Shown: positions 1 through 64,000 of the stretch, piece after piece
How the letters are laid out: each line of letters starts with the position of its first letter
Position numbering within the stretch: the first letter of the stretch is position 1
From: Prauserella alba
GTDB taxonomy: Bacteria; Actinomycetota; Actinomycetes; Mycobacteriales; Pseudonocardiaceae
Assembly: GCF_024171735.1 (NCBI RefSeq)
Contig: NZ_JAMTCH010000003.1
Coordinates: 422,841 to 486,840, forward strand
Direction of reading: 5' to 3'
Length of the DNA stretch: 64,000 nt
The notes under the pieces: generated by a model
What the model saw: only the letters and a program-made list of their open reading frames with translations
Told to the model about the DNA's origin: nothing
Databases searched by the model: none
Translations under genes and position numbers: made by a program

Positions 1-2109
1 GATCGTCAGCTGTTGCGTCGCACGGGTGAGCGCCACGTACAGCACCCGCCTGCCGGTGAGCGACTCGGTGATCAGCTCGGTCGGTTCCACGAGCGCGACG
101 GCGTCGTACTCGAGGCCCTTCGAGTCGAGACTGCCGACGACCTTGAGCCGGTCCTCCGACTGGCCGGCCAGCCAGCCTTCCACCTCGGGGACGCGGTTCA
201 TCGCGCAGATGACACCGACCGTCCCGTCGACCGCGTCCAGGAGCTCCTTCACCGCCGCGTGCACCGTGGTCTCGCGGTCGGCCGCGTCGGTGGTGCGGAC
301 CTCCGGTTCCAGCCCGGTCGTGCGTACCGCGTTCGGCAGGTCCTCGTCCTCGGCGGCCCTCCCCGCGACCACCCGGGCCGCCAGGTCGAAGATCTCGGCC
401 GAGTTGCGATAGTTCGTGCGCAGCGTGTAGCGGCGATGTTTCGTCTTCGGCCCGAACGCCTGCGTCCGTGCCTGTTCGGCCTCGACGGGATCCGGCCACG
501 AACTCTGCACCGGATCGCCCACGATCGTCCAGCTCGCGTGGTCCCCGCGCCTGCCCAGCATCCGCCACTGCATCGGCGACAGGTCCTGCGACTCGTCGAC
601 CACGATGTGCGAGTACTCGTCGTAGTGCGCGGGGCGTGCCGTGCGCAACCGGGCCGGATCGTCCGAGTCGCGCGTCTGCTCGGCGTCCAGCTCGATGTCC
701 TGCGCGCGCTGCTTCCTGCGCTTCGGCGGCGGTCCGATCAGCACGCGCACCTCGTCCAGCAGCGCCACGTCCGCGACCGTCCAGTCGTCGCCGTCACCAC
801 GCAGTGATTCCGCCAGCAGCGCGATCTCGTCGGAGGTGAGCACGTTCTTCGCCGCGCGCGCCAGCCGGTCGTCGTCGCCGAGCCAGCGCAACACCTGGGC
901 CGGATACAGCACCGGCCACCACGCCACCAGGAACCGGTGGAAGTCGAGACGCTCGCCGACGTCGTGGATCACGTCGGCGCGGTCGAGCTGCGGACCGCCC
1001 GAGGCGGCGTTGGCCTCGGCTTTGTCGGCCAGCCATCCCAGCAGCGTCTCCGCGGCGCGCATCCGCGAGCGGTTGGGCGGCCCGCCGGCCGAATGCACCT
1101 TCCTGCGCGCCTTCTCCAGCTCCTTGGCGCCGAGTTTGAGGACCTCGCCCTTGTAGACGATCCGCAGCTCCGTGGGCGCGTCGGGCGGAGTGTCACGCAC
1201 CGCCTTCTGCAGCACCTTCCGCATCCGCAGTGAGCCCTTGACCGCGGCCAGCGGAGCTGGATCGTGCCGCGCCGCCTCCAGCCCGTCGAGGACCTCGCCC
1301 AGCGCTCGCAACTCGACGTTCGTCTCACCCATCGACGGCAGCACCCGCGAGATGTACGAGGTGAACACCCCGGAAGGGCCGACCACGAGCACGCCCGCAC
1401 CGCCCAGCTGCCTCCGATAGCGGTACAGCAGGTAGGCCGCACGGTGCAGCGCCACGGCCGTCTTCCCGGTGCCGGGTCCGCCGGTGATCTCCGTGACGCC
1501 GCGCCACGGCGCGCGGATCACCTCGTCCTGTTCCTTCTGGATGGTCGCGACGATGTCGCGCATCTTCTCGCCGCGCGCCCGGCCGAGGGCCGCCATGAGC
1601 GCGCCCTCACCGACCACCGGCATGTCGTCGGGCACCGACTCGGGCATCAGCACGTCGTCGTCGACGTCGAGCACCTGCTGTCCGGAGCACCGGATCACCC
1701 GGCGGCGCACGACGTCCATCGGCGCCTCGGCCGTGGCCTGGTAGAACGCGGCCGCCGCGGGGGCGCGCCAGTCGGTGACGAGGTTCTCGAAGTCGGCGTC
1801 GCGGATGCCGAGCCTGCCCACGTACACCGGTTCGGCGGCGGTGTGATCCAGCCTGCCGAACACCAGGCCCTCGTACTCGGCGTCCAGCGACTGCAGCGTC
1901 TGGTTCGCGTGGAACACCATCATGTCGCGCTCGAACAGCATCGAGGCCTGCTCGAACACGGCCTCACGCTGCGCACCGTGACCGATCTCGTACCCCTTCG
2001 CGCGCATGTCCTCGGCTTGGCTCCGGAGTTCGCCGAGCCGGCGGTACACCCGGTCCACGTGGGACTGTTCGATCGCGATCTCGGCCCGTCTGACCCGAGG
2101 TTCCGCCAC
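1..2109 (-). CDS. HelD-like superfamily I helicase/ATPase (3' end outside window)
   Basis: Seen: a minus-strand frame open from GTG at 2109, with AGGAG about 9 bases upstream, to the window edge (703 codons), so the C-terminus is missing. Walker A (GGPGTGKT) lies near residues 210-217, the DESQD Walker B box near 505-509, TNYRN (motif IV-like) near 565-569 and VALTRA (motif VI) near 692. Known: this UvrD-like layout with a long N-terminal region before Walker A is typical of HelD proteins, which remove stalled RNA polymerase from DNA in Gram-positive bacteria. Inference: an RNA polymerase recycling motor; a generic UvrD-like DNA helicase is the alternative. It is divergent from rsmD, with a repeat-bearing gap between them. 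Confidence 0.85.
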   Translation of the reverse strand, partial: MAEPRVRRAEIAIEQSHVDRVYRRLGELRSQAEDMRAKGYEIGHGAQREAVFEQASMLFERDMMVFHANQTLQSLDAEYEGLVFGRLDHTAAEPVYVGRLGIRDADFENLVTDWRAPAAAAFYQATAEAPMDVVRRRVIRCSGQQVLDVDDDVLMPESVPDDMPVVGEGALMAALGRARGEKMRDIVATIQKEQDEVIRAPWRGVTEITGGPGTGKTAVALHRAAYLLYRYRRQLGGAGVLVVGPSGVFTSYISRVLPSMGETNVELRALGEVLDGLEAARHDPAPLAAVKGSLRMRKVLQKAVRDTPPDAPTELRIVYKGEVLKLGAKELEKARRKVHSAGGPPNRSRMRAAETLLGWLADKAEANAASGGPQLDRADVIHDVGERLDFHRFLVAWWPVLYPAQVLRWLGDDDRLARAAKNVLTSDEIALLAESLRGDGDDWTVADVALLDEVRVLIGPPPKRRKQRAQDIELDAEQTRDSDDPARLRTARPAHYDEYSHIVVDESQDLSPMQWRMLGRRGDHASWTIVGDPVQSSWPDPVEAEQARTQAFGPKTKHRRYTLRTNYRNSAEIFDLAARVVAGRAAEDEDLPNAVRTTGLEPEVRTTDAADRETTVHAAVKELLDAVDGTVGVICAMNRVPEVEGWLAGQSEDRLKVVGSLDSKGLEYDAVALVEPTELITESLTGRRVLYVALTRATQQLTI

Positions 2110-2256
2110 TGACGCGCTCCTGCCGCAAAGTCGCCGGGAAGGGGAAGAACGACAATACGCGAGTCCGGAGTCCGCCAGCACAAGGTCCGGCCAAGAGTCA
2201 CACTCGCCACGCCCGCGGGCGTGCACGCGCACGTGCGGGTAGTGCTCCTGCCGAGC

Positions 2257-2414
2257 GGCCACCCGTCTCCCGACCGGACACGCTTCGCATGACTGCCCAT
2301 GGCCCGCCCGTCTCCCACCACCGCCCAACCTGTGGCGCTCCGCGCCACTGTCTAGGACCCGGCCGTCTCCCACCACCGCCCAGCCGGACACGTTGCGCGT
2401 GACTGCCTAGGATT
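2257..2414. repeat. Three imperfect copies of a ~50-bp repeat between helD-like gene and rsmD
   Basis: The 310-bp divergent gap 2110-2419 holds no gene. From about 2257 it carries three imperfect head-to-tail copies, roughly 2257-2300, 2302-2357 and 2360-2414. Each begins with CCGTCTCCC and ends with a GACTGCC(T)A(G/T)G or ACTGTCTAGG variant; copies 2 and 3 share the CCACCACCGCCCA block, and copies 1 and 3 share CCGGACACG. The last copy runs into the rsmD start. Role unknown. Confidence 0.7.
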
Positions 2415-2419
2415 TGGGC

Positions 2420-3031
2420 GTGACCAGGATCGTGGCCGGACGAGTGGGTGGACGGACCCTGCGGGTGCCGCCGCGGACGACGCGGCCGACATCCGAACGG
2501 GTGCGGGAAGCCCTGTTCAACTCCCTCGAAACGGCGGGTGACCTCGACGACGCCCGCGTGCTCGACCTCTACGCGGGCTCCGGTGCGCTCGGGCTCGAAG
2601 CGCTCTCGCGCGGCGCTGCCGACGCGCTGTTCGTCGAATCGGACCGCAACGCAGCCGAGGTGCTGCGCGGCAATGTCGCCAGCGTCGGCCTCGGTGGGCG
2701 TGTCCGGCAGGCCGCGGTCGAGTCGGTCGTCGCCGAAGCCAGCCGCGAGCCGTTCGACGTCGTGCTGATCGATCCGCCGTACGCGCTCCCCGGCGACACG
2801 CTCGCCGGTGTGCTGGCGGGCCTCGTCCGTGGCGGCTGGCTGACCGATCGTGCGCTCGTGGTTGTGGAGCGTGCGGTGCGCGACGGCGACCCGGCCTGGC
2901 CCGCGGGGCTCACGGCGCTGCGCACGAAGCGCTACGGCGGTAGCGCGCTGTTCAGGGCCGAGGTCGACACCGACACCGGCGGCGGGGCCGAGCAGGGTGT
3001 CGACGAGACCGCGGCGGCCGACGGCGAGTGA
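2420..3031 (+). CDS. rsmD: 16S rRNA (guanine(966)-N2)-methyltransferase RsmD
   Basis: A cytoplasmic Rossmann-fold methyltransferase of 203 aa that would methylate G966 of 16S rRNA during small-subunit assembly. Seen: the RsmD opening (RIVAGRVGGRTL), an RPTSERVREALFNSLE block, SAM-binding LDLYAGSGALGLEALSRGA, and the catalytic DPPY motif at about residues 118-121. The GTG at 2420 is preferred because the family begins almost directly at RIVAG; an in-frame TTG at 2414 is the alternative. It lies upstream of coaD, the usual actinobacterial arrangement. The gap to coaD is 166 bp. Confidence 0.93.
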   Translation: MTRIVAGRVGGRTLRVPPRTTRPTSERVREALFNSLETAGDLDDARVLDLYAGSGALGLEALSRGAADALFVESDRNAAEVLRGNVASVGLGGRVRQAAVESVVAEASREPFDVVLIDPPYALPGDTLAGVLAGLVRGGWLTDRALVVVERAVRDGDPAWPAGLTALRTKRYGGSALFRAEVDTDTGGGAEQGVDETAAADGE

Positions 3032-3197
3032 CGTCCCGCCGCGGCCGCGAGCTCGGCGACCGCCCGGCGAAGCCGACATCCCGGACGGTGGAGATCGGCC
3101 ACATCCCCGCCCTGCGCCGACCGGCGGTTGCTAACGTCCGCCCGTCCTTCGATCACACGAGCAGCGGTGCTCGGCATCGCGGTTAGGGTTTCGTGCC

Positions 3198-3680
3198 ATG
3201 CGGCGAGCGGTATGTCCCGGTTCCTACGATCCGGCGACCAACGGGCATCTGGACGTGATCGAACGGGCCGCGAACCTGTTCGACGAGGTCGTGGTCGCGG
3301 TGCTGATCAACAAGAGCAAGCAGGGCATGTTCACGATCGCCGAGCGCATGCAGCTGCTCGAGGAGGCCACGGCGAAGCTGCCGAACGTGCGGGTCGACTC
3401 GTGGCACGGCCTGCTCACGGAGTACTGCAGGGAGCAGGGCATCCAGTCGATCGTCAAGGGGCTGCGCTCGGTCAGCGACTTCGACTACGAACTGCAGATG
3501 GCTCAGATGAACCGGGAGATCTCCGGCGTCGAGACGTTGCTGATGTCGAACAACCCTGCGTACAGCTTCCTGTCCAGTTCGCTGGTCAAGGAGGTCGCGA
3601 CCTACGGCGGCGACGTGACGAACATGGTGCCGCCCGTCGTGCACGAACGGCTCCTCGCCCGGATCGCCGAACTCGGCTGA
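3198..3680 (+). CDS. coaD: Phosphopantetheine adenylyltransferase
   Basis: Catalyses the penultimate step of coenzyme A synthesis, adenylating 4'-phosphopantetheine to dephospho-CoA in the cytoplasm. The 160-aa protein has the normal family length. It carries the nucleotidyltransferase signature GSYDPATNGHLDVI with the TNGH catalytic box at residues 14-17, and the C-terminal SSSLVKEVATYGGDV stretch corresponding to the ISST-like nucleotide-binding motif. The ATG at 3198 places the usual short N-terminus before the first strand. The gene is followed three bases later by a long perfect hairpin. Confidence 0.96.
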   Translation: MRRAVCPGSYDPATNGHLDVIERAANLFDEVVVAVLINKSKQGMFTIAERMQLLEEATAKLPNVRVDSWHGLLTEYCREQGIQSIVKGLRSVSDFDYELQMAQMNREISGVETLLMSNNPAYSFLSSSLVKEVATYGGDVTNMVPPVVHERLLARIAELG

Positions 3681-3683
3681 TCC

Positions 3684-3738
3684 CGCCCCCAAGGGCACGT
3701 TGGTTGCACTCAGTGCAACCAACGTGCCCTTGGGGGCG
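3684..3738. terminator. 27-bp perfect inverted repeat after coaD
   Basis: Arms 3684-3710 and 3712-3738 are perfect reverse complements around one base (in practice a 3-5 nt loop). The left arm begins CGCCCCCAAGGGCACGTTGG. It starts three bases after the coaD stop, so it should fold very stably in the coaD transcript. There is no U-tract, so it may be an RNA-stabilising or U-less terminator hairpin, or a mobile palindromic element. Confidence 0.65.
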
Positions 3739-3853
3739 TTCAACGCCGGACCAGTGCGGCGGCTTGACACGCCCGGCCACGGCCGGTCACCAAAAACCCG
3801 CGCCCGGACCGGCACACTGGTACCAGGCCACATTCAAGTTCCAGGGAGTTGCC

Positions 3854-4633
3854 GTGTACCGGGTGTTCGAGGCGCTCGACGAGCTCGTCACGATCGTCGA
3901 AGAGGCGCGGGGTGTGCCGATGACCTCGAGCTGCGTGGTGCCCCGCGGGGACGCGCTCGAGCTGCTCGACGACATCCGCGAGGCGTTGCCCACCGAGGTG
4001 GACGACGCGCAGGACGTGCTCGACAAGCGCGACGAGGTGCTGCAGACCGCGCGGGGCGAGGCCGACACGACGATCTCGAACGCCAACGAGCAGGCCGAGC
4101 GCACCGTGTCCGAGGCGAACGCCGAGGCCGAACGGCTCGTGTCGGAGGCAAGGGCCAAGGCGGAGCAGCTCGTCGCCGACGCGCAGGCGGAGGCCGAGCG
4201 TTCCGTGTCCGCGGGGCAGGCCGAGTACCACGACCTCACCGAGCGCGCCCGTACCGAATCCGAGCGCATGGTCCAGGCAGGCAGGGACGCCTACGACCGG
4301 TCCGTCGAGGAGGGCCGCGCCGAACAGGCCCGGCTCGTCGCGCAGACCGAGGTCGTTCAGGCGGCCCACGGTGAGGCGTCCCGCATCGTCGACGAGGCGC
4401 ACGCCGAGGCCGACAAGCAGCGCGGCGACTGCGACGCCTACGTCGACGGCAAGCTCGCCGAGTTCTCCGAACTGCTGTCCACGACGCTGCGCACCGTCGA
4501 CTCCGGCCGCAACCACCTCCGCGGCGGCGGTGGCTACAACGGGTCCGGCGGTTCCGGCTACAACGGCTCGGGCTCCGGTTCGTACACCTCGGGTGCGGGC
4601 GGCCGCGGCTTCTACGATTTCCAGTCCCACTGA
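3854..4633 (+). CDS. sepIVA: SepIVA-like DivIVA-domain septation coiled-coil protein
   Basis: Seen: a 259-aa protein with a short DivIVA-like N-terminus (YRVFEALDELVTIVEEARG), then a long coiled coil of Ala/Glu-rich heptads (EAERLVSEARAKAEQLV and similar, about residues 60-190), then a Gly/Ser/Tyr-rich tail (GGGYNGSGGSGYNGSG). Known: SepIVA of mycobacteria localises to the septum and sits just upstream of the DUF177-rnc genes, exactly as here. The GTG at 3854 has AGGGAG 5-10 bases upstream; the open frame extends further 5' without recognisable protein. Role in septation is inferred from synteny and architecture. The glycine/tyrosine tail is a lineage addition. Confidence 0.88.
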   Translation: MYRVFEALDELVTIVEEARGVPMTSSCVVPRGDALELLDDIREALPTEVDDAQDVLDKRDEVLQTARGEADTTISNANEQAERTVSEANAEAERLVSEARAKAEQLVADAQAEAERSVSAGQAEYHDLTERARTESERMVQAGRDAYDRSVEEGRAEQARLVAQTEVVQAAHGEASRIVDEAHAEADKQRGDCDAYVDGKLAEFSELLSTTLRTVDSGRNHLRGGGGYNGSGGSGYNGSGSGSYTSGAGGRGFYDFQSH

Positions 4634-4824
4634 GCGGGCGCGGTCACGCCGGCTTCCGCGTTCCCCGAGCCGCCCGGCTGCAGGTTCCGCGCCGCCCTGT
4701 CCGGTTCCGCCCGGCCGCCGGGAACGGATCCGCCCTGCTCGCGTAGCCTGGATTGACGGCCTCGCGGCGGTCGTCGTGCCCGCCGGTGCCGGTCGTCCCA
4801 CCCTCCCTCGAACCGAGAAATCCG

Positions 4825-5460
4825 ATGTCTGACGAACGCTCCCCGTATCCGAGCTCCGAACGTGCCGACCGCAACCCGTGGCTGGTCGACACGCACGAGC
4901 TGGGCCGCCGCCCCGGCGCCAGCCGGCCGCTGCAGCGGGACATCCCCGTCACCGAGCCGCTGGGTGTGCCCGAGGTGGTCACCGTGCCGTCCGGCGCGGC
5001 CATCGCCGTCGACCTGCTCATGGAGTCGGTCGTGGAAGGTGTGCTGGTCACCGGGTCGGCGAGCGCGCCGACCGCCGGCCAGTGCTCGCGCTGCCTCGAC
5101 CCGATCACCGGTGAGGTGGCGATCGACGTCACGGAGCTGTTCGCCTACCCCGAGTCGACGACGGACGAGACCACCGAGGAGGACGAGGTCAGCCGGGTCG
5201 TCGACGACCGCATCGACCTGGAACCGGTGGTCAGGGACGCGCTCGTGCTCGCGCTGCCGCTGGTGCCACTGTGCAGCGACGACTGCGCCGGACTGTGCTC
5301 CGGATGCGGCGTGAAGTGGGCCGATCTCGAGCCCGGACACGGACATGAGACGATAGACCCTCGGTGGGCCGCGCTCGTCGAGCGACTGCAGGACACGGAG
5401 GACGTCTCGGACGCCCCGAGTGACCCGGCAGAAGAAGGATCCGACGGCTCGGACCGGTGA
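4825..5460 (+). CDS. DUF177 (YceD-like) protein
   Basis: A 211-aa protein with the DUF177/YceD fold, which lies next to rpmF across most bacteria and is implicated in 23S rRNA/L32 expression. Seen: CSRCLDPITGEV in the middle and a C-terminal CSDDCAGLCSGCGVKW cluster, giving the metal-binding cysteine pairs usual for this family; DTHELGRRPG opens the domain. The ATG at 4825 is chosen because the N-terminal domain begins soon after; the frame stays open upstream. Its stop is 87 bases before the rpmF start. The ribosome-biogenesis role is inferred from linkage. Confidence 0.9.
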   Translation: MSDERSPYPSSERADRNPWLVDTHELGRRPGASRPLQRDIPVTEPLGVPEVVTVPSGAAIAVDLLMESVVEGVLVTGSASAPTAGQCSRCLDPITGEVAIDVTELFAYPESTTDETTEEDEVSRVVDDRIDLEPVVRDALVLALPLVPLCSDDCAGLCSGCGVKWADLEPGHGHETIDPRWAALVERLQDTEDVSDAPSDPAEEGSDGSDR

Positions 5461-5547
5461 CACCGCACGTCGGTGCCGCATCCCACCCCTGAGTTCGAGC
5501 AAACAGCTCGCGCGATCGCGGGCAGATTTTGATGAGGAGAATCAGCC

Positions 5548-5730
5548 GTGGCTGTCCCCAAGCGGAAGATGTCGCGCTCCAACACCCGCGCCCGCCGTTC
5601 GCAGTGGAAGGCGACGCCGGTGCAGCTCGTGGAGTGCTCCAACCGCGCCTGCAAGGCCAAGAAGCCGCAGCACGTCGCCTGCCCTGAGTGCGGTCAGTAC
5701 GCCGGGCGGCAGGTCGTCGAGCCGGCCTGA
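5548..5730 (+). CDS. rpmF: 50S ribosomal protein L32
   Basis: A 60-aa basic protein starting [20 protein letters not shown], the L32 signature, followed by two zinc-ribbon pairs ([12 protein letters not shown] and CPECGQY). The GTG start at 5548 follows a GAGGAG ribosome-binding site. The retained cysteines mark the zinc-containing form (C+), as opposed to the zinc-free paralogue induced by zinc starvation in actinomycetes. It precedes rnc by 11 bases and is probably cotranscribed with it. Confidence 0.97.
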
Positions 5731-5741
5731 GGTTCCGCGAG

Positions 5742-6485
5742 ATGGGGGGTAAGGCACCGGCAGGTCCGGCCACAGATCCCGCACCGCTGCTCGAGGCGCT
5801 CGGTGTCGACTTCGACAGCGAACTGCTGACGCTCGCGCTGACGCATCGCTCGTACGCGTACGAGAACGGTGGTCTGCTGCCGAACGAGCGACTCGAGTTC
5901 CTCGGCGATGCGGTGCTGGGCCTGGTGGTGACCGATCACCTGTATCGCAAGCATCCCGACCTTCCGGAAGGGCAGCTGGCGAAACTGCGGGCGAGCGTCG
6001 TCAACATGCACGCACTCGCGGGCGTGGCCCGTGAGCTCGGTGACGGCGGTCTCGGCACGTATCTGCTCCTCGGTAAAGGGGAGGAGCTGACCGGCGGTCG
6101 CGACAAGGCGAGCATCCTGGCCGACGGTCTCGAAGCCGTCATCGGCGCGACCTACATCGCGCACGGCATCGAGACCGCGCGTGAGCTCGTGCACCGGCTG
6201 TTCGGCCAGCTCCTCGAGGAGGCGCCGCTGCGCGGAGCCGGCCTGGACTGGAAGACCAGTCTTCAGGAGCTGACCGCGTCGGCGGGACTCGGCGTGCCCG
6301 AGTACAAGGTCGAGGACACCGGGCCCGACCACCGCAAGGAGTTCACGGCCACGGTGTACGTCGGTGGTCGCGACCTCGGCAGCGGCAGCGGCACGACGAA
6401 GAAGGAAGGCGAGCAGAAGGCCGCGGAGACGGCGTGGCGTGCGCTGTCTGCGGAGCTCGACCTCGGCGGCGAGTCGTCGTCCTGA
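5742..6485 (+). CDS. rnc: Ribonuclease III
   Basis: Double-stranded-RNA endonuclease that processes rRNA precursors and structured mRNAs. The 247-aa protein has the catalytic signature [12 protein letters not shown] at residues 48-59, a second acidic helix ([12 protein letters not shown]) and a C-terminal dsRNA-binding domain ([19 protein letters not shown], then [11 protein letters not shown], ending [13 protein letters not shown]). ATG 5742 is preferred over an in-frame upstream start inside rpmF. Its stop is 18 bases before mutM, so the two are probably one operon. Confidence 0.96.
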
Positions 6486-6503
6486 CCCCGCCCGGAGTCG
6501 CAC

Positions 6504-7376
6504 GTGCCTGAGCTTCCCGAGGTCGAGGTCGTGCGTGCCGGTCTCGAACGGCACGTGGCGGGCCGGATCATCGCCTCGGTGGACGTGCTGCACCCGCGGG
6601 CGATCCGCAGGCACGTACCGGGAGCCGACGACTTCGCGGGCAGACTCACCGGCGTGAAGATCACCGCGGCCCGCAGGCGCGGCAAGTATCTGTGGCTCGA
6701 CCTCGCCGACGGCGAGGCCATGCTCGCCCACCTGGGCATGAGCGGTCAGATGCTCGTTCAGCCCGCATCCGCACCCGACGAGAAGCATCTGCGGGTGCGC
6801 GTCCGCTTCGCCGACGACGGCCCCGAGTTGCGGTTCGTCGACCAGCGCACGTTCGGCGGGCTCGCCCTCGACGACCTCGTCGACGCAGACGGCACCGTCG
6901 TGCCGGCGAGCGTCGCCCACATCGGCCGTGACCCGATGGATCCGCGATTCGACCTGGCCGCCGCCGTGGCGGCGCTGCGACGTCGGCGCACGGAGATCAA
7001 ACGCGCGCTGCTCGACCAGACCCTCGTATCCGGCATCGGCAACATCTACGCCGACGAGGCCCTGTGGCGGGCACGCCTCCACGGCACACGCCCCACCGAA
7101 CGGCTCACCCGCGCGCAGGGTGAACTGGTGCTCACCGCCGCCGGCGAGGTGATGGCCGACGCGCTCGGCGCGGGCGGGACCTCGTTCGACGCGCTGTACG
7201 TCAACGTCAACGGCGAGTCGGGTTACTTCGAACGCTCCCTGAACGTCTACGGCAGGGCGGGCGAGCCGTGCCGCCGCTGCGGCGCCGACATCCGCCGCGA
7301 AGCGTTCACCAACCGGTCGTCCTACTTCTGCCCGACCTGCCAGCGCAGGCCCCGCCGGAGCCCCACGGCCCGCTGA
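6504..7376 (+). CDS. mutM: Formamidopyrimidine-DNA glycosylase
   Basis: Base-excision repair enzyme that removes 8-oxoguanine and formamidopyrimidines and nicks the abasic site. The 290-aa protein starts with (V/M)PELPEVE, in which the exposed proline after initiator-methionine removal is the catalytic nucleophile and the glutamates are catalytic. It has the H2TH region ([17 protein letters not shown]) and a C-terminal zinc finger ([11 protein letters not shown], then YFCPTCQRR). The start is GTG 6504. In related genomes the next core genes are acyP and smc; here a ~10-kb block intervenes. Confidence 0.96.
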
Positions 7377-7387
7377 AATCGGTCGTC

Positions 7388-7434
7388 GGCCTACTTCGCG
7401 TGCCGGGGCCGCCTCCGGGCTCGCGAAGTAGGCC
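7388..7434. terminator. Hairpin between convergent mutM and SDR gene
   Basis: GGCCTACTTCGCG (7388-7400) pairs perfectly with CGCGAAGTAGGCC (7422-7434) across a GC-rich 21-nt loop, 12 bases after the mutM stop. No U-tract follows. Its place between converging genes suggests a bidirectional, U-less terminator. Confidence 0.6.
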
Positions 7435-7454
7435 GGGACGCCGCGTCCGGATGG

Positions 7455-7524
7455 CCGTGTCGCTCGTGCCGAGGGCCGGGTCCGGCCGGAGGGCAGGTGG
7501 GCTGGACGGGAGCGAGCGACACGG
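7455..7524. repeat. 12-bp inverted repeat with long loop
   Basis: CCGTGTCGCTCG (7455-7466) and CGAGCGACACGG (7513-7524) are perfect reverse complements separated by 46 bases that themselves contain a GGCCGG-rich inverted repeat. It lies in the tail between mutM and the SDR stop. It could be a second terminator structure or a decayed element. Confidence 0.4.
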
Positions 7525-7593
7525 GCTCGTCCGGGGCTGGTTACAGGAAGGCAAGCAGCCGCTTCTCCGCGTCGGCACCCACCCGGAGGATGG

Positions 7594-8361
7594 TCATTGC
7601 GCGGTGTGCCCGGCGTCGACGGGCAGGGCCGCGCCGGTGACGTAGCTGGCGGCGTCGCTGCACAACCACAGCACGGCAGCGGCGATCTCTTCCGGGCGAC
7701 CGAGTCTGCCCAGCGGGACACCGGTAGCGGCGGCTTCCGGATCGAGCTCGCCACCTGCGGCCATACGCTCGACCATCGGGGTGGCGATGGTTCCCGGGCA
7801 CACGGCGTTGGCGCGCACGCCGTGCTTGCCGTACTGCAGTGCGACGCTCCTGGTAGCTCCGATCACTCCGTGCTTGGTCGCGTGGTAAGTGGTGCGTCCG
7901 TCGCCGCCGACGAGGCCGCCGAGCGAGGAGCAGTTGACGATCGCGCCGGAGCCTTGCTCACGCATCTGCCCCAGCTCGTGTTTCATCGATGCCCAGACGC
8001 CGCGGAGGTTGACGTCGACGATCCGGTCGAATGCCTCGGCGGTCTCGTCGGCGGAGTCGACCGGCGGGAGCATGATGCCGGCGTTGTTGAACGCCATGTC
8101 CAGGCTGCCGAACGCGTCCACGGTGGCGCGCACGGCAGTTGCGACCTGCTGCTCGTCTGTGACGTCGCAGGGCACGGCCAGAGCTGCCAGGCCTCGCGTG
8201 GCGAGCTCGTCGGCGAGTGTCCGGGCTGCGCCGGCGTCGACGTCGATGATCGCGACGCTCGCGCCGGACTCGGCGAAGGCGCGGACGGTGGCCTCGCCCA
8301 TCCCGGCGCTGCCGCCGGTGACAACTGCCGTCCGGCCGGTGAAGTCGTAGGTGACATCCAT
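7594..8361 (-). CDS. Short-chain dehydrogenase/reductase
   Basis: Classical SDR of 255 aa. The NAD(P)-binding TGGSAGMG motif lies at residues 15-22, NNAG appears as AFNNAGIML, and the catalytic Ser region (NCSSLGGLVG) precedes Tyr159-x3-Lys163 (YHATK). An acidic residue after the second strand (IIDVDAG) suggests NAD(H) preference. ATG 8361 has a GGGAAG ribosome-binding site. It is the last gene of a minus-strand run (MFS, two cyclophilin-like proteins, SDR) with short gaps. Substrate unknown; a quinone, keto-ester or aldehyde reductase role fits the neighbours but is inference. Confidence 0.88.
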   Translation of the reverse strand: MDVTYDFTGRTAVVTGGSAGMGEATVRAFAESGASVAIIDVDAGAARTLADELATRGLAALAVPCDVTDEQQVATAVRATVDAFGSLDMAFNNAGIMLPPVDSADETAEAFDRIVDVNLRGVWASMKHELGQMREQGSGAIVNCSSLGGLVGGDGRTTYHATKHGVIGATRSVALQYGKHGVRANAVCPGTIATPMVERMAAGGELDPEAAATGVPLGRLGRPEEIAAAVLWLCSDAASYVTGAALPVDAGHTAQ

Positions 8362-8388
8362 GTTTTCTTCCCTTCGGTGCGTACTGCC

Positions 8389-8982
8389 TCAGTCCACGAT
8401 CTCGACTGTGGTCTCCCGGCCCTCGAACTCGGAGAGTTCTTCTTCGGTGGCGTCGTAGGTCCCGAGGTGTAGCGTCTGGTCGGAGTGGCCGAAGCCCGAG
8501 GCGTCGTAGAAGAACCCGATGTTGCCCCAGGGGGTGTAGTAGATGAGGTCGCCGTCCTCGGGATCGGAGCCCGCCGTGCCGTCCCGGTCGAGTTCGCGGG
8601 GCAGGTAGGCGATCTTCTCGCTGTTGTCGAACTCCTCGAGCTCGAGCGTGGTCGGCAGCATGGACAGGAAATCGCGCGTGGCGGTGGTGTCCTCGCCGAT
8701 GGTCACATCGACGACGGCGTCGCCGGCGCGGAACCTGACGACCGTGCCGACGACGCTCTGCTCCGCGTCGTTGGATGCCCCGGCGGCAGGACCGGATGTG
8801 GTCGCATCCCGAGTTCCGGACATCTGCGGCGACGGGTCGTCCTCGGTGCCCTCGTCGGACGATGGCGTGCTGCATCCGACGAGGATCATCGCGATCACCG
8901 CCGTCGCCGCGGCCGTGATCTTGGGTCGTCGAATCGCCAGGAGCCTTCCGCGTCCGACCTGGGCGGTTCGCGCCGCGGCCAC
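8389..8982 (-). CDS. Lipoprotein with cyclophilin-like fold domain
   Basis: Seen: a 197-aa protein with a basic N-terminus, a hydrophobic segment and a lipobox ending in Cys (AMILVGCST), then a Ser/Asp/Glu-rich linker. A C-terminal domain of about 120 residues carries the markers of the small cyclophilin-like family: the RDFLSMLPTTLELEEF block, EKIAYLPREL, and the GDLIYYTPWGNIGFFYDA core. It is a close relative of the next upstream gene but exported and lipid-anchored. The GTG 8982 start lies 3 bases after that gene's stop, implying translational coupling; the ribosome-binding site is weak. The family is structurally related to peptidyl-prolyl isomerases but its activity is unproven. Confidence 0.8.
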   Translation of the reverse strand: MAAARTAQVGRGRLLAIRRPKITAAATAVIAMILVGCSTPSSDEGTEDDPSPQMSGTRDATTSGPAAGASNDAEQSVVGTVVRFRAGDAVVDVTIGEDTTATRDFLSMLPTTLELEEFDNSEKIAYLPRELDRDGTAGSDPEDGDLIYYTPWGNIGFFYDASGFGHSDQTLHLGTYDATEEELSEFEGRETTVEIVD

Positions 8983-8985
8983 GGG

Positions 8986-9339
8986 CTACGCCACGGCCGC
9001 GATCGTCACGGCCTGGTCACTCTCCGTGCCTGGAAGGGCGTCGAGAGGGTCGTCGATGTGCCCGAGGACGACGAGGCCGGCCGCGTGGGGAAAGTCGCGG
9101 TAGAAGATGGCGAGGTTGCCCCAGGGGGCGTAGTCGGCGATGTCCCCGATCGTCGCGGCGGCCCCGCTGGGAGAACCCGCGGTGCGCAGCGTGCGCGGCA
9201 GGTCGGCGATCTTCTCGGTGTCGTGGAAGTCGGCGAGGGCGACCGTCAGGGGCAGCATCGCCGCCAAGTCGCGTGCTGCGGTGCTGTCGTTCAGTGTCCC
9301 GGTCAGGGTCGCGGTGCCGGTGGTGATTCGGATGTCCAT
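8986..9339 (-). CDS. Cytoplasmic cyclophilin-like fold protein
   Basis: A 117-aa protein without signal peptide, consisting only of the cyclophilin-like domain: RDLAAMLPLTVALADF, EKIADLPRTL, then DIADYAPWGNLAIFYRDF. These match the blocks of the adjacent lipoprotein. ATG 9339 is chosen because GAAAGG lies upstream and the domain starts directly; the frame is open further 5' into the gap after the MFS gene. The family is often found next to cupins, CMD proteins, SDRs and aldo/keto reductases. The biochemical role is unknown. Confidence 0.82.
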   Translation of the reverse strand: MDIRITTGTATLTGTLNDSTAARDLAAMLPLTVALADFHDTEKIADLPRTLRTAGSPSGAAATIGDIADYAPWGNLAIFYRDFPHAAGLVVLGHIDDPLDALPGTESDQAVTIAAVA

Positions 9340-9370
9340 GACGTGGGTGCCTTTCGTTGTCTGTGAGGTG

Positions 9371-10615
9371 CTAGGTCCGGCCGCCCTCGGCAACGGTTCG
9401 CGCGTGTCCTCGCACCGAGGCGAGGAGCACGACGACCGCGGCGAGTACGGCCAGCGCGGCGTAGCCGAGTGAGATGGTCCGGAGGGGCATGCCGGTGGCC
9501 GTGAGGCGTCCCGAGATGAGGCTGGGGACGGCGGCTCCGCCGTAGGAGAAGAGATAGACCGTCGACATCAGCCCTGCGCGCTCGGCCGGGCCGATCCGCT
9601 GCAGGAGGCCGCGCACGGAGCCGGTGAACGCTGCTCCTTGGGCGGCTCCGGCGACGATCCCGCACACGATGACCGCGGTGACGGTTCCGGTGCGCAGGCC
9701 GAGGACGACACCGGCGACGGCGAGGGCGAAGACGACGATGCCGGTTCGCTGCGCGGCGCCCGGATTCAGCCGGCCGGTCAGCGGTCCGCCGACGGCATAG
9801 GGGGCCATGAAGGACGCGAATACGATCCCGGCGACCAGCGTGTTCGTGGTGCCGAGATTCTGGGCCGAGATGGTGGGGCTGAAAGCCTGATAGAAGCCGC
9901 CGAGGGCCCACGTGCCGCAGAACACGGCGATCGCCGCCGGCAGCAGAGGGCGGATCGTGTGCGGCAGGTGCACGCGCGGGCGAAGTGAGTTCAGCGTGCC
10001 GGAGCGGCGAACGACGACCTCGGGGCTTGCCGGCAGTAGCGCGGCGCACACGCCGAGCAGGACCGTCACGGCAAGGTAGGGGACCTGCTCGGGCGCCGGG
10101 CCGTACTCGGCCAGTGCTCCGGTTCCGACCGCACCGAGAGTCAGCCCGATCAGAGGTGAGCCGGCCACGACCGTCGCGGCCAGCCAGCGTGGCCGTTCCG
10201 GGGTGAGGTCGACGATGTAGGCCGCGATGGCAGAGGAGCCGAGGCCACAGGCCAGGCCCTGTAGGGCACGCCCAGTCATGAGGACGCCCAGCCCGGTCAC
10301 GTCGAGCAGCGCCAGTGACCCGGCGGCGGCGAGGCCGACGGCTACGAGGGTGACGGTCCTGCGCCCGAGGTGGTCGGAGAGCCGCCCGAGGACGACGAGA
10401 GCGAGCATGACCGCGACGAAGTACGTCACGGCTGCGATCGAAAGGTCCCCGGTGGTCAGGCCGTCCGCGGCCCGGTAGTGCTCGTAGAGCGGGATCGGGG
10501 CGCCGGAGGCGGCGAACACGACGACCAGCGATGCGGTCGCCGCTGCGAATCCCAGCCGTCGACGGGGCAGGTGCGGGACGCGTCCCGGCGGTGTGTTCGT
10601 GGTGGATCGGGTCAT
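9371..10615 (-). CDS. MFS transporter (drug efflux-like)
   Basis: A 414-aa, about 12-helix major facilitator. Seen: a first helix with ASGAPIPLYEHY, the cytoplasmic loop 2-3 signature VVLGRLSDHLGRRTV (MFS motif A), TGRALQGLACGLGSS, and a second-half motif ending TGRLNPGAAQR. The length and lack of a binding protein fit proton-driven efflux of small hydrophobic compounds. ATG 10615 is followed immediately by the polar N-terminus (TPPGRVPHLPRRRLG). It precedes the cyclophilin-like genes in the same minus-strand operon. Export of a toxic substrate handled by the island is inference. Confidence 0.87.
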   Translation of the reverse strand: MTRSTTNTPPGRVPHLPRRRLGFAAATASLVVVFAASGAPIPLYEHYRAADGLTTGDLSIAAVTYFVAVMLALVVLGRLSDHLGRRTVTLVAVGLAAAGSLALLDVTGLGVLMTGRALQGLACGLGSSAIAAYIVDLTPERPRWLAATVVAGSPLIGLTLGAVGTGALAEYGPAPEQVPYLAVTVLLGVCAALLPASPEVVVRRSGTLNSLRPRVHLPHTIRPLLPAAIAVFCGTWALGGFYQAFSPTISAQNLGTTNTLVAGIVFASFMAPYAVGGPLTGRLNPGAAQRTGIVVFALAVAGVVLGLRTGTVTAVIVCGIVAGAAQGAAFTGSVRGLLQRIGPAERAGLMSTVYLFSYGGAAVPSLISGRLTATGMPLRTISLGYAALAVLAAVVVLLASVRGHARTVAEGGRT

Positions 10616-10718
10616 CGCAGGTTCATCCGTTGGTCGTCCTGGTTTCTCCTCGCCGCGCCTGCCGCCGGAGTGCTGCCGGACTCTCCAACGGCCCCGCCGG
10701 CATGCCGAGGGCGGAGCA

Positions 10719-11089
10719 TCACCAGGGCTGGTTCGCCGGCCCGACGGTGGACTCGTTGACCGTCGGGCCGGCGGGCAGGTTCAGGGCGAACGCCACCACG
10801 TCGGTGATGCGGTCGGGAGAAATTCCGTACTGGTCGCACATCGCTTGCGCACCGTCCGCGGTGTTCCGGTCGGTGATGGTCTACAGCAGCTCGGTGTTGA
10901 CGGCCGTGGGGTAGAGGGTCGCGGTGCGAATGTTCGTCTCCTCCTGGGTCGACTCCATGCGCAGGACCTCCCCATGAAGTCGCGCACGAACCATTCGGTG
11001 CCGCCGTATACGGCACCGGCGGGGTAGGCCTTGAGTCCTGCGACCGACGACAGGCCGATCACATGGCCGGACTGCTGTCGGCGATGCGA
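10719..11089 (-). pseudogene. SDR gene relic, 5' truncated with frameshift and nonsense codon
   Basis: Reading the minus strand gives RRQQSGHVIGLSSVAG, then KAYPAGAVYGGTEWFVRDFMG, the substrate-side half of a classical SDR with the catalytic Tyr region (a Gly-Gly-Thr-Glu stretch replaces YxxxK). A shift of frame near 10975 is needed to continue into EVLRMESTQEETNIRTATLYP. A TAG near 10880 then interrupts before TITDRNTADGAQAMC and a normal end NESTVGPANQPW at 10719. The Rossmann half is absent: the similarity begins right at the 3' end of the CMD gene. An intact SDR lies 2.3 kb away in the same operon, so this is probably a dead paralogue. Confidence 0.75.
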
Positions 11090-11425
11090 TCAATCGCCCT
11101 CGCCGAAGACTTCCTTGGCCACGGTCGTCGCACTCATGCCGTTGGGCCAGCCTGCGTAGAACGCGAGGTGCAGGAGAGTTTCCTTGAGTTCTTCTTCCGC
11201 CACACCGTTCCGGCGGGCGAAGTCGAGGTGGAATCGGAGCTGATCCGTCTTTCCCAGCGCGGTCAGCGCTGCGACCGTAACGAGGCTGCGGTCGCGTTTG
11301 GACAGTTCCTCGCGCTCCCAGACCTCGTCGAAGAGGACCTTGTCGGTGTAGTGGACCATCCCGGGCGCGAAGTCGCCGAAGGCGTTCTGTCCACCTGTCC
11401 AACCGGTGCTCTGCTCGTTGCTCAT
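11090..11425 (-). CDS. Carboxymuconolactone decarboxylase (CMD) family protein, cytoplasmic
   Basis: A 111-aa single-domain CMD/AhpD-fold protein. Seen: KRDRSLVTVAALTALG, the RFHLDFARRNGVAEEEL helix and the family box LKETLLHLAFYAGWPNG. It has no CxxC, so it is not an AhpD-type peroxidase; the conserved His in LLHLAFYAGW fits the gamma-carboxymuconolactone decarboxylase branch. ATG 11425 (GGAG upstream) gives the normal length; the longer open frame would add about 120 unrelated residues. It heads the minus-strand operon and diverges from the MmyB-domain gene. Substrate unknown. Confidence 0.85.
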   Translation of the reverse strand: MSNEQSTGWTGGQNAFGDFAPGMVHYTDKVLFDEVWEREELSKRDRSLVTVAALTALGKTDQLRFHLDFARRNGVAEEELKETLLHLAFYAGWPNGMSATTVAKEVFGEGD

Positions 11426-11555
11426 CGCCGCTCCATCCGCGAGTAGCCGTTGGCCTGTTATCCCCCATGTAACCGTCGATTCCGCGTGTGTGGGAGACCT
11501 GGTCGTGAGGGGGTACCAGCAGGGACTGGCACCGTGCTTCGGAGGTGGTCGTACC

Positions 11556-12176
11556 GTGACGGATGTGAGCACGGGTACCGGTGATCGCCGAAATCGCAGT
11601 CGCGGGCAGGACGCGCCCAGGTTGCGGGCCGGTCTGCGTTCCGCACTCGCAGCCGTCGCGGACATGCCGGCGATCGTCGTCAGCAACCAGCTGGACGTCG
11701 TCGCGACGAATGCGCTCGGACGAGCTCTGCTGGCACCGGCACTCGGGGAGGGCCGGTCCAATCTTGCCCGGTTCGTCTTCCTCGACGAGAACACCTCGAC
11801 GGCGTTCTACCCCGAGTGGGACCGGATAGCCGACGAGCACGTCGATTGGCTGCGTGCCACAGCAGCGCAAGCCCGCCGTGACCGGGCGTTGCACCGGTTG
11901 ATCGGCGAGCTCTCGACGGTCAGCCCCCCGTTCCGGACCCGCTGGTCCTCGGAGCGGCTCCGCGCTTGCTACCCGCCGAGGGTGACTGTCGATCATCCGC
12001 TGGTCGGTGAGCTGGACTTGATCCGGGAGGACCTCATGCCGGTCGCCGACCCCGTGCTGACGCTCAGGGTTTACACCGCCGAGCCAGGGACGGCGACAGC
12101 CGAGCGATTGAGCATCCTCGCCAGCTGGATCCAGGACTCCGCACTCGACGACCGGGCAGACACCAAGCCTGCGTGA
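11556..12176 (+). CDS. MmyB-type ligand-binding domain protein lacking the XRE DNA-binding domain
   Basis: A 206-aa protein that aligns by eye with the C-terminal two-thirds of MmyB-like XRE regulators, including the full-length one at 16333-17214. Shared blocks are ADMPAIVVSNQLDVVATNALG, NLARFVFLDENT and LIGELSTVSPPFRTRW. The usual N-terminal HTH of about 70-90 residues is absent; the 131-bp gap to the divergent CMD start has no room for it. GTG 11556 has GGAGGTGG 7 bases upstream, so the short form looks translated. Either a truncated regulator or a stand-alone ligand sensor acting with another DNA-binding protein (inference). Confidence 0.75.
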   Translation: MTDVSTGTGDRRNRSRGQDAPRLRAGLRSALAAVADMPAIVVSNQLDVVATNALGRALLAPALGEGRSNLARFVFLDENTSTAFYPEWDRIADEHVDWLRATAAQARRDRALHRLIGELSTVSPPFRTRWSSERLRACYPPRVTVDHPLVGELDLIREDLMPVADPVLTLRVYTAEPGTATAERLSILASWIQDSALDDRADTKPA

Positions 12177-12219
12177 TCGACTCCGTCAAGGAGAGAACTC
12201 CCGAAAGGAAGTGTCCGTT

Positions 12220-12621
12220 ATGAAGATCATCGATCCTGCTCCGACGGCCAAGAACCCGCCGGAGCAGTTCACCGGAGACGTCTGGGTGGACATGATCGCC
12301 AGCCCACAGGACGAGGGCCAGGCGATGATTGTCTCCAGGGTCCGGTTTGCCCCCGGGGCTCGCACCGCCTGGCACTCCCACGCCCGCGGGCAGACCCTGC
12401 ACGTCACGTCCGGGGTGGCGTGGGTGCAGTCCCGCGGCAGCGAGAAGGTCGAACTGCACCCCGGTCAGACGGCGTACTGCCCGCCCGGTGAGGAGCACTG
12501 GCACGGCGCGGCCCCGGATCGATTCATGGAGCACCTCGCCATGCTGGAGAACGGTGACGATCCCGCCACGACGACCACCTGGCTCGAGCACGTGTCCGAC
12601 GCCGAGTACAACGCCGGCTGA
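12220..12621 (+). CDS. Cytoplasmic cupin-domain protein
   Basis: A 133-aa single-cupin protein. Motif 1 reads RTAWHSHARGQTLHVTSG, so the metal triad is H-x-H with Gln where many cupins have Glu; motif 2 is CPPGEEHWHGAAP. It belongs to the quercetin dioxygenase-like/CMD-associated cupin group. ATG 12220 is preferred over GTG 12211 because GAAAGGAAG lies 8 bases before the ATG and abuts the GTG. It follows the MmyB-domain gene by 43 bases in the same operon. A metal-dependent isomerase, lyase or dioxygenase role is possible; the substrate is unknown. Confidence 0.87.
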   Translation: MKIIDPAPTAKNPPEQFTGDVWVDMIASPQDEGQAMIVSRVRFAPGARTAWHSHARGQTLHVTSGVAWVQSRGSEKVELHPGQTAYCPPGEEHWHGAAPDRFMEHLAMLENGDDPATTTTWLEHVSDAEYNAG

Positions 12622-12650
12622 GCTGTTTCCGGTCCGGCACGACGCGCGAC

Positions 12651-12700
12651 CGACGATCGCCCCGGGAACCCGTGCGCACGGGTTCCCGGGGCGATCGTCG
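12651..12700. repeat. 50-bp perfect palindrome between the two cupin genes
   Basis: Positions 12651-12674 and 12677-12700 are perfect 24-base reverse complements around CG, making all 50 bases self-complementary; the left arm begins CGACGATCGCCCCGGGAACC. It lies 29 bases after the cupin stop inside the apparent operon. No U-tract follows. It may be a transcript-stabilising or partial-termination hairpin, or a palindromic mobile element. Confidence 0.8.
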
Positions 12701-12856
12701 CATGTCGGCGGCATGCTCGCGAACCACCGTGCACACTCCTGGGCCGATGGCAGGCCCTGTCAGTACCCCCGTTGAGCAGGATCTGTCGAAGACGCGCCGG
12801 CTCCGGTGTCATGGGAGACCTCACCGCACCCACCCCCCCATTACTTCGGAGCGATC

Positions 12857-13411
12857 ATGACGAAGACCGTCCGCAGGACCGCGCCGGGCATCGCCGCGGC
12901 GACCCTCGCCGGCGCGCTGCTCACCGGCTGCGCGTCGGACGAGAACCCCACCGCCGACGGACAGCGCTCGGGAACGCCGGGAGCATCCGCTGCCTCGGAG
13001 GAGCAGGGCATCACGGTCTCTCGGGCCGGCGAGCGCGAGCGCACCACCGGTGATGCCGAGACGTTCACCGGGGACGTGGAGATCGTGCCCCTCTACGAAC
13101 CGAACGACGCCTCAACCGGCGGCGCCGGCCGGGTGACGTTCCAGCCCGGTGCGCGCACCGCCTGGCACTCCCATCCCGCAGGGCAACGGCTGATAGTCAC
13201 CGAGGGTACTGGGTGGATCCAGCAGGAGGGTCAGGACCGGATCACCGTGTCCCAAGGCGACGTCGTGTGGTTCGAGCCGGGCGTGAAGCACTGGCACGGA
13301 GCCACTGCAGGCGAGGCGATGACGCACATCGCCGTGCAGGACACCATCGACGACTCCAACGCGGAATGGATGGAGCACGTGACCGACGAGCAGTACCTCG
13401 ACCAGGCCTGA
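12857..13411 (+). CDS. Cupin-domain lipoprotein
   Basis: A 184-aa protein with twin N-terminal basic residues, a hydrophobic h-region and lipobox LLTGC (Cys about residue 22), a polar linker, then one cupin domain. Motif 1 is RTAWHSHPAGQRLIVTEG and motif 2 FEPGVKHWHGATAGEAM, closely parallel to the cytoplasmic cupin upstream. ATG 12857 has GGAGCG upstream. Export and lipid anchoring to the outer face of the membrane is predicted from the lipobox. It is the extracytoplasmic counterpart of gene 12220-12621 and precedes a CMD lipoprotein by 18 bases. Confidence 0.85.
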   Translation: MTKTVRRTAPGIAAATLAGALLTGCASDENPTADGQRSGTPGASAASEEQGITVSRAGERERTTGDAETFTGDVEIVPLYEPNDASTGGAGRVTFQPGARTAWHSHPAGQRLIVTEGTGWIQQEGQDRITVSQGDVVWFEPGVKHWHGATAGEAMTHIAVQDTIDDSNAEWMEHVTDEQYLDQA

Positions 13412-13429
13412 CCCGAAAGGAACGCTCGG

Positions 13430-14233
13430 ATGACGAACCGATCTTCTCGCCGTGTCAGCCACCTCGCTCGTCCTGCGGTGGCATTGATCGCAAGCGGGGC
13501 ACTTCTGGTCGGCTGCACCAGCCAACAGTCCGCCGATGCGCCGGAACCGGATGTACGCGCGACCGCCGTCGAAGACGTTGCCCCGGCGCTGGCGCAGTAC
13601 GACGCCGAACAAGTGCGGGAACTGTGGGCCGATGACAGTCTCTCGGCCCGTGACCGTGGCCTGGTGACGATCGCGGTGCTGGTTGCCAGCGGACAGACCA
13701 CGGACCTCGGCTTCTACGTCAACAAGGCTCTCGACGACGGGGTGAGCCCGGCCGAGGTTTCCGAGACCATCACCCACCTGGGGTTCTACAGTGGATGGCA
13801 GAACGCCATGGCCGCCGTCGACCCGGTCGCCGCGATCTTCGCAGAGCGCGGTATCGACGAGTCCGAACTGCCCGCGGCCGACCCCGACCTGCTGAACCAG
13901 GACGAGGCTGCCGAGGCCACCCGGGAAGCCGAAGTTCAGGAGCAGTACGGGAACGTCTCGCAAGGGCTGGTCGATGACACCGACTCCGTGGTGTTCGACG
14001 ACCTGTGGTTGCGTCCCGGTCTGGAATCGCGCGATCGCAGCCTCGTCACGGTCGTTGCCCTGGTATCGACCGCGCAGGCCGACCAGGTCCCTTACCACCT
14101 CGGCCGCGCGATGGACAACGGTCTGACCGCGGACGAGGTCGACCCGCTGCTGAACCATCTGGCCTACTTCACGGGCTGGCCGAAGGTGTTCACGGCCATG
14201 CCCGCAGTCACCGAGACCCTCGAATCCCGGTGA
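13430..14233 (+). CDS. Lipoprotein with two tandem CMD domains
   Basis: A 267-aa protein with basic N-terminus, hydrophobic segment and lipobox LLVGC (Cys about residue 29). Two CMD repeats follow. The first (about residues 45-135) has ARDRGLVTIAVLVASGQT and ITHLGFYSGWQNA; the second (about 165-262) has SRDRSLVTVVALVSTAQA and LLNHLAYFTGWPKV. Each keeps the conserved His before the aromatic-Gly-Trp box; neither has CxxC. The two-domain form resembles a covalent dimer of the cytoplasmic CMD at 11090-11425. ATG 13430 follows GAAAGGAACG. Probably a surface-tethered enzyme working with the cupin lipoprotein; activity unproven. Confidence 0.86.
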   Translation: MTNRSSRRVSHLARPAVALIASGALLVGCTSQQSADAPEPDVRATAVEDVAPALAQYDAEQVRELWADDSLSARDRGLVTIAVLVASGQTTDLGFYVNKALDDGVSPAEVSETITHLGFYSGWQNAMAAVDPVAAIFAERGIDESELPAADPDLLNQDEAAEATREAEVQEQYGNVSQGLVDDTDSVVFDDLWLRPGLESRDRSLVTVVALVSTAQADQVPYHLGRAMDNGLTADEVDPLLNHLAYFTGWPKVFTAMPAVTETLESR

Positions 14234-14309
14234 CGGAGACATGCCTCCACAGGATGGTCGCACTGGTCGGCGACCGTGCCGCTGACAGAAGATGAGGAGT
14301 GACACCACG

Positions 14310-14978
14310 ATGGCGCGCATCGTCGTCTTCGGAGCCACCGGAGGGGTCGGCTCCCACCTCGTCGGCGAGCTGAGTGCTCGCGGGGCCAGTGTCGTCGCGG
14401 TCCACCGCCGCCCCGAACAGGCCGACGGGCTCCGCACGCAAGGTGCTGAGCCCGTTCAGCTCGACATCGCCGACGAGATCCGCTCGGGCGTGCCCGAGCG
14501 GATCGCCCGGGTCCTGCAAGGGGCGGACGTGGTCGTCTACACAGCCGGGGCGAGCAGCGCCCCGACCGACATCGCGCGCGTGGTCGACGGCGAAGGCGTC
14601 GCGGTCGTCGCGCGAGCGGCCGAAACCGCTGGCGCGCACCGGTTCCTGCTTGTTTCGGCGTTCCCCGAAGCGTGGCGTGACCAGGGGATGCCGAAGGATT
14701 TCGAGGAGTACATGAAGATCAAGAAGCGTGCCGACGTCGCCCTCGCCGCGACGAGTCTGGACTGGGTCATCGTCCGCCCGGGCACGCTGACCAGCGGTGC
14801 CCGCACCGGGCAGGTGACCCTCGGGCCTGCGGTCGACTACGGCGACGTGACCCGGGCCGACGTTGCCGCCGTGCTGGCCGAACTCGCGCACCGAGACGAC
14901 CTCGCTCACGAGATCCTCGAACTCACCGGGGGAGCCGCCCCGATCGCGGACGCGGTTGACGCCGCAGCCGGCAAGTGA
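14310..14978 (+). CDS. NAD(P)-binding NmrA/SDR-like protein
   Basis: An atypical SDR (NmrA-like or YwnB-like) of 222 aa. Seen: the N-terminal dinucleotide motif VVFGATGGVGSHLV, then HRRPEQADGL after the second strand (basic residues favouring NADPH), VVVYTAGASS, and a C-terminal IVRPGTLTSG block. It lacks the classical YxxxK in a recognisable place. ATG 14310 has GATGAGGAG 8-10 bases upstream; ATG 14292 overlaps that site and is rejected. It continues the plus-strand operon after the CMD lipoprotein (gap 76 bp). A quinone or NADPH-sensing reductase role is inference. Confidence 0.85.
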   Translation: MARIVVFGATGGVGSHLVGELSARGASVVAVHRRPEQADGLRTQGAEPVQLDIADEIRSGVPERIARVLQGADVVVYTAGASSAPTDIARVVDGEGVAVVARAAETAGAHRFLLVSAFPEAWRDQGMPKDFEEYMKIKKRADVALAATSLDWVIVRPGTLTSGARTGQVTLGPAVDYGDVTRADVAAVLAELAHRDDLAHEILELTGGAAPIADAVDAAAGK

Positions 14979-15306
14979 AGGGGACCACGCTGCCGCTCTC
15001 GCCGATACCTCGTCGCCGATCGCCCATGGTCGGCAGCGCGTGGGAGCCTCGTGGCAGGCGGTAGGCAGCCCCGGGTGAGGGGTGGTACCGGCAGGGCCTC
15101 CCGGCACGTGGAGTCCCAGCTTAACGTGGGGATCGCGATAGTCGTCCTCGACGTCGACGCGCTCGCCGGATTCGACCGGGGCCGTCCCGTGCCAGGGGAG
15201 GCATCTCATTCCTACACGGGGTGACCGGCTGCCCGGCACCCCTCAACCACTACCGAACTGCGCTGACGGCGATCAGCATTCACCGATGGAAAGAGAGCAA
15301 GAACTC
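14979..15306. other. 328-bp gap before the aldo/keto reductase
   Basis: No convincing gene on either strand. It ends with a purine-rich GAAAGAGAG stretch serving as the ribosome-binding site of the next gene. The plus-strand operon may have an internal promoter here. Confidence 0.5.
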
Positions 15307-16161
15307 ATGATCCTCGACGAGAACCACACCCTGTCCAACGGTGTCGCGATTCCCAAACTGGGGCTGGGGACCTGGTTCATCGACGACGACAAGGCCGCTC
15401 AGGCGGTCCGCGATGCCGTCGAGATCGGCTACCGCAACATCGATACCGCTCAGGCATACGGCAACGAGCGCGGTGTCGGCGAGGGTGTCGCCACCGCCGG
15501 CGTGCCACGCCGGGACCTGTTCGTCTCGAGCAAGCTAGCCGCCGAGATCAAGGACTACGACGACGCGGCTGCCGCCATCGACGGATCCTTGGCAACGATG
15601 GGCCTGGACTACATCGACCTGATGCTCGTCCACAGTCCGCAGCCGTGGGACGACTTCCGTGGTGGGGACTACGCCGAGGGCAATCGTGCGGCCTGGCGCG
15701 CTCTGGAGGACGCTTACAACGCGGGCAAGCTCCGTGCCATCGGAGTGTCCAACTTCCGGGAACAGGATCTGGCCAACGTCATCGAGGGCGGCACGGTCGT
15801 CCCGCACGTCAACCAGCTCCTCGTCCACGCCGGCAACACCCCGACCGAACTCCTCGCCTACTGCGAGAGCAAGGACGTCCTCGTGGAGGCGTACTCACCG
15901 ATCGCACACGGCGAGATCATGGACAACGCGGACATCCGAGCGATGGCGGAAAAATACGGAGTCACCGTCCCGCAGCTGTGCATCCGCTACACCCTGCAGT
16001 TGGGCACGGTGTCGCTGCCGAAGACGGCGAACCCGGAGCACATGCGTGCGAACGCACAGGTCGATTTCTCGATCTCGGACGCCGACATGGTCACCCTGCA
16101 GAACCTGCACGACCAGGACTACGGCGATGCCAGCGTGTTCCCCGTCTACAGCGGTAAGTGA
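15307..16161 (+). CDS. Aldo/keto reductase
   Basis: A 284-aa NADPH-dependent (beta/alpha)8 reductase. The AKR tetrad is visible: Asp46 and Tyr51 (NIDTAQAYGNE), Lys76 (SSKLAAE) and His109 (LMLVHSPQPW). The C-terminal cofactor segment SLPKTANPEHM replaces the commoner IPKS pattern. ATG 15307 is preferred for spacing to GAAAGAGAG; ATG 15286 would add seven residues. It is the last gene of the plus-strand half of the island and converges on the XRE-MmyB regulator. Probably reduces a carbonyl or quinone compound; substrate unknown. Confidence 0.92.
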   Translation: MILDENHTLSNGVAIPKLGLGTWFIDDDKAAQAVRDAVEIGYRNIDTAQAYGNERGVGEGVATAGVPRRDLFVSSKLAAEIKDYDDAAAAIDGSLATMGLDYIDLMLVHSPQPWDDFRGGDYAEGNRAAWRALEDAYNAGKLRAIGVSNFREQDLANVIEGGTVVPHVNQLLVHAGNTPTELLAYCESKDVLVEAYSPIAHGEIMDNADIRAMAEKYGVTVPQLCIRYTLQLGTVSLPKTANPEHMRANAQVDFSISDADMVTLQNLHDQDYGDASVFPVYSGK

Positions 16162-16205
16162 GCAGGGTGCGTCGGTCCGGGAGAGGTGTTCCCGGATGAC
16201 GCGAC

Positions 16206-16245
16206 GGTCCCGAGTACGGGCGAATCGTCACCTGTACTCGGGACC
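16206..16245. terminator. Hairpin between convergent AKR and XRE regulator
   Basis: GGTCCCGAGTAC (16206-16217) and GTACTCGGGACC (16234-16245) form a perfect 12-bp stem with a 16-nt loop, 45 bases after the AKR stop. There is no U-tract. Its position between converging genes suggests a bidirectional, U-less terminator. Confidence 0.65.
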
Positions 16246-16332
16246 CGCCTCCGCGAGGCCACCAGGCCGATGGCACACCGGTCGCTCGCGCACTTCGCGC
16301 CCGCCGCTCCCTGCCCGGCGCGCGCCGGCGGC

Positions 16333-17214
16333 TCACCGCGACGAGGGGGCTTCGGACGCGAGCGGCCGCTGGTCGGGACCGAAGGTCAGCTCGGCCAGCC
16401 GACGCATTTTCCCCTCCGAAGGGGTGTTCGGCTCGGCGCTGTAGGCCGTGAGCGTCAGGCCGCGCTGGGCGGGCAGCTCGAGTGCGTCGATGCTCAACCG
16501 CAGGTCGCCGACCGCGGGGTGGCGGAAGTCCTTGTAGCCGCTCTGATGCAGTCGCACGTCGTGCTTGGCCCACAGCGTCCGGAACTGCTGCGATCGCGTT
16601 GACAGTTCGCCGACCAGCTCGGTGAGTTCCTCGTTGGACGGGTCGCGTCCGACCTCGGTGTGCAGCAGTGCCACGGCGGTGTCGGCCGCCGTCTGCCAGT
16701 CCGGGTAGAGTCGGTGTGCGCCCTCGTCGAGGAAGCAGAACCGGGCCAGGTTGACCGGCCGCTGCGGACTCACGAACGCCTCCGAGTAGAGCATCTGACC
16801 CAGTGCGTTGATCGCCAGCACGTCGAGGCGGCCGTTGCGGATGAATGCGGGCACTCCTGTCATCCCGTCGAGCAGGCGCTGCAGGCTTGCCGAGACCTGG
16901 CCGCGCTTCCTGCGCGTCGATCTCGGCGCGGGACCTGCGGCACGGGCGAGGTTGAACAGGTGGTCGCGCTCGGCGTCGTCGAGCTGCAGCGCCCGGACCA
17001 GGGCGTCTAGGACGCTGTCGGAAACGCCGGCCAAGCCGCCGCGCTCGAGTCGGGTGTAGTACTCGACGCTGACCCCGGCGAGCAGCGCGACCTCCTCGCG
17101 GCGTAGACCTGGGACGCGGCGGATGCCGCCGAAGTCCGGCAACCCGGTGTCCTCCGGGCGCAGCTTCGCCCGACGCGTGACCAGGAACTCCCGGATCTCG
17201 GCTCGATTGTCCAT
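16333..17214 (-). CDS. XRE-family regulator with MmyB ligand-binding domain
   Basis: A 293-aa full-length member of the family. The N-terminal HTH (about residues 10-70) shows VPGLRREEVALLAGVSVEYY followed by TRLERG. The MmyB-like domain follows (GVPAFIRNGRLDVLAINALG, NLARFCFLDEG, ELVGELSTRSQQFRTLW, DLRLSIDALELPAQ). ATG 17214 is chosen because the family starts DNRAEIREFLVTRR; the frame is open upstream. Known: these regulators commonly neighbour SDR and AKR genes and control them in response to an unknown, possibly fatty-acid-like ligand. It is the likely DNA-binding regulator of this island (inference). Confidence 0.9.
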   Translation of the reverse strand: MDNRAEIREFLVTRRAKLRPEDTGLPDFGGIRRVPGLRREEVALLAGVSVEYYTRLERGGLAGVSDSVLDALVRALQLDDAERDHLFNLARAAGPAPRSTRRKRGQVSASLQRLLDGMTGVPAFIRNGRLDVLAINALGQMLYSEAFVSPQRPVNLARFCFLDEGAHRLYPDWQTAADTAVALLHTEVGRDPSNEELTELVGELSTRSQQFRTLWAKHDVRLHQSGYKDFRHPAVGDLRLSIDALELPAQRGLTLTAYSAEPNTPSEGKMRRLAELTFGPDQRPLASEAPSSR

Positions 17215-17424
17215 GGTTCCAACCGTAATCGGGCTCGCGGACGCCAGGCAGGTCCCAGCAGTGCCTGTCACCGCACCGGGTTCCCGGGTGGGCCGGTTCT
17301 GTGACAGGCATCCGCGGCGGAGCGCTCGCCGGCCGGTCGTCGAACGCTTCGCGCCGTGCGCTCCGAGCGCAGGCCCGGCCGGAGTTCCACGTCGCTGAGC
17401 GCGGCCCGAGGTGGGACTGTGCGA

Positions 17425-18015
17425 CTACTGGCTTGGCGTCGTGGAGCCGCTGCCGGAACTCGTGGTGTTCGAGGTGGGCTCCGGCGACGCGCTCGACGAG
17501 GTACTCGAGCTTGTCGAGCTTGGTGGCGGCGAGCTCGTTGTCGCGCTGCTCGAGGTCGGGCTCTCGCTGCTGGTCGGTTCCGGGTCCGGCTTGTCCGTGG
17601 GTCGCGGATTCGGGTTGTCCGGTCCGTCGTCGCGCGAGGACGGCTGCGGGTCGTCGGTCGTGGTGATCAGCGTCGTCGTGGGCGTGCCGTCGGGGCCGAT
17701 GCTGACCTTGGTGCTGGTCGTCGACGTCGGCTTCGTCGAGGCGGGAACGGGTTTGCCGTCGACCATTTCGGTCGTCGCACCGGGCTCGGAGCTGCCGGGC
17801 CGGGCCGTGGTGCTGTCGCTGCCCGTGTTCTCCACCTGGGAGCTGCCGTCGCCGTCGGCGGTGGTTTGGTCCCCTCCGCCGGTCGTGACCTGGGCGAGTG
17901 CCCCGAAGGCGGTGGCCAGCACGAGCCCGCTCGCGGCCAGTGCGAGGTAGCCGGTGCGCTGCCAGCGTCCGGACGACTCGCGCGGGGGTGCGGTCTCGTC
18001 GTGCGAGGGGGCCAT
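17425..18015 (-). CDS. Membrane-anchored Ser/Thr/Pro-rich protein
   Basis: A 196-aa protein of unknown function. Seen: a short polar cytoplasmic N-terminus, one hydrophobic segment at about residues 25-42 (YLALAASGLVLATAFGALA), then about 150 residues of low-complexity Ser/Thr/Pro/Asp-rich sequence with runs of Ser-Thr ending STTPSQ. No enzymatic domain. The topology suggests an extended, perhaps glycosylated, extracytoplasmic stalk or surface protein, cytoplasmic end first. ATG 18015. It is divergent from acyP. Codon use looks native (third-position GC). Confidence 0.7.
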   Translation of the reverse strand: MAPSHDETAPPRESSGRWQRTGYLALAASGLVLATAFGALAQVTTGGGDQTTADGDGSSQVENTGSDSTTARPGSSEPGATTEMVDGKPVPASTKPTSTTSTKVSIGPDGTPTTTLITTTDDPQPSSRDDGPDNPNPRPTDKPDPEPTSSESPTSSSATTSSPPPSSTSSSTSSSASPEPTSNTTSSGSGSTTPSQ

Positions 18016-18146
18016 GCGGTTTCCTCCGACTCAGACAACCCGGATGGACGACGGCGGAACGCTATCACTGTCGGGTAACGCCCCGGTGCGCGCAGGTGGG
18101 TAGGCCGGGTGGGCGGAGACTGCGCCGGCGGCGCCATCATGGACGC

Positions 18147-18503
18147 GTGGGTGAACGAGACGACACCGTGGGTACGGACGAGACCGTGGGGACGAACGAC
18201 CTCTCGCGGCCGGACAGTTCCCGGCCGGATGACCCGGCGCGGGTGACCGCGTGGGTGCACGGCGCCGTGCAGGGCGTGGGGTTCCGGTGGTGGACCCGCA
18301 GCCGCGCGCTGGAGCTGGAACTGGTGGGCAGCGCGACCAACCTGGCCGACGGCAGGGTGCAGGTGGTCGCCGAAGGCCCTCGCGAGCGGTGCGAACGCCT
18401 GCTGGAGTCGCTGCGTGGCGGGCGGACGCCGGGCCGGGTGGATCACGTCGCCGAGCTGTGGGCCGAGCCGAAAGGCGGTCTGTCGGAGTTCGTCGAGCGC
18501 TGA
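18147..18503 (+). CDS. acyP: Acylphosphatase
   Basis: Hydrolyses acyl-phosphates such as carbamoyl- and acetyl-phosphate. The core domain of about 88 residues begins RVTAWVHGAVQGVGFR, with the catalytic Arg in GVGFR, and continues with SATNLADGRVQVVAEG containing the catalytic Asn. From GTG 18147 the protein has 118 aa with about 30 extra acidic/Thr-rich N-terminal residues (DDTVGTDETVGTND); a later GTG near 18243 would give the usual length, so the start is uncertain. It lies before smc, as in mycobacteria. Confidence 0.9.
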   Translation: MGERDDTVGTDETVGTNDLSRPDSSRPDDPARVTAWVHGAVQGVGFRWWTRSRALELELVGSATNLADGRVQVVAEGPRERCERLLESLRGGRTPGRVDHVAELWAEPKGGLSEFVER

Positions 18504-18853
18504 CGACGACGCCGACCGGAAAGCGCTGCCAGTAGAAGTCGACAGCAAGCACCGCGAGCGGACACTGCCAGCGGGCTCCTGTCCGGCACCGAGCCGGGAC
18601 TGCCAGCGGTGTCGTCACGCCACCGGCCGCGCTGTGACGCCACGGGAACGCCGGGCCGCGTGAGCCGTATGAGCCGGGTGAGACGTTCGAGGCGGCTGAG
18701 GCGAAAGTGGCAGGTCGGCGCGGCTCGATGGGCCCGATGTGGATGCGGCCGAGGTGGGCCGCGCCGGGGCGTGGTCCGACGGCGAGGGAGAGCGCCCGGG
18801 TAGCATTCACCGATCGGAGATCGCCCCGAATGTGAGCGAAAGGTCGACGCCGC
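18504..18853. other. 350-bp leader region of smc
   Basis: No gene recognised. It contains three loosely spaced CTGCCAG copies (about 18528, 18567 and 18600) and, about 50 bases before smc, a TAGCAT hexamer at 18800-18805 that would serve as a -10 element. GCGAAAGG precedes the smc start. Confidence 0.45.
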
Positions 18854-21800
18854 GTGTACCTCAAGAGCTTGACGCTCAAAGGCTTCAAGTCGTTCGCGTC
18901 GGCGACCACGCTGCGGTTCGAACCCGGCATCACCTGCGTGGTCGGCCCGAACGGCTCGGGCAAGTCCAACGTTCTCGACGCGCTGCGCTGGGTCATGGGC
19001 ACCCAGGGTGCGAAGGACCTGCGCGGCGGCAAGATGGAGGACGTCATCTTCGCCGGCACGTCGGGTCGCGCGCCGCTCGGCCGCGCCGAGGTCACGCTGA
19101 CGATCGACAATGCCGACGGTGCGCTGCCGATCGAGTACTCCGAGGTGTCGATCACGCGGCGGATGTTCCGGGACGGGGCCAGCGAGTACGAGATCAACGG
19201 CAGCGGGTGCCGCCTGCTCGACATCCAGGAACTGCTGTCGGACTCCGGTATCGGCCGCGAGATGCACGTCATCGTCGGCCAGGGCCAGCTGTCGGAGATC
19301 CTGCAGGCCAAGCCGGAGGAACGCCGCGCGTTCATCGAAGAGGCCGCGGGAGTGCTCAAGCATCGCAAGCGCAAGGAAAAGGCCGTGCGCAAGCTCAACG
19401 CGATGCAGGGCAACCTGGACCGGCTCAACGACCTGACGACGGAACTGCGCAGGCAGCTCAAGCCGCTCGGCAAGCAGGCGGAGATCGCGCGCAAGGCACA
19501 GACCGTCCAGTCGGAGCTGCGGGACGCGAAACTGCGTCTCCACGCCGACGACCTGGTGACCCAGCGCGAGGCGATCGCCAAGGAGGAAGCCGACGAGAAC
19601 GCTGCGCGCGCCCGCAGGGCCGAGGTCGAGCAGGCGCTGGAGGTCGTCAGTTCCGAGCAGGCGGACCTGGAGCGTTCGCTGGCCGAGGACGCGCCGATGC
19701 TGCAGGCCGCGCAGGACACCTGGTACAAGCTCTCCTCGCTGGCCGAACGGCTGCGCGGCACGGTGCGGCTGGCGGTGGAGCGGCAGCGGCACCTGTCGGA
19801 GGAGATCGACACCGGCGGCACCGGCCGTGACCCCGAGGAACTGCTCGCCGAGGCCGAGGAAGCGGCTGCGCGTGAGGAGGAGCTGAACGAGGCCGTCACC
19901 GAGGCCCGCGCCGCGCTGTCCGATGCGACCGAACGGCGTGAGCACCTGGAACGGGTCGTGCAGGAGGCCGAGCGCGCCCACATGGCCGCGGTGCGGGCCA
20001 TCGCCGACCGGAGGGAGGGCATCGCGAAGCTCTCCGGTCAGGTCGAGGCGCTGCGCAGCAAGAACAACGCCACGGCCGACGAGGTCGAACGGCTCACCAG
20101 TTCACTGGAAGAGGCCGAGGCCCGTGCGGAGGCCGCCGCCGAGGAACTGGAGGCCGCTCGTGCCGAGGGCGGCGTCGAGGACTCCGACGACGCCGGTCTG
20201 CAGGAACGCCACCAGCGCGCCGTCGAGGCCGCCGACACCGCGAAGCAGCGGGTCGACGAGCTGGTCAAGGCCGAGCGCAGCGCAGAGCGGGACATCGCGT
20301 CCGAGAAGGCCAGGGTCGATGCGCTCTCGATGGGCCTGAACCGCAAGGACGGTGCGGGTGCGCTGCTCGGCGCGACCGACGAGCTGCCGGGGCTGCTGGG
20401 CTCGGTCGCGGCGCTGCTCACCGTCGAGGCCGGGTTCGAGGTCGCCCTCGCCGCGGCGCTGGGACCGGTCGCCGACGCCGTGGCCGTGTCGGCCGGTGAG
20501 GACGCGCTGTCGGCGCTGCGGTATCTCAAGGACAACGAGTCCGGCCGTGCGGGTCTGCTACTCGGCGGGGCTCGCGGGTCGGTGGACACGTCGTCGTGGC
20601 CCGCGCTGCCCGGCGGTGCCCGGTGGGCCCGTGAGGTCGTCACGGCGCCGGACGCGCTGCGGCCCGCCGTCGAGCGCGCGCTGGACCGCGTGGCCGTGGT
20701 CGAGCGCCTGGACGACGCGCGCGACTTGGTGCTCGCCGAGTCCGGGGTCGTCGCCGTCACCCGGGACGGCGATGTGCTCGGTGATCACTGGGCCGTGGGC
20801 GGATCGGCCAAGGACGAGAGCGTCATCGAGGTGCAGGCCGCCGTCGACGAGGCGCAGGACCGGCTGGCAGCCGCCGAGCGTGCCCTGGAACGGGCGTCCG
20901 CCGAATTGGAGGGTGCGCGGGCCGGTCAGGAGGACCGCCAGGCCGAGGTCACCGCGGCGAAGGAAGCGCTCAACGAGGCGAAGGTCCGCAAGGCCCGGTC
21001 CACCGAGCGGCTCAGCAGCCTGGAGCAGACCGCGCGGTCGGCCGAGTCCGAGGTGGAGCGGCTGCGGAATCAGCGCGCCAAGGTGGAGCAGAGCCGCGAG
21101 GAGATGCTGACGCAGCTCGCCGAGCTCGAGGACCGGCTGGCCGCCGTGTCGGAGCAGCCGGTCGAGGAGGACCCGGACACCTCGGAACGTGACGAGGCCG
21201 CCGAATCGCTGACCGAGGTGCGGCAGGAGGAGGTCGACGCGCGCCTGGCGCTGCGGACCGCCGAGGAACGCGCCCGCAGCATCGCCGGCAAGTCCGATGC
21301 GCTGGTGCGGGAGGCGGAGAACGAGCGGCAGGCCAGGGAACGTGCCGAACAGGCCCGCATCGCTCGCGAGCGCGGCGCGGCCATCGCCGAGGCGGTCGCC
21401 AGTGGCGGCGAGGTGGCGCTCGACCGTATCGAGACGTCGCTGCAGCGCGCCGCCGCCGAACGGGACGCCGTCAAGGCCCGCCGCGAGGAGCGTGAGACGG
21501 CGCTGACGCAGGTGCGCGGCAAGGTCAAGGAGCTGACCGGGGAGCTGGAGAAGCTCACCGACGCCGTGCACCGGGACGAGGTCGCCCGCGCCGAGCAGCG
21601 GCTGCGCCTGGAACAACTCGAGGCGAAGATCACCGAGGAGTTCGGCATCGGGCTGGAGGACCTGGTCGCCGAGTACGGGCCGCACGTCGACGTGCCGCCC
21701 GGTGCGGGCGAGCTGGCCGAGTACGAGGCGGCCAAGGAGCGCGGCGAGGCGGTCGCCGAGCCGCAGCCGATCCCGTACGACCGGCCCACGCAGGAGCGCC

Positions 21801-22489
21801 GCGCCAAACGCGCGGAGAAGGACCTCGCCCAGCTCGGCAAGGTCAATCCGCTCGCCCTCGAAGAGTTCGCCGCACTGGAGGAGCGCTACAAGTTCCTCTC
21901 GACCCAGCTCGAAGACCTCAAGGACACGCGCAAGGATCTGCTGCAGGTGATCCAGGAGGTCGACGACAAGATCCTCGAAGTGTTCACGAGCGCCTACGAG
22001 GACGTCGCGCGGGAGTTCGAGACCGTCTTCTCGGTGCTGTTCCCCGGCGGCGAAGGGCGCATGGTGCTCACCGACCCGGAGGACATGCTGGCCACGGGCG
22101 TCGACGTCGAGGCCCGCCCGCCCGGCAAGAAGGTCAAGCGGCTCTCGCTGCTGTCCGGCGGCGAGAAGTCACTGGTCGCGGTGGGAATGCTGGTGGCGAT
22201 CTTCCGCGCCCGCCCGTCGCCGTTCTACGTGCTCGACGAGGTCGAGGCCGCGCTGGACGACACGAACATGCGCAGGCTGATCGGCCTGCTGGAGCAGCTG
22301 CGCGACAGTTCCCAGCTCCTCGTCATCACGCACCAGAAGCCGACGATGGAGATCGCCGACGCGCTGTACGGCGTCAGCATGCAGGGCGACGGCATCACGA
22401 AGGTCATCTCGCAGCGCATGCGTGCCGACACGGGCGAACCGGAACCCGAGTCCTCGGACCGCGATCAGGCCGAGCCCATCGAGGCCTGA
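18854..22489 (+). CDS. smc: Chromosome segregation ATPase SMC
   Basis: The 1211-aa condensin core subunit that with ScpA/ScpB compacts and segregates the chromosome. The N-terminal ATPase half starts YLKSLTLKGFKSFASATTL with Walker A GPNGSGKSN at residues 31-39. Two long coiled coils flank a hinge at about 500-670 (LPGLLGSVAALLTVEAGFE, and GRAGLLLGGARGSV). The C-terminal half has the ABC signature LLSGGEKSLVAVG near 1098 and Walker B FYVLDEVEAALDD near 1123. The start is GTG. Full length and all ATPase motifs are intact. ftsY follows in relatives; here anmK and a symporter intervene. Confidence 0.97.
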   Translation: MYLKSLTLKGFKSFASATTLRFEPGITCVVGPNGSGKSNVLDALRWVMGTQGAKDLRGGKMEDVIFAGTSGRAPLGRAEVTLTIDNADGALPIEYSEVSITRRMFRDGASEYEINGSGCRLLDIQELLSDSGIGREMHVIVGQGQLSEILQAKPEERRAFIEEAAGVLKHRKRKEKAVRKLNAMQGNLDRLNDLTTELRRQLKPLGKQAEIARKAQTVQSELRDAKLRLHADDLVTQREAIAKEEADENAARARRAEVEQALEVVSSEQADLERSLAEDAPMLQAAQDTWYKLSSLAERLRGTVRLAVERQRHLSEEIDTGGTGRDPEELLAEAEEAAAREEELNEAVTEARAALSDATERREHLERVVQEAERAHMAAVRAIADRREGIAKLSGQVEALRSKNNATADEVERLTSSLEEAEARAEAAAEELEAARAEGGVEDSDDAGLQERHQRAVEAADTAKQRVDELVKAERSAERDIASEKARVDALSMGLNRKDGAGALLGATDELPGLLGSVAALLTVEAGFEVALAAALGPVADAVAVSAGEDALSALRYLKDNESGRAGLLLGGARGSVDTSSWPALPGGARWAREVVTAPDALRPAVERALDRVAVVERLDDARDLVLAESGVVAVTRDGDVLGDHWAVGGSAKDESVIEVQAAVDEAQDRLAAAERALERASAELEGARAGQEDRQAEVTAAKEALNEAKVRKARSTERLSSLEQTARSAESEVERLRNQRAKVEQSREEMLTQLAELEDRLAAVSEQPVEEDPDTSERDEAAESLTEVRQEEVDARLALRTAEERARSIAGKSDALVREAENERQARERAEQARIARERGAAIAEAVASGGEVALDRIETSLQRAAAERDAVKARREERETALTQVRGKVKELTGELEKLTDAVHRDEVARAEQRLRLEQLEAKITEEFGIGLEDLVAEYGPHVDVPPGAGELAEYEAAKERGEAVAEPQPIPYDRPTQERRAKRAEKDLAQLGKVNPLALEEFAALEERYKFLSTQLEDLKDTRKDLLQVIQEVDDKILEVFTSAYEDVAREFETVFSVLFPGGEGRMVLTDPEDMLATGVDVEARPPGKKVKRLSLLSGGEKSLVAVGMLVAIFRARPSPFYVLDEVEAALDDTNMRRLIGLLEQLRDSSQLLVITHQKPTMEIADALYGVSMQGDGITKVISQRMRADTGEPEPESSDRDQAEPIEA

Positions 22490-22552
22490 ACCGCAGCCGA
22501 CACCGCGGCCGGGTGCGCGCCCCGCGGACGACAGTCGGGCCGTCTCCGGTGG

Positions 22553-23194
22553 TCAGGTGTCACGGCGTGCGAAGACGACGGCTCCCGGCACGTCCTCGTC
22601 GGGCCGCAGGAGCAGCTCGGCGTCGATCGTGAAACCGGCGTCGCGGAGGAGTCCCGAGACCGTGTCCGGCCTGCGGCGGTGGCTGTCGACGTTGATCGGG
22701 CGTCCCGTGTAGCCCTCGGACGTGTGCCGCGTTTCGTCGCCGACGTGGAAGCCGATCAGCACCGGGCCACCGGGCCGCACCACTCGGCGGAACTCGGCGA
22801 ACACGCCGGGCAGGGCGTGGTCGGGCACGTGGATGATCGACCAGAACGCGAGCAGCCCCGCGACGGCACCGTCGGCGAGGTCGAGCGCGGTCATCGAGCC
22901 GACCTCGAAGCGAAGACCGGGATAGGTGCGCCGGGCGAGGGCGACCATCTCGGGGGAGAGGTCGATGCCGAACGCGTCCACCCCGGCGCGGTGGAGGTGG
23001 TCGGTGACGTAGCCCGGCCCGCAGCCGACGTCCGCGACCGGGCCGCTGCCCACCGCACGCACGGACTCGGCGAACACCGCCAGGCTCGCCCGCAGGTGCG
23101 GCATCTCGTCGAGTAGTCCGCGCACCTTCTCGGCGTATCCGGGCGCATCCGTGTCGTACGAGGAGCGGGTGTCGGACAGCCAGGTGTCGGCCAT
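22553..23194 (-). CDS. Class I SAM-dependent methyltransferase
   Basis: A 213-aa methyltransferase of the Methyltransf_11/25 type. SAM motif I is PVADVGCGPGYVTDHL (about residues 53-68), with FGIDLSPEMVALAR after the second strand and a later FRRVVRPGGPVLIGFHVG strand. The N-terminus (SYDTDAPGYAEKVRGLLDE) is the usual helical cap. ATG 23194; the frame is open further upstream only through the minisatellite. It converges on smc. Its substrate, probably a small molecule, cannot be told from sequence. Confidence 0.88.
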   Translation of the reverse strand: MADTWLSDTRSSYDTDAPGYAEKVRGLLDEMPHLRASLAVFAESVRAVGSGPVADVGCGPGYVTDHLHRAGVDAFGIDLSPEMVALARRTYPGLRFEVGSMTALDLADGAVAGLLAFWSIIHVPDHALPGVFAEFRRVVRPGGPVLIGFHVGDETRHTSEGYTGRPINVDSHRRRPDTVSGLLRDAGFTIDAELLLRPDEDVPGAVVFARRDT

Positions 23195-23251
23195 GGGTGA
23201 ACAGTAGCCGCTCCGGCCGCCGCCCGTGCCCGAACACGGCCCGCCACCTGC

Positions 23252-23415
23252 CCGAGGACACCGGACCCGAGGACGCCGGATCCGAGGACGCCGGATCCGA
23301 GGACGCCGGATCCGAGGACGCCGGATCCGAGGACGCCGGATCCGAGGACGCCGGATCCACGGATATCGCGTCGGCGGACACCGGGTCCACGGATACCGGA
23401 TCGTCGGATCCGGGG
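23252..23415. repeat. 15-bp minisatellite between methyltransferase and symporter genes
   Basis: Six perfect consecutive copies of CCGAGGACGCCGGAT occupy 23267-23356, with degenerate copies on each side (from 23252 and to about 23415). The unit is a multiple of three, so frames stay open on both strands (for example a Ser-Glu-Asp-Ala-Gly repeat on the plus strand), but none has domain content. It fills most of the 307-bp gap 23195-23501. Confidence 0.9.
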
Positions 23416-23501
23416 CCAGGGACGCCGGGTCCGCCAACGGGGGAGAGCAGGCGGACGATCCGCTCGTCCGCCGGCCCTCCCACTGCTGTGCGCGATCGGT
23501 C

Positions 23502-25016
23502 CTAGACGGTTTCCTTCTCCGGTGTCTCCGTTTCGGCCGTGCGCGGGTCGGGTCCGCTGTGCCGCAGCGACAGCAGGCCGCCGACGACGAGCGTGACGAC
23601 CACGCCGAGCGGCACGTACCAGGGGAAGGCCAGGCCGACCGCCTCGCCGTCCACGGTGAACGTGACCCCCAGGACGAACACGGCGGCCACGACGACCGTG
23701 CACACGAACGCGATGATCGCGTCGGTCTGCCGCGCCCTCTTGACGATCATGCCGAGGAAGAACGCGCCGAGCAGCGCACCGTAGGTGTAGCTGGCGATGC
23801 TCAGGCCCAGTTCGACGACCGGGGTGTCGGTGCTGGTGAACATCGACGCGAACACGACGAACACGACCGCCCAGATGATCGTCCAGATGCGCGCCTGCTT
23901 GAGCATCACGGCATCGGACATCTTCTTCTTCGTGAACCGCTCGTAGAGGTCGGCGATCGTCGACGTCGACAGCGAGTTCAGCGACGAGGAGATCGTCGAC
24001 ATCGCCGCGGCGAGGATGCCGGCGATGAGGATGCCGGACAGGCCGACGGGCAGCTCCTCGAGGATGAACCGGGGGAACAGGTCGTCCGGGTTGGCCAGGC
24101 CCAGCGCGTCGACGCTCTGCCCGCCGTAGAACGAGAACAGCATCGCACCGACCAGCAGGAACACCGCGAACTGGAAGAACACGACGACACCGCTGGCGAT
24201 CACGGCCTTCTGGCTGTCGCGCACGTTCTTGCACGCCAGCAGGCGCTGCACCATCAGCTGGTCGGCACCGTGCGAGGCCATCGCGAACAGTGCGCCGCCG
24301 ACGACCGCGGTGATGAACGCGTACTGGTCGGTGATGATGTTGGAACCGAACTCGAAGAGCTGGAACTTGCCCGCGTCGGCGAGATCACCGAACCAGCCGC
24401 TGGGCAGCCGGCCCGCGAGGACGAAGATCGCGGCGATGGCACCGAGCACGTAGATGGCCATCTGGATCACGTCGACCCAGATGACGGCGCGGATCCCGCC
24501 GAAGTAGGTGTAGATGACCGCCACGAGTGCGATCGCGGCGATGACGACCCAGTACGACACATCGAGGCCGAGCCCGTCGAGCACGAGTTTGACCGGGATG
24601 GCCGTGGCGAACAGGCGAACGCCGTCCGCGAGCAGGCGCGTGACGAGGAACGTGACCGACGCGGTTCCCTGGAGGCCGCCACCGAAGCGTTTGCCCAGGA
24701 ACCCGTACGCGCTGACGAACCCGCCCGCGTAGTACTTCGGCAGCAGCACGAACGCGACGACGACGCGGCCGATGAGATAGCCGATCGCCAGCTGCAGGTA
24801 CGTGATGTTGCCGAGGTAGGCCACGGTCGGCACGCTCAGCACGGTCAGCGTCGAGGTCTCCGTCGCGACGACCGAGAAGGTGACGGCCCACCAGGGCACC
24901 TTCCGGCTGCCGACGAAGTAGTCGTTCGACGATCGCTGCTTCCCGCTGAGCAGGATGCCCAGGATGGGCGTTCCCACCAGGAAGATCGCGATGATCGCGA
25001 GGTCCAGTGCGCGCAT
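23502..25016 (-). CDS. Sodium:solute symporter (SSS family)
   Basis: A 504-aa transporter with about 13 membrane helices. SSS features seen: SGKQRSSNDYFVGSRKVPWW near the first loop, ATETSTLTVLSVPTVAYLG, and the sodium-binding TM8 region GILAAAMSTISSSLNSLSTS. ATG 25016 lies 9 bases after the anmK stop, so the two are cotranscribed. Pairing with an anhydromuramic acid kinase suggests uptake of a cell-wall amino sugar (sialic acid, N-acetylmuramate or 1,6-anhydromuramate); this is inference from the operon, not from the transporter sequence. Confidence 0.9.
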   Translation of the reverse strand: MRALDLAIIAIFLVGTPILGILLSGKQRSSNDYFVGSRKVPWWAVTFSVVATETSTLTVLSVPTVAYLGNITYLQLAIGYLIGRVVVAFVLLPKYYAGGFVSAYGFLGKRFGGGLQGTASVTFLVTRLLADGVRLFATAIPVKLVLDGLGLDVSYWVVIAAIALVAVIYTYFGGIRAVIWVDVIQMAIYVLGAIAAIFVLAGRLPSGWFGDLADAGKFQLFEFGSNIITDQYAFITAVVGGALFAMASHGADQLMVQRLLACKNVRDSQKAVIASGVVVFFQFAVFLLVGAMLFSFYGGQSVDALGLANPDDLFPRFILEELPVGLSGILIAGILAAAMSTISSSLNSLSTSTIADLYERFTKKKMSDAVMLKQARIWTIIWAVVFVVFASMFTSTDTPVVELGLSIASYTYGALLGAFFLGMIVKRARQTDAIIAFVCTVVVAAVFVLGVTFTVDGEAVGLAFPWYVPLGVVVTLVVGGLLSLRHSGPDPRTAETETPEKETV

Positions 25017-25025
25017 TGGTCTCTC

Positions 25026-26252
25026 CTACCGTGTCTCGCGCGAGTTGGCCACCCTCAGCCGCGAAATCGGCGACGTCGGTGGGGTCGGAAGGGCGAGCGG
25101 TCGCTCACCAGGGGTGATGCTGCCGAGGACACGTGGCCCGCGGGCGCCGGTGGCGCTGGGGACGTTGCCGGCGGCGCCGTGCCACGACAGCCAACCGAGC
25201 ACGGCCGTCAGGTAGGCCTCTTTCGCGTCGGCGGGCAGGCCCAGTTCGTCGCTCCTGCGCACGGTGAGGCGGTGGCCGAGCGCGCGCATCAGGGCGGGGT
25301 TGTGGACCCCGCCGCCCGAGGCGTACACGGTCGTGGCGCCGTGACGGGCGCAGGCGTCGGCGATCGTCACGGCCGTGAGCTCGGTCAGCGTCGCCAGCAG
25401 GTCGGTGTCGCCGACCGGGGGCAGGCCGCCGAGCGCCGCGGCGAGGTAGGTGCTGTGGAAGTGCTCCTTGCCCGTCGACTTCGGCGGCGGGGCCGCGTAG
25501 TACGGATCGGCGAGCAGCCGTTCGAGCAGGTCGGTGCGGACCGTGCCCGCCGTGGCGAGTGCCCCGTCGACGTCGCTGCGCGCGGCGCCGCCGGTGACCC
25601 GGGCGGCAGCGAGGTCGAGCAACGCGTTGCCGGGGCCGGTGTCGTAGGCGAGCACGTCACCCGCCGCGCCGGAGTCGTCGCCTGCTTCGGAGTGGGTGGG
25701 CGGTACGACGGTGATGTTGCCGATGCCGCCGATGTTCAGCGCGGCGGCCGGGGCTCCCTCCCGGTCGGCGACGGTGCGCAGCAGCAGTGCGTCGAGCGTG
25801 CTCGCGAGCGGCGCGCCGTGGCCGCCCGCGGCGACGTCACGCACCCGCAGGTCGGAGACGACGGGGCGGCCCGTGCGCTCGGCGATCCAGGCGGGTTGGC
25901 CGAGCTGTAGCGTGCCGAGCGCCCTGCCATCGTCGATCCAGTGGAAGACCGTCTGTCCGAGCGAGGCGACCACGTCGACGGTGCCTGCTCGCTCCTCGGC
26001 ATGGCTCACGGCGTCGGCGAACGCCTGGCCCACGAGGGTGTCGAGCTTGGCGAGTTCCTCGGCGCTGCACGGCGCGGGCGGCAGCGCGGCGAGTAGTCGT
26101 GTCCGCAGCTCGTCGGGGTAGGGCAGCTCCCACTGGCCGCACGGCGTGAGGACGAGTTCGCCGTCCGACCCGGTCAGTTCGGCGATGGCGACGTCGATGC
26201 CGTCCACGGAAGTGCCGGACAGTAAGCCGGCGATACGGAGCGAAGGGGACAC
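25026..26252 (-). CDS. anmK: Anhydro-N-acetylmuramic acid kinase
   Basis: Cytoplasmic enzyme that cleaves and phosphorylates 1,6-anhydroMurNAc to MurNAc-6-phosphate, recycling peptidoglycan. The 408-aa protein has the ASKHA phosphate loop GLLSGTSVDGIDVA, DLRVRDVAAGGHGAPL, NIGGIGNITVV and the adenosine-side ASGGGVHNPALM block. The start is GTG 26252 (SPSLRIAGLLSGTS follows); the ribosome-binding site is poor. A DasR-like operator sits four bases upstream of the start codon. It forms an operon with the downstream sodium symporter. Confidence 0.94.
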   Translation of the reverse strand: MSPSLRIAGLLSGTSVDGIDVAIAELTGSDGELVLTPCGQWELPYPDELRTRLLAALPPAPCSAEELAKLDTLVGQAFADAVSHAEERAGTVDVVASLGQTVFHWIDDGRALGTLQLGQPAWIAERTGRPVVSDLRVRDVAAGGHGAPLASTLDALLLRTVADREGAPAAALNIGGIGNITVVPPTHSEAGDDSGAAGDVLAYDTGPGNALLDLAAARVTGGAARSDVDGALATAGTVRTDLLERLLADPYYAAPPPKSTGKEHFHSTYLAAALGGLPPVGDTDLLATLTELTAVTIADACARHGATTVYASGGGVHNPALMRALGHRLTVRRSDELGLPADAKEAYLTAVLGWLSWHGAAGNVPSATGARGPRVLGSITPGERPLALPTPPTSPISRLRVANSRETR

Positions 26253-26255
26253 GAG

Positions 26256-26271
26256 AGTGGTCTAGTCCAAT
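26256..26271. promoter_or_regulatory. DasR-like operator (dre) before anmK
   Basis: AGTGGTCTAGTCCAAT matches the published Streptomyces dre consensus, A(C/G)TGGTCTAGACCA(G/C)T, at 14 of 16 positions. It ends four bases before the anmK start codon, where a bound GntR-family repressor would block initiation. DasR responds to glucosamine-6-phosphate and controls amino-sugar genes, which suits anmK and its symporter. Confidence 0.65.
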
Positions 26272-26586
26272 CAGTGGGTCTGTGCAACACGTTCGGTGGG
26301 TATCTGGCGGAGATCTATGCGAGACCGTTAACTTCCCACGCCGCGAGCCGCGGCGCACCGGCCGGAGTCGGGCCGGGTCTCCTGAGCCCGCAGCGACGGC
26401 CTCGGCGGGACGACGTTCCGCACCGCCGGGGATCCCGCCGCGGGCACGCCGCCCCGGACGAGATTCCCGGCACGGCCCGACACCACGCCTCCACGGCGAG
26501 GTGCCGGGCGGCCGTGGCGGACGGCCGCCCGGGCCGGAGGGGCGAGCCGTCTCAACCGGAGCGGAGGCCAGTGGGAGGATGGCTGC
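26272..26586. other. Divergent gap upstream of ftsY
   Basis: No gene recognised in 315 bp between the DasR-like site and ftsY. The last bases give GGGAGGATGG as the ftsY ribosome-binding site. Confidence 0.5.
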
Positions 26587-28161
26587 GTGTCGAGCACAGC
26601 CGTGATCTGGATCGTTGTCGTCGTGGCCGTCCTGCTGGCGGTCGCCGTCGTCGTGGGACTGACCCTGTCTCGCAGGCGCAAGATCAGCCTGGAGCGGGAC
26701 CAGGAGAAGCAGGTTCCGAAGGGCGGCGGGTACCAGGCCGGAGGCGGCATCTCCTTCGCGCCCGGCGGTGACACCGCGACCACCGGGCCGCCGGACGCGC
26801 CTGCCCATCCGGTCGAGGAACGCACCGAGGTCGACGGTCAGCCCGGGGTCGGCGACGACGCGTCCGTGCCGCGTGATGCACCGCGTCGCGACATCGTCGA
26901 CGTCGGACTGCCGGACACCGACGCGGAATCGGAATCCCCAGGGGCCGCCGAGCAGGCCACGGACACCGCTCGCCCCGACGACGGGGCAGCAACCGCACCG
27001 ACCGCCGAGACCGCGGACACGGCGGCCCCGGACACGACGCCCACGGACACGGCTGCTCCGGACACGACCGCTCCGGACACGAGGCCCACGGGACCGGCCG
27101 AGGCTCCGACGGCCGACGGGTCGACGTCCACCGCCCCCACGCCGACCGCGCCCACGCCGGCAGCTGCGCAGCCGCCGGCCCCGGAGGCCGCGGCGCCGGC
27201 GGAGCAGGAGCCCGAGGTCGAGGAGCCCGAGCCGGCCTCGGGACGTATCGAACGGCTGCGGGGACGGCTGTCGAAGTCGCGCTCCACGCTGGGGCAGGGG
27301 CTGCTCGGCCTGCTGGGCGCGGGCGACCTCGACGAGGACTCGTGGGAGGAGATCGAGGACACGCTGCTCGTCGCCGATCTCGGCGCGGCCACCACGACCG
27401 AGATCGTCGAGAAGCTGCGCGAGGAACTGTCGGTCCGCGGCGTGCGCACGTCCGACGACGCGCGGGCTGCGCTGCGCGACGTGCTCGTTCAGACGCTGTC
27501 ACCGGAGGCCGACCGTTCGGTGCGGGCGCTGCCGCACGACGTCGACGGCGCGAAACAGCCGGCGGTCGTGCTGGTCGCGGGTGTGAACGGCACCGGCAAG
27601 ACGACCACCACCGGCAAGCTCGCGCGCGTACTCGTGGCTCAGGGGAGGCAGGTGCTGCTGGGGGCCGCCGACACGTTCCGCGCGGCCGCCGCCGACCAAC
27701 TGGAGACCTGGTCCCAACGGGTCGGCGCCGAGGTGGTGCGTGGCAAGGAAGGTGCCGACCCGGCCTCGGTCGCGTTCGATTCCGTCAAGCGTGGCGTCGA
27801 CGCGGGGGTCGATGCGGTGCTCGTCGACACCGCGGGCCGGCTGCACACCAAGACCGGCCTGATGGACGAGCTCGGCAAGGTCAAGCGCGTCGTCGAGAAG
27901 CAGGCGAAGGTCGACGAGGTGCTGCTCGTGCTCGACGCGACCACGGGGCAGAACGGGCTCGCGCAGGCACGGGTGTTCTCCGAGGTCGTCGACGTCACCG
28001 GGGTGGTGCTGACCAAGCTCGACGGCACGGCCAAGGGCGGCATCGTGTTCCAGGTGCAGCGCGAGCTCGGCGTGCCGGTCAAGCTCGTCGGCCTCGGTGA
28101 GGGGCCGGACGACCTTGCTCCGTTCGAACCCTCGGCGTTCGTCGACGCCCTGCTGGGGTGA
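26587..28161 (+). CDS. ftsY: Signal recognition particle receptor FtsY
   Basis: GTPase that docks SRP-ribosome complexes at the membrane. The 524-aa protein has an N-terminal transmembrane helix (WIVVVVAVLLAVAVVVGL), a long acidic Thr/Pro/Ala linker with repeated TDTAAPDT-like units (about residues 110-215), then the NG domain: G1 VNGTGKTTTTGKLA near 333, DTAGRLHTK near 414 and TKLDGTAKGG near 476. The start is GTG 26587. The membrane helix plus disordered acidic A-region is typical of actinobacterial FtsY. The Ffh partner lies 31 kb downstream. Confidence 0.96.
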   Translation: MSSTAVIWIVVVVAVLLAVAVVVGLTLSRRRKISLERDQEKQVPKGGGYQAGGGISFAPGGDTATTGPPDAPAHPVEERTEVDGQPGVGDDASVPRDAPRRDIVDVGLPDTDAESESPGAAEQATDTARPDDGAATAPTAETADTAAPDTTPTDTAAPDTTAPDTRPTGPAEAPTADGSTSTAPTPTAPTPAAAQPPAPEAAAPAEQEPEVEEPEPASGRIERLRGRLSKSRSTLGQGLLGLLGAGDLDEDSWEEIEDTLLVADLGAATTTEIVEKLREELSVRGVRTSDDARAALRDVLVQTLSPEADRSVRALPHDVDGAKQPAVVLVAGVNGTGKTTTTGKLARVLVAQGRQVLLGAADTFRAAAADQLETWSQRVGAEVVRGKEGADPASVAFDSVKRGVDAGVDAVLVDTAGRLHTKTGLMDELGKVKRVVEKQAKVDEVLLVLDATTGQNGLAQARVFSEVVDVTGVVLTKLDGTAKGGIVFQVQRELGVPVKLVGLGEGPDDLAPFEPSAFVDALLG

Positions 28162-28339
28162 GCCGGTCGGGCTGCGGTGCACATCACGGGAACCGCTGAC
28201 GTGTGAGGGATGTCCGACATGTCGCGGTCCGGGCGTCGTCGTGGGCCGCGGCACCCACCCGGCCCGAACCGGGTGTGATCGGAGATTTCATGCCCGGCCC
28301 GGTTCCCGGGCCGGCCCGGCTCGCCGAGGAGTACCTGTC

Positions 28340-28987
28340 ATGTCCCGTCTCGCCCGTGTCGTCCTCGTCCCCCTCGCCTGCGCGGCGCTGGCGCTGACAG
28401 GGTGTTCGTTCGAGTTCTCCGTCGGCTCGACGGTCGACAAGGAGGAACTGGAGAAACAGGTCATGGGCGCCCTGTCCGAACAGGACCGGCGCCCGAAGGA
28501 CGTGACCTGCCCCGGCGACCTCGAACCGGAGGTCGACGCGACGACGACGTGCACCGCGACCGGACAGGACGACGTCGAACGCGAGGCGAAGGTGACGGTC
28601 ACCGAGGTCGGCGAGGACGACCGGGTGCAGTTCGACGTCGTGCTCGACCGCGGCACTGAGGACGGCGGGTCCACAGCGCCCGACGAGCCCGTGGCCGGTG
28701 AGAGCGGCCGGGCCACCGATGCGCCCGCCGACGACGAGATCGACCGGGCGGTACTTGCCCGCCAGGCGGCGCAGTCGCTGAGTCGGGAGGTCGGGCAGCA
28801 CCTCGGTGAGGTGCACTGTCCCGAGCACGTCGATGCCGAGGTGGGCGCCAGCACCCGCTGCGTGCTCACCAACCCGGCCGGGACTCGGTTCGGGGTCACG
28901 GTCGACGTGACCGGCCTCGACGCGCAGTCGCAGGACGCGAGCTTCCACGTCCAGGTCGACGCGCAGCCGCTGAGCGACAGTCGCTAG
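28340..28987 (+). CDS. Lipoprotein with two DUF4333 domains
   Basis: A 215-aa predicted lipoprotein: signal ending in lipobox ALTGC, then two DUF4333 repeats, each with the family pattern of a Val-Asp/Thr-Cys-Pro strand and a second Cys about 15-16 residues later (VTCPGDLEPEVDATTTC; VHCPEHVDAEVGASTRC), probably disulphide-linked. An acidic linker joins them. ATG 28340 follows GAGGAG; the frame is open further upstream. DUF4333 proteins are frequent in mycobacteria and Pseudonocardiaceae; function unknown. First of three tandem family members. Confidence 0.85.
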   Translation: MSRLARVVLVPLACAALALTGCSFEFSVGSTVDKEELEKQVMGALSEQDRRPKDVTCPGDLEPEVDATTTCTATGQDDVEREAKVTVTEVGEDDRVQFDVVLDRGTEDGGSTAPDEPVAGESGRATDAPADDEIDRAVLARQAAQSLSREVGQHLGEVHCPEHVDAEVGASTRCVLTNPAGTRFGVTVDVTGLDAQSQDASFHVQVDAQPLSDSR

Positions 28988-29138
28988 GCTGCGCTATTCG
29001 TCAGACTGCGCATTCCGACAGACTGCGCCATTCGTCACCGAGGAAATCGGGAACCGGACCTGCGCGGGAGAGGTCTCATCGGTGTACGGATGCCGACGGT
29101 ATCCCTGGGATTTCCGTAATACTCGACTGGAGTTTTCT

Positions 29139-29450
29139 ATGGTCCGCGTTTCACGTCTCGTTGCCCTGTCCGTTCTGGGTGTCGCCGCCCTCGGTGTGAC
29201 CGCCTGCTCGGCGCAGGTCGACTCCGGCGAGCTGGAGACGCAGGTCAAGTCCAGCCTGGAGCAGTCCACGGGCAACAAGGCGAAAGCGGTCGATTGCCCC
29301 GACGACCTCGAGGCGGAGGTCGGCGCGACCACCAGGTGCACCTTGACCGCGCCGGACGACAGCCGGATCGGCGTGAGCGTGAAGGTCACTGCGGTCGAGG
29401 GGGAGCAGGCGAGTTTCGACATCAAGGTCGACGACGCACCGATGCAGTAG
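29139..29450 (+). CDS. DUF4333 lipoprotein
   Basis: A 103-aa predicted lipoprotein with lipobox GVTAC followed by SAQVDSGELETQVKSSLEQ and one DUF4333 domain (VDCPDDLEAEVGATTRC). ATG 29139 with GGAG upstream is preferred over the longer frame from 29082. A second, single-domain copy in the tandem set. Function unknown; periplasm-facing, membrane-anchored by prediction. Confidence 0.85.
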   Translation: MVRVSRLVALSVLGVAALGVTACSAQVDSGELETQVKSSLEQSTGNKAKAVDCPDDLEAEVGATTRCTLTAPDDSRIGVSVKVTAVEGEQASFDIKVDDAPMQ

Positions 29451-29666
29451 TCCCGGTCACGTGGCAGGCGGGCGCTCACCGGCCGGAGAACGCCCGCCTG
29501 CCGAACGGCACGGGCGCGGCGATGCGGCCGACACCGCCGTCGGCGGCTACTACTCGGGTGTGACCCGCACCACCACGCGACAGGGGAACGCGCAGGGTGT
29601 ATGTGAAGTCTGAGCGAAGTACGAGGTTTCGGTACCGTGCCGGAGTCGCGTCCTCAGGAGATGGTC

Positions 29667-29963
29667 ATGCCCCGCGTGCCGCGCGCTCTGACCCTGTCGG
29701 TTGCCGGCCTTTCCGTTCTCGGGCTCACGGCGTGTTCGGCGTACGTCGAGAAGGGCGAGCTGGAGAAACAGGTGGCGACGACACTCGTCCAGCGGGGTGA
29801 TGTCGAGGTGGACAGCGTGGACTGTCCCGACGAGCTCGAGGCCGAGCCGGATGCCACGACCGACTGCAGTGTGACCACCAAGGGTGGCCGGAAGATCACG
29901 GCGAACGTCACGGTGACCGACACCGGGGGCGACCTCGTCCAGTTCATGATCATGACGGGGTAG
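29667..29963 (+). CDS. DUF4333 lipoprotein
   Basis: A 98-aa predicted lipoprotein with lipobox GLTAC, SAYVEKGELEKQVATTL and one DUF4333 domain (VDCPDELEAEPDATTDC). ATG 29667 has AGGAG six bases upstream; ATG 29661 abuts it. It is closer to the 29139 gene than to the two-domain protein, which suggests local duplication. Function unknown. Confidence 0.83.
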   Translation: MPRVPRALTLSVAGLSVLGLTACSAYVEKGELEKQVATTLVQRGDVEVDSVDCPDELEAEPDATTDCSVTTKGGRKITANVTVTDTGGDLVQFMIMTG

Positions 29964-30025
29964 TGCGCCGCCGTAGTCGCTCGAGGACGAACGCACCCTG
30001 TTCGCCGCGGACGATTCTCCGCGCC

Positions 30026-30061
30026 GGTGACGGTGACGGTGACGGTGACGGTGACGGTGAC
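30026..30061. repeat. Six-copy GGTGAC hexanucleotide repeat
   Basis: Six uninterrupted GGTGAC copies lie between the last DUF4333 gene and the IclR stop. Probably a slippage-prone microsatellite in non-coding sequence. Confidence 0.9.
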
Positions 30062-30179
30062 GCGGGTCGATGCCGGCTCCGGTGGGGGCGGCAGCCGCTC
30101 CCCATCGGAGCGGCCGGCGCCGGACGCGGGCCCGGCCGGGAGTGGTGTGGGCCTGAGCCTGGACCGGCGGCGCCGCGGA

Positions 30180-30929
30180 TCATCCCGGCAGTTGTTTCGC
30201 CAGGGCCTCGGCGGTGCGCTGGACCGTGGGGGCGATGCGTACGACCGCCTCCTTCGTCAGCCTGCCCTCCGGCCCCGACACCGACACCGCGGTCGGCGTC
30301 GGCGTTCCCGGAACCGGCACCGCGATGCACCGCACACCCAATTCCTGTTCGCTCTCGTCGAGCGCGTACCCCTGGTCGGCGATCTCGGTGAGATGCGCCA
30401 TGAACGTGTCGACGTCGGTGTGCGTGTGCTCGGTGTAGGCGGGCATGCCGGTCCGATCGAGCAGGGCACGCACCTCGTCGGTCGGCAGCTGCGCCAGAAT
30501 CGCCTTGCCGACTCCCGTGCCGTGCGGCAGTAGCCGCCTGCCCACTTCGGTGAACATTCTCATGGAGTGTTTCGACGGCGCCTGGGACACGTAGACGACC
30601 TCGTCGCGTTCCAGGACCGCCAGGTTGGCCGTCTCGCCGATCTCGTCCACCAGTTCGGACAGCAGCGGTCGTGCCCAGGTGCCGAACTGCAGGCTCGCCT
30701 GTTCGCCCAGTCGGATCAACCGTGCCCCGAGGGCGTAGCGCCGGTTCGCGTTCTGCCGCACGTAGCCGCAGGCTACGAGGGTGCGGACCAACCGATGGAT
30801 CGTCGGCATGGGCAGTCCCGACGACGTCGCCAGCTCGGACAGACTCGCTTCGCCCCCGGCGTCCGCGAGCCGTTCCAGCAGCTCGAACGCCCGCTCGAGG
30901 GACTGCACTCCACCGCTCGTGGCCACCAT
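30180..30929 (-). CDS. IclR-family transcriptional regulator
   Basis: A 249-aa regulator with an N-terminal winged helix (about residues 8-70: VQSLERAFELLERLADAGGE, SELATSSGLPMPTIHRLVRT) and a C-terminal IclR effector domain (LERDEVVYVSQAPSKHSM, GTGVGKAILAQL, YALDESEQELGVRCIAVPV). ATG 30929 gives the family start; the open frame reaches further upstream across the promoter. It is divergent from aceB. By position it probably controls malate synthase and the coupled aldolase-like gene, as IclR/AllR-type proteins do for glyoxylate and allantoin metabolism (inference). Confidence 0.92.
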   Translation of the reverse strand: MVATSGGVQSLERAFELLERLADAGGEASLSELATSSGLPMPTIHRLVRTLVACGYVRQNANRRYALGARLIRLGEQASLQFGTWARPLLSELVDEIGETANLAVLERDEVVYVSQAPSKHSMRMFTEVGRRLLPHGTGVGKAILAQLPTDEVRALLDRTGMPAYTEHTHTDVDTFMAHLTEIADQGYALDESEQELGVRCIAVPVPGTPTPTAVSVSGPEGRLTKEAVVRIAPTVQRTAEALAKQLPG

Positions 30930-30969
30930 GGCTCCTCTCACCCTCCCTGCAGGGTTGCTCACATTGAGC

Positions 30970-31005
30970 TTCCGTAATGTAGAAACTATAGTCCGACATA
31001 TAGAA
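30970..31005. promoter_or_regulatory. Two phased operator-like repeats between iclR-type gene and aceB
   Basis: TTCCGTAATGTAGAA (30970-30984) and GTCCGACATATAGAA (30991-31005) agree at 11 of 15 positions and begin exactly 21 bp apart, on the same face of the helix. Each is a weak TTC...GAA dyad. They lie 41-76 bases from both start codons in an AT-rich patch, a likely binding site for the divergent IclR protein. Confidence 0.55.
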
Positions 31006-31039
31006 GATCGATGCTCAACGACGTTTCCTGAGGTGTTCC

Positions 31040-32617
31040 ATGTCTGATGTTCGTGTGCTCGGCGACGCGATCGAGCGCGGCGACGAAGTGCTGACGCAGG
31101 AGGCACTCGACTTCGTGGCCGGCCTGCACGAGAACTTCGCGGCCACTCGTGACCAGCTGCTGGAGGCTCGCAAGCAGCGCCGCGAGGAGGCCAAGCGCAC
31201 CGGACGCCTGGACTTCCTGCCCGAGACCAAGCAGGTTCGCGAGTCCGACTGGCAGGTCGCCGACGCCCCGCCTGCGCTGCGCGACCGCCGCGTCGAGATC
31301 ACCGGCCCGACCGAGCGCAAGATGACGATCAACGCGCTCAACTCCGGTGCCAAGGTGTGGCTCGCCGACCTCGAGGACGCGAACACGCCGCACTGGAGCA
31401 ACGTCGTGAACGGGCAGCTCAACCTGTCCGACGCCATCCGCGGCACGATCGAGCTCGACTCGAACGGCAAGCATTACGCGCTGCGTGACGACGTGGAGCA
31501 CGCCACCATCGTCGTCCGCCCGCGCGGCTGGCACCTCGACGAGCGCAACCTCGAGTTCGACGGCCGCAAGGGGGTCGGCGCGCTCGTCGACTTCGGCCTG
31601 CACTTCTTCCACAACGCGAAGGAGCTGCTCGCCCGCGGCAAGGGCCCGTACTTCTACCTGCCGAAGATGGAGAGTCACCTCGAGGCGCGGCTGTGGAACG
31701 ACGTGTTCACCTACGCCGAGAAGACGCTCGGTGTGGAGCACGGCACCATCCGCGCCACGGTGCTGATCGAGACCATCCCCGCCGCGTTCGAGATGGAGGA
31801 GATCCTCTACGAACTGCGCGAGCACGCCTCGGGGCTGAACGCGGGCCGCTGGGACTACCTGTTCAGCGTCATCAAGTACTTCCGTGACGCGGGCTCGACG
31901 TTCGTCCTGCCGGACCGCAACGCCGTCACCATGACCGCGCCGTTCATGCGCGCCTACACCGAACTGCTCGTGCGTACCTGCCACAAGCGCGGCGCCTTCG
32001 CCATCGGCGGCATGGCCGCGCAGATCCCGAGCAAGGACCCCGAGGTCGCCGAGAACGCCACGAACAAGGTTCACGCCGACAAGTCGCGGGAGGCCGGCGA
32101 CGGCTTCGACGGCTCGTGGGTCGCCCACCCGGGCATGGTCGGACTGTGCAAGGAGGAGTTCGACAAGGTCCTCGGCGACAAGCCGAACCAGCTCGACCGC
32201 CTCCGCGAGGACGTGGCCGTCACGGCGGACCAGCTCCTCGACGTCGCCGCGACCGACGCGAAGTGCACCTCCACCGGCCTGCGCGGCGCCGTCGACGTCG
32301 GCGTCCGCTACATCGCCTCCTGGCTGGACGGTAACGGCGCCGCCGGCATCCACAACCTCATGGAGGACGCCGCGACCGCCGAGATCTCCCGGTCGCAGGT
32401 GTGGCAGTGGGTGCAGAACGGGGTCGTGCTCGACGACACCGGCGAGACCGTGACCCGCCAGCTCGTGCGCTCCGTGCTCGACGAGGTCAAGCGCGAGCTC
32501 GCCGACGAGATCCAGCCCGAGCTGCTGCAGCCCGCGGTCGAGCTGTTCGAGGAGGTCGCGCTCGCCGACGAGTTCGCCGACTTCCTGACCCTGCCCGCCT
32601 ACGAGCGGATCAAGTAA
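31040..32617 (+). CDS. aceB: Malate synthase A
   Basis: Condenses glyoxylate with acetyl-CoA to malate. The 525-aa protein belongs to the A-type family: ERKMTINALNSGAKVWLADL, EDANTPHWSNVVNGQ, the VVRPRGWHLDERN block, YFYLPKMESHLEARLWNDVF, and ATVLIETIPAAFEMEEILYE with its catalytic acidic residues. Cysteine/Trp-rich C-terminal helices (EISRSQVWQWVQNG) are present. ATG 31040. No isocitrate lyase is nearby; with allantoinase and hydroxypyruvate isomerase 20 kb downstream, its likely source of glyoxylate is ureide breakdown (inference). Confidence 0.96.
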   Translation: MSDVRVLGDAIERGDEVLTQEALDFVAGLHENFAATRDQLLEARKQRREEAKRTGRLDFLPETKQVRESDWQVADAPPALRDRRVEITGPTERKMTINALNSGAKVWLADLEDANTPHWSNVVNGQLNLSDAIRGTIELDSNGKHYALRDDVEHATIVVRPRGWHLDERNLEFDGRKGVGALVDFGLHFFHNAKELLARGKGPYFYLPKMESHLEARLWNDVFTYAEKTLGVEHGTIRATVLIETIPAAFEMEEILYELREHASGLNAGRWDYLFSVIKYFRDAGSTFVLPDRNAVTMTAPFMRAYTELLVRTCHKRGAFAIGGMAAQIPSKDPEVAENATNKVHADKSREAGDGFDGSWVAHPGMVGLCKEEFDKVLGDKPNQLDRLREDVAVTADQLLDVAATDAKCTSTGLRGAVDVGVRYIASWLDGNGAAGIHNLMEDAATAEISRSQVWQWVQNGVVLDDTGETVTRQLVRSVLDEVKRELADEIQPELLQPAVELFEEVALADEFADFLTLPAYERIK

Positions 32618-33823
32618 GTGACCCCCGGCCGGCTCACCGAGGACGTCTACGCGCGCATCGACGCCTCGCTCGCTGCGTCCGATGCACGTGTGGCAGCCGC
32701 CTATCCCGGTGAGCCGGCCGGACGGCAACCCGTCCACACCGTCTACGTGCCCGCAGGCGGGTACCACGCCGGGCTGCCGGGGGAGTGGGGCGCTCGTGCG
32801 CTCGACGTGCTGACGTCCCACGCACTTCCCGCGGCCGACGACGTGCTCGCCCGCGTGCGCGCCAAGCTCGCGTCCGAGCCGATCGAAGATCTGCGCATCG
32901 ACTTCGAGGACGGCTACGGCAATCCCGGCGACGACGTCGAGGACGCCGAAGCCGTGCGTTGCGGGCGGGAACTCGCCTCCGAGCTCGCCGGTCACGGCGG
33001 CCGGGCCGCGCCGTTCTGCGGTATCCGGTTCAAGAGCTTCGAGGCGGGCAGCCGGCGCCGCGGCATGCGGACGCTGGACCTGTTCCTCGAAGCGCTCGGC
33101 GGGCCACCGCCCGGGTTCGTCGTCACACTGCCGAAGGTCACCGACGTCGACCAGGTCGCCGCCGCCGCGGAGGTCCTCGGCGAGCTGGAGAAGATCCACG
33201 GGCTCGCCGTCGGGACACTGCGGTTCGAAGTGCAGGTCGAGACCACCCAGTCGGTGCTGCGGGCGGACGGCACCGTCGCGCTGCCCGCCATCGTGCACGC
33301 CGCCGACGGTCGATGCAGCGGGCTGCACTTCGGCACCTACGACTACAGCGCGGGACTCGGCATCGCCGGTGCCTACCAGGGCATGGACCACCCGGCCGCC
33401 GACTTCGCCAAGCAGTTCATGCAGGTCGCGGCCGCAGGCCGGGGCGTCCGGCTGTCCGACGGCTCGACCAACCGGCTGCCGGTGGGCGAGGCCGTCGCCG
33501 ATGGCTGGGCCGAGCATCTCCGCCTGGTGCGCCGGTCCCTCGAACGGGGCTTCTACCAGGGCTGGGATCTGCATCCGCACCAGTTGCCCAGCCGGTTCGC
33601 CGCGACCTACGCGTTCTTCCGCGAGAACCTCGCCGCCGCGGCCGACCGGCTGCGCGTCTACGCCGGGGACGGCGACGGTGCGATGCTCGACGAGCCCGCG
33701 ACCGCCCAGGCACTCGCGACGTACGTGCTGCGCGGTCTCGACTGCGGCGCCGTCGACGAACACGAGCTGGCCACCGGACTGGACCGGCGAGCGCTCTCGC
33801 GGCTGGCAGCCCGCGCCGGCTGA
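32618..33823 (+). CDS. DUF6986 family HpcH/HpaI aldolase-like protein
   Basis: A 401-aa TIM-barrel protein of the citrate-lyase-beta/HpcH superfamily. Seen: VHTVYVPAGGYHAGLPGEWG, the acidic metal-site segment DLRIDFEDGYGNPGDD, RFEVQVETTQSVL and LHFGTYDYSAGLGI. GTG 32618 follows the aceB TAA with no spacer, so it is translationally coupled to malate synthase. The family is annotated only as DUF6986 or 'aldolase'. Tight pairing with aceB suggests a step in C2/C3 (glyoxylate, oxaloacetate or malyl) metabolism; the reaction is unknown. Confidence 0.87.
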   Translation: MTPGRLTEDVYARIDASLAASDARVAAAYPGEPAGRQPVHTVYVPAGGYHAGLPGEWGARALDVLTSHALPAADDVLARVRAKLASEPIEDLRIDFEDGYGNPGDDVEDAEAVRCGRELASELAGHGGRAAPFCGIRFKSFEAGSRRRGMRTLDLFLEALGGPPPGFVVTLPKVTDVDQVAAAAEVLGELEKIHGLAVGTLRFEVQVETTQSVLRADGTVALPAIVHAADGRCSGLHFGTYDYSAGLGIAGAYQGMDHPAADFAKQFMQVAAAGRGVRLSDGSTNRLPVGEAVADGWAEHLRLVRRSLERGFYQGWDLHPHQLPSRFAATYAFFRENLAAAADRLRVYAGDGDGAMLDEPATAQALATYVLRGLDCGAVDEHELATGLDRRALSRLAARAG

Positions 33824-34252
33824 CCGCCGACATTCGGACCCGCGTGTCCCGCGTTCAAGAGCCCGTGTTGCAGATTCCGGGGCCTGTGTTGCGCATTCCG
33901 GGGCCCGTGTTGCGGTTTCCGGGCGTGTGTTGTGCACGCGGGGTTCGTGTTGCGGTTTCCGGGGCTCGCCGCCCTCGCCGGGCGGGCAGTTCTCCGGGAT
34001 CAGGTGGAACTCCGCGTGATCGCCCCGTGTGGTCGGGTGTATCACGCGGTCCTCAAAGCGCACGGTGTCGTCGGTGTGCGGCTGTTTCGATTGCCTGCGT
34101 GTTCGGTAGGTGTGCTGTTCGGGCTCGTTGGTGACAAGCCGGCACGCAGGTGATGATCTCGATATGGGTGGGTGCCTCCGGGATCGGTGTGGATCACACG
34201 AACAACACGCCGATCCGAGTAGGTCCTCCGGTGGTCCACCGTGACGCTCCAC
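33824..34252. other. 429-bp gap with repeat array between aldolase-like gene and HNH relic
   Basis: Besides the 20-21-bp array at 33844-33964, this stretch holds no recognisable gene. Open frames on both strands here are repetitive or lack similarity to known domains by eye. It may include the decayed 5' end of the HNH gene. Confidence 0.5.
33844..33964. repeat. Direct-repeat array with GTGTTG core, 20-21-bp period
   Basis: GTGTTG occurs at 33865, 33886, 33907, 33927 and 33947, with a degenerate GTGTCC at 33844. Four of the five units continue with (A/G/C)N(A/T)TTCCGGGG-like sequence; the fourth differs. All units point the same way. The same core recurs at 44502-44726. The array starts 20 bases after the aldolase-like gene stop. 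Confidence 0.85.
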
Positions 34253-35395
34253 AGTGGTCCGCCATGGGGTGATCCCGCCGGGTGTACTCCCTCGCGTTGA
34301 CAGCCCTCCCGAACGACCGCGCCCGGCCATCACGGTTGACGTCGTCCCCGAACGGGCACTGTTCGGCACGACGACCGAAATCGGCACCACGAAATCGGCA
34401 CCACGATGGACCTGACCAGCCGGATGCCGCAGATGCTGACGGCCATGCGCGATGGGTTGACCGACGGCCACGGGGCGCGCCGGGTGCTGCGGGTGACCGC
34501 ACCGTTGTCCGACGCTCACGCCCGGCGGGTGGACGAGCTGTTGGCCGATAAGCTGACGGATGCGCCGGTGTCGACGTGGCAGCCGGGCAACATGGCCCGT
34601 CACGCGGCACGGCTGGTGCAGCGCGTCGATCCGGGCGGGCCGACGGCCCGCGCCCGCACTGCCGACGAGGACCGCAAACTCCAGCTCGATCACGGCGAGC
34701 ACGCCCAATCACGCCTGACCGTCGACCTGCGCTCCGAAGTGGCCTCGGCATGTTACGCCCGAGTCGATGTCATGGCCCGCCGACTGCGTCGAGGCGGCGA
34801 GACCCGCACGTTGGAGCAGTTGCGGGCCGATGTCACCGCCGACCTGCCACTCGGCAACGACCCCGGTGTTCAGGTGCCGCAGGCGGCGGCGCAGGTGTAT
34901 GTGCACCTGCCGGTTGACGCGGCCCTGTCCATTAGCGACACCGGCTGCGAACTCGACGGCTACGGCCCCATCCCCGCACCCATCGCCCGGGAGATCATGA
35001 CCGGTCCGGAAAGCGTGTGGCGGGCGGTGTTGTGCGACTCGGCCACGGGCTAGCCGGTCGACCTTGGCCGGACCCGCCGCCGACCGACGGCCACCATGCG
35101 CGAATTCGTCCGCGTACGCGACCGCGAATGCGTTGTTCCCTGGTGCCGGCGGCCCGCGCGACACTGCGACCTCGACCACGAACGTGAATGGGCCGCCCAC
35201 CACGGCCCCACCTCGGTGACCAACACCGGACCACGCTGCCGACGACATCACCGGATGAAGAACGCTCCCGGGTGGGTCACCCGCTACGACCGCGGTCCGC
35301 GGCGCCACAACGATCACCACCCCCACCGGCACCACCTACACCGGCGAACGCGAACCAGTCCTCACCCCACGACGGCAGTCGCCGCTGAGTCGTGA
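34253..35395 (+). pseudogene. DUF222/HNH (13E12-type) endonuclease relic
   Basis: The DUF222 part reads MDLTSRMPQMLTAMRDGL, SDAHARRVDELLADKLTD and so on from 34406. A TAG at 35051-35053 interrupts exactly before PVDLGRTRRRPTATMREFV and the HNH domain (CVVPWCRRPARHCDLDH, then NTGPRCRRHHRMKN), which stays in the same frame. Upstream, a 14-bp tandem duplication (34376-34403) shifts the frame; deleting one copy joins ALFGTTTEIGTT to the MDLTSR block. The N-terminal 50-100 residues expected for this family are missing. At least two lesions, so it is dead. Such genes are multicopy repeats in actinobacterial genomes. Confidence 0.85.
34376..34403. repeat. 14-bp tandem duplication inside the HNH relic
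   Basis: CGAAATCGGCACCA occurs twice back to back (34376-34389, 34390-34403). Its length is not a multiple of three and it separates the two reading frames of the DUF222 domain. Confidence 0.95.
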
Positions 35396-35540
35396 CGAAG
35401 CGCCACCCTTCTGACGGGAACGGCGGCCCACGTCCGGCGTCGCCACGGGAACCCCGAGGAAACCGCTACCGCCATGCCTGGTGGCTCTTCGGTGCACGCG
35501 CGCACGCCGCCGCCCCGGGGCCTGCGTTTACCCTGACGAC

Positions 35541-36296
35541 ATGGTGCTCGACCTCAACAGTGACCTCGGTGAAGGTTTCGGGATCTGGCCGCTGACCGAC
35601 GACGACGCGCTGCTCGACATCGTGACCAGCGCCAACGTCGCATGTGGATTCCACGCGGGCGACCCGACGGTGCTGCGTCGTGTCACCGAGCGCGCCGCCG
35701 AACGCGGTGTGGCGATCGGCGCGCAGGTCGGCTACCGCGACCTCGCCGGTTTCGGCCGGCGGTTCATCGATGTCGACCCGGCAGAACTCGGCAATGACGT
35801 CATCTACCAGGTCGGCGCACTCGACGGCTTCGCGCGCATCGCGGGTACGCGCGTGCGTTACGTCAAACCGCACGGCGCGTTGTACAACGCCGTCGCCCAC
35901 CACACGGCGCAGGCAGAGGCCGTCGTGGCGGCGGTTCGCGCCTTCGACGAGAAGCTCCCCATCCTCGGGTTGCCCGGATCCGAACTGCTGCGGCTGGCCG
36001 ACGAGGCCGGACTGCCGACCATCGCCGAGGCGTTCGCCGATCGCGCCTACACGCCGGGCGGCAAGCTCGTGTCCCGCCGGGCACCGGGCGCCGTCGTGCA
36101 CGACGCCGACACGGTCGTCGCCCGTAGCGTGCGGATGGCGACCGAAGGAATGGTCACCGCGATCGACGGCACCGAGATCGAGGCGCGGCCGCGCTCGCTG
36201 TGCCTGCACGGCGACACAGCAGGCGCGGTCGAACTCGCCCGGCGAGTCCAGGAAGGGCTGCTCGATGCGGGCGTCGAGCTCGCGCCGTTCGCGTAG
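35541..36296 (+). CDS. pxpA: 5-oxoprolinase subunit A (LamB/YcsF family)
   Basis: Deacetylase-like (beta/alpha) barrel subunit of the PxpABC ATP-dependent 5-oxoprolinase. The 251-aa protein starts VLDLNSDLGEGFGIW, then TSANVACGFHAGDP, IGAQVGYRDLAGFGRRFIDV, VRYVKPHGALYN and LCLHGDTAGAVELAR, all diagnostic. ATG 35541 gives the family start. pxpB and pxpC are not adjacent, unlike in many genomes, so it either works with distant subunits or has another role. It is followed closely by an Rrf2 regulator gene. Confidence 0.93.
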   Translation: MVLDLNSDLGEGFGIWPLTDDDALLDIVTSANVACGFHAGDPTVLRRVTERAAERGVAIGAQVGYRDLAGFGRRFIDVDPAELGNDVIYQVGALDGFARIAGTRVRYVKPHGALYNAVAHHTAQAEAVVAAVRAFDEKLPILGLPGSELLRLADEAGLPTIAEAFADRAYTPGGKLVSRRAPGAVVHDADTVVARSVRMATEGMVTAIDGTEIEARPRSLCLHGDTAGAVELARRVQEGLLDAGVELAPFA

Positions 36297-36318
36297 GAGC
36301 CCCTTGCTCCCTCACTCA

Positions 36319-36341
36319 AACTGTGACTAATCTGGTTACGG
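36319..36341. promoter_or_regulatory. Operator-like dyad upstream of the Rrf2 gene
   Basis: CTGTGACTAATCTGGTTACG and flanks match the dyad upstream of the MFS gene (36880-36902) at 16 of 23 positions. It ends about 24 bases before the Rrf2 start, consistent with autoregulation. Confidence 0.55.
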
Positions 36342-36364
36342 TTACGGGGGTTCGGAGGTGGCAG

Positions 36365-36820
36365 TTGGTCGCGAGCAGCAGGACGGCGACGGCAGTGCAC
36401 GCGCTGGCGTTCCTGGCGCAATGGCAGGGCGGAGAGCTCCGGTCGTCGCAGGCGATCGCCGAGAGTCTGGACAGCAATCCTGCGTTCGTCCGGAGAGTCC
36501 TCGGCCGGTTGCGTGAACGCGGTCTCGTCGTCGCGGTCGAGGGTGCGGCAGGCGGCTGGCGACTCGCCAAGCCTGCCGAGGAGATCACACTTCGCGATGT
36601 CCATGCGGTTGCGGACGACGGCGCCGTTCCGCTGCCCGTGCACGCCCACCCGCCGAACCGGAACTGCGTCATCGGCAGACACATGCTGTCGCTGTTGGAA
36701 TCGGAGTTCGCCGACGCGCAGCGCGCCATGGAAGAACGGCTCGCGCAGACGAGTATCGCCGACCTGCTGGGTCGGGTGTACCGCAGTGAGCGCGCCGAAG
36801 AGGCGGCCAGGGGGAACTGA
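36365..36820 (+). CDS. Rrf2-family transcriptional regulator
   Basis: A 151-aa winged-helix regulator: ATAVHALAFLAQWQGGELRS, QAIAESLDSNPAFVRRVLG (recognition helix), LVVAVEGAAGGWRLAKPAEE (wing), then a dimerisation helix. It has a single Cys (PPNRNCVIGRH) where iron-sulphur Rrf2 proteins have three, so it is probably a cluster-free YwnA-like sensor. TTG 36365 is chosen because GGAGG lies six bases upstream and the family starts here. It is followed by a terminator and an MFS exporter that shares its putative operator. Confidence 0.86.
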   Translation: MVASSRTATAVHALAFLAQWQGGELRSSQAIAESLDSNPAFVRRVLGRLRERGLVVAVEGAAGGWRLAKPAEEITLRDVHAVADDGAVPLPVHAHPPNRNCVIGRHMLSLLESEFADAQRAMEERLAQTSIADLLGRVYRSERAEEAARGN

Positions 36821-36844
36821 GTCCGACGTCCGGGCGGCCGGGCA

Positions 36845-36869
36845 GGCGAGGCGACGGCCTCGCCTTTTT
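36845..36869 (+). terminator. Rho-independent terminator after the Rrf2 gene
   Basis: GGCGAGGC (36845-36852), loop GACG, GCCTCGCC (36857-36864) followed by TTTTT. This is the clearest canonical terminator in the window and separates the regulator transcript from the MFS gene. Confidence 0.92.
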
Positions 36870-36879
36870 CTCGCCCCTA

Positions 36880-36902
36880 ACTGTTACTTATCCAGTAACA
36901 TT
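36880..36902. promoter_or_regulatory. Operator-like inverted repeat upstream of the MFS gene
   Basis: TGTTAC (36882-36887) and GTAACA (36895-36900) are perfect inverted arms with a 7-bp spacer, 18 bases before the MFS start. A related dyad precedes the Rrf2 gene, so both are probably bound by that regulator. Confidence 0.6.
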
Positions 36903-36918
36903 TACCGAAGGAGTGGCT

Positions 36919-38298
36919 GTGGTCTCGACCTCGACGCCACGGGACGTCACGCCGGCACGGTTGCTGGCGGCACTCGTGCCGGCCATGATGCTCGTCCCGG
37001 TCAGCGCGGACATGATGTCCCTGCTCCTACCCCGGATCGGGGAGCGGTTCGACGCCTCCACGGCGCAGACGTCGTGGGTGGTCTCCGGATTCGTCCTCGC
37101 CTGCGCCGTCGGAATTCCGTGTTACGGCCGGATCGTCGACCGTGTCGGACTCCGCAGGCTGTTCCGCGGTGCACTGGTGACGTTCGCGGTCGGTGCGGTG
37201 ATCTCGGCGGTCGCACCGGCGCTGCCGCTGCTCGTGGGCGGCCGGATCGTCACCGGCGTCGGCGGTGCCGCCGTACCGGTGCTCGCGATCGTGGCCGTCA
37301 CACGGGCACTACCGGCCGACCGGGCGGCCGTCGGCGTCGGGTTTCTCGCGGCCGCAGGTGGAGCCGGCGCCGCAGCGGGCCCCGTCGTGGGCGGCCTGCT
37401 CGGCCAGTCACTCGGCTGGCAGTCTCCGTTCTGGCTGACCGCGGCACTCGCGGCGCTCCTGGTGCCGGCGGTGGCGCGCGTGCTTCCCGTCGACGCCGCC
37501 ACGGACAGCCGGGCGTTCGACCTGTCCGGCGGCGTGTTGCTCGGACTCGGCACCGGAGCTCTGCTGTTCGGCATCACGCGGGTGGAGAGCGCGGGTGTGA
37601 CCTCGCCGTCGTCCTGGTCGGCGCTGCTCACCGGTGCGGCGGCGCTGGCGCTGTTCGGCATGCGCATGCGCACCGCCGAGCAGCCGTTCGTGCCGCCGTC
37701 GTTGTTCCGGCACCGGGGTTACGGCGCAGCGGTCCTCGTCATCTTCTCCGCCATGGCAGCGAACCTCGCCATGTTGGTGCTGGTCCCGGTGCTCGTGGTC
37801 GACGTCCACGGTCTGATCCCCGCCCACGGCAGCCTGGTCATGATCCCGGGTGGCGTGGCACTCGCCGTCATGTCACCGGTGGTCGGCAGACTCGGCGCCC
37901 GTGGTCTCAACGAGGGAACCGGTGCACTGATCGGCCTCGCGGTCATGGGCGGAGCCGCGGCGTCGCTGTACGCCCTGGCGGACGCGGCACCGGTGGTGAT
38001 CGTGGCGCCGGTCGTGGCGCTCGGTGCGGGGTTCGCGGTCGTCGTGACCCTGGCGACCAGTGTCGTGAGCCGGGTGCTGCCGCCCGAACACGTCGGCACC
38101 GGCGTCGGCATCTTCCAGGGTGCGCAGTTCCTCGGGGCCGCGACGGGGCCGGCTGTGTACGGGGCCGTGCTGGCGTTCTGTGCGGCAGCGGTCGACGGCG
38201 CCGCGGCCTACCGCCCCGTTTTCCTGCTGTTGCTCGTACCGATCGTGCTCGGCGGGATCGCGGCGCTCAGGCTCCGCGCCGCCCTGCGGAACGCATGA
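36919..38298 (+). CDS. MFS drug-resistance transporter (DHA2-like, ~14 helices)
   Basis: A 459-aa proton-driven exporter. Seen: SADMMSLLLPRIGERFDAST in the first helix/loop, motif A-like GIPCYGRIVDRVGLRRLF, motif C-like AAAGGAGAAAGPVVGGLLGQ, and a second half ending with LRLRAALRNA. Hydrophobic segments are consistent with the 14-helix DHA2 subfamily. GTG 36919 is favoured over GTG 36913 because AAGGAG lies five bases upstream of the former. Probably controlled by the adjacent Rrf2 protein and involved in efflux of a drug or redox-active compound (inference). Confidence 0.88.
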   Translation: MVSTSTPRDVTPARLLAALVPAMMLVPVSADMMSLLLPRIGERFDASTAQTSWVVSGFVLACAVGIPCYGRIVDRVGLRRLFRGALVTFAVGAVISAVAPALPLLVGGRIVTGVGGAAVPVLAIVAVTRALPADRAAVGVGFLAAAGGAGAAAGPVVGGLLGQSLGWQSPFWLTAALAALLVPAVARVLPVDAATDSRAFDLSGGVLLGLGTGALLFGITRVESAGVTSPSSWSALLTGAAALALFGMRMRTAEQPFVPPSLFRHRGYGAAVLVIFSAMAANLAMLVLVPVLVVDVHGLIPAHGSLVMIPGGVALAVMSPVVGRLGARGLNEGTGALIGLAVMGGAAASLYALADAAPVVIVAPVVALGAGFAVVVTLATSVVSRVLPPEHVGTGVGIFQGAQFLGAATGPAVYGAVLAFCAAAVDGAAAYRPVFLLLLVPIVLGGIAALRLRAALRNA

Positions 38299-38614
38299 TC
38301 CGCGGACTCGCCGCGAACGGTCGTCGCCGGCCGGCGACGCAGCCGGGTTGGTCGCAGCCGGGTTGGTCGCAGTCGGGTTGGTTGCAGCGGCTCGGGGATC
38401 GTCGGTTCGGGGAGCGGTGGGCGGCTCGCCAGGCCGACACGGTCATCGTCGCGCCCGCACCGACCTGCGCCGCGGACAGCCAGACCGGGTTGTCGGAACC
38501 GATCGCCAGAAAGAGCCCGATCAGAGCGACGAAGACGCCGCACGAGAGCTGCAGCACGGTGCGCTTGCCCAGGATCAGGCCTGCCTCGCCCGAGCCGTCC
38601 CGCACGTCGATCAT
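38267..38614 (-). CDS. Small two-helix membrane protein
   Basis: A 115-aa hypothetical protein. Seen: two hydrophobic segments (VLQLSCGVFVALIGLFLAIG and VWLSAAQVGAGATMTVSAW) preceded by a short charged N-terminus, then a tail containing a 15-bp in-frame tandem repeat (Gln-Pro-Gly/Asp-Cys-Asp, about 38338-38390). ATG 38614. Its 3' end overlaps the MFS gene's 3' end by 32 bp. No family recognised; the Cys-rich repeated tail is odd and the gene may be shorter or spurious beyond the helices. Confidence 0.5.
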   Translation of the reverse strand: MIDVRDGSGEAGLILGKRTVLQLSCGVFVALIGLFLAIGSDNPVWLSAAQVGAGATMTVSAWRAAHRSPNRRSPSRCNQPDCDQPGCDQPGCVAGRRRPFAASPRIMRSAGRRGA

Positions 38615-38793
38615 CGTTACCGAGGTTATCCCGCCGGTCCCGGGCCCGCGAGGGGTTCGTCGCCGGGACCGGCGGGTCGTGGACGGGCGTTCGGTTCGGC
38701 GCACCGTCGTCCGCGGTCAGGCACCGTTCGAGCCGTGAGCGGCCGGCGCCGAGCCGCAGCCGCGGGTGCCGGCTCGCTCGCCGTCGCCAGCCG

Positions 38794-40485
38794 TCAGGCG
38801 TCGCGGAGCCGGGCCACGCGCAGCGAGCGCAGCCGCGACAGCGCGGCGGCGACCTCGAACCGGCGCGGCACGACGTAGTCGCCGAGGAAGCCGTGGCGGA
38901 TCGCGTCGGCCCCGTCGGCGAGGTCGTCGTCGAGGAGGTCGAGGAACTCGGCGATGGTGCGGTCACCGTCGACGAGTCCCGCTTCGACGCCGTGCGACAG
39001 CGCCAGGCCGATGCCCATCACCTGCCCGGGGTCGACGATCTGCTCCACCGCGCGCAGGTCGATGTCGGTGTCGCCGTAGGTGAGCGTGTCGATGCCGCGC
39101 TGCTTGACCTTGCGCTTTCCCTTGTGTTCGGGCGAGAGCGTGGCCGGTTCGCACACCCGGTGCCGTACGGGCGGAAAGCCGCTGGCCTCGACCGTTCGGT
39201 CGGTGCCGCTGCGCAGCTGCCGGGCCCGTTCGGTCGCGTCCTCGGCGTGGTACGAGGCCATCATGATCACGCGGTCGGCGGTGTCGAGGTAGTCGCCGGA
39301 GCCGCCCATCACCAGCACGGTCGACACGCCGTGTTCGGTGTAGAGGGGGCGGACGAGGTCGACGAACGGTGTCAGCGGTTCGTTCCCCTTGGCGACCAGT
39401 TCCTGCATCCGGGCGTCGCGGATCATCAGATTCGTCGCCGCGGTGTCCTCGTCGATCAGCAGCACCTCGGCGCCCGCCTCGAGGGCCTCCACGGTGGTCG
39501 CGGCCTGCGAGGTCGACCCGGAGGCGTTCGACGTCGAGAAGTCCCGCGTGTCCGCACCGGTGGGCAGTCCGCCGACGAACGCGCTGACGTCCACCCGCTC
39601 CACGTTGCGTCCGTCCTCCGCTCGGATCTTCGCGGTTGCCGACCGGCTGGCCACCAGTTCCCGCCCGTCGCCGGGTACGTGGTCGTACACGCCGCGTTCG
39701 AGTGCGCGCAGCAACGTGGACTTGCCGTGGAACCCGCCGCCGACGATCAGCGTGATGCCCTCGGCGATGCCCATGCCGGTGACCGTCCCCCGGTTCGGCA
39801 GTTCCACCGTGGTGCGCATCGACTCGGGGGATTCGAACGGGACGCCGTCGGCCAGGGGCCGGTCGTCAGTGCCGCTGCGCCGCGCAAGCATCGAGCCGTC
39901 GGCGACGAACGCCACGAGCCCACGTTCGGGCAGGGACTTCCGCAGCGCGTCGGTGTCCTCCACGGAGTCGACGAACGCCGCGAGCTCGTCAGCATCGAGC
40001 GCGTCGTAGCGCAGCGACTCGATGGCGCGGGGGAGCTGCTCGCACAGCGCCTTCCGTGCACCGTGGCCGTCGATCCGCCGGCGTGGTCCGGGCAGGTCGA
40101 TGCCCAGTCGCACGGTCAGCGCGCCACCGGAGACTCGCAGCGCACTGCGGTCCAGCACCTGCTGGCCGCCGACGTCGGCGCGCAGCAGCGACCCGCGCAG
40201 CTGCTTACCCAGCACCCGCAGTAGCCGGTCCGCGAGCGCACGCGCCCGGACCGGCGTGTGCCACAGTTCCTTCGGGAACCCGGCGTAGTCCGCGGAGACC
40301 CGCACCTCGACGCGGCTCGCGGGCGCGAACGGATCCGTCTGCGCCTTCCGGATGCCGACGGTGTATCCGCCCGCGTCCCAGTCACCCTGGAGACTCTTGT
40401 ACCTGCCGTAGCTCTGACCGTCGAGCCGGGACAGTGTCGCCCCGAGCCCGGCGAGCGTTCGTTCGTCACTCCTGTCGCGTGCCAT
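38794..40485 (-). CDS. Predicted ATPase of the ABC class (PF09818-like)
   Basis: A 563-aa soluble protein. Seen: an N-terminal domain (RLDGQSYGRYKSLQGDW), Walker A GGGFHGKSTLLRALERGVYD near the middle, the TSNASGSTSQAATTVEALEAG stretch (ABC-signature-like) and Walker B AEVLLIDEDTAATNLMIRDA. These blocks match the bacterial 'predicted ABC-class ATPase' family, which relates to a trypanosome RNA-editing protein (MRB1590); the bacterial function is unknown. ATG 40485; a GTG nine bases upstream is possible. It stands apart from obvious operon partners, with PucR next on the same strand. Confidence 0.85.
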   Translation of the reverse strand: MARDRSDERTLAGLGATLSRLDGQSYGRYKSLQGDWDAGGYTVGIRKAQTDPFAPASRVEVRVSADYAGFPKELWHTPVRARALADRLLRVLGKQLRGSLLRADVGGQQVLDRSALRVSGGALTVRLGIDLPGPRRRIDGHGARKALCEQLPRAIESLRYDALDADELAAFVDSVEDTDALRKSLPERGLVAFVADGSMLARRSGTDDRPLADGVPFESPESMRTTVELPNRGTVTGMGIAEGITLIVGGGFHGKSTLLRALERGVYDHVPGDGRELVASRSATAKIRAEDGRNVERVDVSAFVGGLPTGADTRDFSTSNASGSTSQAATTVEALEAGAEVLLIDEDTAATNLMIRDARMQELVAKGNEPLTPFVDLVRPLYTEHGVSTVLVMGGSGDYLDTADRVIMMASYHAEDATERARQLRSGTDRTVEASGFPPVRHRVCEPATLSPEHKGKRKVKQRGIDTLTYGDTDIDLRAVEQIVDPGQVMGIGLALSHGVEAGLVDGDRTIAEFLDLLDDDLADGADAIRHGFLGDYVVPRRFEVAAALSRLRSLRVARLRDA

Positions 40486-40539
40486 CGCCTCCACACGGTA
40501 CGGCCAACAGCGGTGTCGCGACGGCTGCGGCCGGTCCGT

Positions 40540-41973
40540 TCAGGACTCCACGGACAGCGCGAGGTAGATCTCGACCCGGGTTCGGAAGTCGGTGAGATCG
40601 GCGTCGAGGATCTCACCGGCCCGCGCGATGCGGTACCGCAGCGTGTTGACGTGGACGTGCAGCCGCTCGGCCGCTTTCGTCGGGGACCCCGAGCATTCCA
40701 GGTAGATGCGGACGGTGCGCAGCAGCTCCGGATGCCGCGGCAGCGTCCCGAGGACGCGCCCGGCCAGCGCGCGGCGCAGCTCGTCCGGCGCCCCCGCGAG
40801 CAGCAACCGGTGCATGCCCAGTTCGTCACCCGACGCGACGGCGACCCGTTCCGGGCTGCGCTGTGCCGCCTGCACCGCGTGCCGCGCCTCGTCTCCGGCT
40901 CCCCGCAGGCCCGGTATCGGTGCCGGACCGCCGGCACCGATGAGGATGCGGCCTCGCCCGAGCGAGGCCAGCGCGTCGGTCGCCCGCGCGGCCCAGTCGC
41001 CGGGCCAGCCGGAGTCTGCGGGCACGACCGCCCACGCCTCCTCGGCGACGTCCGGCGCGGGCGCGGTGAGGGCCGTGTCGCCGGCCGACAGCACCGCGAG
41101 TAGCTCGTCGAGGAGCTCGCAGGCCGCGCCGGAGCCGGGGGTGCGTGCGAGCAGCAGCCGCACCGGCGTTTCGGCGGGAAGTCCCGTTGCGGCCAGCGCT
41201 CTGGTCAGTTCCTCGGTCGTGCCCGCCGGATCGGCCAGTGCCCGCACCAGGGGCGCGGCCACGTGCATGCGGGTGCGGCGCACCTCGTCCTCGCGGCCGC
41301 GGGCCAGCCCGATCAGGCTCGCCAGCTCCTCGGCCACCTCCGACGCGCCTGGGCCCAGCTCGGCACCGACCACCAGCGACCACGGCACCGCATTCCTGCC
41401 GTCCACAGCGAACGCACTGTGTCGCCCCAGTGGCCCCAGTCGCGCCGGCGGCCCCGGCGCGCTGGCGGCCACCACGCGGCCCGTCGGGGTGACGACCCAG
41501 CAATCGGCGCCGAGTTCCGCGGCGCCGCGGTCCAGCAGCGCGGACAGCGACGCGGCGTCGGCCGCCGCCGACAGCAGCCGTTTGCGGGCACCGCCGGTCT
41601 CGGCGGCCAGGGCGAGTACGACCCGTTCGGTCACCACGGCGAACGACAGGTCGGCGGGCACCTCCAACAGCGGGATCCGGTGGACCCGGCACGCCTCGAC
41701 GAGGTCGCCGGGGATACCGCCGGTGTCGGCGCCCGAGGCCGCCAGTCCCGCACACCGGGCCTGGGCGAGCGTGTGCACGAACGGCTCCGCGTCGCCGGGC
41801 TCGCGCCACCACAGCAGTCCCGACAGGACGAACTCGCCTTCGGACAGGTACCGGCTCGGATCGGGCAGCTCGGTCACGTAGATCCGGCTGACCTCTCGGT
41901 CGAGCAGGTCACCGCCCGTGCGGACCCGCAGCTGCAGGCCCGGGATCTCCAGCAGAGCGTTCACCAGCGTCAT
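40540..41973 (-). CDS. pucR: PucR-family purine-catabolism regulator
   Basis: A 477-aa regulator. The N-terminal PucR domain (LLEIPGLQLRVRTGGDLLDR, VTELPDPSRYLSEGEFVLSG) is followed by a GAF-like middle and a C-terminal HTH_30 domain (LRTVRIYLECSGSPTKAAER, LHVHVNTLRYRIARAGEILD). ATG 41973 gives the canonical start; there is no strong ribosome-binding site. It is divergent from a purine catabolic set that begins with a ruined xanthine dehydrogenase gene and 8-oxoguanine deaminase, which it probably controls (inference from family and position). Confidence 0.92.
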   Translation of the reverse strand: MTLVNALLEIPGLQLRVRTGGDLLDREVSRIYVTELPDPSRYLSEGEFVLSGLLWWREPGDAEPFVHTLAQARCAGLAASGADTGGIPGDLVEACRVHRIPLLEVPADLSFAVVTERVVLALAAETGGARKRLLSAAADAASLSALLDRGAAELGADCWVVTPTGRVVAASAPGPPARLGPLGRHSAFAVDGRNAVPWSLVVGAELGPGASEVAEELASLIGLARGREDEVRRTRMHVAAPLVRALADPAGTTEELTRALAATGLPAETPVRLLLARTPGSGAACELLDELLAVLSAGDTALTAPAPDVAEEAWAVVPADSGWPGDWAARATDALASLGRGRILIGAGGPAPIPGLRGAGDEARHAVQAAQRSPERVAVASGDELGMHRLLLAGAPDELRRALAGRVLGTLPRHPELLRTVRIYLECSGSPTKAAERLHVHVNTLRYRIARAGEILDADLTDFRTRVEIYLALSVES

Positions 41974-42194
41974 CAGATTTGTAGGAAAACACAAAATCGG
42001 CCGGTCGTGGGCGCCTCGTTTCATGTCTGAGTGCCGTTGCCGAGGGCCGGGCCGGGCTGTCTACTGACAGGAGCAACCCGAGGCCCCGGAGTAGCACGGG
42101 GACCGGAGCGACGCAGTGACTGGAAGGAATCAGGGCAAACGGTGCGCGACGGACACCGACCTGGGTTTGGGACGACTGTCGAGGGAGTGTGCGC

Positions 42195-42335
42195 ATGCGC
42201 CTGAATGTGACCGACAACGGCCGTCAGCGCCGGGCCGACGAGGAGATCCGCGAGGCGTCGGCGGGGAACGTGTGCCGCTGCACGGGATACGAGAAGATCC
42301 TCGACGCGGTGCTGTCGGCGGCGAGCGCGCGATGA
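42195..42335 (+). pseudogene. Xanthine dehydrogenase 2Fe-2S subunit, internally deleted
   Basis: A 46-codon frame. It begins with MRLNVTDNGRQRRAD, like the N-terminus of CoxS/XdhC-type subunits (MRxxVTVNGxxxEAD), then jumps to DEEIREASAGNVCRCTGYEK and the C-terminal DAVLSAAS of the same family. About 110 residues, including the plant-ferredoxin-type CxxxxCGxC cluster and most of the second cluster site, are missing. Its TGA overlaps the ATG of the deaminase (ATGA), preserving operon structure. It cannot bind the normal clusters. Confidence 0.82.
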
Positions 42336-43669
42336 GGATCATCGAGAACGCGGCGATCGCGACCGTCGACGCCCGGGGCACCGAGTACCGCAGCGGCCAC
42401 GTCGTCGCCGACGGCGAGGTCCTCGTCGCCGTCGGGGAGGGCCCTGCGCCCGCCCAGTACACCGGAACCCGGGTCGACGGCTCCGGGTGTCTCGTCACGC
42501 CGGGGCTGATCAACACGCATCACCACCTGTACCAGTGGGCCACGCGCGGTTACGCCCCCGATTCGACGCTGTTCGACTGGCTCGTCGAGCTCTACCCCGT
42601 GTGGGGACGGCTCGACGCCGAGATCACCCACGCCGCAGCGTCCGCGGGTCTGGCGCGCCTCGCGCTCACCGGGTGCACCACGGTCGCCGACCACCACTAC
42701 GTATTCCCGCGCGAGGGCGGCGATCAGCTGGCCGCTCTGGTGTCCGCGGTCGGCCGCGTCGGCGTGCGCGGTCACCTGGTGCGCGGATCGATGGACCGGG
42801 GCGAGTCCCACGGCGGGCTGCCGCCGGACCATCTCGTCGAAGACCTCGACGCAGCCCTCGCGGGTACCGAGGCGGCCATCGACGTCCACCACGATCCGTC
42901 GCCCGACGCGCGGGTTCGCATCGCCGTCGGCCCGTGCTCACCGTTCACCGTGACCGAGCGGCTCATGACCGAGGCCGCCGTCCTCGCGCGGCGCAAGGGC
43001 GTCCGGCTGCACACCCACCTGGCCGAGACGCTCGACGAGGAGCGGCAGTGCCTCGCCGAGTTCGGGTGCACGCCCGCGGAGTACGCCGAGAAACTCGGCT
43101 GGCTCGGCGACGACGTGTGGCTCGCCCACACCGTGCATCTCGCCGACGACGCGGTTCGCCGCATGGGTGCCACCGGCACCGGGTCGGCCCACTGCCCGAC
43201 CTCGAACGGCAGACTCGGCACGGGCATCGCCCCGGCGCGCGGCCTGCTCGACGCGGGTGCACCCGTCGGCCTCGGCGTCGACGGCGCCGCGTCGAACGAA
43301 TCCGGCGGGCTGGGCGAGGAGCTGCACCAGGCGTTGCTGCAGGCCCGTCAGCGGGGCGGCCCCGAAGCGCTGACCACCAGGCATGCGCTGTGGATGGGCA
43401 CGATGGGCGGCGCCCGTTGCCTCGGCCGAGAGGGCGAACTCGGCTCGCTCGAACCCGGCAAGCTGGCCGACCTCGCCGTGTGGGACCTCGGCGGACTGCG
43501 CCACGCCGGCATCGACGACCCGGTCGCCGCGCTCGTGCTCGGCGCCACGCCCGAGGTGAAGTTGCTGCTGGTCGGCGGCGAGACCGTGGTCGCCGACGGG
43601 CGACTGCGGACCACCGACGAGGCAGCCGTGACCGCCGAACTCGGTGCCGCGAGCGGGAGGATGCGATGA
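42332..43669 (+). CDS. 8-oxoguanine deaminase (COG0402 amidohydrolase)
   Basis: A 445-aa metal-dependent amidohydrolase that would deaminate 8-oxoguanine to urate (guanine or triazine derivatives are alternatives in this superfamily). Seen: TPGLINTHHHLYQWATRG (HxH metal site), CTTVADHHYVFPREGG, RLHTHLAETLDEERQCL, and the late GLGVDGAASNESG metal Asp block; the C-terminal beta-sandwich repeats at SLEPGKLADLAVWDL. ATG 42332 overlaps the upstream stop. The product, urate, would feed the uricase downstream without xanthine dehydrogenase. Family assignment is by overall pattern. Confidence 0.87.
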   Translation: MRIIENAAIATVDARGTEYRSGHVVADGEVLVAVGEGPAPAQYTGTRVDGSGCLVTPGLINTHHHLYQWATRGYAPDSTLFDWLVELYPVWGRLDAEITHAAASAGLARLALTGCTTVADHHYVFPREGGDQLAALVSAVGRVGVRGHLVRGSMDRGESHGGLPPDHLVEDLDAALAGTEAAIDVHHDPSPDARVRIAVGPCSPFTVTERLMTEAAVLARRKGVRLHTHLAETLDEERQCLAEFGCTPAEYAEKLGWLGDDVWLAHTVHLADDAVRRMGATGTGSAHCPTSNGRLGTGIAPARGLLDAGAPVGLGVDGAASNESGGLGEELHQALLQARQRGGPEALTTRHALWMGTMGGARCLGREGELGSLEPGKLADLAVWDLGGLRHAGIDDPVAALVLGATPEVKLLLVGGETVVADGRLRTTDEAAVTAELGAASGRMR

Positions 43670-44673
43670 CGACGATCGGCGGCCACACCGCGGTGTCGGC
43701 CGCGAACGGGATCGGCACCAGCCCGGCGCGCCCGGACGGGACCAGGAAGGTGCGGCGCGAGTTCGCCTACTCGTCCGACCTGCGGCACGAGGACATGTTG
43801 TGGGGCGCGACGTTGCGCAGCCCGCATCCGCACGCGCGGATCACCGGCGTCGACATCTCGGCAGCCGTCGCCGTGCCCGGGGTGCACGCCGTGCTGACCC
43901 ACGACGACGTGCCCGGGCTGAACCGTTACGGCCTCGAACACCCGGACCAGCCCGTGCTCGCAGCCGACGTGGTGCGCTATCGCGGTGAACCCGTCGCCGT
44001 CGTGGCCGCCGACCATCCGGAGACCGCGCAGCGGGCGGTGAAACTCATCGGCGTCGGCTACGACGTCCTCGACCCGGTGACCGACGCCGAGGACGTCGTG
44101 CACGGTGACGCCGCTGCGCTGCACCCCGGCGGGAACGTCGTGCGGCACGTGCCGATCCGGCGTGGGCGGCCTGCGAGGTTGTCACGCAGTACAGCCGAAC
44201 TGCACCTGGACGGTGGCAAGCTCGCGTCCACGGCGGACGGGGTCCTGGCCGACCTCGTCGACGTGCTCGGCGAGGTCCAGTTCGACGAGACCGTCGAATG
44301 GCGGCACCGGCCCAACGAAGCGCTCGACCCCGAGACGGGCCAGGGCAACGCCCACGTGCAGTACGGGTTCGCCGCCCACGTGCAGTACGGGTTCGCCGCC
44401 CACGTGCAGTACGGGTTCGCCGCCCACCGCGCCGTCGTCGACGTGGACACCGAACTCGGCCTCGTCAAGGTGGTGTCACTGGACTGCCGGTGCGAGGCCC
44501 CGTGTTGCGGTTCCCGGGGGCCGTGTTGCAGGTTCCGGGGATCGTGTTGTGGTTCCGCGGGCGTGTGGTGCCCCGCGCGGGGCACCACTTCGGGAATCGT
44601 CGGCACACGAGTCGACAACACGGGCTCCGGAGCCGACAACATGGTCACGCGAATGCGCAACACGGTCCCCTGA
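43666..44673 (+). pseudogene. Xanthine dehydrogenase molybdenum-subunit relic
   Basis: The frame begins four bases inside the deaminase stop. Residues 1 to about 168 are the a/b-hammerhead region of an XDH/aldehyde oxidase large subunit (RKVRREFAYSSDLRHEDMLW, PHARITGVDISAAVAVPGVH, PVLAADVVRYRGEPVAVVAA). At about 44170 it jumps to the far C-terminal part (KLASTADGVLADLVDVLGEV, NEALDPETGQGNAHVQYGFA, VVDVDTELGLVKVVSLDC). Some 400-500 residues with the molybdopterin and catalytic Glu sites are lost. After Cys at 44487 the frame runs into repeat units and stops at 44673; the normal C-terminus is gone. An internal 24-bp triplication is present. Confidence 0.85.
44353..44424. repeat. 24-bp in-frame triplication in the XDH relic
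   Basis: Three identical copies of a 24-bp unit (44353-44376, 44377-44400, 44401-44424) encode HVQYGFAA three times where intact homologues have it once. Perfect identity implies a recent event. Confidence 0.95.
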
Positions 44674-44726
44674 AACGACAACACGGTCCCCTGAAACGAC
44701 AACACGGTCCCCTGAAACGACAACAC
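44502..44726. repeat. 21-bp-phased GTGTTG/CAACAC array with central palindrome
   Basis: GTGTTG lies at 44502, 44523 and 44544 (period 21). A perfect 24-bp palindrome spans 44565-44588 (GTGGTGCCCC, GCGC, GGGGCACCAC). Then the complementary CAACAC (CAACAT at 44637) lies at 44616, 44637, 44658, 44679, 44700 and 44721, again exactly 21 bp apart. Thus units point inward from both sides of the palindrome. The last three right-hand intervals are nearly identical (ACGGTCCCCTGAAACGA between cores). The array ends 18 bases before the TetR gene stop. Confidence 0.92.
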
Positions 44727-44743
44727 GGCCGCTGGGGGTGCGC

Positions 44744-45319
44744 TTATCTATTCGGCAGCAGGTTTCCGGCCTGTGCCGCCACGGCGCGGCCCGCGGCTTC
44801 GAGAGGTTCGGTGCTGCGCAGCGAGCGGCTGAGCACGAAGGCTCCTTCGAGGCTCGTCACGGTCGCGATCGCGAGGGCCCGCGCGTCCCGCCGGGACAGG
44901 CCGAAGGCGGCGTAGACCTCGGTGCCTTTGTCGAGCCAGGCCTCGAAGACCTCGGCGGTAGCCCGGCGCAGGCCGTCGTCGGTGCTGGCGACTTCGAGGG
45001 CGACCGTCGCGATGGGGCAGGCGTCGGCGTAGTCGGTCTCGACGAGGGTTTCGGCCGCACCCGCGAATGCGTCCTCGATGCCGGTGACCGGGTCGTCGGC
45101 GGAGGCGATGTAGATGTCGAACAGCGCCGCGTACGGCAGTCCCGCTTCGCGGATCACCTCGGTACCGAGCTGCTTCTTCCCACCGGGGAAGAAGTGATAC
45201 AGCGACCCGAACGGCGCTTCGGCCCGCGAGACGATCTGTTTCAGGCCAGTGCCGGTGTAGCCGTTGCGACGGAACAGCTCGGCCGTCGCCGTCACGATCC
45301 GTTCCCGTGTGCTCGCCAT
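44744..45319 (-). CDS. TetR-family regulator (YxaF/LmrA-like)
   Basis: A 191-aa repressor: HTH region RERIVTATAELFRRNGYTGT, GLKQIVSRAEAPFGSLYHFF, then FPGGKKQLGTEVIREAG typical of the YxaF/LmrA branch, and a C-terminal domain with CPIATVALEV (conserved Cys-Pro) usual for that branch. ATG 45319. It is divergent from an alpha/beta hydrolase gene, with a perfect dyad in the shared promoter; it probably represses both. The ligand is unknown. Confidence 0.9.
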   Translation of the reverse strand: MASTRERIVTATAELFRRNGYTGTGLKQIVSRAEAPFGSLYHFFPGGKKQLGTEVIREAGLPYAALFDIYIASADDPVTGIEDAFAGAAETLVETDYADACPIATVALEVASTDDGLRRATAEVFEAWLDKGTEVYAAFGLSRRDARALAIATVTSLEGAFVLSRSLRSTEPLEAAGRAVAAQAGNLLPNR

Positions 45320-45342
45320 GCGCCGCAGTCTACGCTACTCTC

Positions 45343-45366
45343 TCACTAGAGCGATCTATCTAGTGA
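45343..45366. promoter_or_regulatory. TetR-type operator between tetR and hydrolase genes
   Basis: TCACTAGA (45343-45350) and TCTAGTGA (45359-45366) are perfect inverted 8-bp arms around GCGATCTA, itself partly symmetric (TAGA..GATC..TCTA). It lies 23 bases from the TetR start and 54 from the hydrolase start. Confidence 0.75.
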
Positions 45367-45420
45367 TGCTGGACCTGTCGAGAGGTGGGGCTTGTCGAGC
45401 AGCGCCGTGAAGGAGCAGGC

Positions 45421-46302
45421 ATGACCGATGAATTACCGGGCGAATCCCGAACAGTGGAGCTTTCCGCCGGCGCCGTCGAGTACACCGACACCGGGGGTAG
45501 TGGCCCCGTTCTGGTGTTCCTACACGGCCCACTCATGAACGCGACGGTGTGGCGCAAGGTCGTCGCCGGGTTGCCGGGCGAGTACCGCTGCATCCTGCCG
45601 ACGTGGCCGCTGGGCGCGCACCGGATCCCGATGCACGCCGACGCCGACCTGAGTCTGCGCGGACTCGGCCTCCTCGTCGGCGAGTTCCTCGAACGACTCG
45701 ACCTGCATGACGTCACGCTCGTCCTCAACGACTGGGGCGGTGGGCAGATCCTGCTCACGGAGGGGCGCACCGAACGCCTGGCTCGCGTCGTACTGACCTC
45801 GTGCGAAGCGTTCGACAACTATCCGCCCGGCATCCCGGGGCGCCTGCTCGTCGTGCTGGCGAGAATCCCGGGCGGTATCGCCGCGTTGGTGCAGTTGTTG
45901 CGGTTCCGTGCGGTGCAGCGTGCGCCCGGCGGTTGGGGGTGGATGTCGAAACGGCCGGTTCCGCAGGACGTGGTGCGTGACTGGTTCACCCCGGCACGAA
46001 CGCGCAAGGCCGTCCGCCGGGATCTTGTCCGCTACGGCCGTGGCGTCCCGTCGAAGGCGGAGCTACTGGAATGGGCCGAGGCGATGTCGTCGTTCGATCG
46101 CCCCGTGCTTGTCGTATGGGCGATCGAGGACAAGCTGATGCCCCGCGACCACGGGCCGCGACTGACGGAGCTGTTCCCGCAGGGCAAACTCGTCGAGGTG
46201 GCCGACAGTTACACGCTCATCCCTGAGGATCGGCCGGAACTGCTGGCGGCCACGCTCGGGGAATTCATCGCCGATACGCCGATCCCGCGCGCTCGGCGGT
46301 GA
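45421..46302 (+). CDS. Alpha/beta hydrolase (haloalkane-dehalogenase-like, catalytic His not seen)
   Basis: A 293-aa alpha/beta-hydrolase. Seen: oxyanion region VLVFLHGPLMNATVWRKV, nucleophile elbow VTLVLNDWGGGQILL with Asp104 in the nucleophile place as in haloalkane dehalogenases, and the late strand PVLVVWAIEDKLMP with an acidic residue. At the usual catalytic His site (xHFxxxDxP) the protein reads DSYTLIPEDRPE, so the His is absent. ATG 45421 has GAAGGAG upstream. Under the divergent TetR. Either a non-classical hydrolase or a binding protein; the Asp-type elbow is clear, the activity is not. Confidence 0.82.
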   Translation: MTDELPGESRTVELSAGAVEYTDTGGSGPVLVFLHGPLMNATVWRKVVAGLPGEYRCILPTWPLGAHRIPMHADADLSLRGLGLLVGEFLERLDLHDVTLVLNDWGGGQILLTEGRTERLARVVLTSCEAFDNYPPGIPGRLLVVLARIPGGIAALVQLLRFRAVQRAPGGWGWMSKRPVPQDVVRDWFTPARTRKAVRRDLVRYGRGVPSKAELLEWAEAMSSFDRPVLVVWAIEDKLMPRDHGPRLTELFPQGKLVEVADSYTLIPEDRPELLAATLGEFIADTPIPRARR

Positions 46303-46304
46303 CC

Positions 46305-47723
46305 TCAGTTCGCCGGATCGCCCGCCGTACCCTGCGTGCCCGGAGTGCCCTGCGGGCCCGCCGTGTCCTGCGTGCCTGCAGTGTCCTGCGTGCCTGGCGT
46401 GTCCGAGGGTTCCGACGCCGTCGCCGCGTCCGTAGTGGACCGTCGCACGCGGTCGCCGAACACGAGGTTCAGCACCACGGCGGCGAGGCAGCCTGCGCTG
46501 ATGCCGGAGTCGAGCACGGTGCGCAGCGCGGAGGGGAAACCGGCGTAGAACTCGGGTGCGGCGATCGGGATGAGGCCGATGCCGAGCGCCGCGGCGACGA
46601 TCGTGACGTTGGCGGGCCGCTCGAACGACGCCTTCGCCAGCGTCCGCAGGCCGGACACGGCGACGCTGCCGAACAGTACGAGCCCGGCACCGCCGAGCAC
46701 GGGTTGGGGCACCAGGGCCACGATCCCGCCGGCCACCGGGAACATACCCAACAGGACGAGGATCAGCCCGCTCGCCGCCACGACGTACCGGCTCACCATG
46801 CGCGTCAGCGCGACGAGCCCGACGTTCTGCGCGAACGCCGTGCACGCGAAGCCGCCGAACAGGGTCGCCACGGCGGTGCCGAACCCGTCGGCGCGCAACC
46901 CGTCCGCGAGCGTGCGCTCGGAGGTGGGCCGGTCGACGATCTCGCCGAGGGCGAGCATGTCCGCGGTGCTCTCGGCCATGATCACCAGCGCCACGATCGC
47001 CATCGAGATGATCGCCGCGATGTCGAAGACCGGGGTGCCGAAATGGAACGGCGAGACGACGCCGAAGGCGGGCGCCTCCGCGAGTGTCGACGTGTCGACC
47101 TCGCCCAGTGGCCAAGCCACGAGCGTGCCCAGCACGAGACCCAGTAGCAGCGCGACCCGGCTCCAGAAGCCCGACAGGAACCGGTTGAACGCGAGGACCG
47201 CCACCAGCGTGATGCCCGCCAGCAGAAGATTCGTCCCGCTGGCCGACTCCTCCTGTTGCGAGATCCAGCCGACCGCCACCGGCAGCAGTGACACTCCGAT
47301 GAGTGTGATGACCGTACCCGTGACGATCGGCGGGAAGAACCGGGTGAGCCGGGAGAAGAACGGCGCAGCCAGCACGATCAGCGCGCCGGCGACGAGCGTC
47401 GCACCGTAGACCACGCCGAGCGAGGCCTGCTGTCCGTGCTGTTCCACGATGGCCAGTACGGGTGCGACCGTTGCGAACGTCACGCCGTTCACCAGCGGAA
47501 GCCGGGCTCCGAACCGCCACACACCGAGTGTCTGCAGGAGCGTCGCCAGTCCGGCGGTCAGCAGGCTCGCGCTGATCAACAGGCTCAGTTGACCGGGGGA
47601 GAGGCCTACCGCCCCGCCGATGATCAGTGGTGGGGCGACGACGCCCGCGTACATGGCGGCGACGTGCTGCAGGCCACCGGCGATCAGTTGCGGCAGCGGC
47701 GGTTTCGTGTCGACGGGATGCAC
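46305..47723 (-). CDS. Purine permease (nucleobase:cation symporter-2; uric acid/xanthine type)
   Basis: A 472-aa NCS2/UraA-type symporter with about 14 helices. Seen: QHVAAMYAGVVAPPLIIGGA in helix 1, LPLVNGVTFATVAPVLAIVE, the signature FPPIVTGTVITLIGVSLLPV, helix-8 acidic MAESTADMLALGEI, and TAFAQNVGLVALTRMVSRYV with the NCS2 N-x-G motif. The Asn-x-Gly with Glu pattern resembles urate/xanthine carriers. GTG 47723 follows GGAG. The tail ends in a degenerate TPGTQDTAG repeat of unknown role. It stands upstream-adjacent to uricase on the same strand (gap 116 bp), supplying purine substrate. Confidence 0.92.
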   Translation of the reverse strand: MHPVDTKPPLPQLIAGGLQHVAAMYAGVVAPPLIIGGAVGLSPGQLSLLISASLLTAGLATLLQTLGVWRFGARLPLVNGVTFATVAPVLAIVEQHGQQASLGVVYGATLVAGALIVLAAPFFSRLTRFFPPIVTGTVITLIGVSLLPVAVGWISQQEESASGTNLLLAGITLVAVLAFNRFLSGFWSRVALLLGLVLGTLVAWPLGEVDTSTLAEAPAFGVVSPFHFGTPVFDIAAIISMAIVALVIMAESTADMLALGEIVDRPTSERTLADGLRADGFGTAVATLFGGFACTAFAQNVGLVALTRMVSRYVVAASGLILVLLGMFPVAGGIVALVPQPVLGGAGLVLFGSVAVSGLRTLAKASFERPANVTIVAAALGIGLIPIAAPEFYAGFPSALRTVLDSGISAGCLAAVVLNLVFGDRVRRSTTDAATASEPSDTPGTQDTAGTQDTAGPQGTPGTQGTAGDPAN

Positions 47724-47839
47724 GGGAACGCTCCAAAGTGGTCGGTGGACCGGTGATGGTGACACCGTCGCCCGGTGCGGCCGTGGCGCGATGCGGCCTC
47801 GGTCGCGGGGCGGCGGTCGCGGGAATCCCGGCCGGTGAC

Positions 47840-48736
47840 TCAGAACTCGGGCAGCGAGTACCAGGCGAGCCCGGCCGCGTCGGCGGGCTCGTCGTCCCGG
47901 AGCACGGTGCCTTCGATGAGGCCGTACGGGCGGTCGGCGGCGTGGAACACCTCGTTCTCGTTGGACAGTCCGAACGGGCTCAGATCCACGAGGAAGTGGT
48001 GCTTGTTCGGCATGGCCAACCGGATCTCGGCGACCTCGGGCCGTGCCTCGAGCACGGCTTCGCCCATCGCGTACAGGGTCTGCTGCAGCGACAGGCTGTG
48101 CTTCGTGGCGAACGTTTCGAGCAGCGTGCGGCGGATCTCGTCGAACGACCGGCTCCAGTCGACACCGCTCGTGGCCGAATAGCGCCAGCGTGCCGTGACG
48201 GCGGTCGCCAGAATCCGGTCGTCGGTCTCGGCGAGCGTGGTGTACCGGTCGCGCGGAAACCCGTGGAACTCCGAGCCCGTCGACTTCAGCACCGTCAGGC
48301 CGGTCAGGCCGGACACGACCCAGGCCTTGCCGTCCTGCAGCGTCACGGCCGTGGTGCGCTCCTCGCCACCGGGGCGGCTGAACGCGTGATCGTGCGGCGA
48401 TCCGCCGACGTCGATGCGGTTCCACGCGTGCTCGGAGAGCAGCATGCGGGCACCGGTGATGTGCTCGAACGAGCCGGTGAAGTGTTCGGCGAGTCGCAGG
48501 GCGAAGTCCTCGATCTCGCCCACCCCGTCCTTGGCGAAGGCGTACACGGTGTTCTTCTGGGTGTCGGTGGCCACGACGTCGGCGTTGTCACCGGTCAGAT
48601 GGGTGCGTTCCAGGCTGCCGCGCAGTGACGTCGACACCGTCAGGTCCCTGAGGTGGTGCACCGGTCCGTCCCGGTCGACGGTGACGAGCCTGACCTCGGC
48701 CTTGCCGTACTGGTTGGGTCCGAGCGTGATGCCCAC
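47840..48736 (-). CDS. pucL: Urate oxidase (uricase)
   Basis: Cofactor-free enzyme oxidising urate to 5-hydroxyisourate. The 298-aa protein has two T-fold halves: LGPNQYGKAEVRLVTVDRDG, then THLTGDNADVVATDTQKNTV with the catalytic Lys/Thr region, VVSGLTGLTVLKSTGSEFHG, FPRDRYTTLAETDDRILATA and PNKHHFLVDLSPFGLSNENE. The start is GTG. It lies 6 bases after the HIU hydrolase stop, so the two are coupled. It is the first committed ureide step retained in this cluster. Confidence 0.96.
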   Translation of the reverse strand: MGITLGPNQYGKAEVRLVTVDRDGPVHHLRDLTVSTSLRGSLERTHLTGDNADVVATDTQKNTVYAFAKDGVGEIEDFALRLAEHFTGSFEHITGARMLLSEHAWNRIDVGGSPHDHAFSRPGGEERTTAVTLQDGKAWVVSGLTGLTVLKSTGSEFHGFPRDRYTTLAETDDRILATAVTARWRYSATSGVDWSRSFDEIRRTLLETFATKHSLSLQQTLYAMGEAVLEARPEVAEIRLAMPNKHHFLVDLSPFGLSNENEVFHAADRPYGLIEGTVLRDDEPADAAGLAWYSLPEF

Positions 48737-48742
48737 GTGGAA

Positions 48743-49066
48743 TCAGCTCCCTCGGTAGGTGGAGTAGGCGTACGGGCTCAGCAGCACGGGTACGTGGTGG
48801 TGTGCGGCCGGATCGGTGACGCGGAAGGCGACGGTCACCTCGGGCAGGAAGCAGCCCTCTCCCAGGTAGGACTCGGTGTCGAACACGAGCCGGTACACGC
48901 CCTCGGGCAGGGTGGCAGGTCCGAGATCGCGGACCCGGCCGTCGTCGTCGGTCGTGGCGGCCGCGATCGTCGACCAGTCGTCGTCGCGGGCGTCCAGGCG
49001 CACGGGAACGCCCGCGGCCGGGCGTCCGCGCGCGGTGTCGAGGACGTGCGTGGTCACGAGGCTCAT
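48743..49066 (-). CDS. uraH: 5-hydroxyisourate hydrolase (transthyretin-like)
   Basis: Hydrolyses 5-hydroxyisourate to OHCU. The 107-aa protein is a transthyretin-related subunit with the family markers: VTTHVLDTARGRPAAGVPV (His), FLPEVTVAFRVTDPAAHHHV (active-site His/Arg side) and the C-terminal tetrapeptide YRGS. ATG 49066. Directly upstream of uricase and directly downstream of the OHCU decarboxylase relic, so the original order was OHCU decarboxylase-uraH-pucL. Confidence 0.95.
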   Translation of the reverse strand: MSLVTTHVLDTARGRPAAGVPVRLDARDDDWSTIAAATTDDDGRVRDLGPATLPEGVYRLVFDTESYLGEGCFLPEVTVAFRVTDPAAHHHVPVLLSPYAYSTYRGS

Positions 49067-49070
49067 GCGG

Positions 49071-49233
49071 TCACCGCTTTCCCTGCCGCAGCCGCGCGAA
49101 CTCGACGAGTTCCGTCGCCCGCGATGCGCAGCGCGACGTCGGGATCGTTGCCGACGTCGAGGCGTCCGGTCAGCAGTGACCGGACGCGGTCAGGATCGGC
49201 CGAGTCGAACTCGGCCAGCCGGCGGTGGCTCAT
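49071..49233 (-). pseudogene. OHCU decarboxylase relic, internally deleted and frameshifted
   Basis: From ATG 49233 the frame gives MSHRRLAEFDSADPDRVRSL, an OHCU decarboxylase-like N-terminus. It passes directly into GRLDVGNDPDVALRIAG, which matches the C-terminal end of that family. One extra base near 49111 then shifts the frame; correcting it yields ELVEFARLRQGKR and a stop at 49071, the usual C-terminal helix. The central ~100 residues with the catalytic His and Glu are missing. Position just before uraH supports the assignment. Confidence 0.72.
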
Positions 49234-49329
49234 CCGTTGCAACGTAAGCGAGGCCCCTCAGTGCGTCAACATTTTGTTGAAATCGGTGCGCACGTAGGCC
49301 GCGGCCGGATATGGGCTGATGTGCCGCCG

Positions 49330-49821
49330 TCAGTCCTCGTCGACGTGCCGATCGCGGTTGAGGTAGTTGTACACCGTGAAGCGGGTGACGCCGAGCTGTT
49401 CGGCGACCGCCGCCACGGAGCGGCGCAGTTGGAATGCGCCCCGCTCGTCGAGGAGCCGCACCGCTCGCTGTTTCCCCGATCTGTCCAACTCGGACAGTCG
49501 CGTGCCGAGCTCGGCCTCGACCCGCCGCACGATGCCGTCCAGCACGCTGCCCGGTTCGGCCTCGTCCGGCTCGACGGTCGTCCCGGGCTGTTGCAGCCGC
49601 AGGGTGAGGCGGGTGGCGCCGCCGTCGAGCGCCGCGCGCGCGATCGCGGGCAGCGCGTCGAGCAGGACCTCCGAGTCCCCGCTGACCGAGGTGCCGAGCG
49701 GGCCGAAGTCCGTGTGCAGCCCCGCCGTCTCGGCCGCGGCCCGAGCCCGCACGGCGTGCTCCGGCGGCGCACCTTCCCCGTGGAAGGGTTCGCTGGTGAA
49801 CTCGGCCTCCAGGTGTCCCAC
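49330..49821 (-). CDS. Thiamine-binding-domain (DUF77/MTH1187) plus HTH regulator
   Basis: A 163-aa two-domain protein. Residues 1 to about 85 resemble the MTH1187/YkoF thiamine-binding family (EAEFTSEPFHGEGAPPEHAV, DFGPLGTSVSGD, GGATRLTLRLQQP). The C-terminal part is an HTH_22 (YheO/DauR-type) domain (LSELDRSGKQRAVRLLDERG, SVAAVAEQLGVTRFTVYNYL). GTG 49821 is the only plausible start; no ribosome-binding site, so perhaps leaderless. It is divergent from hyi (48 bp). Probably a regulator of ureide genes sensing a small metabolite; the ligand is not known. Confidence 0.75.
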   Translation of the reverse strand: MGHLEAEFTSEPFHGEGAPPEHAVRARAAAETAGLHTDFGPLGTSVSGDSEVLLDALPAIARAALDGGATRLTLRLQQPGTTVEPDEAEPGSVLDGIVRRVEAELGTRLSELDRSGKQRAVRLLDERGAFQLRRSVAAVAEQLGVTRFTVYNYLNRDRHVDED

Positions 49822-49869
49822 GAGGGGGAAGGTTACGTGGGGGTGCGGCGGGCGGGCCAGAATGGGCGC

Positions 49870-50694
49870 ATGACCCCGGACCCCACACTGCACGGTCTGC
49901 AGTTCGACGCCCACCTTTCGACGCTGTTCACCGAGCTGCCGCTGCTCGAACGTCCCCGTGCGGCACGCGAGGCCGGCTTCGACGCCGTGGAGTGCTGGTG
50001 GCCGTTCGACACCGTGGCCGTGCCACCGGACCGGGAGGTCGACGCGTTCGTCTCGGCGATCACCGACGCCGGGGTGCGGCTGGTCAGCCTGAACTTCTTC
50101 GCGGGCGACATGGCGGCGGGTGACAGCGGGCTCGTGTCGTGGCCGGGCCGCGAGGCGGAGCTGGCCGACAGCGTGGAGGTGGCGCTCGACATCGCGCGGC
50201 GGCTCGGTACGCGGCGGTTCAACGCGCTGTACGGGAACCGGCTCGACGGTGTCCACCCTCAGGAACAGGACGAGGTCGCCGCCGCCACCCTCGACCGGCT
50301 GGCCGGTCGCGTCGGCGAGTTCGGCGGAAAGCTCGTGCTGGAGGCGTTGTCCGGCCGCCCGGCGTACCCGCTGACCACGACCGCCGACGCCGTGGCCGTC
50401 CTGGACCGCGTCGGCAGGCCCGAGCTCACCCTGCTCACGGACCTGTACCACCGTGCGGTCGTCGGCGACATCGACACGGTCGCCGAGCACGCCGCGCACA
50501 CCGGGCACGTCCAGCTGGCCGATGCACCCGGCCGCCACGAACCGGGCAGCGGCACCAGCGACCTCGACCGCCGGCTCGCCGCGCTCGAGGCGGCGGGCTA
50601 CGACGGGTTCGTCGGCCTCGAATACGTGCCCACCACGGACACGCTCACGTCGCTGGACTGGCTGCCGCGCGACCGTCGCGCCGGGCGCCGCTGA
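49870..50694 (+). CDS. hyi: Hydroxypyruvate isomerase
   Basis: A 274-aa xylose-isomerase-like TIM barrel that interconverts hydroxypyruvate and tartronate semialdehyde after glyoxylate carboligation. Seen: QFDAHLSTLFTELPLLERPR, EAGFDAVECWWPFD, LVSLNFFAGDMAAGDSG, KLVLEALSGRPAYPLTTTAD (metal Glu), DLYHRAVVGDIDTVAEH, HVQLADAPGRHEPGSG and YDGFVGLEYVPTTDT. ATG 49870. It sits within the ureide gene cluster. No glyoxylate carboligase or tartronate semialdehyde reductase is visible here. Confidence 0.9.
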   Translation: MTPDPTLHGLQFDAHLSTLFTELPLLERPRAAREAGFDAVECWWPFDTVAVPPDREVDAFVSAITDAGVRLVSLNFFAGDMAAGDSGLVSWPGREAELADSVEVALDIARRLGTRRFNALYGNRLDGVHPQEQDEVAAATLDRLAGRVGEFGGKLVLEALSGRPAYPLTTTADAVAVLDRVGRPELTLLTDLYHRAVVGDIDTVAEHAAHTGHVQLADAPGRHEPGSGTSDLDRRLAALEAAGYDGFVGLEYVPTTDTLTSLDWLPRDRRAGRR

Positions 50695-50722
50695 GCGGAT
50701 GCGGGAGCCGCGACCGGGCGGT

Positions 50723-51394
50723 TCAGTGCACGTTGATCCACACGGCGACGGCGGTGTCGGCGCCGTCGTTGCTGATGCGGTGCGGTCGCGCCGACGGGAA
50801 CCGGATGCCGTCGCCAGGGCCGAGTTCGTGGCGCACGCCGTCGATGTCGACGGTCAGCCGTCCGGCCGTCACGCTGCCCATCTCGTGGCCGGAGTGTCGC
50901 AGGTACTCGGCGTCCTGGCTCGACGTCGACCCCGGGGGATAGACGGTTTCGTACACCTCGGCACCCGGCATCGGCACGGGAGTGAGGCTCCGATACGTGA
51001 CGCCGTTGCCGAGCGAGAGGACCGTGGTCGTGTCCGCGCGGGTGACCACGACCGCGTCGCCGGCGCCGGGCGCGCCCTCGTGCCGCGGTGACCCCGTTTC
51101 GTCCGGCGTGTCACCGGCCGCCGTCCCGTCCGCCGGTGACGCGTTCGGAGCCGTCCCTGCGGTCGTTGCGACGCCGGTGGCCGTCTCGCCGAACGCCGCG
51201 GACAGTGGCGCCTCCAGTGCCGACATGATCTGCAGCAGCCGGGTCACCGAGGGGCGCATGCGGCCGCGCTCGATCTGCGACAGCGCGCTCGGGCTGATCC
51301 CCAGTTCCGCCGACAGGGCGCGCAGGGACACGCCGCGCCCGGTGCGCAGCGACCGGATGCGGGCACCGAGGTGGGTGTCGTCGGCGGGGAGCAC
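50723..51394 (-). CDS. XRE-cupin transcriptional regulator
   Basis: A 223-aa regulator with an N-terminal XRE HTH (RIRSLRTGRGVSLRALSAEL, GISPSALSQIERGRMRPSV), an unusually long Ala/Thr/Gly-rich linker (about residues 70-110), and a C-terminal cupin sensor domain (YETVYPPGSTSSQDAEYLRH, GHEMGSVTAGRLTVDIDG, GPGDGIRFPSARPHRISNDG). GTG 51394. Divergent from allantoinase, so a candidate regulator of it. The cupin's ligand is unknown. Confidence 0.9.
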   Translation of the reverse strand: MLPADDTHLGARIRSLRTGRGVSLRALSAELGISPSALSQIERGRMRPSVTRLLQIMSALEAPLSAAFGETATGVATTAGTAPNASPADGTAAGDTPDETGSPRHEGAPGAGDAVVVTRADTTTVLSLGNGVTYRSLTPVPMPGAEVYETVYPPGSTSSQDAEYLRHSGHEMGSVTAGRLTVDIDGVRHELGPGDGIRFPSARPHRISNDGADTAVAVWINVH

Positions 51395-51508
51395 GGGTCG
51401 AATCTAGCGTGCCTGCTCCGGCGGCGGGCGCAGGCGCGGGATGGAGCCGCCGCGCGGGGCGGCCGCCGCAGGGTGTCCATCGCGCAGGCTTCACCGCGCA
51501 GTGCTCTT

Positions 51509-51546
51509 CATTGCACAGCGCCTTCGTTGCACAGCGCCTTCGTTGC
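51509..51546. promoter_or_regulatory. Three 16-bp-spaced TTGCAC repeats before allB
   Basis: TTGCAC occurs at 51509, 51525 and 51541; the first two intervals are the same unit (TTGCACAGCGCCTTCG). They lie in the divergent gap between the XRE-cupin regulator and allB and could be direct-repeat binding sites. Confidence 0.5.
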
Positions 51547-51661
51547 ACGGTCTGCCCGTCATCGTGCGGGGTCATCGCGGGCCGCGTGTGCGATCGGGGT
51601 GTTTACCTATGGCTTCACATGTGCTTGGCTGCACGTGGTCTTTCGGTGAGGAGGTGCGGGT

Positions 51662-53023
51662 ATGGATCTGGTGTTCCACGCGGCACGTGCGGTGACGCCC
51701 GACGGTGAGCGTTCGTGCAGCGTCGGTGTGTCCGAAGGGCGCATCACGGCGGTCGAGGACTACGGCGCGCTCTCCGGGGACCGCGTGATCGAGCTGCGGG
51801 AGGACGAGGTCCTGCTGCCCGGGCTGGTCGACACCCACGTACACGTCAACGATCCCGGCCGCAGCGACTGGGAGGGCTTCGACACGGCCACCCGCGCGGC
51901 GGCAGCCGGGGGCGTCACCACGCTCGTGGACATGCCGCTCAACTGTCTGCCGCCGACCGTGGACGTGGCCTCACTCGACGTCAAACGCCGTGCGGCCGAG
52001 GGGCGCATCGCCATCGACGTGGGTTTCTGGGGCGGTGCCGTCCCCGGCAACCGCGGTGAGCTGCGGCCGCTGCACGATGCCGGCGTGTACGGGTTCAAGT
52101 GCTTCCTGCTGCACTCGGGCGTCGACGAGTTCGCCCCGCTCGACGAGGCAGGGCTCGAGGCGGCGATGCGCGAACTCGCCGAGTTCGACGGCCTGTTGAT
52201 CGTGCACGCCGAGGACGCCGACACCATCGACGGCGCGCCCGCCGCGCACGGCCGCGCCTACACCGACTTCCTCGGCTCGCGGCCGAGCAGTGCGGAGAAC
52301 ACCGCGATCGCCCGGGTACTCGACCTCGCCCGCCGCACGGGCACGCGCGTGCACATCCTGCATCTGGCCACGGGCGACGCGGTGCCGCTGCTGGCGCAGG
52401 CGCGCGCCGACGGGGTGCGCGTCACCGCCGAGACCTGCCCGCACTATCTGAGTTTCGTCGCCGAGGAGATTCGCGACGGTGCGACCGAGTTCAAGTGCTG
52501 CCCGCCGATCCGTGAAGCGGGTAACCGCGAAGAGTTGTGGCGGGCGCTGGGCGACGGGGTGATCGACTGCGTCGTGACCGACCATTCCCCGTGCACTCCG
52601 GACCTGAAACGGTTCGACACCGGCGACTTCGGGGACGCCTGGGGCGGCATCGCGGGACTGCAGGTGGGCCTGGCCGCCGTGTGGACCGGGGCGAGGTCAC
52701 GGGGATTCACCCTCGACGACGTCGTGCGGTGGATGGCGCAGGGACCCGCCGAGCAGGTCGGGCTGCCGCGGAAGGGACGCATCGCGGTCGGCTGCGACGC
52801 GGACTTCGCGGTGTTCGCACCCGACGATGCATTCGTCGTCGACAGGACCCGGCTCCAGCACCGCAACCCGGTGAGCGCCTACCACGACCGGGCGTTGGCG
52901 GGGGTCGTGCGCGCGAGCTGGCTTCGCGGCCGCGAGATCGACCTCGACCCGGCGGCCGAGCCGTTCGGTGAATTCCTGACCAGGGAGGACGCCGCTGCTC
53001 CCGTCCGGAGTGGACAGCGCTGA
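51662..53023 (+). CDS. allB: Allantoinase
   Basis: Dinuclear-metal amidohydrolase opening allantoin to allantoate. The 453-aa protein has [19 protein letters not shown] (HxH at residues 59-61), [16 protein letters not shown] with the carboxylated Lys, [45 protein letters not shown] and [18 protein letters not shown] 51662 follows GAGGAGG. Allantoate-degrading genes are not nearby. Its eventual product, glyoxylate, would be used by malate synthase and hydroxypyruvate isomerase (inference). Confidence 0.95.
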
Positions 53024-53055
53024 CCGGGGCGGCCACGGCGCCGGTTCGGCCGGCG

Positions 53056-53700
53056 TCAGCCGAGTAGGGAGCGCAGCCGCCGGGTGCGCTCCTCCGGTGT
53101 CTGTTTCGGACAGCTGGCGCACTTCTGCCCGCCGGGGATGTCGTAGATCAGGCAGCACGAGGTCCGGCGCACCACCGGAGTGCCGCCGACCTCGGTGAAC
53201 AGCGGCCGGGGCATCGGCGAGCCCGCGGCGACGATGCCGTCACCGAGCTCGCCCGCCAGCCGCATGGCCTCCGGTGCCGCGTCCGTTCGTGACCCCGCCC
53301 AGAGCAGGCGGTTGCCGACCGAGTCGGCCGCGATCGCCCACAACGACCGCGGTGTGGCTCCGCTGACCTCCGCGATCGCCTCGACGGCCGCGCCCAGCGC
53401 ACGCGAGAACGCCGCCGCGAGATCCGGCATTCCACCGTCGAACGGCCGCACCGACCGTGAGTCGAGGATCCGGCCGTCGTGGTGAATCTCCAGCATCACC
53501 GCCTCCAGCGACGGATCCGCCGCCGTTCCGGTGTGGACCAGCGACTCCAGCGCGGGCGCCACGAGCATCGACGACGCCGAGTACCACCGGATCGTGCCGA
53601 GCACCCGCTCGCCGGCCGCGCCGTAGAGCCGGGCCGCACGCCGCAGGTCCGTCCGCAGCCAATCCCGGTCGGCCAGCACGCTCGCCGCCAGCTCGCTCAC
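53056..53700 (-). CDS. FhuF-like 2Fe-2S ferric-siderophore reductase
   Basis: A 214-aa protein whose C-terminus has the characteristic CC-x10-C-x2-C cluster ligands (SCCLIYDIPGGQKCASCPKQ), diagnostic of FhuF-family ferric iron reductases. Upstream is the all-alpha/beta FhuF domain (SSMLVAPALESLVHTGTAAD, FTEVGGTPVVRRT). GTG 53700. Cytoplasmic; would release iron from imported siderophores. No siderophore transport genes are adjacent. It converges on allB and precedes the rRNA methyltransferase gene on the same strand. Confidence 0.88.
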   Translation of the reverse strand: MSELAASVLADRDWLRTDLRRAARLYGAAGERVLGTIRWYSASSMLVAPALESLVHTGTAADPSLEAVMLEIHHDGRILDSRSVRPFDGGMPDLAAAFSRALGAAVEAIAEVSGATPRSLWAIAADSVGNRLLWAGSRTDAAPEAMRLAGELGDGIVAAGSPMPRPLFTEVGGTPVVRRTSCCLIYDIPGGQKCASCPKQTPEERTRRLRSLLG

Positions 53701-53815
53701 AGTTCCCTCCCACGCCGCAGGTCGGCGGTCGTCGTGGCCATGCCGTCGCGGTCCTACCGCTGCCCGACGGTACGCGCGGGGCCCATCCCTTTCCCGCGTC
53801 GTCCGCGCGGTCCCG

Positions 53816-54679
53816 TCATCCCTTTCGTCGCAGTACCGACACGTCGAACTCGACGGTGACCGCCGCGGTCCCGGTCAGCGCGTCGAGTTTCTCGCCGAGG
53901 CCGTCGCGGTGGAGGTGGTGGGCGTTCGGTCCCATGAGCACCAGTCTGCGCACCTCGTCGGCGTCGAACTCGGCGGTGTGCCGGGTCGTCTCCACCCCGG
54001 CGGGCTCGAAGAGGCCGGCGAGCGAGTCGGCGACCCGCTCGGTCTTGTCTCCGGCGATGTCGAGCAGTCCCAGGTCGGTGACGAGCTCGCGCAGATGGCC
54101 CGCGCCGGGTGTCGCCACGGCGAGCAGCCCACCGGGGCGCAGCACGCGGTGGAACTCCGCCGGATTGCGCGGCGCGAAGACGTCGAGCACGACGTCGGCG
54201 ACCCCGTCGGCCACCGGCCACGGCTCCCACAAGTTCCACACCACGGCGCCGATCCGCGGGTGAGCCTTCGCCGCACGCCGCAGCGCGGGTGCCGACACGT
54301 CGAGCGCCAGCCCCCACGCGGACTCGGCGTCGTCGAGTACAGCGGCGAGGTAGTAGCCCGTGCCCGCTCCCGCGTCGACCACGAACTCCGGTTCCCCTGC
54401 CGACCGGGCGACCCCTGCGAGCAGCTCCGCGAGCGGCGCGTACCGGCCCGAGGCCAGGAAGTCCGCTCGCGCGGCGACCATGTCGCTCGTGTCGGCGGTG
54501 CCGGCGTCCACGCCTGCCCTGAGCAGGTTGACGTAGCCCTGCTTGGCGATGTCGAACGAGTGGCCACGCCCGCAGCGCAGCGACCGGCCTTCCGGATGCA
54601 GCTGCTCCGAGCACACGGAGCAGCGCAGTGCGCCCACGACGGCGGGCGGCAACGAGCGCGGGTCGTTCCGAGTGGTCAC
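53816..54679 (-). CDS. 23S rRNA (guanine-N1)-methyltransferase, RlmA/TlrB-like
   Basis: A 287-aa methyltransferase. The N-terminal zinc knuckle CSVCSEQLHPEGRSLRC with GRGHSFDIAKQGYVNLL is specific to the RlmA(I)/RlmA(II) family, followed by FVVDAGAGTGYYLAAVL (SAM motif I), DVSAPALRRAAKAHPRIG and DVVLDVFAPRNPAEFHRVLR. GTG 54679. Whether it targets G745 or G748 cannot be told; Gram-positive enzymes of this family (G748) influence tylosin-class macrolide sensitivity. Divergent from amtB. Confidence 0.9.
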   Translation of the reverse strand: MTTRNDPRSLPPAVVGALRCSVCSEQLHPEGRSLRCGRGHSFDIAKQGYVNLLRAGVDAGTADTSDMVAARADFLASGRYAPLAELLAGVARSAGEPEFVVDAGAGTGYYLAAVLDDAESAWGLALDVSAPALRRAAKAHPRIGAVVWNLWEPWPVADGVADVVLDVFAPRNPAEFHRVLRPGGLLAVATPGAGHLRELVTDLGLLDIAGDKTERVADSLAGLFEPAGVETTRHTAEFDADEVRRLVLMGPNAHHLHRDGLGEKLDALTGTAAVTVEFDVSVLRRKG

Positions 54680-54732
54680 ACGCCTATTCGACCACGACGT
54701 TTCGCAACCGGACGTATCTCCCCCTGATGGCG

Positions 54733-54759
54733 GAAACGCAGAAGTAACAATCACGACGA
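54733..54759. promoter_or_regulatory. GlnR-like site upstream of amtB
   Basis: GAAAC (54733-54737), six bases, GTAAC (54744-54748), six bases, GACGA: matches the alternating GTnAC-n6-GAAAC half-site pattern known for GlnR boxes of actinomycetes. About 110 bases before amtB. One GlnR full site is plausible. Confidence 0.45.
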
Positions 54760-54866
54760 ATCGCTTCACGCACCCGAAACGTCGGGATCCATTCGGCGCA
54801 ACACGGCTTTCCGATGCTGTCCCGCAATCGCGAGTTCGGCTGCCTGCTCTCTTAAGGAGGAGAAGC

Positions 54867-56500
<1,634 letters not shown>

Positions 56501-56509
56501 GCGCGCGAG

Positions 56510-58897
56510 GTGGTCGCAGGGGGACTCGTCGAGGCGGTCGAGCGGCTGCTGGAAGGCCGGCACGGCAGGCTCGGTGCCGCGGCACTGCGCACCGCGCTGG
56601 TCGATCTGCACGAGTTCTGGCTGAGCAAGGCCGCAGCGGCGGCCGGCGCCGACGTCACCGGTTCGCTACCGGACGGCGTCGCGCTGGTCGCCGTCGGCGG
56701 CCTCGGCCGCAGGGAACTCGTGCCGTTCGCCGACCTCGACCTGGTGTTGCTCCACAATGGACATCCGGAGATCGGCGAGATCGCGGATGCGCTCTGGTAC
56801 CCGCTGTGGGACGCGCGTATCGGCCTCGACCATTCCGTGCGCACTCCCGCAGAGGCGCTGAAGGTCGCCTCGGCGGACCTGCGCACGGCGACGGGACTGC
56901 TGGACGGGCGGTTCGTCGCCGGTGATGCCGCACTGGCGTCCCGGCTGGTGGCCGCCGCCCGTGAACAGTGGCGGCGCACCGCGAGGAAACGCGTTCCCGA
57001 GCTCGTCGCCTCGACCAGGGAGCGCTGGCAGCGCAGCGGGGAGATCGCCCAGTCGTCGGAACCGGACCTCAAGCACGGGCGCGGCGGCCTGCGGGACCTC
57101 GGACTGCTGGACGCGTTCGCCGTCGCCCAGGTGGCCGACCGGCCGGGGGAGGAGGTCACCGCCGCCCGGGAACTGCTCCTGGACGTGCGGACCGAACTGC
57201 GCCGCACGGCGCGCCGCGGCCGGGACGTGCTCGGCGCGGCGGACGCGGCCGTCGTGGCGTCGGAACTCGACTTCGGCGACCGGTTCACCCTGGCCCGGAG
57301 ACTCTCCGGGGCGGGAAGGGCGGTCGCCTACGCCGTCGACGTCGCATTCAGGGCGGCAGATCCGCCGAAAGGCCGATTCGGCAGGAAACCGCAGCGTTCA
57401 CCGTGCGGTGACGGCGTCGTGCTGCACGGCGACGAGGTGGCACTCGCGCGCGACGCCGTGCCGGCGCGGGATCCCGGACTGTTGTTACGCGTCGGGGCCG
57501 CGTCGGCGCGGACGGGCAGGCCGATCGCGCACGGCACGCTGCGCACGCTCGCGGACTCGGCACCCGAACTGCGCGCGCCGTGGCCGGAGGCTGCCCGCAG
57601 GGCGCTGACGGAACTGCTCGGTGCCGGTGCCGGGCTCGTCGACGCCGTGGAGGCCCTCGACCGGACCGGACTGTGGGCGCGGCTGCTGCCCGAGTGGGGT
57701 GCGGTCCGCGACCTGCCGCCGCGGGAGCCGGTGCACGCATGGACCGTCGACCGGCACCTCGTGCAGACGTGTGTCGAGGCCGCGGGACTGACCGACACGG
57801 TCGCACGCCCGGACCTGCTGTTGCTGGGGGCGCTGCTGCACGACATCGGCAAGGGCCGCGCGGCCGACCATTCCCAACTCGGTGCGGAGATCGCCGGGCA
57901 CGTGGCCGTCCGTATCGGACTGTCCGAACGCGACACCGCGTTGCTCGTCGGCATGGTCCGGCACCACCTGCTGCTGCCGGCCACGGCCACGCGCCGCGAC
58001 ATCAGCGAACCCGAGACCGTCGAACGTGTCGCCAAGACCATCGACGGCGATCCGGTGCTGCTCGAACTGCTGCACGCGCTGACGAAGGCCGACTCGCTCG
58101 CGACGGGACCCGGCGTGTGGACCGACTGGAAGGCGGGCCTGGTGGCCGAGCTGGTGAGCCGCACCCGCACCCTGCTCACCGGCAGGGCCCTGCCGGAACC
58201 GGACGTCGTCGACGCGGCCTGTCGGGAGCTGGTCGCCGACGCGGTCCGCACCGGGAGGGGACAGGTCACCGTGGCCGCGGACCGCAGACAGGACAGGACC
58301 GTCACGGTCGTGTTCGCCGTGCCCGCAGGTGCCGAGCTGCTCACCCCGGCCGCGGGGGTACTCGCGCTCAACTCCCTCGAGGTGCACACCGCGACGCTGC
58401 ACACGGTGAGACCGGACGGTCACGAACCGGAGGCTCACCCGGTGGGCGGGACCGGCGGCGGCCGATCCGCGGACGGCAGGGTCGGCGTGTTCACCGCGTC
58501 GCCGCGGTTCGGCACGCCGCCCGATCCGGCGCTGCTGCGGGACCAGTTCGCACGCGCGGTCTCCGGTGGGCTCGCCCTGACGGAGAGGCTCGCCGAGAAG
58601 GAACGGGCCTACGGAGGTGCCGCTGCGGGGCCCGTGTCGCCGAAGGTGCTGTGGTTCGACGACGAGGCGGCCGGTCCGGCGACGGTCGTGGTCGAGCTGC
58701 GAGCCATGGACCGTATCGCCCTCCTGCACCGGGTGGCCGGCGCGCTGCGGCGCTGCGACGCCGAGGTGCGCTGGGCTAAGGCCGAGACGCTCGGTGACCG
58801 GGTGGTCGACGCGTTCGCCGTCACGCCGCGGAGCGGCACCCTCGACGCCGCCTGGCGCGAGCGCCTCGAACAGGACCTCCTCGCGGCAGCGGGCTGA
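56510..58897 (+). CDS. glnD: [Protein-PII] uridylyl/adenylyltransferase GlnD
   Basis: A 795-aa bifunctional enzyme that modifies PII under nitrogen limitation and reverses this with ammonium. The nucleotidyltransferase domain shows VAVGGLGRRELVPFADLDL (residues ~61-79, catalytic Asp pair), PDLKHGRGGLRDL follows; the HD phosphohydrolase domain shows LLLGALLHDIGKGRAADHS near 438-456; ACT-like C-terminal segments include VVVELRAMDRIALLHRVAGA. GTG 56510, 9 bases after the glnB stop. It is slightly shorter than enterobacterial GlnD (about 890 aa), as usual in actinomycetes. Confidence 0.95.
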   Translation: MVAGGLVEAVERLLEGRHGRLGAAALRTALVDLHEFWLSKAAAAAGADVTGSLPDGVALVAVGGLGRRELVPFADLDLVLLHNGHPEIGEIADALWYPLWDARIGLDHSVRTPAEALKVASADLRTATGLLDGRFVAGDAALASRLVAAAREQWRRTARKRVPELVASTRERWQRSGEIAQSSEPDLKHGRGGLRDLGLLDAFAVAQVADRPGEEVTAARELLLDVRTELRRTARRGRDVLGAADAAVVASELDFGDRFTLARRLSGAGRAVAYAVDVAFRAADPPKGRFGRKPQRSPCGDGVVLHGDEVALARDAVPARDPGLLLRVGAASARTGRPIAHGTLRTLADSAPELRAPWPEAARRALTELLGAGAGLVDAVEALDRTGLWARLLPEWGAVRDLPPREPVHAWTVDRHLVQTCVEAAGLTDTVARPDLLLLGALLHDIGKGRAADHSQLGAEIAGHVAVRIGLSERDTALLVGMVRHHLLLPATATRRDISEPETVERVAKTIDGDPVLLELLHALTKADSLATGPGVWTDWKAGLVAELVSRTRTLLTGRALPEPDVVDAACRELVADAVRTGRGQVTVAADRRQDRTVTVVFAVPAGAELLTPAAGVLALNSLEVHTATLHTVRPDGHEPEAHPVGGTGGGRSADGRVGVFTASPRFGTPPDPALLRDQFARAVSGGLALTERLAEKERAYGGAAAGPVSPKVLWFDDEAAGPATVVVELRAMDRIALLHRVAGALRRCDAEVRWAKAETLGDRVVDAFAVTPRSGTLDAAWRERLEQDLLAAAG

Positions 58898-59375
58898 CAG
58901 CGGGTCACCGCCGTCCGCCACGGCTCCGCCGGTCCGCCACAGCTCTGCAGTTCGGCACGGCTCCGCCGGTCCGCCACAGCTCTGCCGGGAAGCGGCCTTG
59001 CGGTGCTGTGCGCTGGGATTTCGGGGAAATCCTCACCCGGCGGGCAGGATCACCCAGTCGCGGGTTGAGTAGCTCTACTCAGCCCGATTCCGGTGTCTTC
59101 ACGCTGCCGCGCGTCCCCATGGAAGCCGCATGCTGGGACGCAGCTCGGGCACATCGGTGCCGAAGCGGTGAGGTTCGCCTGGTGCTGGGGGTCTGGCGAA
59201 CAGGCCGACCAGGGCGCCGAGTGCCCGAGAAGAGACGCCGCCCGGCCGGGCGAGGGGGATCTGTGGGGGACAGACCGGCCGGGCGGCCCCTCGGCCATCG
59301 GCGGCCAGTACCCTGGGATGTCGTCGGCGCAGTGAGCCGGCGCCAGGAACCACGAACTGCTGGAGCGTGCACCCC
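58898..59375. other. 478-bp gap before ffh with a 37-bp repeat and palindromes
   Basis: No gene recognised. CACGGCTCCGCCGGTCCGCC and the next ten bases occur at 58919 and again at 58956 (37-bp period). A 16-bp palindrome TGAGTAGCTCTACTCA lies at 59066-59081. The ffh promoter is presumably in the last 250 bases. Confidence 0.6.
59066..59081. repeat. TGAGTAG/CTACTCA palindrome upstream of ffh
   Basis: A perfect dyad of two 7-bp arms around CT, about 300 bases before ffh. It may be a protein-binding site or a small hairpin; nothing else in the window matches it. Confidence 0.5.
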
Positions 59376-60923
59376 GTGTTCGACACCCTCTCGGATCGGC
59401 TCACCTCGGTCCTGCAGAACCTCCGCGGCAAGGGCAAGCTCTCCGACGCCGACATCGACGCCACGGCACGCGAGATCCGCATCGCGTTGCTCGAGGCCGA
59501 CGTCGCGTTGCCCGTGGTGCGGGAGTTCATCAAGCACGTCAAGGAGCGCGCGAAGGGCGCCGAGGTCTCCGAGGCGCTGAACCCTGCGCAACAGGTCATC
59601 AAGATCGTCAACGAGGAGCTCGTCGGCATCCTCGGCGGCGAGACGCGGCGGGTGAACCTCGCGAAGAACCCGCCGACCGTGATCATGCTCGCCGGCCTGC
59701 AGGGCTCCGGTAAGACGACGCTCGCGGGCAAGCTGGCCACGTGGCTGAAGCAGCAGGGGCACGCGCCGATGCTGGTGGCGTGCGACCTGCAGCGGCCGAA
59801 CGCCGTGACCCAGCTGCAGGTGGTCGGTGAGCGCGCGGGTGTCACGACTTTCGCGCCCCAGCCGGGCAACGGTGTGGGCGACCCGGTCGACGTCGCCAAG
59901 CGCAGCATCGAAGAGGCCCGCCACGCGCAGCACGACGTGGTCGTCGTCGACACGGCGGGCCGGCTCGGTGTGGACGAGGAGCTGATGCAGCAGGCCGCCG
60001 ACATCCGGGACGCGGTCCAGCCGGACGAGACGCTGTTCGTCGTCGACGCGATGATCGGCCAGGACGCCGTGACGACCGCCGAGGCGTTCCGCGACGGTGT
60101 CGGGTTCACCGGTGTCGTGCTGACCAAGCTCGACGGCGACGCCCGCGGTGGTGCGGCGCTGTCGGTGCGGCAGGTGACCGGCGAGCCGATCCTGTTCGCC
60201 TCAAACGGGGAGAAGCTCGAGGACTTCGACGTCTTCCACCCCGACCGCATGGCCAGCCGCATCCTCGGCATGGGCGACATGCTGACCCTGATCGAGCAGG
60301 CCGAGCAGGCGTTCGATCAGGAGAAGGCCGAGCAGGCGGCGTCCAAACTGGGAACCGGCGACATGACGCTCGAGGACTTCCTCGAGCAGATGCAGGCCGT
60401 CCGCAAGATGGGCCCGATCGGCAACCTGCTGGGCATGCTGCCCGGTGCCGGGCAGATGAAGGACCAGCTCTCGCAGGTCGACGACTCGCAGATCGACCGG
60501 CTCCAGGCGATCATCCGCGGCATGACGCCCGCCGAGCGGGAGAACCCGAAGATCATCAACGCGTCCCGGCGGCAGCGCATCGCCAACGGTTCCGGTGTCG
60601 CGGTGCGTGAGGTCAACGACCTCGTCAACCGCTTCTACGAGGCCCGCAAGATGATGCAGCAGATGGCGGGCCGGTTCGGCTTCGGCGGTGGCGGTGGCAG
60701 CGCCACGAAGAAGCAGAAGAAGGGCCGTAAGAACAAGAAGGGCAAGAACAGCAAGGGGCAGCAGAAGCAGAAGATGCCCGGCGGTTTCCCCGGTATGCCG
60801 CCCGGTGGCATGCCCGGCAGCGGGGGAGGCGGCATGCCCGACGTGTCGCAGCTCGGCGGTGGGCTCAACGACCTGCCGCCCGGATTCGATCCGTCCAAGC
60901 TGAAGCTGCCGAAGAACAAGTAG
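59376..60923 (+). CDS. ffh: Signal recognition particle protein Ffh
   Basis: The SRP GTPase that binds signal peptides and the 4.5S RNA and docks with FtsY. The 515-aa protein has the N domain, then G1 LAGLQGSGKTTLAGKLA near 105, DLQRPNAVTQLQVV, DTAGRLGVDEE, TKLDGDARGGAALSV, and a Met-rich M domain from about residue 300 (LEQMQAVRKMGPIGNLLGML). A Lys/Gly/Met-rich low-complexity tail of about 80 residues ends the protein. GTG 59376 has GGAG ten bases upstream; GTG 59367 is too close. Tail length is unusual. Confidence 0.96.
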   Translation: MFDTLSDRLTSVLQNLRGKGKLSDADIDATAREIRIALLEADVALPVVREFIKHVKERAKGAEVSEALNPAQQVIKIVNEELVGILGGETRRVNLAKNPPTVIMLAGLQGSGKTTLAGKLATWLKQQGHAPMLVACDLQRPNAVTQLQVVGERAGVTTFAPQPGNGVGDPVDVAKRSIEEARHAQHDVVVVDTAGRLGVDEELMQQAADIRDAVQPDETLFVVDAMIGQDAVTTAEAFRDGVGFTGVVLTKLDGDARGGAALSVRQVTGEPILFASNGEKLEDFDVFHPDRMASRILGMGDMLTLIEQAEQAFDQEKAEQAASKLGTGDMTLEDFLEQMQAVRKMGPIGNLLGMLPGAGQMKDQLSQVDDSQIDRLQAIIRGMTPAERENPKIINASRRQRIANGSGVAVREVNDLVNRFYEARKMMQQMAGRFGFGGGGGSATKKQKKGRKNKKGKNSKGQQKQKMPGGFPGMPPGGMPGSGGGGMPDVSQLGGGLNDLPPGFDPSKLKLPKNK

Positions 60924-60929
60924 CCGCCC

Positions 60930-61994
60930 ATGTTCCACATTCGCGGTGTCGTGCTGCCCGACGGGCGGCAGCAGGACCTCTGGATCGAGGGTGACCGGAT
61001 CTCGCTGACACCGGTGGAGGGCGCGCGCACCCTCGACGGTGCGTTCGTGGTTCCCGGGCTGGTCGACGCGCACTGTCATCCCGGCATCGGCGTCGACGGC
61101 CCGGTCGCCCTCGACGAGGCCGCTGCGCAGGCCGAGACCGATCGTGATGCCGGCACCCTGCTCATCCGTGACTGCGGCGTGCCCATCGACACCCGCCCGT
61201 TGCAGCGGCGCGACGACCTGCCACGGATTATCCGTAGCGGTCAGCACATCTCGCTGCCCAAGCGCTACATCCCGAACCTCGGCCTCGATCTCGACCATCC
61301 GGAGCAGCTGCCGGACGCGGTGACCGAGCAGGCGCTCGCGGGCGACGGCTGGGTGAAGCTCGTCGGTGACTGGATCGACCGTGGCGTCGGGGATCTCGCG
61401 CCGCTGTGGCCGGACGACGTGCTGGCCGACGCCGTGAAGGCCGCCCACGACGCCGGTGCGCGCGTGACGGCGCACGTGTTCGGCGAGGCGGCGCTGCCCG
61501 GGCTCATCGACGCCGGGATCGACTGCCTCGAGCACGGCACGGGTCTCGATCGCGAGCTCCTCGACCGGATGGCGGCACAGGGCACGGCCCTGGTTCCCAC
61601 GCTGATCAACATCGAGAACTTCCCGGGCATCGCCGACCAGGCGGCCAAGTACCCGACGTACGCGGCGCACATGCGGGCACTGCACGCGGGGGTCGGTGAC
61701 ATGATCGGCGAGGCGATCGACGCAGGCGTCGACATCTACGCGGGCACCGACGCGGGTGGCATGGTCGCCCACGGCAAACTGCCCGACGAGGTGTCCGCAC
61801 TGCACCACGCGGGAATGCCGGCGGAGCGGGCGCTGGGTGCGGCGTCCTGGGCGGCCCGCGCCTGGCTCGGCTACGACGGCATCGACGACGGTGCCCCTGC
61901 CGATCTCGTGGTGTTCGATGCCGATCCCCGTGAGGATCTCGACGTCCTCCGCCGTCCCGGGCACATCCTGCTCCGGGGACGACTCGTCGGCTGA
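60930..61994 (+). CDS. Amidohydrolase family protein
   Basis: A 354-aa metallo-dependent hydrolase: VVPGLVDAHCHPGIGVDGPV (HxH metal site), LIRDCGVPIDTRPLQRRDDL, VTAHVFGEAALPGLIDAGID and IDCLEHGTGLDRELLD (metal His residues), and IYAGTDAGGMVAHGKLPDEV with the final Asp; the C-terminal beta segment DGAPADLVVFDADPREDL closes it. ATG 60930 is 6 bases after the ffh stop. Mycobacteria have a homologous amidohydrolase at the same place, so the pairing with ffh is conserved, though the substrate is unknown. Confidence 0.9.
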   Translation: MFHIRGVVLPDGRQQDLWIEGDRISLTPVEGARTLDGAFVVPGLVDAHCHPGIGVDGPVALDEAAAQAETDRDAGTLLIRDCGVPIDTRPLQRRDDLPRIIRSGQHISLPKRYIPNLGLDLDHPEQLPDAVTEQALAGDGWVKLVGDWIDRGVGDLAPLWPDDVLADAVKAAHDAGARVTAHVFGEAALPGLIDAGIDCLEHGTGLDRELLDRMAAQGTALVPTLINIENFPGIADQAAKYPTYAAHMRALHAGVGDMIGEAIDAGVDIYAGTDAGGMVAHGKLPDEVSALHHAGMPAERALGAASWAARAWLGYDGIDDGAPADLVVFDADPREDLDVLRRPGHILLRGRLVG

Positions 61995-62076
61995 CGTCCG
62001 CCGGGCGGTCGTGACGACGCGAGCACGCACAGTAGGCTCGCGGCGGTTTGTCGGCTGAACGCGGGGGAGGACCAGC

Positions 62077-62841
62077 GTGGCGGTACCGAATCCGGGAGAG
62101 CCGGTGCCCGGCGACCGGAGTCCGGCGAGTCTGCCACGGCCGCGGTGGGGGTTCGGTGCGTTCCTGCTCGTCGAGGCCGTACTGCTGGCCTCGGCCGCGT
62201 TGATCGGCGCCATCCTGCACAGCGGCGGCGGTGCCATGTCGGTGCGCAACGTGCTCATCGGAACGATGCTGCCCACGGTGATCGCGGCGGGGACAGCGTT
62301 GGCCATCACGAAGGTCCGTGGCAACGGCCCGCTGGCCGACCTCAGCCTGTCGTGGTCCATCAGCGATGTGAAGCTCGGTATCAAGCTGGGCGCCGTGGGC
62401 CTGGTCGTGACCAGTGTCGGGGCGTGGGTCTGGACCGAGATCGTCGGCGAACGCAACGCTCAGTCCGCGATCAGTGCGCTCGTCGAGGGACAGCCGATGT
62501 CGCTGCAGGCGGCCATCGTGATGTTCCTCTACCTGTGGCTGCTCGGGCCGATCTGCGAGGAGATCATCTACCGCGGCCTGCTCTGGAGCGCCACGGAACG
62601 ACTGGAGTGGCGCAAGGAGAAATGGGGCAGGGTCGCGGCGTTCGTCCTGTCGACCGCGGTGTTCGCCGTCAGCCACCTCGAACCGCTGCGCACGACGTTG
62701 CTGCTGGTCATTTCGATTCCCATCGGCCTGGCACGCCTGATCACCGGGCGACTGCTCGGCAGCATCGTGGCCCACCAGATGAACAACTTCCTGCCCGCCG
62801 TGGCGATCCTGCTGACGGCGCTGGGCGTCGTCGAGGCCTGA
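62077..62841 (+). CDS. CPBP-family intramembrane metalloprotease
   Basis: A 254-aa membrane protein with about seven hydrophobic segments. Signature motifs of CPBP (CAAX-protease and bacteriocin-processing) enzymes are visible: motif 1 GPICEEIIYRGLLWSATERL (EExxxR), motif 2 TAVFAVSHLEPLRT (His) and motif 3 GSIVAHQMNNFLPA (HxxxN). GTG 62077. Predicted intramembrane endopeptidase; substrate unknown. It converges on the TSUP gene with four bases between stops. Confidence 0.9.
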   Translation: MAVPNPGEPVPGDRSPASLPRPRWGFGAFLLVEAVLLASAALIGAILHSGGGAMSVRNVLIGTMLPTVIAAGTALAITKVRGNGPLADLSLSWSISDVKLGIKLGAVGLVVTSVGAWVWTEIVGERNAQSAISALVEGQPMSLQAAIVMFLYLWLLGPICEEIIYRGLLWSATERLEWRKEKWGRVAAFVLSTAVFAVSHLEPLRTTLLLVISIPIGLARLITGRLLGSIVAHQMNNFLPAVAILLTALGVVEA

Positions 62842-62845
62842 ACCG

Positions 62846-63613
62846 CTAGAGGGCCTGGACCAGCAGGTGGGTCGCGAGCCCGAGACCCGCGAGCGCGATG
62901 CCGATCCGCAACGGGCGTTCCGGCAGCCGCCGCACCAGCATCGGACCCAGCCACGCGCCGAGGAACGATCCGGCCGCCAGCGAGACCGCCGCCGTCCAGT
63001 TCACCGGCGCGAGGATCGCGAACGCGATGGCGGCCGTGCCGTTCGCCGCGCCGCTGGCGATGTTCTTGAGCGCGTTGGCCACGGGCAGCCGGTCCGGCAA
63101 CGAGATCGACAGCACCGCGAGCATCATGATGCCCGCACCCGCCCCGAAGTAGCCGGAGTAGATCGTCACGGCGACGAACGCCGCCGCGAACCCGGCACCG
63201 GGGGAGCGCTCGCGGCCCCGCCGTGCCGCGCGGATGTCCGCGGCCTGCCGGAGGCGGTCGCGTAACAGGAGCAGCACCGAGCCGAGCGCGATCAGCCACG
63301 GTACGACGACTTCGAACGTGTCGGCGGGTGTCGTCAGCAGCAGCGCGGCACCGGCGGAACCGCCGACGGTCGCCGCGGCGACGATCTTGCCGAGCCTGCG
63401 GCCCTGGCCACGGAGCTCGTGACGGGAACCGCCCGCGGCGCCGAGGGTCGTCGCCAGCATCGCCACGGTGTTGGTCATGTTCGCCGTCAGCGGCGGCAGC
63501 CCCGCGGCGAGCAGCGCCGGGTAGCTGAACAGCGACGCCAGGCCCGCCACCGACGACGCCAGTCCTGCCGCCACCCCCGCTCCGGAGAGCAGTGCCACCG
63601 AGGTGACGTCCAC
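62846..63613 (-). CDS. TSUP-family permease (TauE/SafE)
   Basis: A 255-aa protein with about eight helices in two related halves, each starting with a Gly-rich segment: LSGAGVAAGLASSVAGLASL and IYSGYFGAGAGIMMLAVLSI. TLGAAGGSRHELRGQGRR and NIASGAANGTAAIAFAIL are typical of the 4-toluene sulfonate uptake (TSUP) family. GTG 63613 gives the family start and has GAGAGG upstream; a longer frame reaches into the rpsP leader. Likely a sulphur-oxyanion or organosulphonate carrier; substrate unproven. Confidence 0.88.
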   Translation of the reverse strand: MDVTSVALLSGAGVAAGLASSVAGLASLFSYPALLAAGLPPLTANMTNTVAMLATTLGAAGGSRHELRGQGRRLGKIVAAATVGGSAGAALLLTTPADTFEVVVPWLIALGSVLLLLRDRLRQAADIRAARRGRERSPGAGFAAAFVAVTIYSGYFGAGAGIMMLAVLSISLPDRLPVANALKNIASGAANGTAAIAFAILAPVNWTAAVSLAAGSFLGAWLGPMLVRRLPERPLRIGIALAGLGLATHLLVQAL

Positions 63614-63950
63614 GTGCGATCCTCTCGTCGTCGTCGGCCCGGCTCCGGAAACGGTGTCGCGGCCCCCGCCGCGCGCAGGTGCCCGCCGGGTCCGGACCGC
63701 GCAGGCCGGCTCACGCCGCGGTGCCGGTACGGCCCGCACCGCAGTCTTCTCGGCCGCCGCCGGGCCTCGGGAGGGGAGCCCGTCGCAGGTGACGTACCTC
63801 GCTCTGGCAAAATGGTGGCTTGCCCGCTCCGAACGGGCCCTCTCACCGTGTCGGAGCGATACACAGACCTGCGGGCATCGCCGATCCGCTCCCCACTCGG
63901 GGGTGGTGCCTCGAACCGAGCAAGCGAACACGACAGGAGTACCCACACCC
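63614..63950. other. 337-bp divergent leader region of rpsP
   Basis: No gene recognised. The rpsP side contains two mutually exclusive hairpins: GCCCG (63822-63826) with CGGGC (63834-63838), and GCTCCGA (63826-63832) with TCGGAGC (63851-63857). AGGAG precedes the rpsP start. Confidence 0.5.
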
Positions 63951-64000
63951 GTGGCCGTCAAGATCAAGCTGCAGCGCCTGGGCAAGATCCGTGCGCCGTA
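63951..64000 (+). CDS. rpsP: 30S ribosomal protein S16 (5' end only)
   Basis: The last 50 bases encode VAVKIKLQRLGKIRAP, the S16 N-terminus, from GTG 63951 with AGGAG about 10 bases upstream. The rest lies outside the window. In related genomes it heads the rpsP-rimM-trmD-rplS operon and follows the ffh-amidohydrolase pair. Confidence 0.93.
   Translation, partial: MAVKIKLQRLGKIRAP

Follow-up and report, generated by a model that had tools for sequence, protein, structure and literature searches.

Paired signal-less and predicted lipoprotein forms of three protein families in a putatively acquired island of Prauserella alba

The window, a stretch of 64,000 nucleotides from Prauserella alba (contig NZ_JAMTCH010000003.1) to which all coordinates below refer, carries an island of about 10 kb between fpg/mutM, which ends at 7376, and a hypothetical gene followed by acyP and smc. 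Within this island sits a block in which the cupin, CMD and cyclophilin-like (PF18050) families each occur as one copy without a signal and one copy with a lipobox, as judged by Pfam, NCBIfam and a rule-based signal scan. The original prediction gave the span as 7594-16161; the block is real, but the true borders of the island (to which no strand is assigned) are 7377 and about 17424. The matched inner and outer pairs that it proposed do exist in all three families, and its coordinates and family calls are right by Pfam and NCBIfam. Its gene list stands but was incomplete, having missed an open reading frame for an MLTR ligand-binding domain without an HTH, an SDR-like gene remnant and an XRE/MmyB regulator. 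At the corresponding fpg-smc site, all five loci examined in fetched congeners read fpg, hypothetical gene, acyP, smc, and none of the five has a match to the island proteins there; at G116 the gap from fpg to the hypothetical open reading frame is 33 bp. A scan of the island for sigma-70-like promoters found none.

The cytoplasmic cupin (12211-12621, plus strand, starting at either 12211 or 12220) and the cupin with lipobox LTGC (12857-13411, plus strand) both match Cupin_2, and both pass the NF049940 (R)-mandelonitrile lyase cut-off of 140 bits, with 166.5 and 170.6 bits. HxHxxxQ and HWH motifs are found in both copies; together these form the metal-binding motif of (R)-mandelonitrile lyase cupins, serving as ligands. 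Both proteins are classed here as mandelonitrile-lyase-type, a designation that describes their predicted family. The outer cupin resembles PDB entries 4bif, 8oz8 and 4uxa (phmmer E 5e-43 to 7e-41), which we take to be mandelonitrile lyases, their records naming them cupin 2 proteins; it differs from them in having a lipobox. Between the two cupin genes lies a perfect 50-bp palindrome (12651-12700, no strand assigned) that may form a hairpin separating transcription units.

The CMD pair consists of a single-domain protein without a signal (11090-11425, minus strand), which matches PF02627 in one stretch, and a double-CMD protein with lipobox LVGC (13430-14233, plus strand), which matches the Pfam CMD family in two. 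Residues 34-266 of the latter align with PDB 4g9q (E 1.7e-65), an entry for which "4-carboxymuconolactone decarboxylase" is a deposited name only. A PcaC, or beta-ketoadipate, reading was rejected, as both CMD proteins fall short of the TIGR02425 cut-off (73.8 and 87.7 bits against 155.7). The hallmark of AhpD-type CMD peroxidases is a CxxC redox pair; this assignment was rejected too, the inner protein having no cysteine and the outer only that of its lipobox. The portions of PMC5817063 and PMC7464077 consulted concern other CMD genes, not this neighbourhood.

The cyclophilin-like genes, both on the minus strand, encode a protein with lipobox LVGC (8389-8982) and one without a signal (8986-9339); with 88.8 and 107.8 bits, respectively, both pass the gathering score of 22.7 for Cyclophil_like2 (PF18050). 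The signal-less gene adjoins the lipoprotein gene in four separate loci (the window, Nigerium massiliense, G115 and G225). The AlphaFold model of the lipoprotein is weak (mean pLDDT 56.8), and its matches to the TM1367 fold (E 8.5e-5) and to the Pictet-Spenglerase KslB (E 0.004) are to be taken as leads. By the rule-based scan, each of the three lipoboxes (LVGC, LTGC, LVGC) is preceded by a basic n-region and then a hydrophobic stretch, and neither a lipobox nor a Tat signal is found in the three inner copies. The three lipobox proteins would be lipidated, and are probably anchored by lipid at the cell surface.

The NAD(P)H enzymes of the island include an SDR oxidoreductase (7594-8361, minus strand; PF13561/PF00106). 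On the plus strand are an NAD(P)-binding NmrA-like protein (14292-14978; PF13460), 72% identical to its counterpart in Nigerium, and a DkgA-like aldo/keto reductase (15286-16161; PF00248), 81% identical, whose best NCBIfam model, DkgA, scores below the cut-off. An MFS transporter (9371-10615, minus strand; PF07690) is 83% identical over 350 amino acids to that of Nigerium; the Nigerium gene, as recorded, has a broken reading frame. Beside the transporter gene, at about 10612-11062 on the minus strand, a three-frame reading reveals a gene remnant with stops and changes of frame within it; its likeness to SDR genes was judged by eye, and its longest frame matches no Pfam family.

Two proteins of the island carry the ligand-binding domain PF17765. 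One is a full-length XRE/MmyB-family regulator (16333-17271, minus strand; 185.8 bits, with HTH_31), whose likely start is nearer 17214, where its homologues begin to align. The other (11556-12176, plus strand; 150.5 bits) has no HTH match, nor does its Nigerium counterpart at 6497-7081, and it is therefore better called MLTR-like than a regulator of the MmyB/MltR family in itself. That this open reading frame is a pseudogene was ruled out by its conservation (64% identity to Nigerium, dN/dS 0.27). In the part of PMC3406030 consulted, MmyB regulators often adjoin SDR/MDR genes; the island shares with that family the PF17765 domain and such neighbours, and differs in that one of its two members has no HTH domain.

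An MmyB-type upstream element lies ahead of three transcription units of the island, as an exact match at 11510-11524 (plus strand) and with one mismatch each at 12755-12769 (minus strand) and 15082-15096 (plus strand); the Nigerium locus also has three sites. The same element is the top word in a set of 28 MmyB promoters when no pattern is supplied (18 of 28, against 10-14 in shuffles), and in 14 of the 28, matched by motif expression, it falls at -49 to -59. This set left out L201 as lacking an HTH, which L201 does carry. A scan of 33 related neighbourhood loci found a site within two mismatches in only 10 of them. No element within two mismatches is found upstream of the full-length regulator gene of the island, and for that reason we only infer that this regulator is the user of the element. 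What is new here is this element, ahead of three island units and again in Nigerium, together with an MLTR ligand-binding protein that is conserved and lacks a DNA-binding domain; in the open-access literature we found no description of the neighbourhood or its regulator.

Most of the island recurs in Nigerium massiliense (locus L034), outside the host genus, at 64-83% identity and dN/dS 0.18-0.40, so the lipoprotein set is not unique to this genome. The shared genes are those for the aldo/keto reductase, the NmrA-like protein, the double-CMD and cupin lipoproteins, the MLTR protein without HTH, the inner CMD protein, the MFS transporter and both cyclophilin-like proteins, together with the upstream element. 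Nigerium differs in that an intact zinc-type ADH gene occupies the slot of the P. alba SDR-like remnant, in that its SDR gene is an N-terminal fragment (recognized by eye, downstream of the cyclophilin-like lipoprotein gene), and in that orientations are partly inverted. It keeps two cyclophilin-like genes, two CMD genes and one cupin-lipoprotein gene at 67-78% identity and dN/dS 0.19-0.40, and because of this the set of lipoprotein and inner genes is not a chance assembly. Its island has no close inner cupin, a 50% identical one being found on another contig. Co-occurrence of the pairs elsewhere, which the original prediction anticipated, is thus seen in Nigerium for the cyclophilin-like and CMD families but not, within its island, for the cupins; among the loci seen, only the P. 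alba window has all three pairs.

Other loci contain parts of this arrangement, and they bring up the possibility that the island is a mosaic of two ready-made cassettes with common regulation and different substrates, the pairing of inner and outer forms being accidental. G350 has the inner-type half (SDR, XRE, CMD, a divergent cupin and AKR) with no cupin or CMD lipoproteins within the 18 kb seen; in G400 an AKR gene lies alongside those for a double-CMD lipoprotein and a cupin with a signal, which also speaks for the two-armed cassette proposed below, and no inner CMD or cupin copy occurs within 18 kb around the outer ones. Both fit a mosaic, which is nevertheless somewhat unlikely, since inner and outer genes are mixed in operon-like runs in both the P. 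alba window and Nigerium, the upstream element is common to the units, and inner and outer cyclophilin-like genes are neighbours in the four loci named above.

The original prediction saw in the lipoproteins a systematic duplication of the cytoplasmic set onto the cell surface, and proposed that a single pathway may run in both compartments, the pump serving for export. Adjacent inner and outer pairs in three families, with a similar identity of 40-43% within each pair, would be expected if a cytoplasmic pathway had been duplicated as a set and relocated, and at that identity the copies are therefore old paralogues. In the trees, however, the lipoproteins (the outer cupin and cyclophilin-like protein among them) group with Pseudomonadota proteins, most of them exported; the cytoplasmic copies fall among actinobacterial proteins. 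AU tests, under the model used, reject a clade of inner plus outer copies for the cupins (p-AU 8e-44), the CMD proteins (2e-49) and the cyclophilin-like proteins (1e-5), so that duplication as a set is scarcely credible. The surface set is no copy of the inner one; its relatives are proteins that other bacteria place beyond the inner membrane.

Those relatives are found together. Four of the six opened Pseudomonadota loci that hold all three families carry an exported trio: Celeribacter pP73A (L162), E. coli p417H-90 (L164), Microvirga pR24_1 (L166) and S. meliloti pAK76 (L169). All four share with the island the three families, the double-CMD architecture, signal peptides and surrounding oxidoreductase genes, and L164 and L166 also have an annotated MFS gene; genes annotated as paoA/paoC (aldehyde oxidoreductase) occur in L169 and in the CMD-only locus L165. 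They differ from the island in having LysR-type regulators and mostly Sec or Tat signals in place of lipoboxes, lipobox-like sites being found by rule in L164 (CMD protein) and in L162 and L163 (cyclophilin-like proteins). (In L168 the rule did not detect a signal in the CMD protein, which was scored as exported by eye.) The opened loci have one CMD gene each, and therefore no inner CMD partner. Since the exported families co-occur on several Pseudomonadota plasmids, the exported set in itself is not new, and the outer set of P. alba looks like the Gram-positive counterpart of a neighbourhood that already exists in the periplasm. Outside the inner membrane, these exported relatives probably serve to defuse reactive chemicals.

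The best explanation of the island, and one we consider on balance slightly probable, is that it is a horizontally acquired, MmyB-regulated cassette with two arms, whose targets would be reactive carbonyls or other electrophiles. A role in electrophile detoxification is suggested by the neighbouring genes and the habits of the families. The outer arm would consist of three lipoproteins on the outward side of the membrane (the double-CMD protein, the mandelonitrile-lyase-type cupin and the cyclophilin-like protein) and would be first to meet the compound. The inner arm, with the cytoplasmic CMD, cupin and cyclophilin-like proteins and the NAD(P)H enzymes (SDR, NmrA-like protein and AKR), would reduce or rearrange what enters, and the MFS pump would expel the compound or its product. 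Co-expression would follow from the MmyB-type elements ahead of the three units, set by the full-length MmyB regulator, and the MLTR protein without HTH may share that regulator's ligand and adjust the response. This division of labour, the substrate assigned to the pump and the regulator assigned to the element are all putative. A further reading, which we find distinctly doubtful, would be a two-compartment detoxification relay, in which the lipid-anchored cupin, CMD and cyclophilin-like proteins and their cytoplasmic matches work on a single compound from either side of the membrane, under a two-part MmyB sensor; the ligand-binder without HTH, encoded behind an element, would then titrate the ligand or pair with the full-length regulator.

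The cassette could instead be a catabolic or biosynthetic unit, as for aromatic or secondary-metabolite turnover, and not a stress defence. The consulted part of PMC3406030 associates the MmyB family of regulators with genes for antibiotics and fatty acids, and the MFS gene and the KslB match of the weak cyclophilin-like model point the same way. No synthase, ligase or oxygenase, however, is found among the ten Pfam-searched proteins and the regulators, and both CMD proteins score below the PcaC cut-off, which makes a metabolic unit very unlikely.

The island supplies a candidate upstream element and a candidate partner without HTH for control by the MmyB family. It also points to three little-understood families forming an exported unit in Pseudomonadota and Actinomycetota alike; the substrate is therefore probably met outside the cytoplasm, and the island offers a small, testable cassette for finding it.

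The original prediction held up as a description, and all ten of its gene positions and its family assignments were confirmed (Pfam, NCBIfam); the island that contains them runs from 7377 to about 17424. A rule-based scan finds a lipobox after a basic, hydrophobic leader in three proteins, the outer copies, and no lipobox in their three partners, the inner copies. Inner and outer forms share 40.4% identity over 104 aligned residues for the cyclophilin-like proteins, 43.4% over 113 for the cupins, and 41.9% over 93 for the CMD proteins. Three features had been missed: a MltR-type ligand-binding (MLTR) domain standing alone (11556-12176), SDR-like fragments in two frames, with stops, whose likeness was judged by eye (10612-11062), and a full-length XRE/MmyB regulator (16333-17271). 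The paired set is conserved and its inner/outer build and control are uncommon; the explanation offered for its origin is wrong. (Elsewhere in the window, at about 22560-23480, a long tandem repeat of DPASS / RIRGRR units runs through ORFs of both strands.)

That explanation had the inner set duplicated onto the cell surface, but AU tests reject inner and outer copies as a single clade in all three families (p-AU 7.9e-44 for cupin, 1.7e-49 for CMD, 1.0e-5 for cyclophilin-like). CMD domains 1 and 2 from the window, Nigerium massiliense and genome G400 group solely with Pseudomonadota (support 97/96 and 100/99). For the outer cupins, the tree gives a 13-row clade (94/99) shared with Pseudomonadota cupins, some of them cytoplasmic, and nested in it a 10-row clade (99/98) that also takes in every exported cupin; the inner cupin sits in a 100/100 clade of eight actinobacterial cytoplasmic cupins. 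The outer cyclophilin-like protein belongs to a 14-row clade (97/98) made up of actinobacterial proteins and four Hyphomicrobiales ones (two of them signal-bearing by rule), and its inner counterpart weakly adjoins Streptomyces-type lipoproteins (87/64). Sampling for these trees is uneven, and they leave the direction of transfer unproven.

Exported relatives are found on plasmids: the double CMD has matches in 225 plasmid records, of which 134 cover 80% or more of the query, and the cyclophilin-like protein in 209, with Pseudomonadota commonest by organism name and Streptomyces and Bacillota also present. We opened eight loci among the 40 double-CMD matches listed, and seven cyclophilin-like ones. 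Six of the eight carry all three families, L165 and L167 having CMD only. With export called from N-termini by the signal rule, or by eye for L168, seven of the eight CMD proteins are exported; where all three families occur, the cyclophilin-like protein is exported in 6/6, the cupin in 4/6, and all three together in 4/6. The cupin is cytoplasmic only in L163 and L168, and L162 (Celeribacter pP73A) has both forms.

Among six other genomes of the genus, the fpg-smc locus was fetched from five, and all five have the order fpg, hypothetical gene, acyP, smc, with no island-protein match among their ORFs. DNA similarity to the nearest congener ends at 7376 and restarts near 17580, and none of the 6 congeners has a match to the outer CMD gene. 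Because of these three observations, insertion in this lineage is the most likely origin of the island (about 10 kb), its independent loss from the congeners being a conceivable but less likely reading. The gap from fpg to the hypothetical ORF measures 33 bp (G116), 37 (G095), 850 (G033), 1569 (G511) or 1710 (G067), the larger gaps (the last three) containing other ORFs, and the insertion site may be a hot spot.

Nigerium massiliense (Propionibacteriaceae) lies outside the sampled genus, no congener having the outer CMD, and probably belongs to another order. Its locus, L034, encodes AKR (81% identical to that of the window), NmrA (72%), MFS (83%), an HTH-less MLTR protein (64%), ADH, inner CMD (78%), the double-CMD (74%) and cupin (78%) lipoproteins, and both cyclophilin-like proteins (inner 67%, outer 70%). 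A short fragment at L034 10910-11215 has an SDR-like start; separately, the MFS reading frame is broken in this record (8691-9989). The lipoprotein forms are not unique to the window's genome, cyclophilin-like ones also occurring elsewhere. Co-occurrence of the pairs extends to cyclophilin-like and CMD at the Nigerium locus and fails for cupin, whose inner-type copy is on a different contig.

One scan of genome contigs gave four loci for the cyclophilin-like lipoprotein. In a class sample of 394 genomes, own included, 22 match this lipoprotein (E up to 1e-6), 73 the cupin (1e-10) and 21 the double CMD (1e-14); among those 21, close matches along its length are limited to the window and to G400 (49% identity), remaining long matches having 30-34%. 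Within the family, the cyclophilin-like lipoprotein is matched in 3/120 genomes and CMD in 17/120. Three loci of that family (L010, L015, L016) encode double-CMD proteins that carry a Tat signal and belong to a different subfamily. Within the same order, G350 has an inner-type half-island of SDR, XRE, CMD, divergent cupin and AKR (L084 11273-15055); the 18 kb seen there contain no CMD or cupin lipoprotein, and do contain a cyclophilin-like lipoprotein of another subclade.

The inner cyclophilin-like query matches 18 places in 16/296 genomes, 16 of them lipoproteins and two signal-less (window and G225), so the lipoprotein is the usual form in this class and the signal-less form the exception. 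Both signal-less copies adjoin a lipoprotein copy, as do those of G115 and Nigerium; a 100-aa signal-less form in G417 with no visible partner counts against pairing as a rule. This survey leaves out the short ORFs L035 and L056.

The lone MLTR domain scores 150 bits on PF17765, with no HTH in frame upstream of 11556. Its Nigerium counterpart (L034 6497-7081) has the same shape, dN/dS between the two is 0.27, and an HTH is present in 29/29 other MLTR loci checked (the best 29 of 71 places listed for 197 genomes), which suggests an unusual gene that has been retained. A word written as GGGGTACYRGCAGGG is shared by intergenic DNA of the window and of Nigerium. Allowing two mismatches, it occurs four times in the window, three inside the island at 11510, 12755 and 15082 (0.48 expected per 64 kb), and three times in the Nigerium locus at 3213, 6444 and 7130 (0.22 expected). 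The pattern was derived from these very sites, and other loci were therefore needed. The 29 loci around other MLTR genes hold six sites with up to one mismatch (0.1 expected) and 12 with up to two (1.7 expected), against 0 and 1 in 20 control loci; some site occurs in 10/33 related neighbourhoods scanned. (The element also precedes numerous other MmyB genes, in loci L174-L202.) A pattern-free count gives TACCGGCAG/GTACCGGCA as the commonest 9-letter words (one mismatch allowed), in 18 of 28 upstream regions, the best word in each of 15 shuffles reaching 10-14; a motif expression matches 14/28, always at -49 to -59. The genes behind these 28 promoters are related, which limits the independence of the promoters. 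Lone sites elsewhere in the window's own genome mean little, since eight sites with up to one mismatch, three of them in the island, compare with four for the reversed control. This candidate element may be an operator or else a conserved part of the promoter. PMC3406030 names MmyB "B-boxes", which could be this element or a different one. Between the cupin genes lies a perfect 50-bp palindrome (12651-12700) that may end the first unit ahead of the outer one. Shorter perfect inverted repeats lie upstream of the MFS gene (10734-10773) and between AKR and XRE (16206-16245).

In both phyla NAD(P)H oxidoreductases make up most of the trio's neighbors, frequently with an MFS transporter, and L165 and L169 (S. 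meliloti pAK76) include genes annotated as aldehyde oxidoreductase. The CMD proteins of the window have no Cys except the lipobox Cys, which excludes Cys-pair peroxidase chemistry for them, and the cupins retain their metal motif. On these grounds we favor a role in which electrophiles or carbonyls would be handled at the envelope, complemented by clean-up inside the cell.
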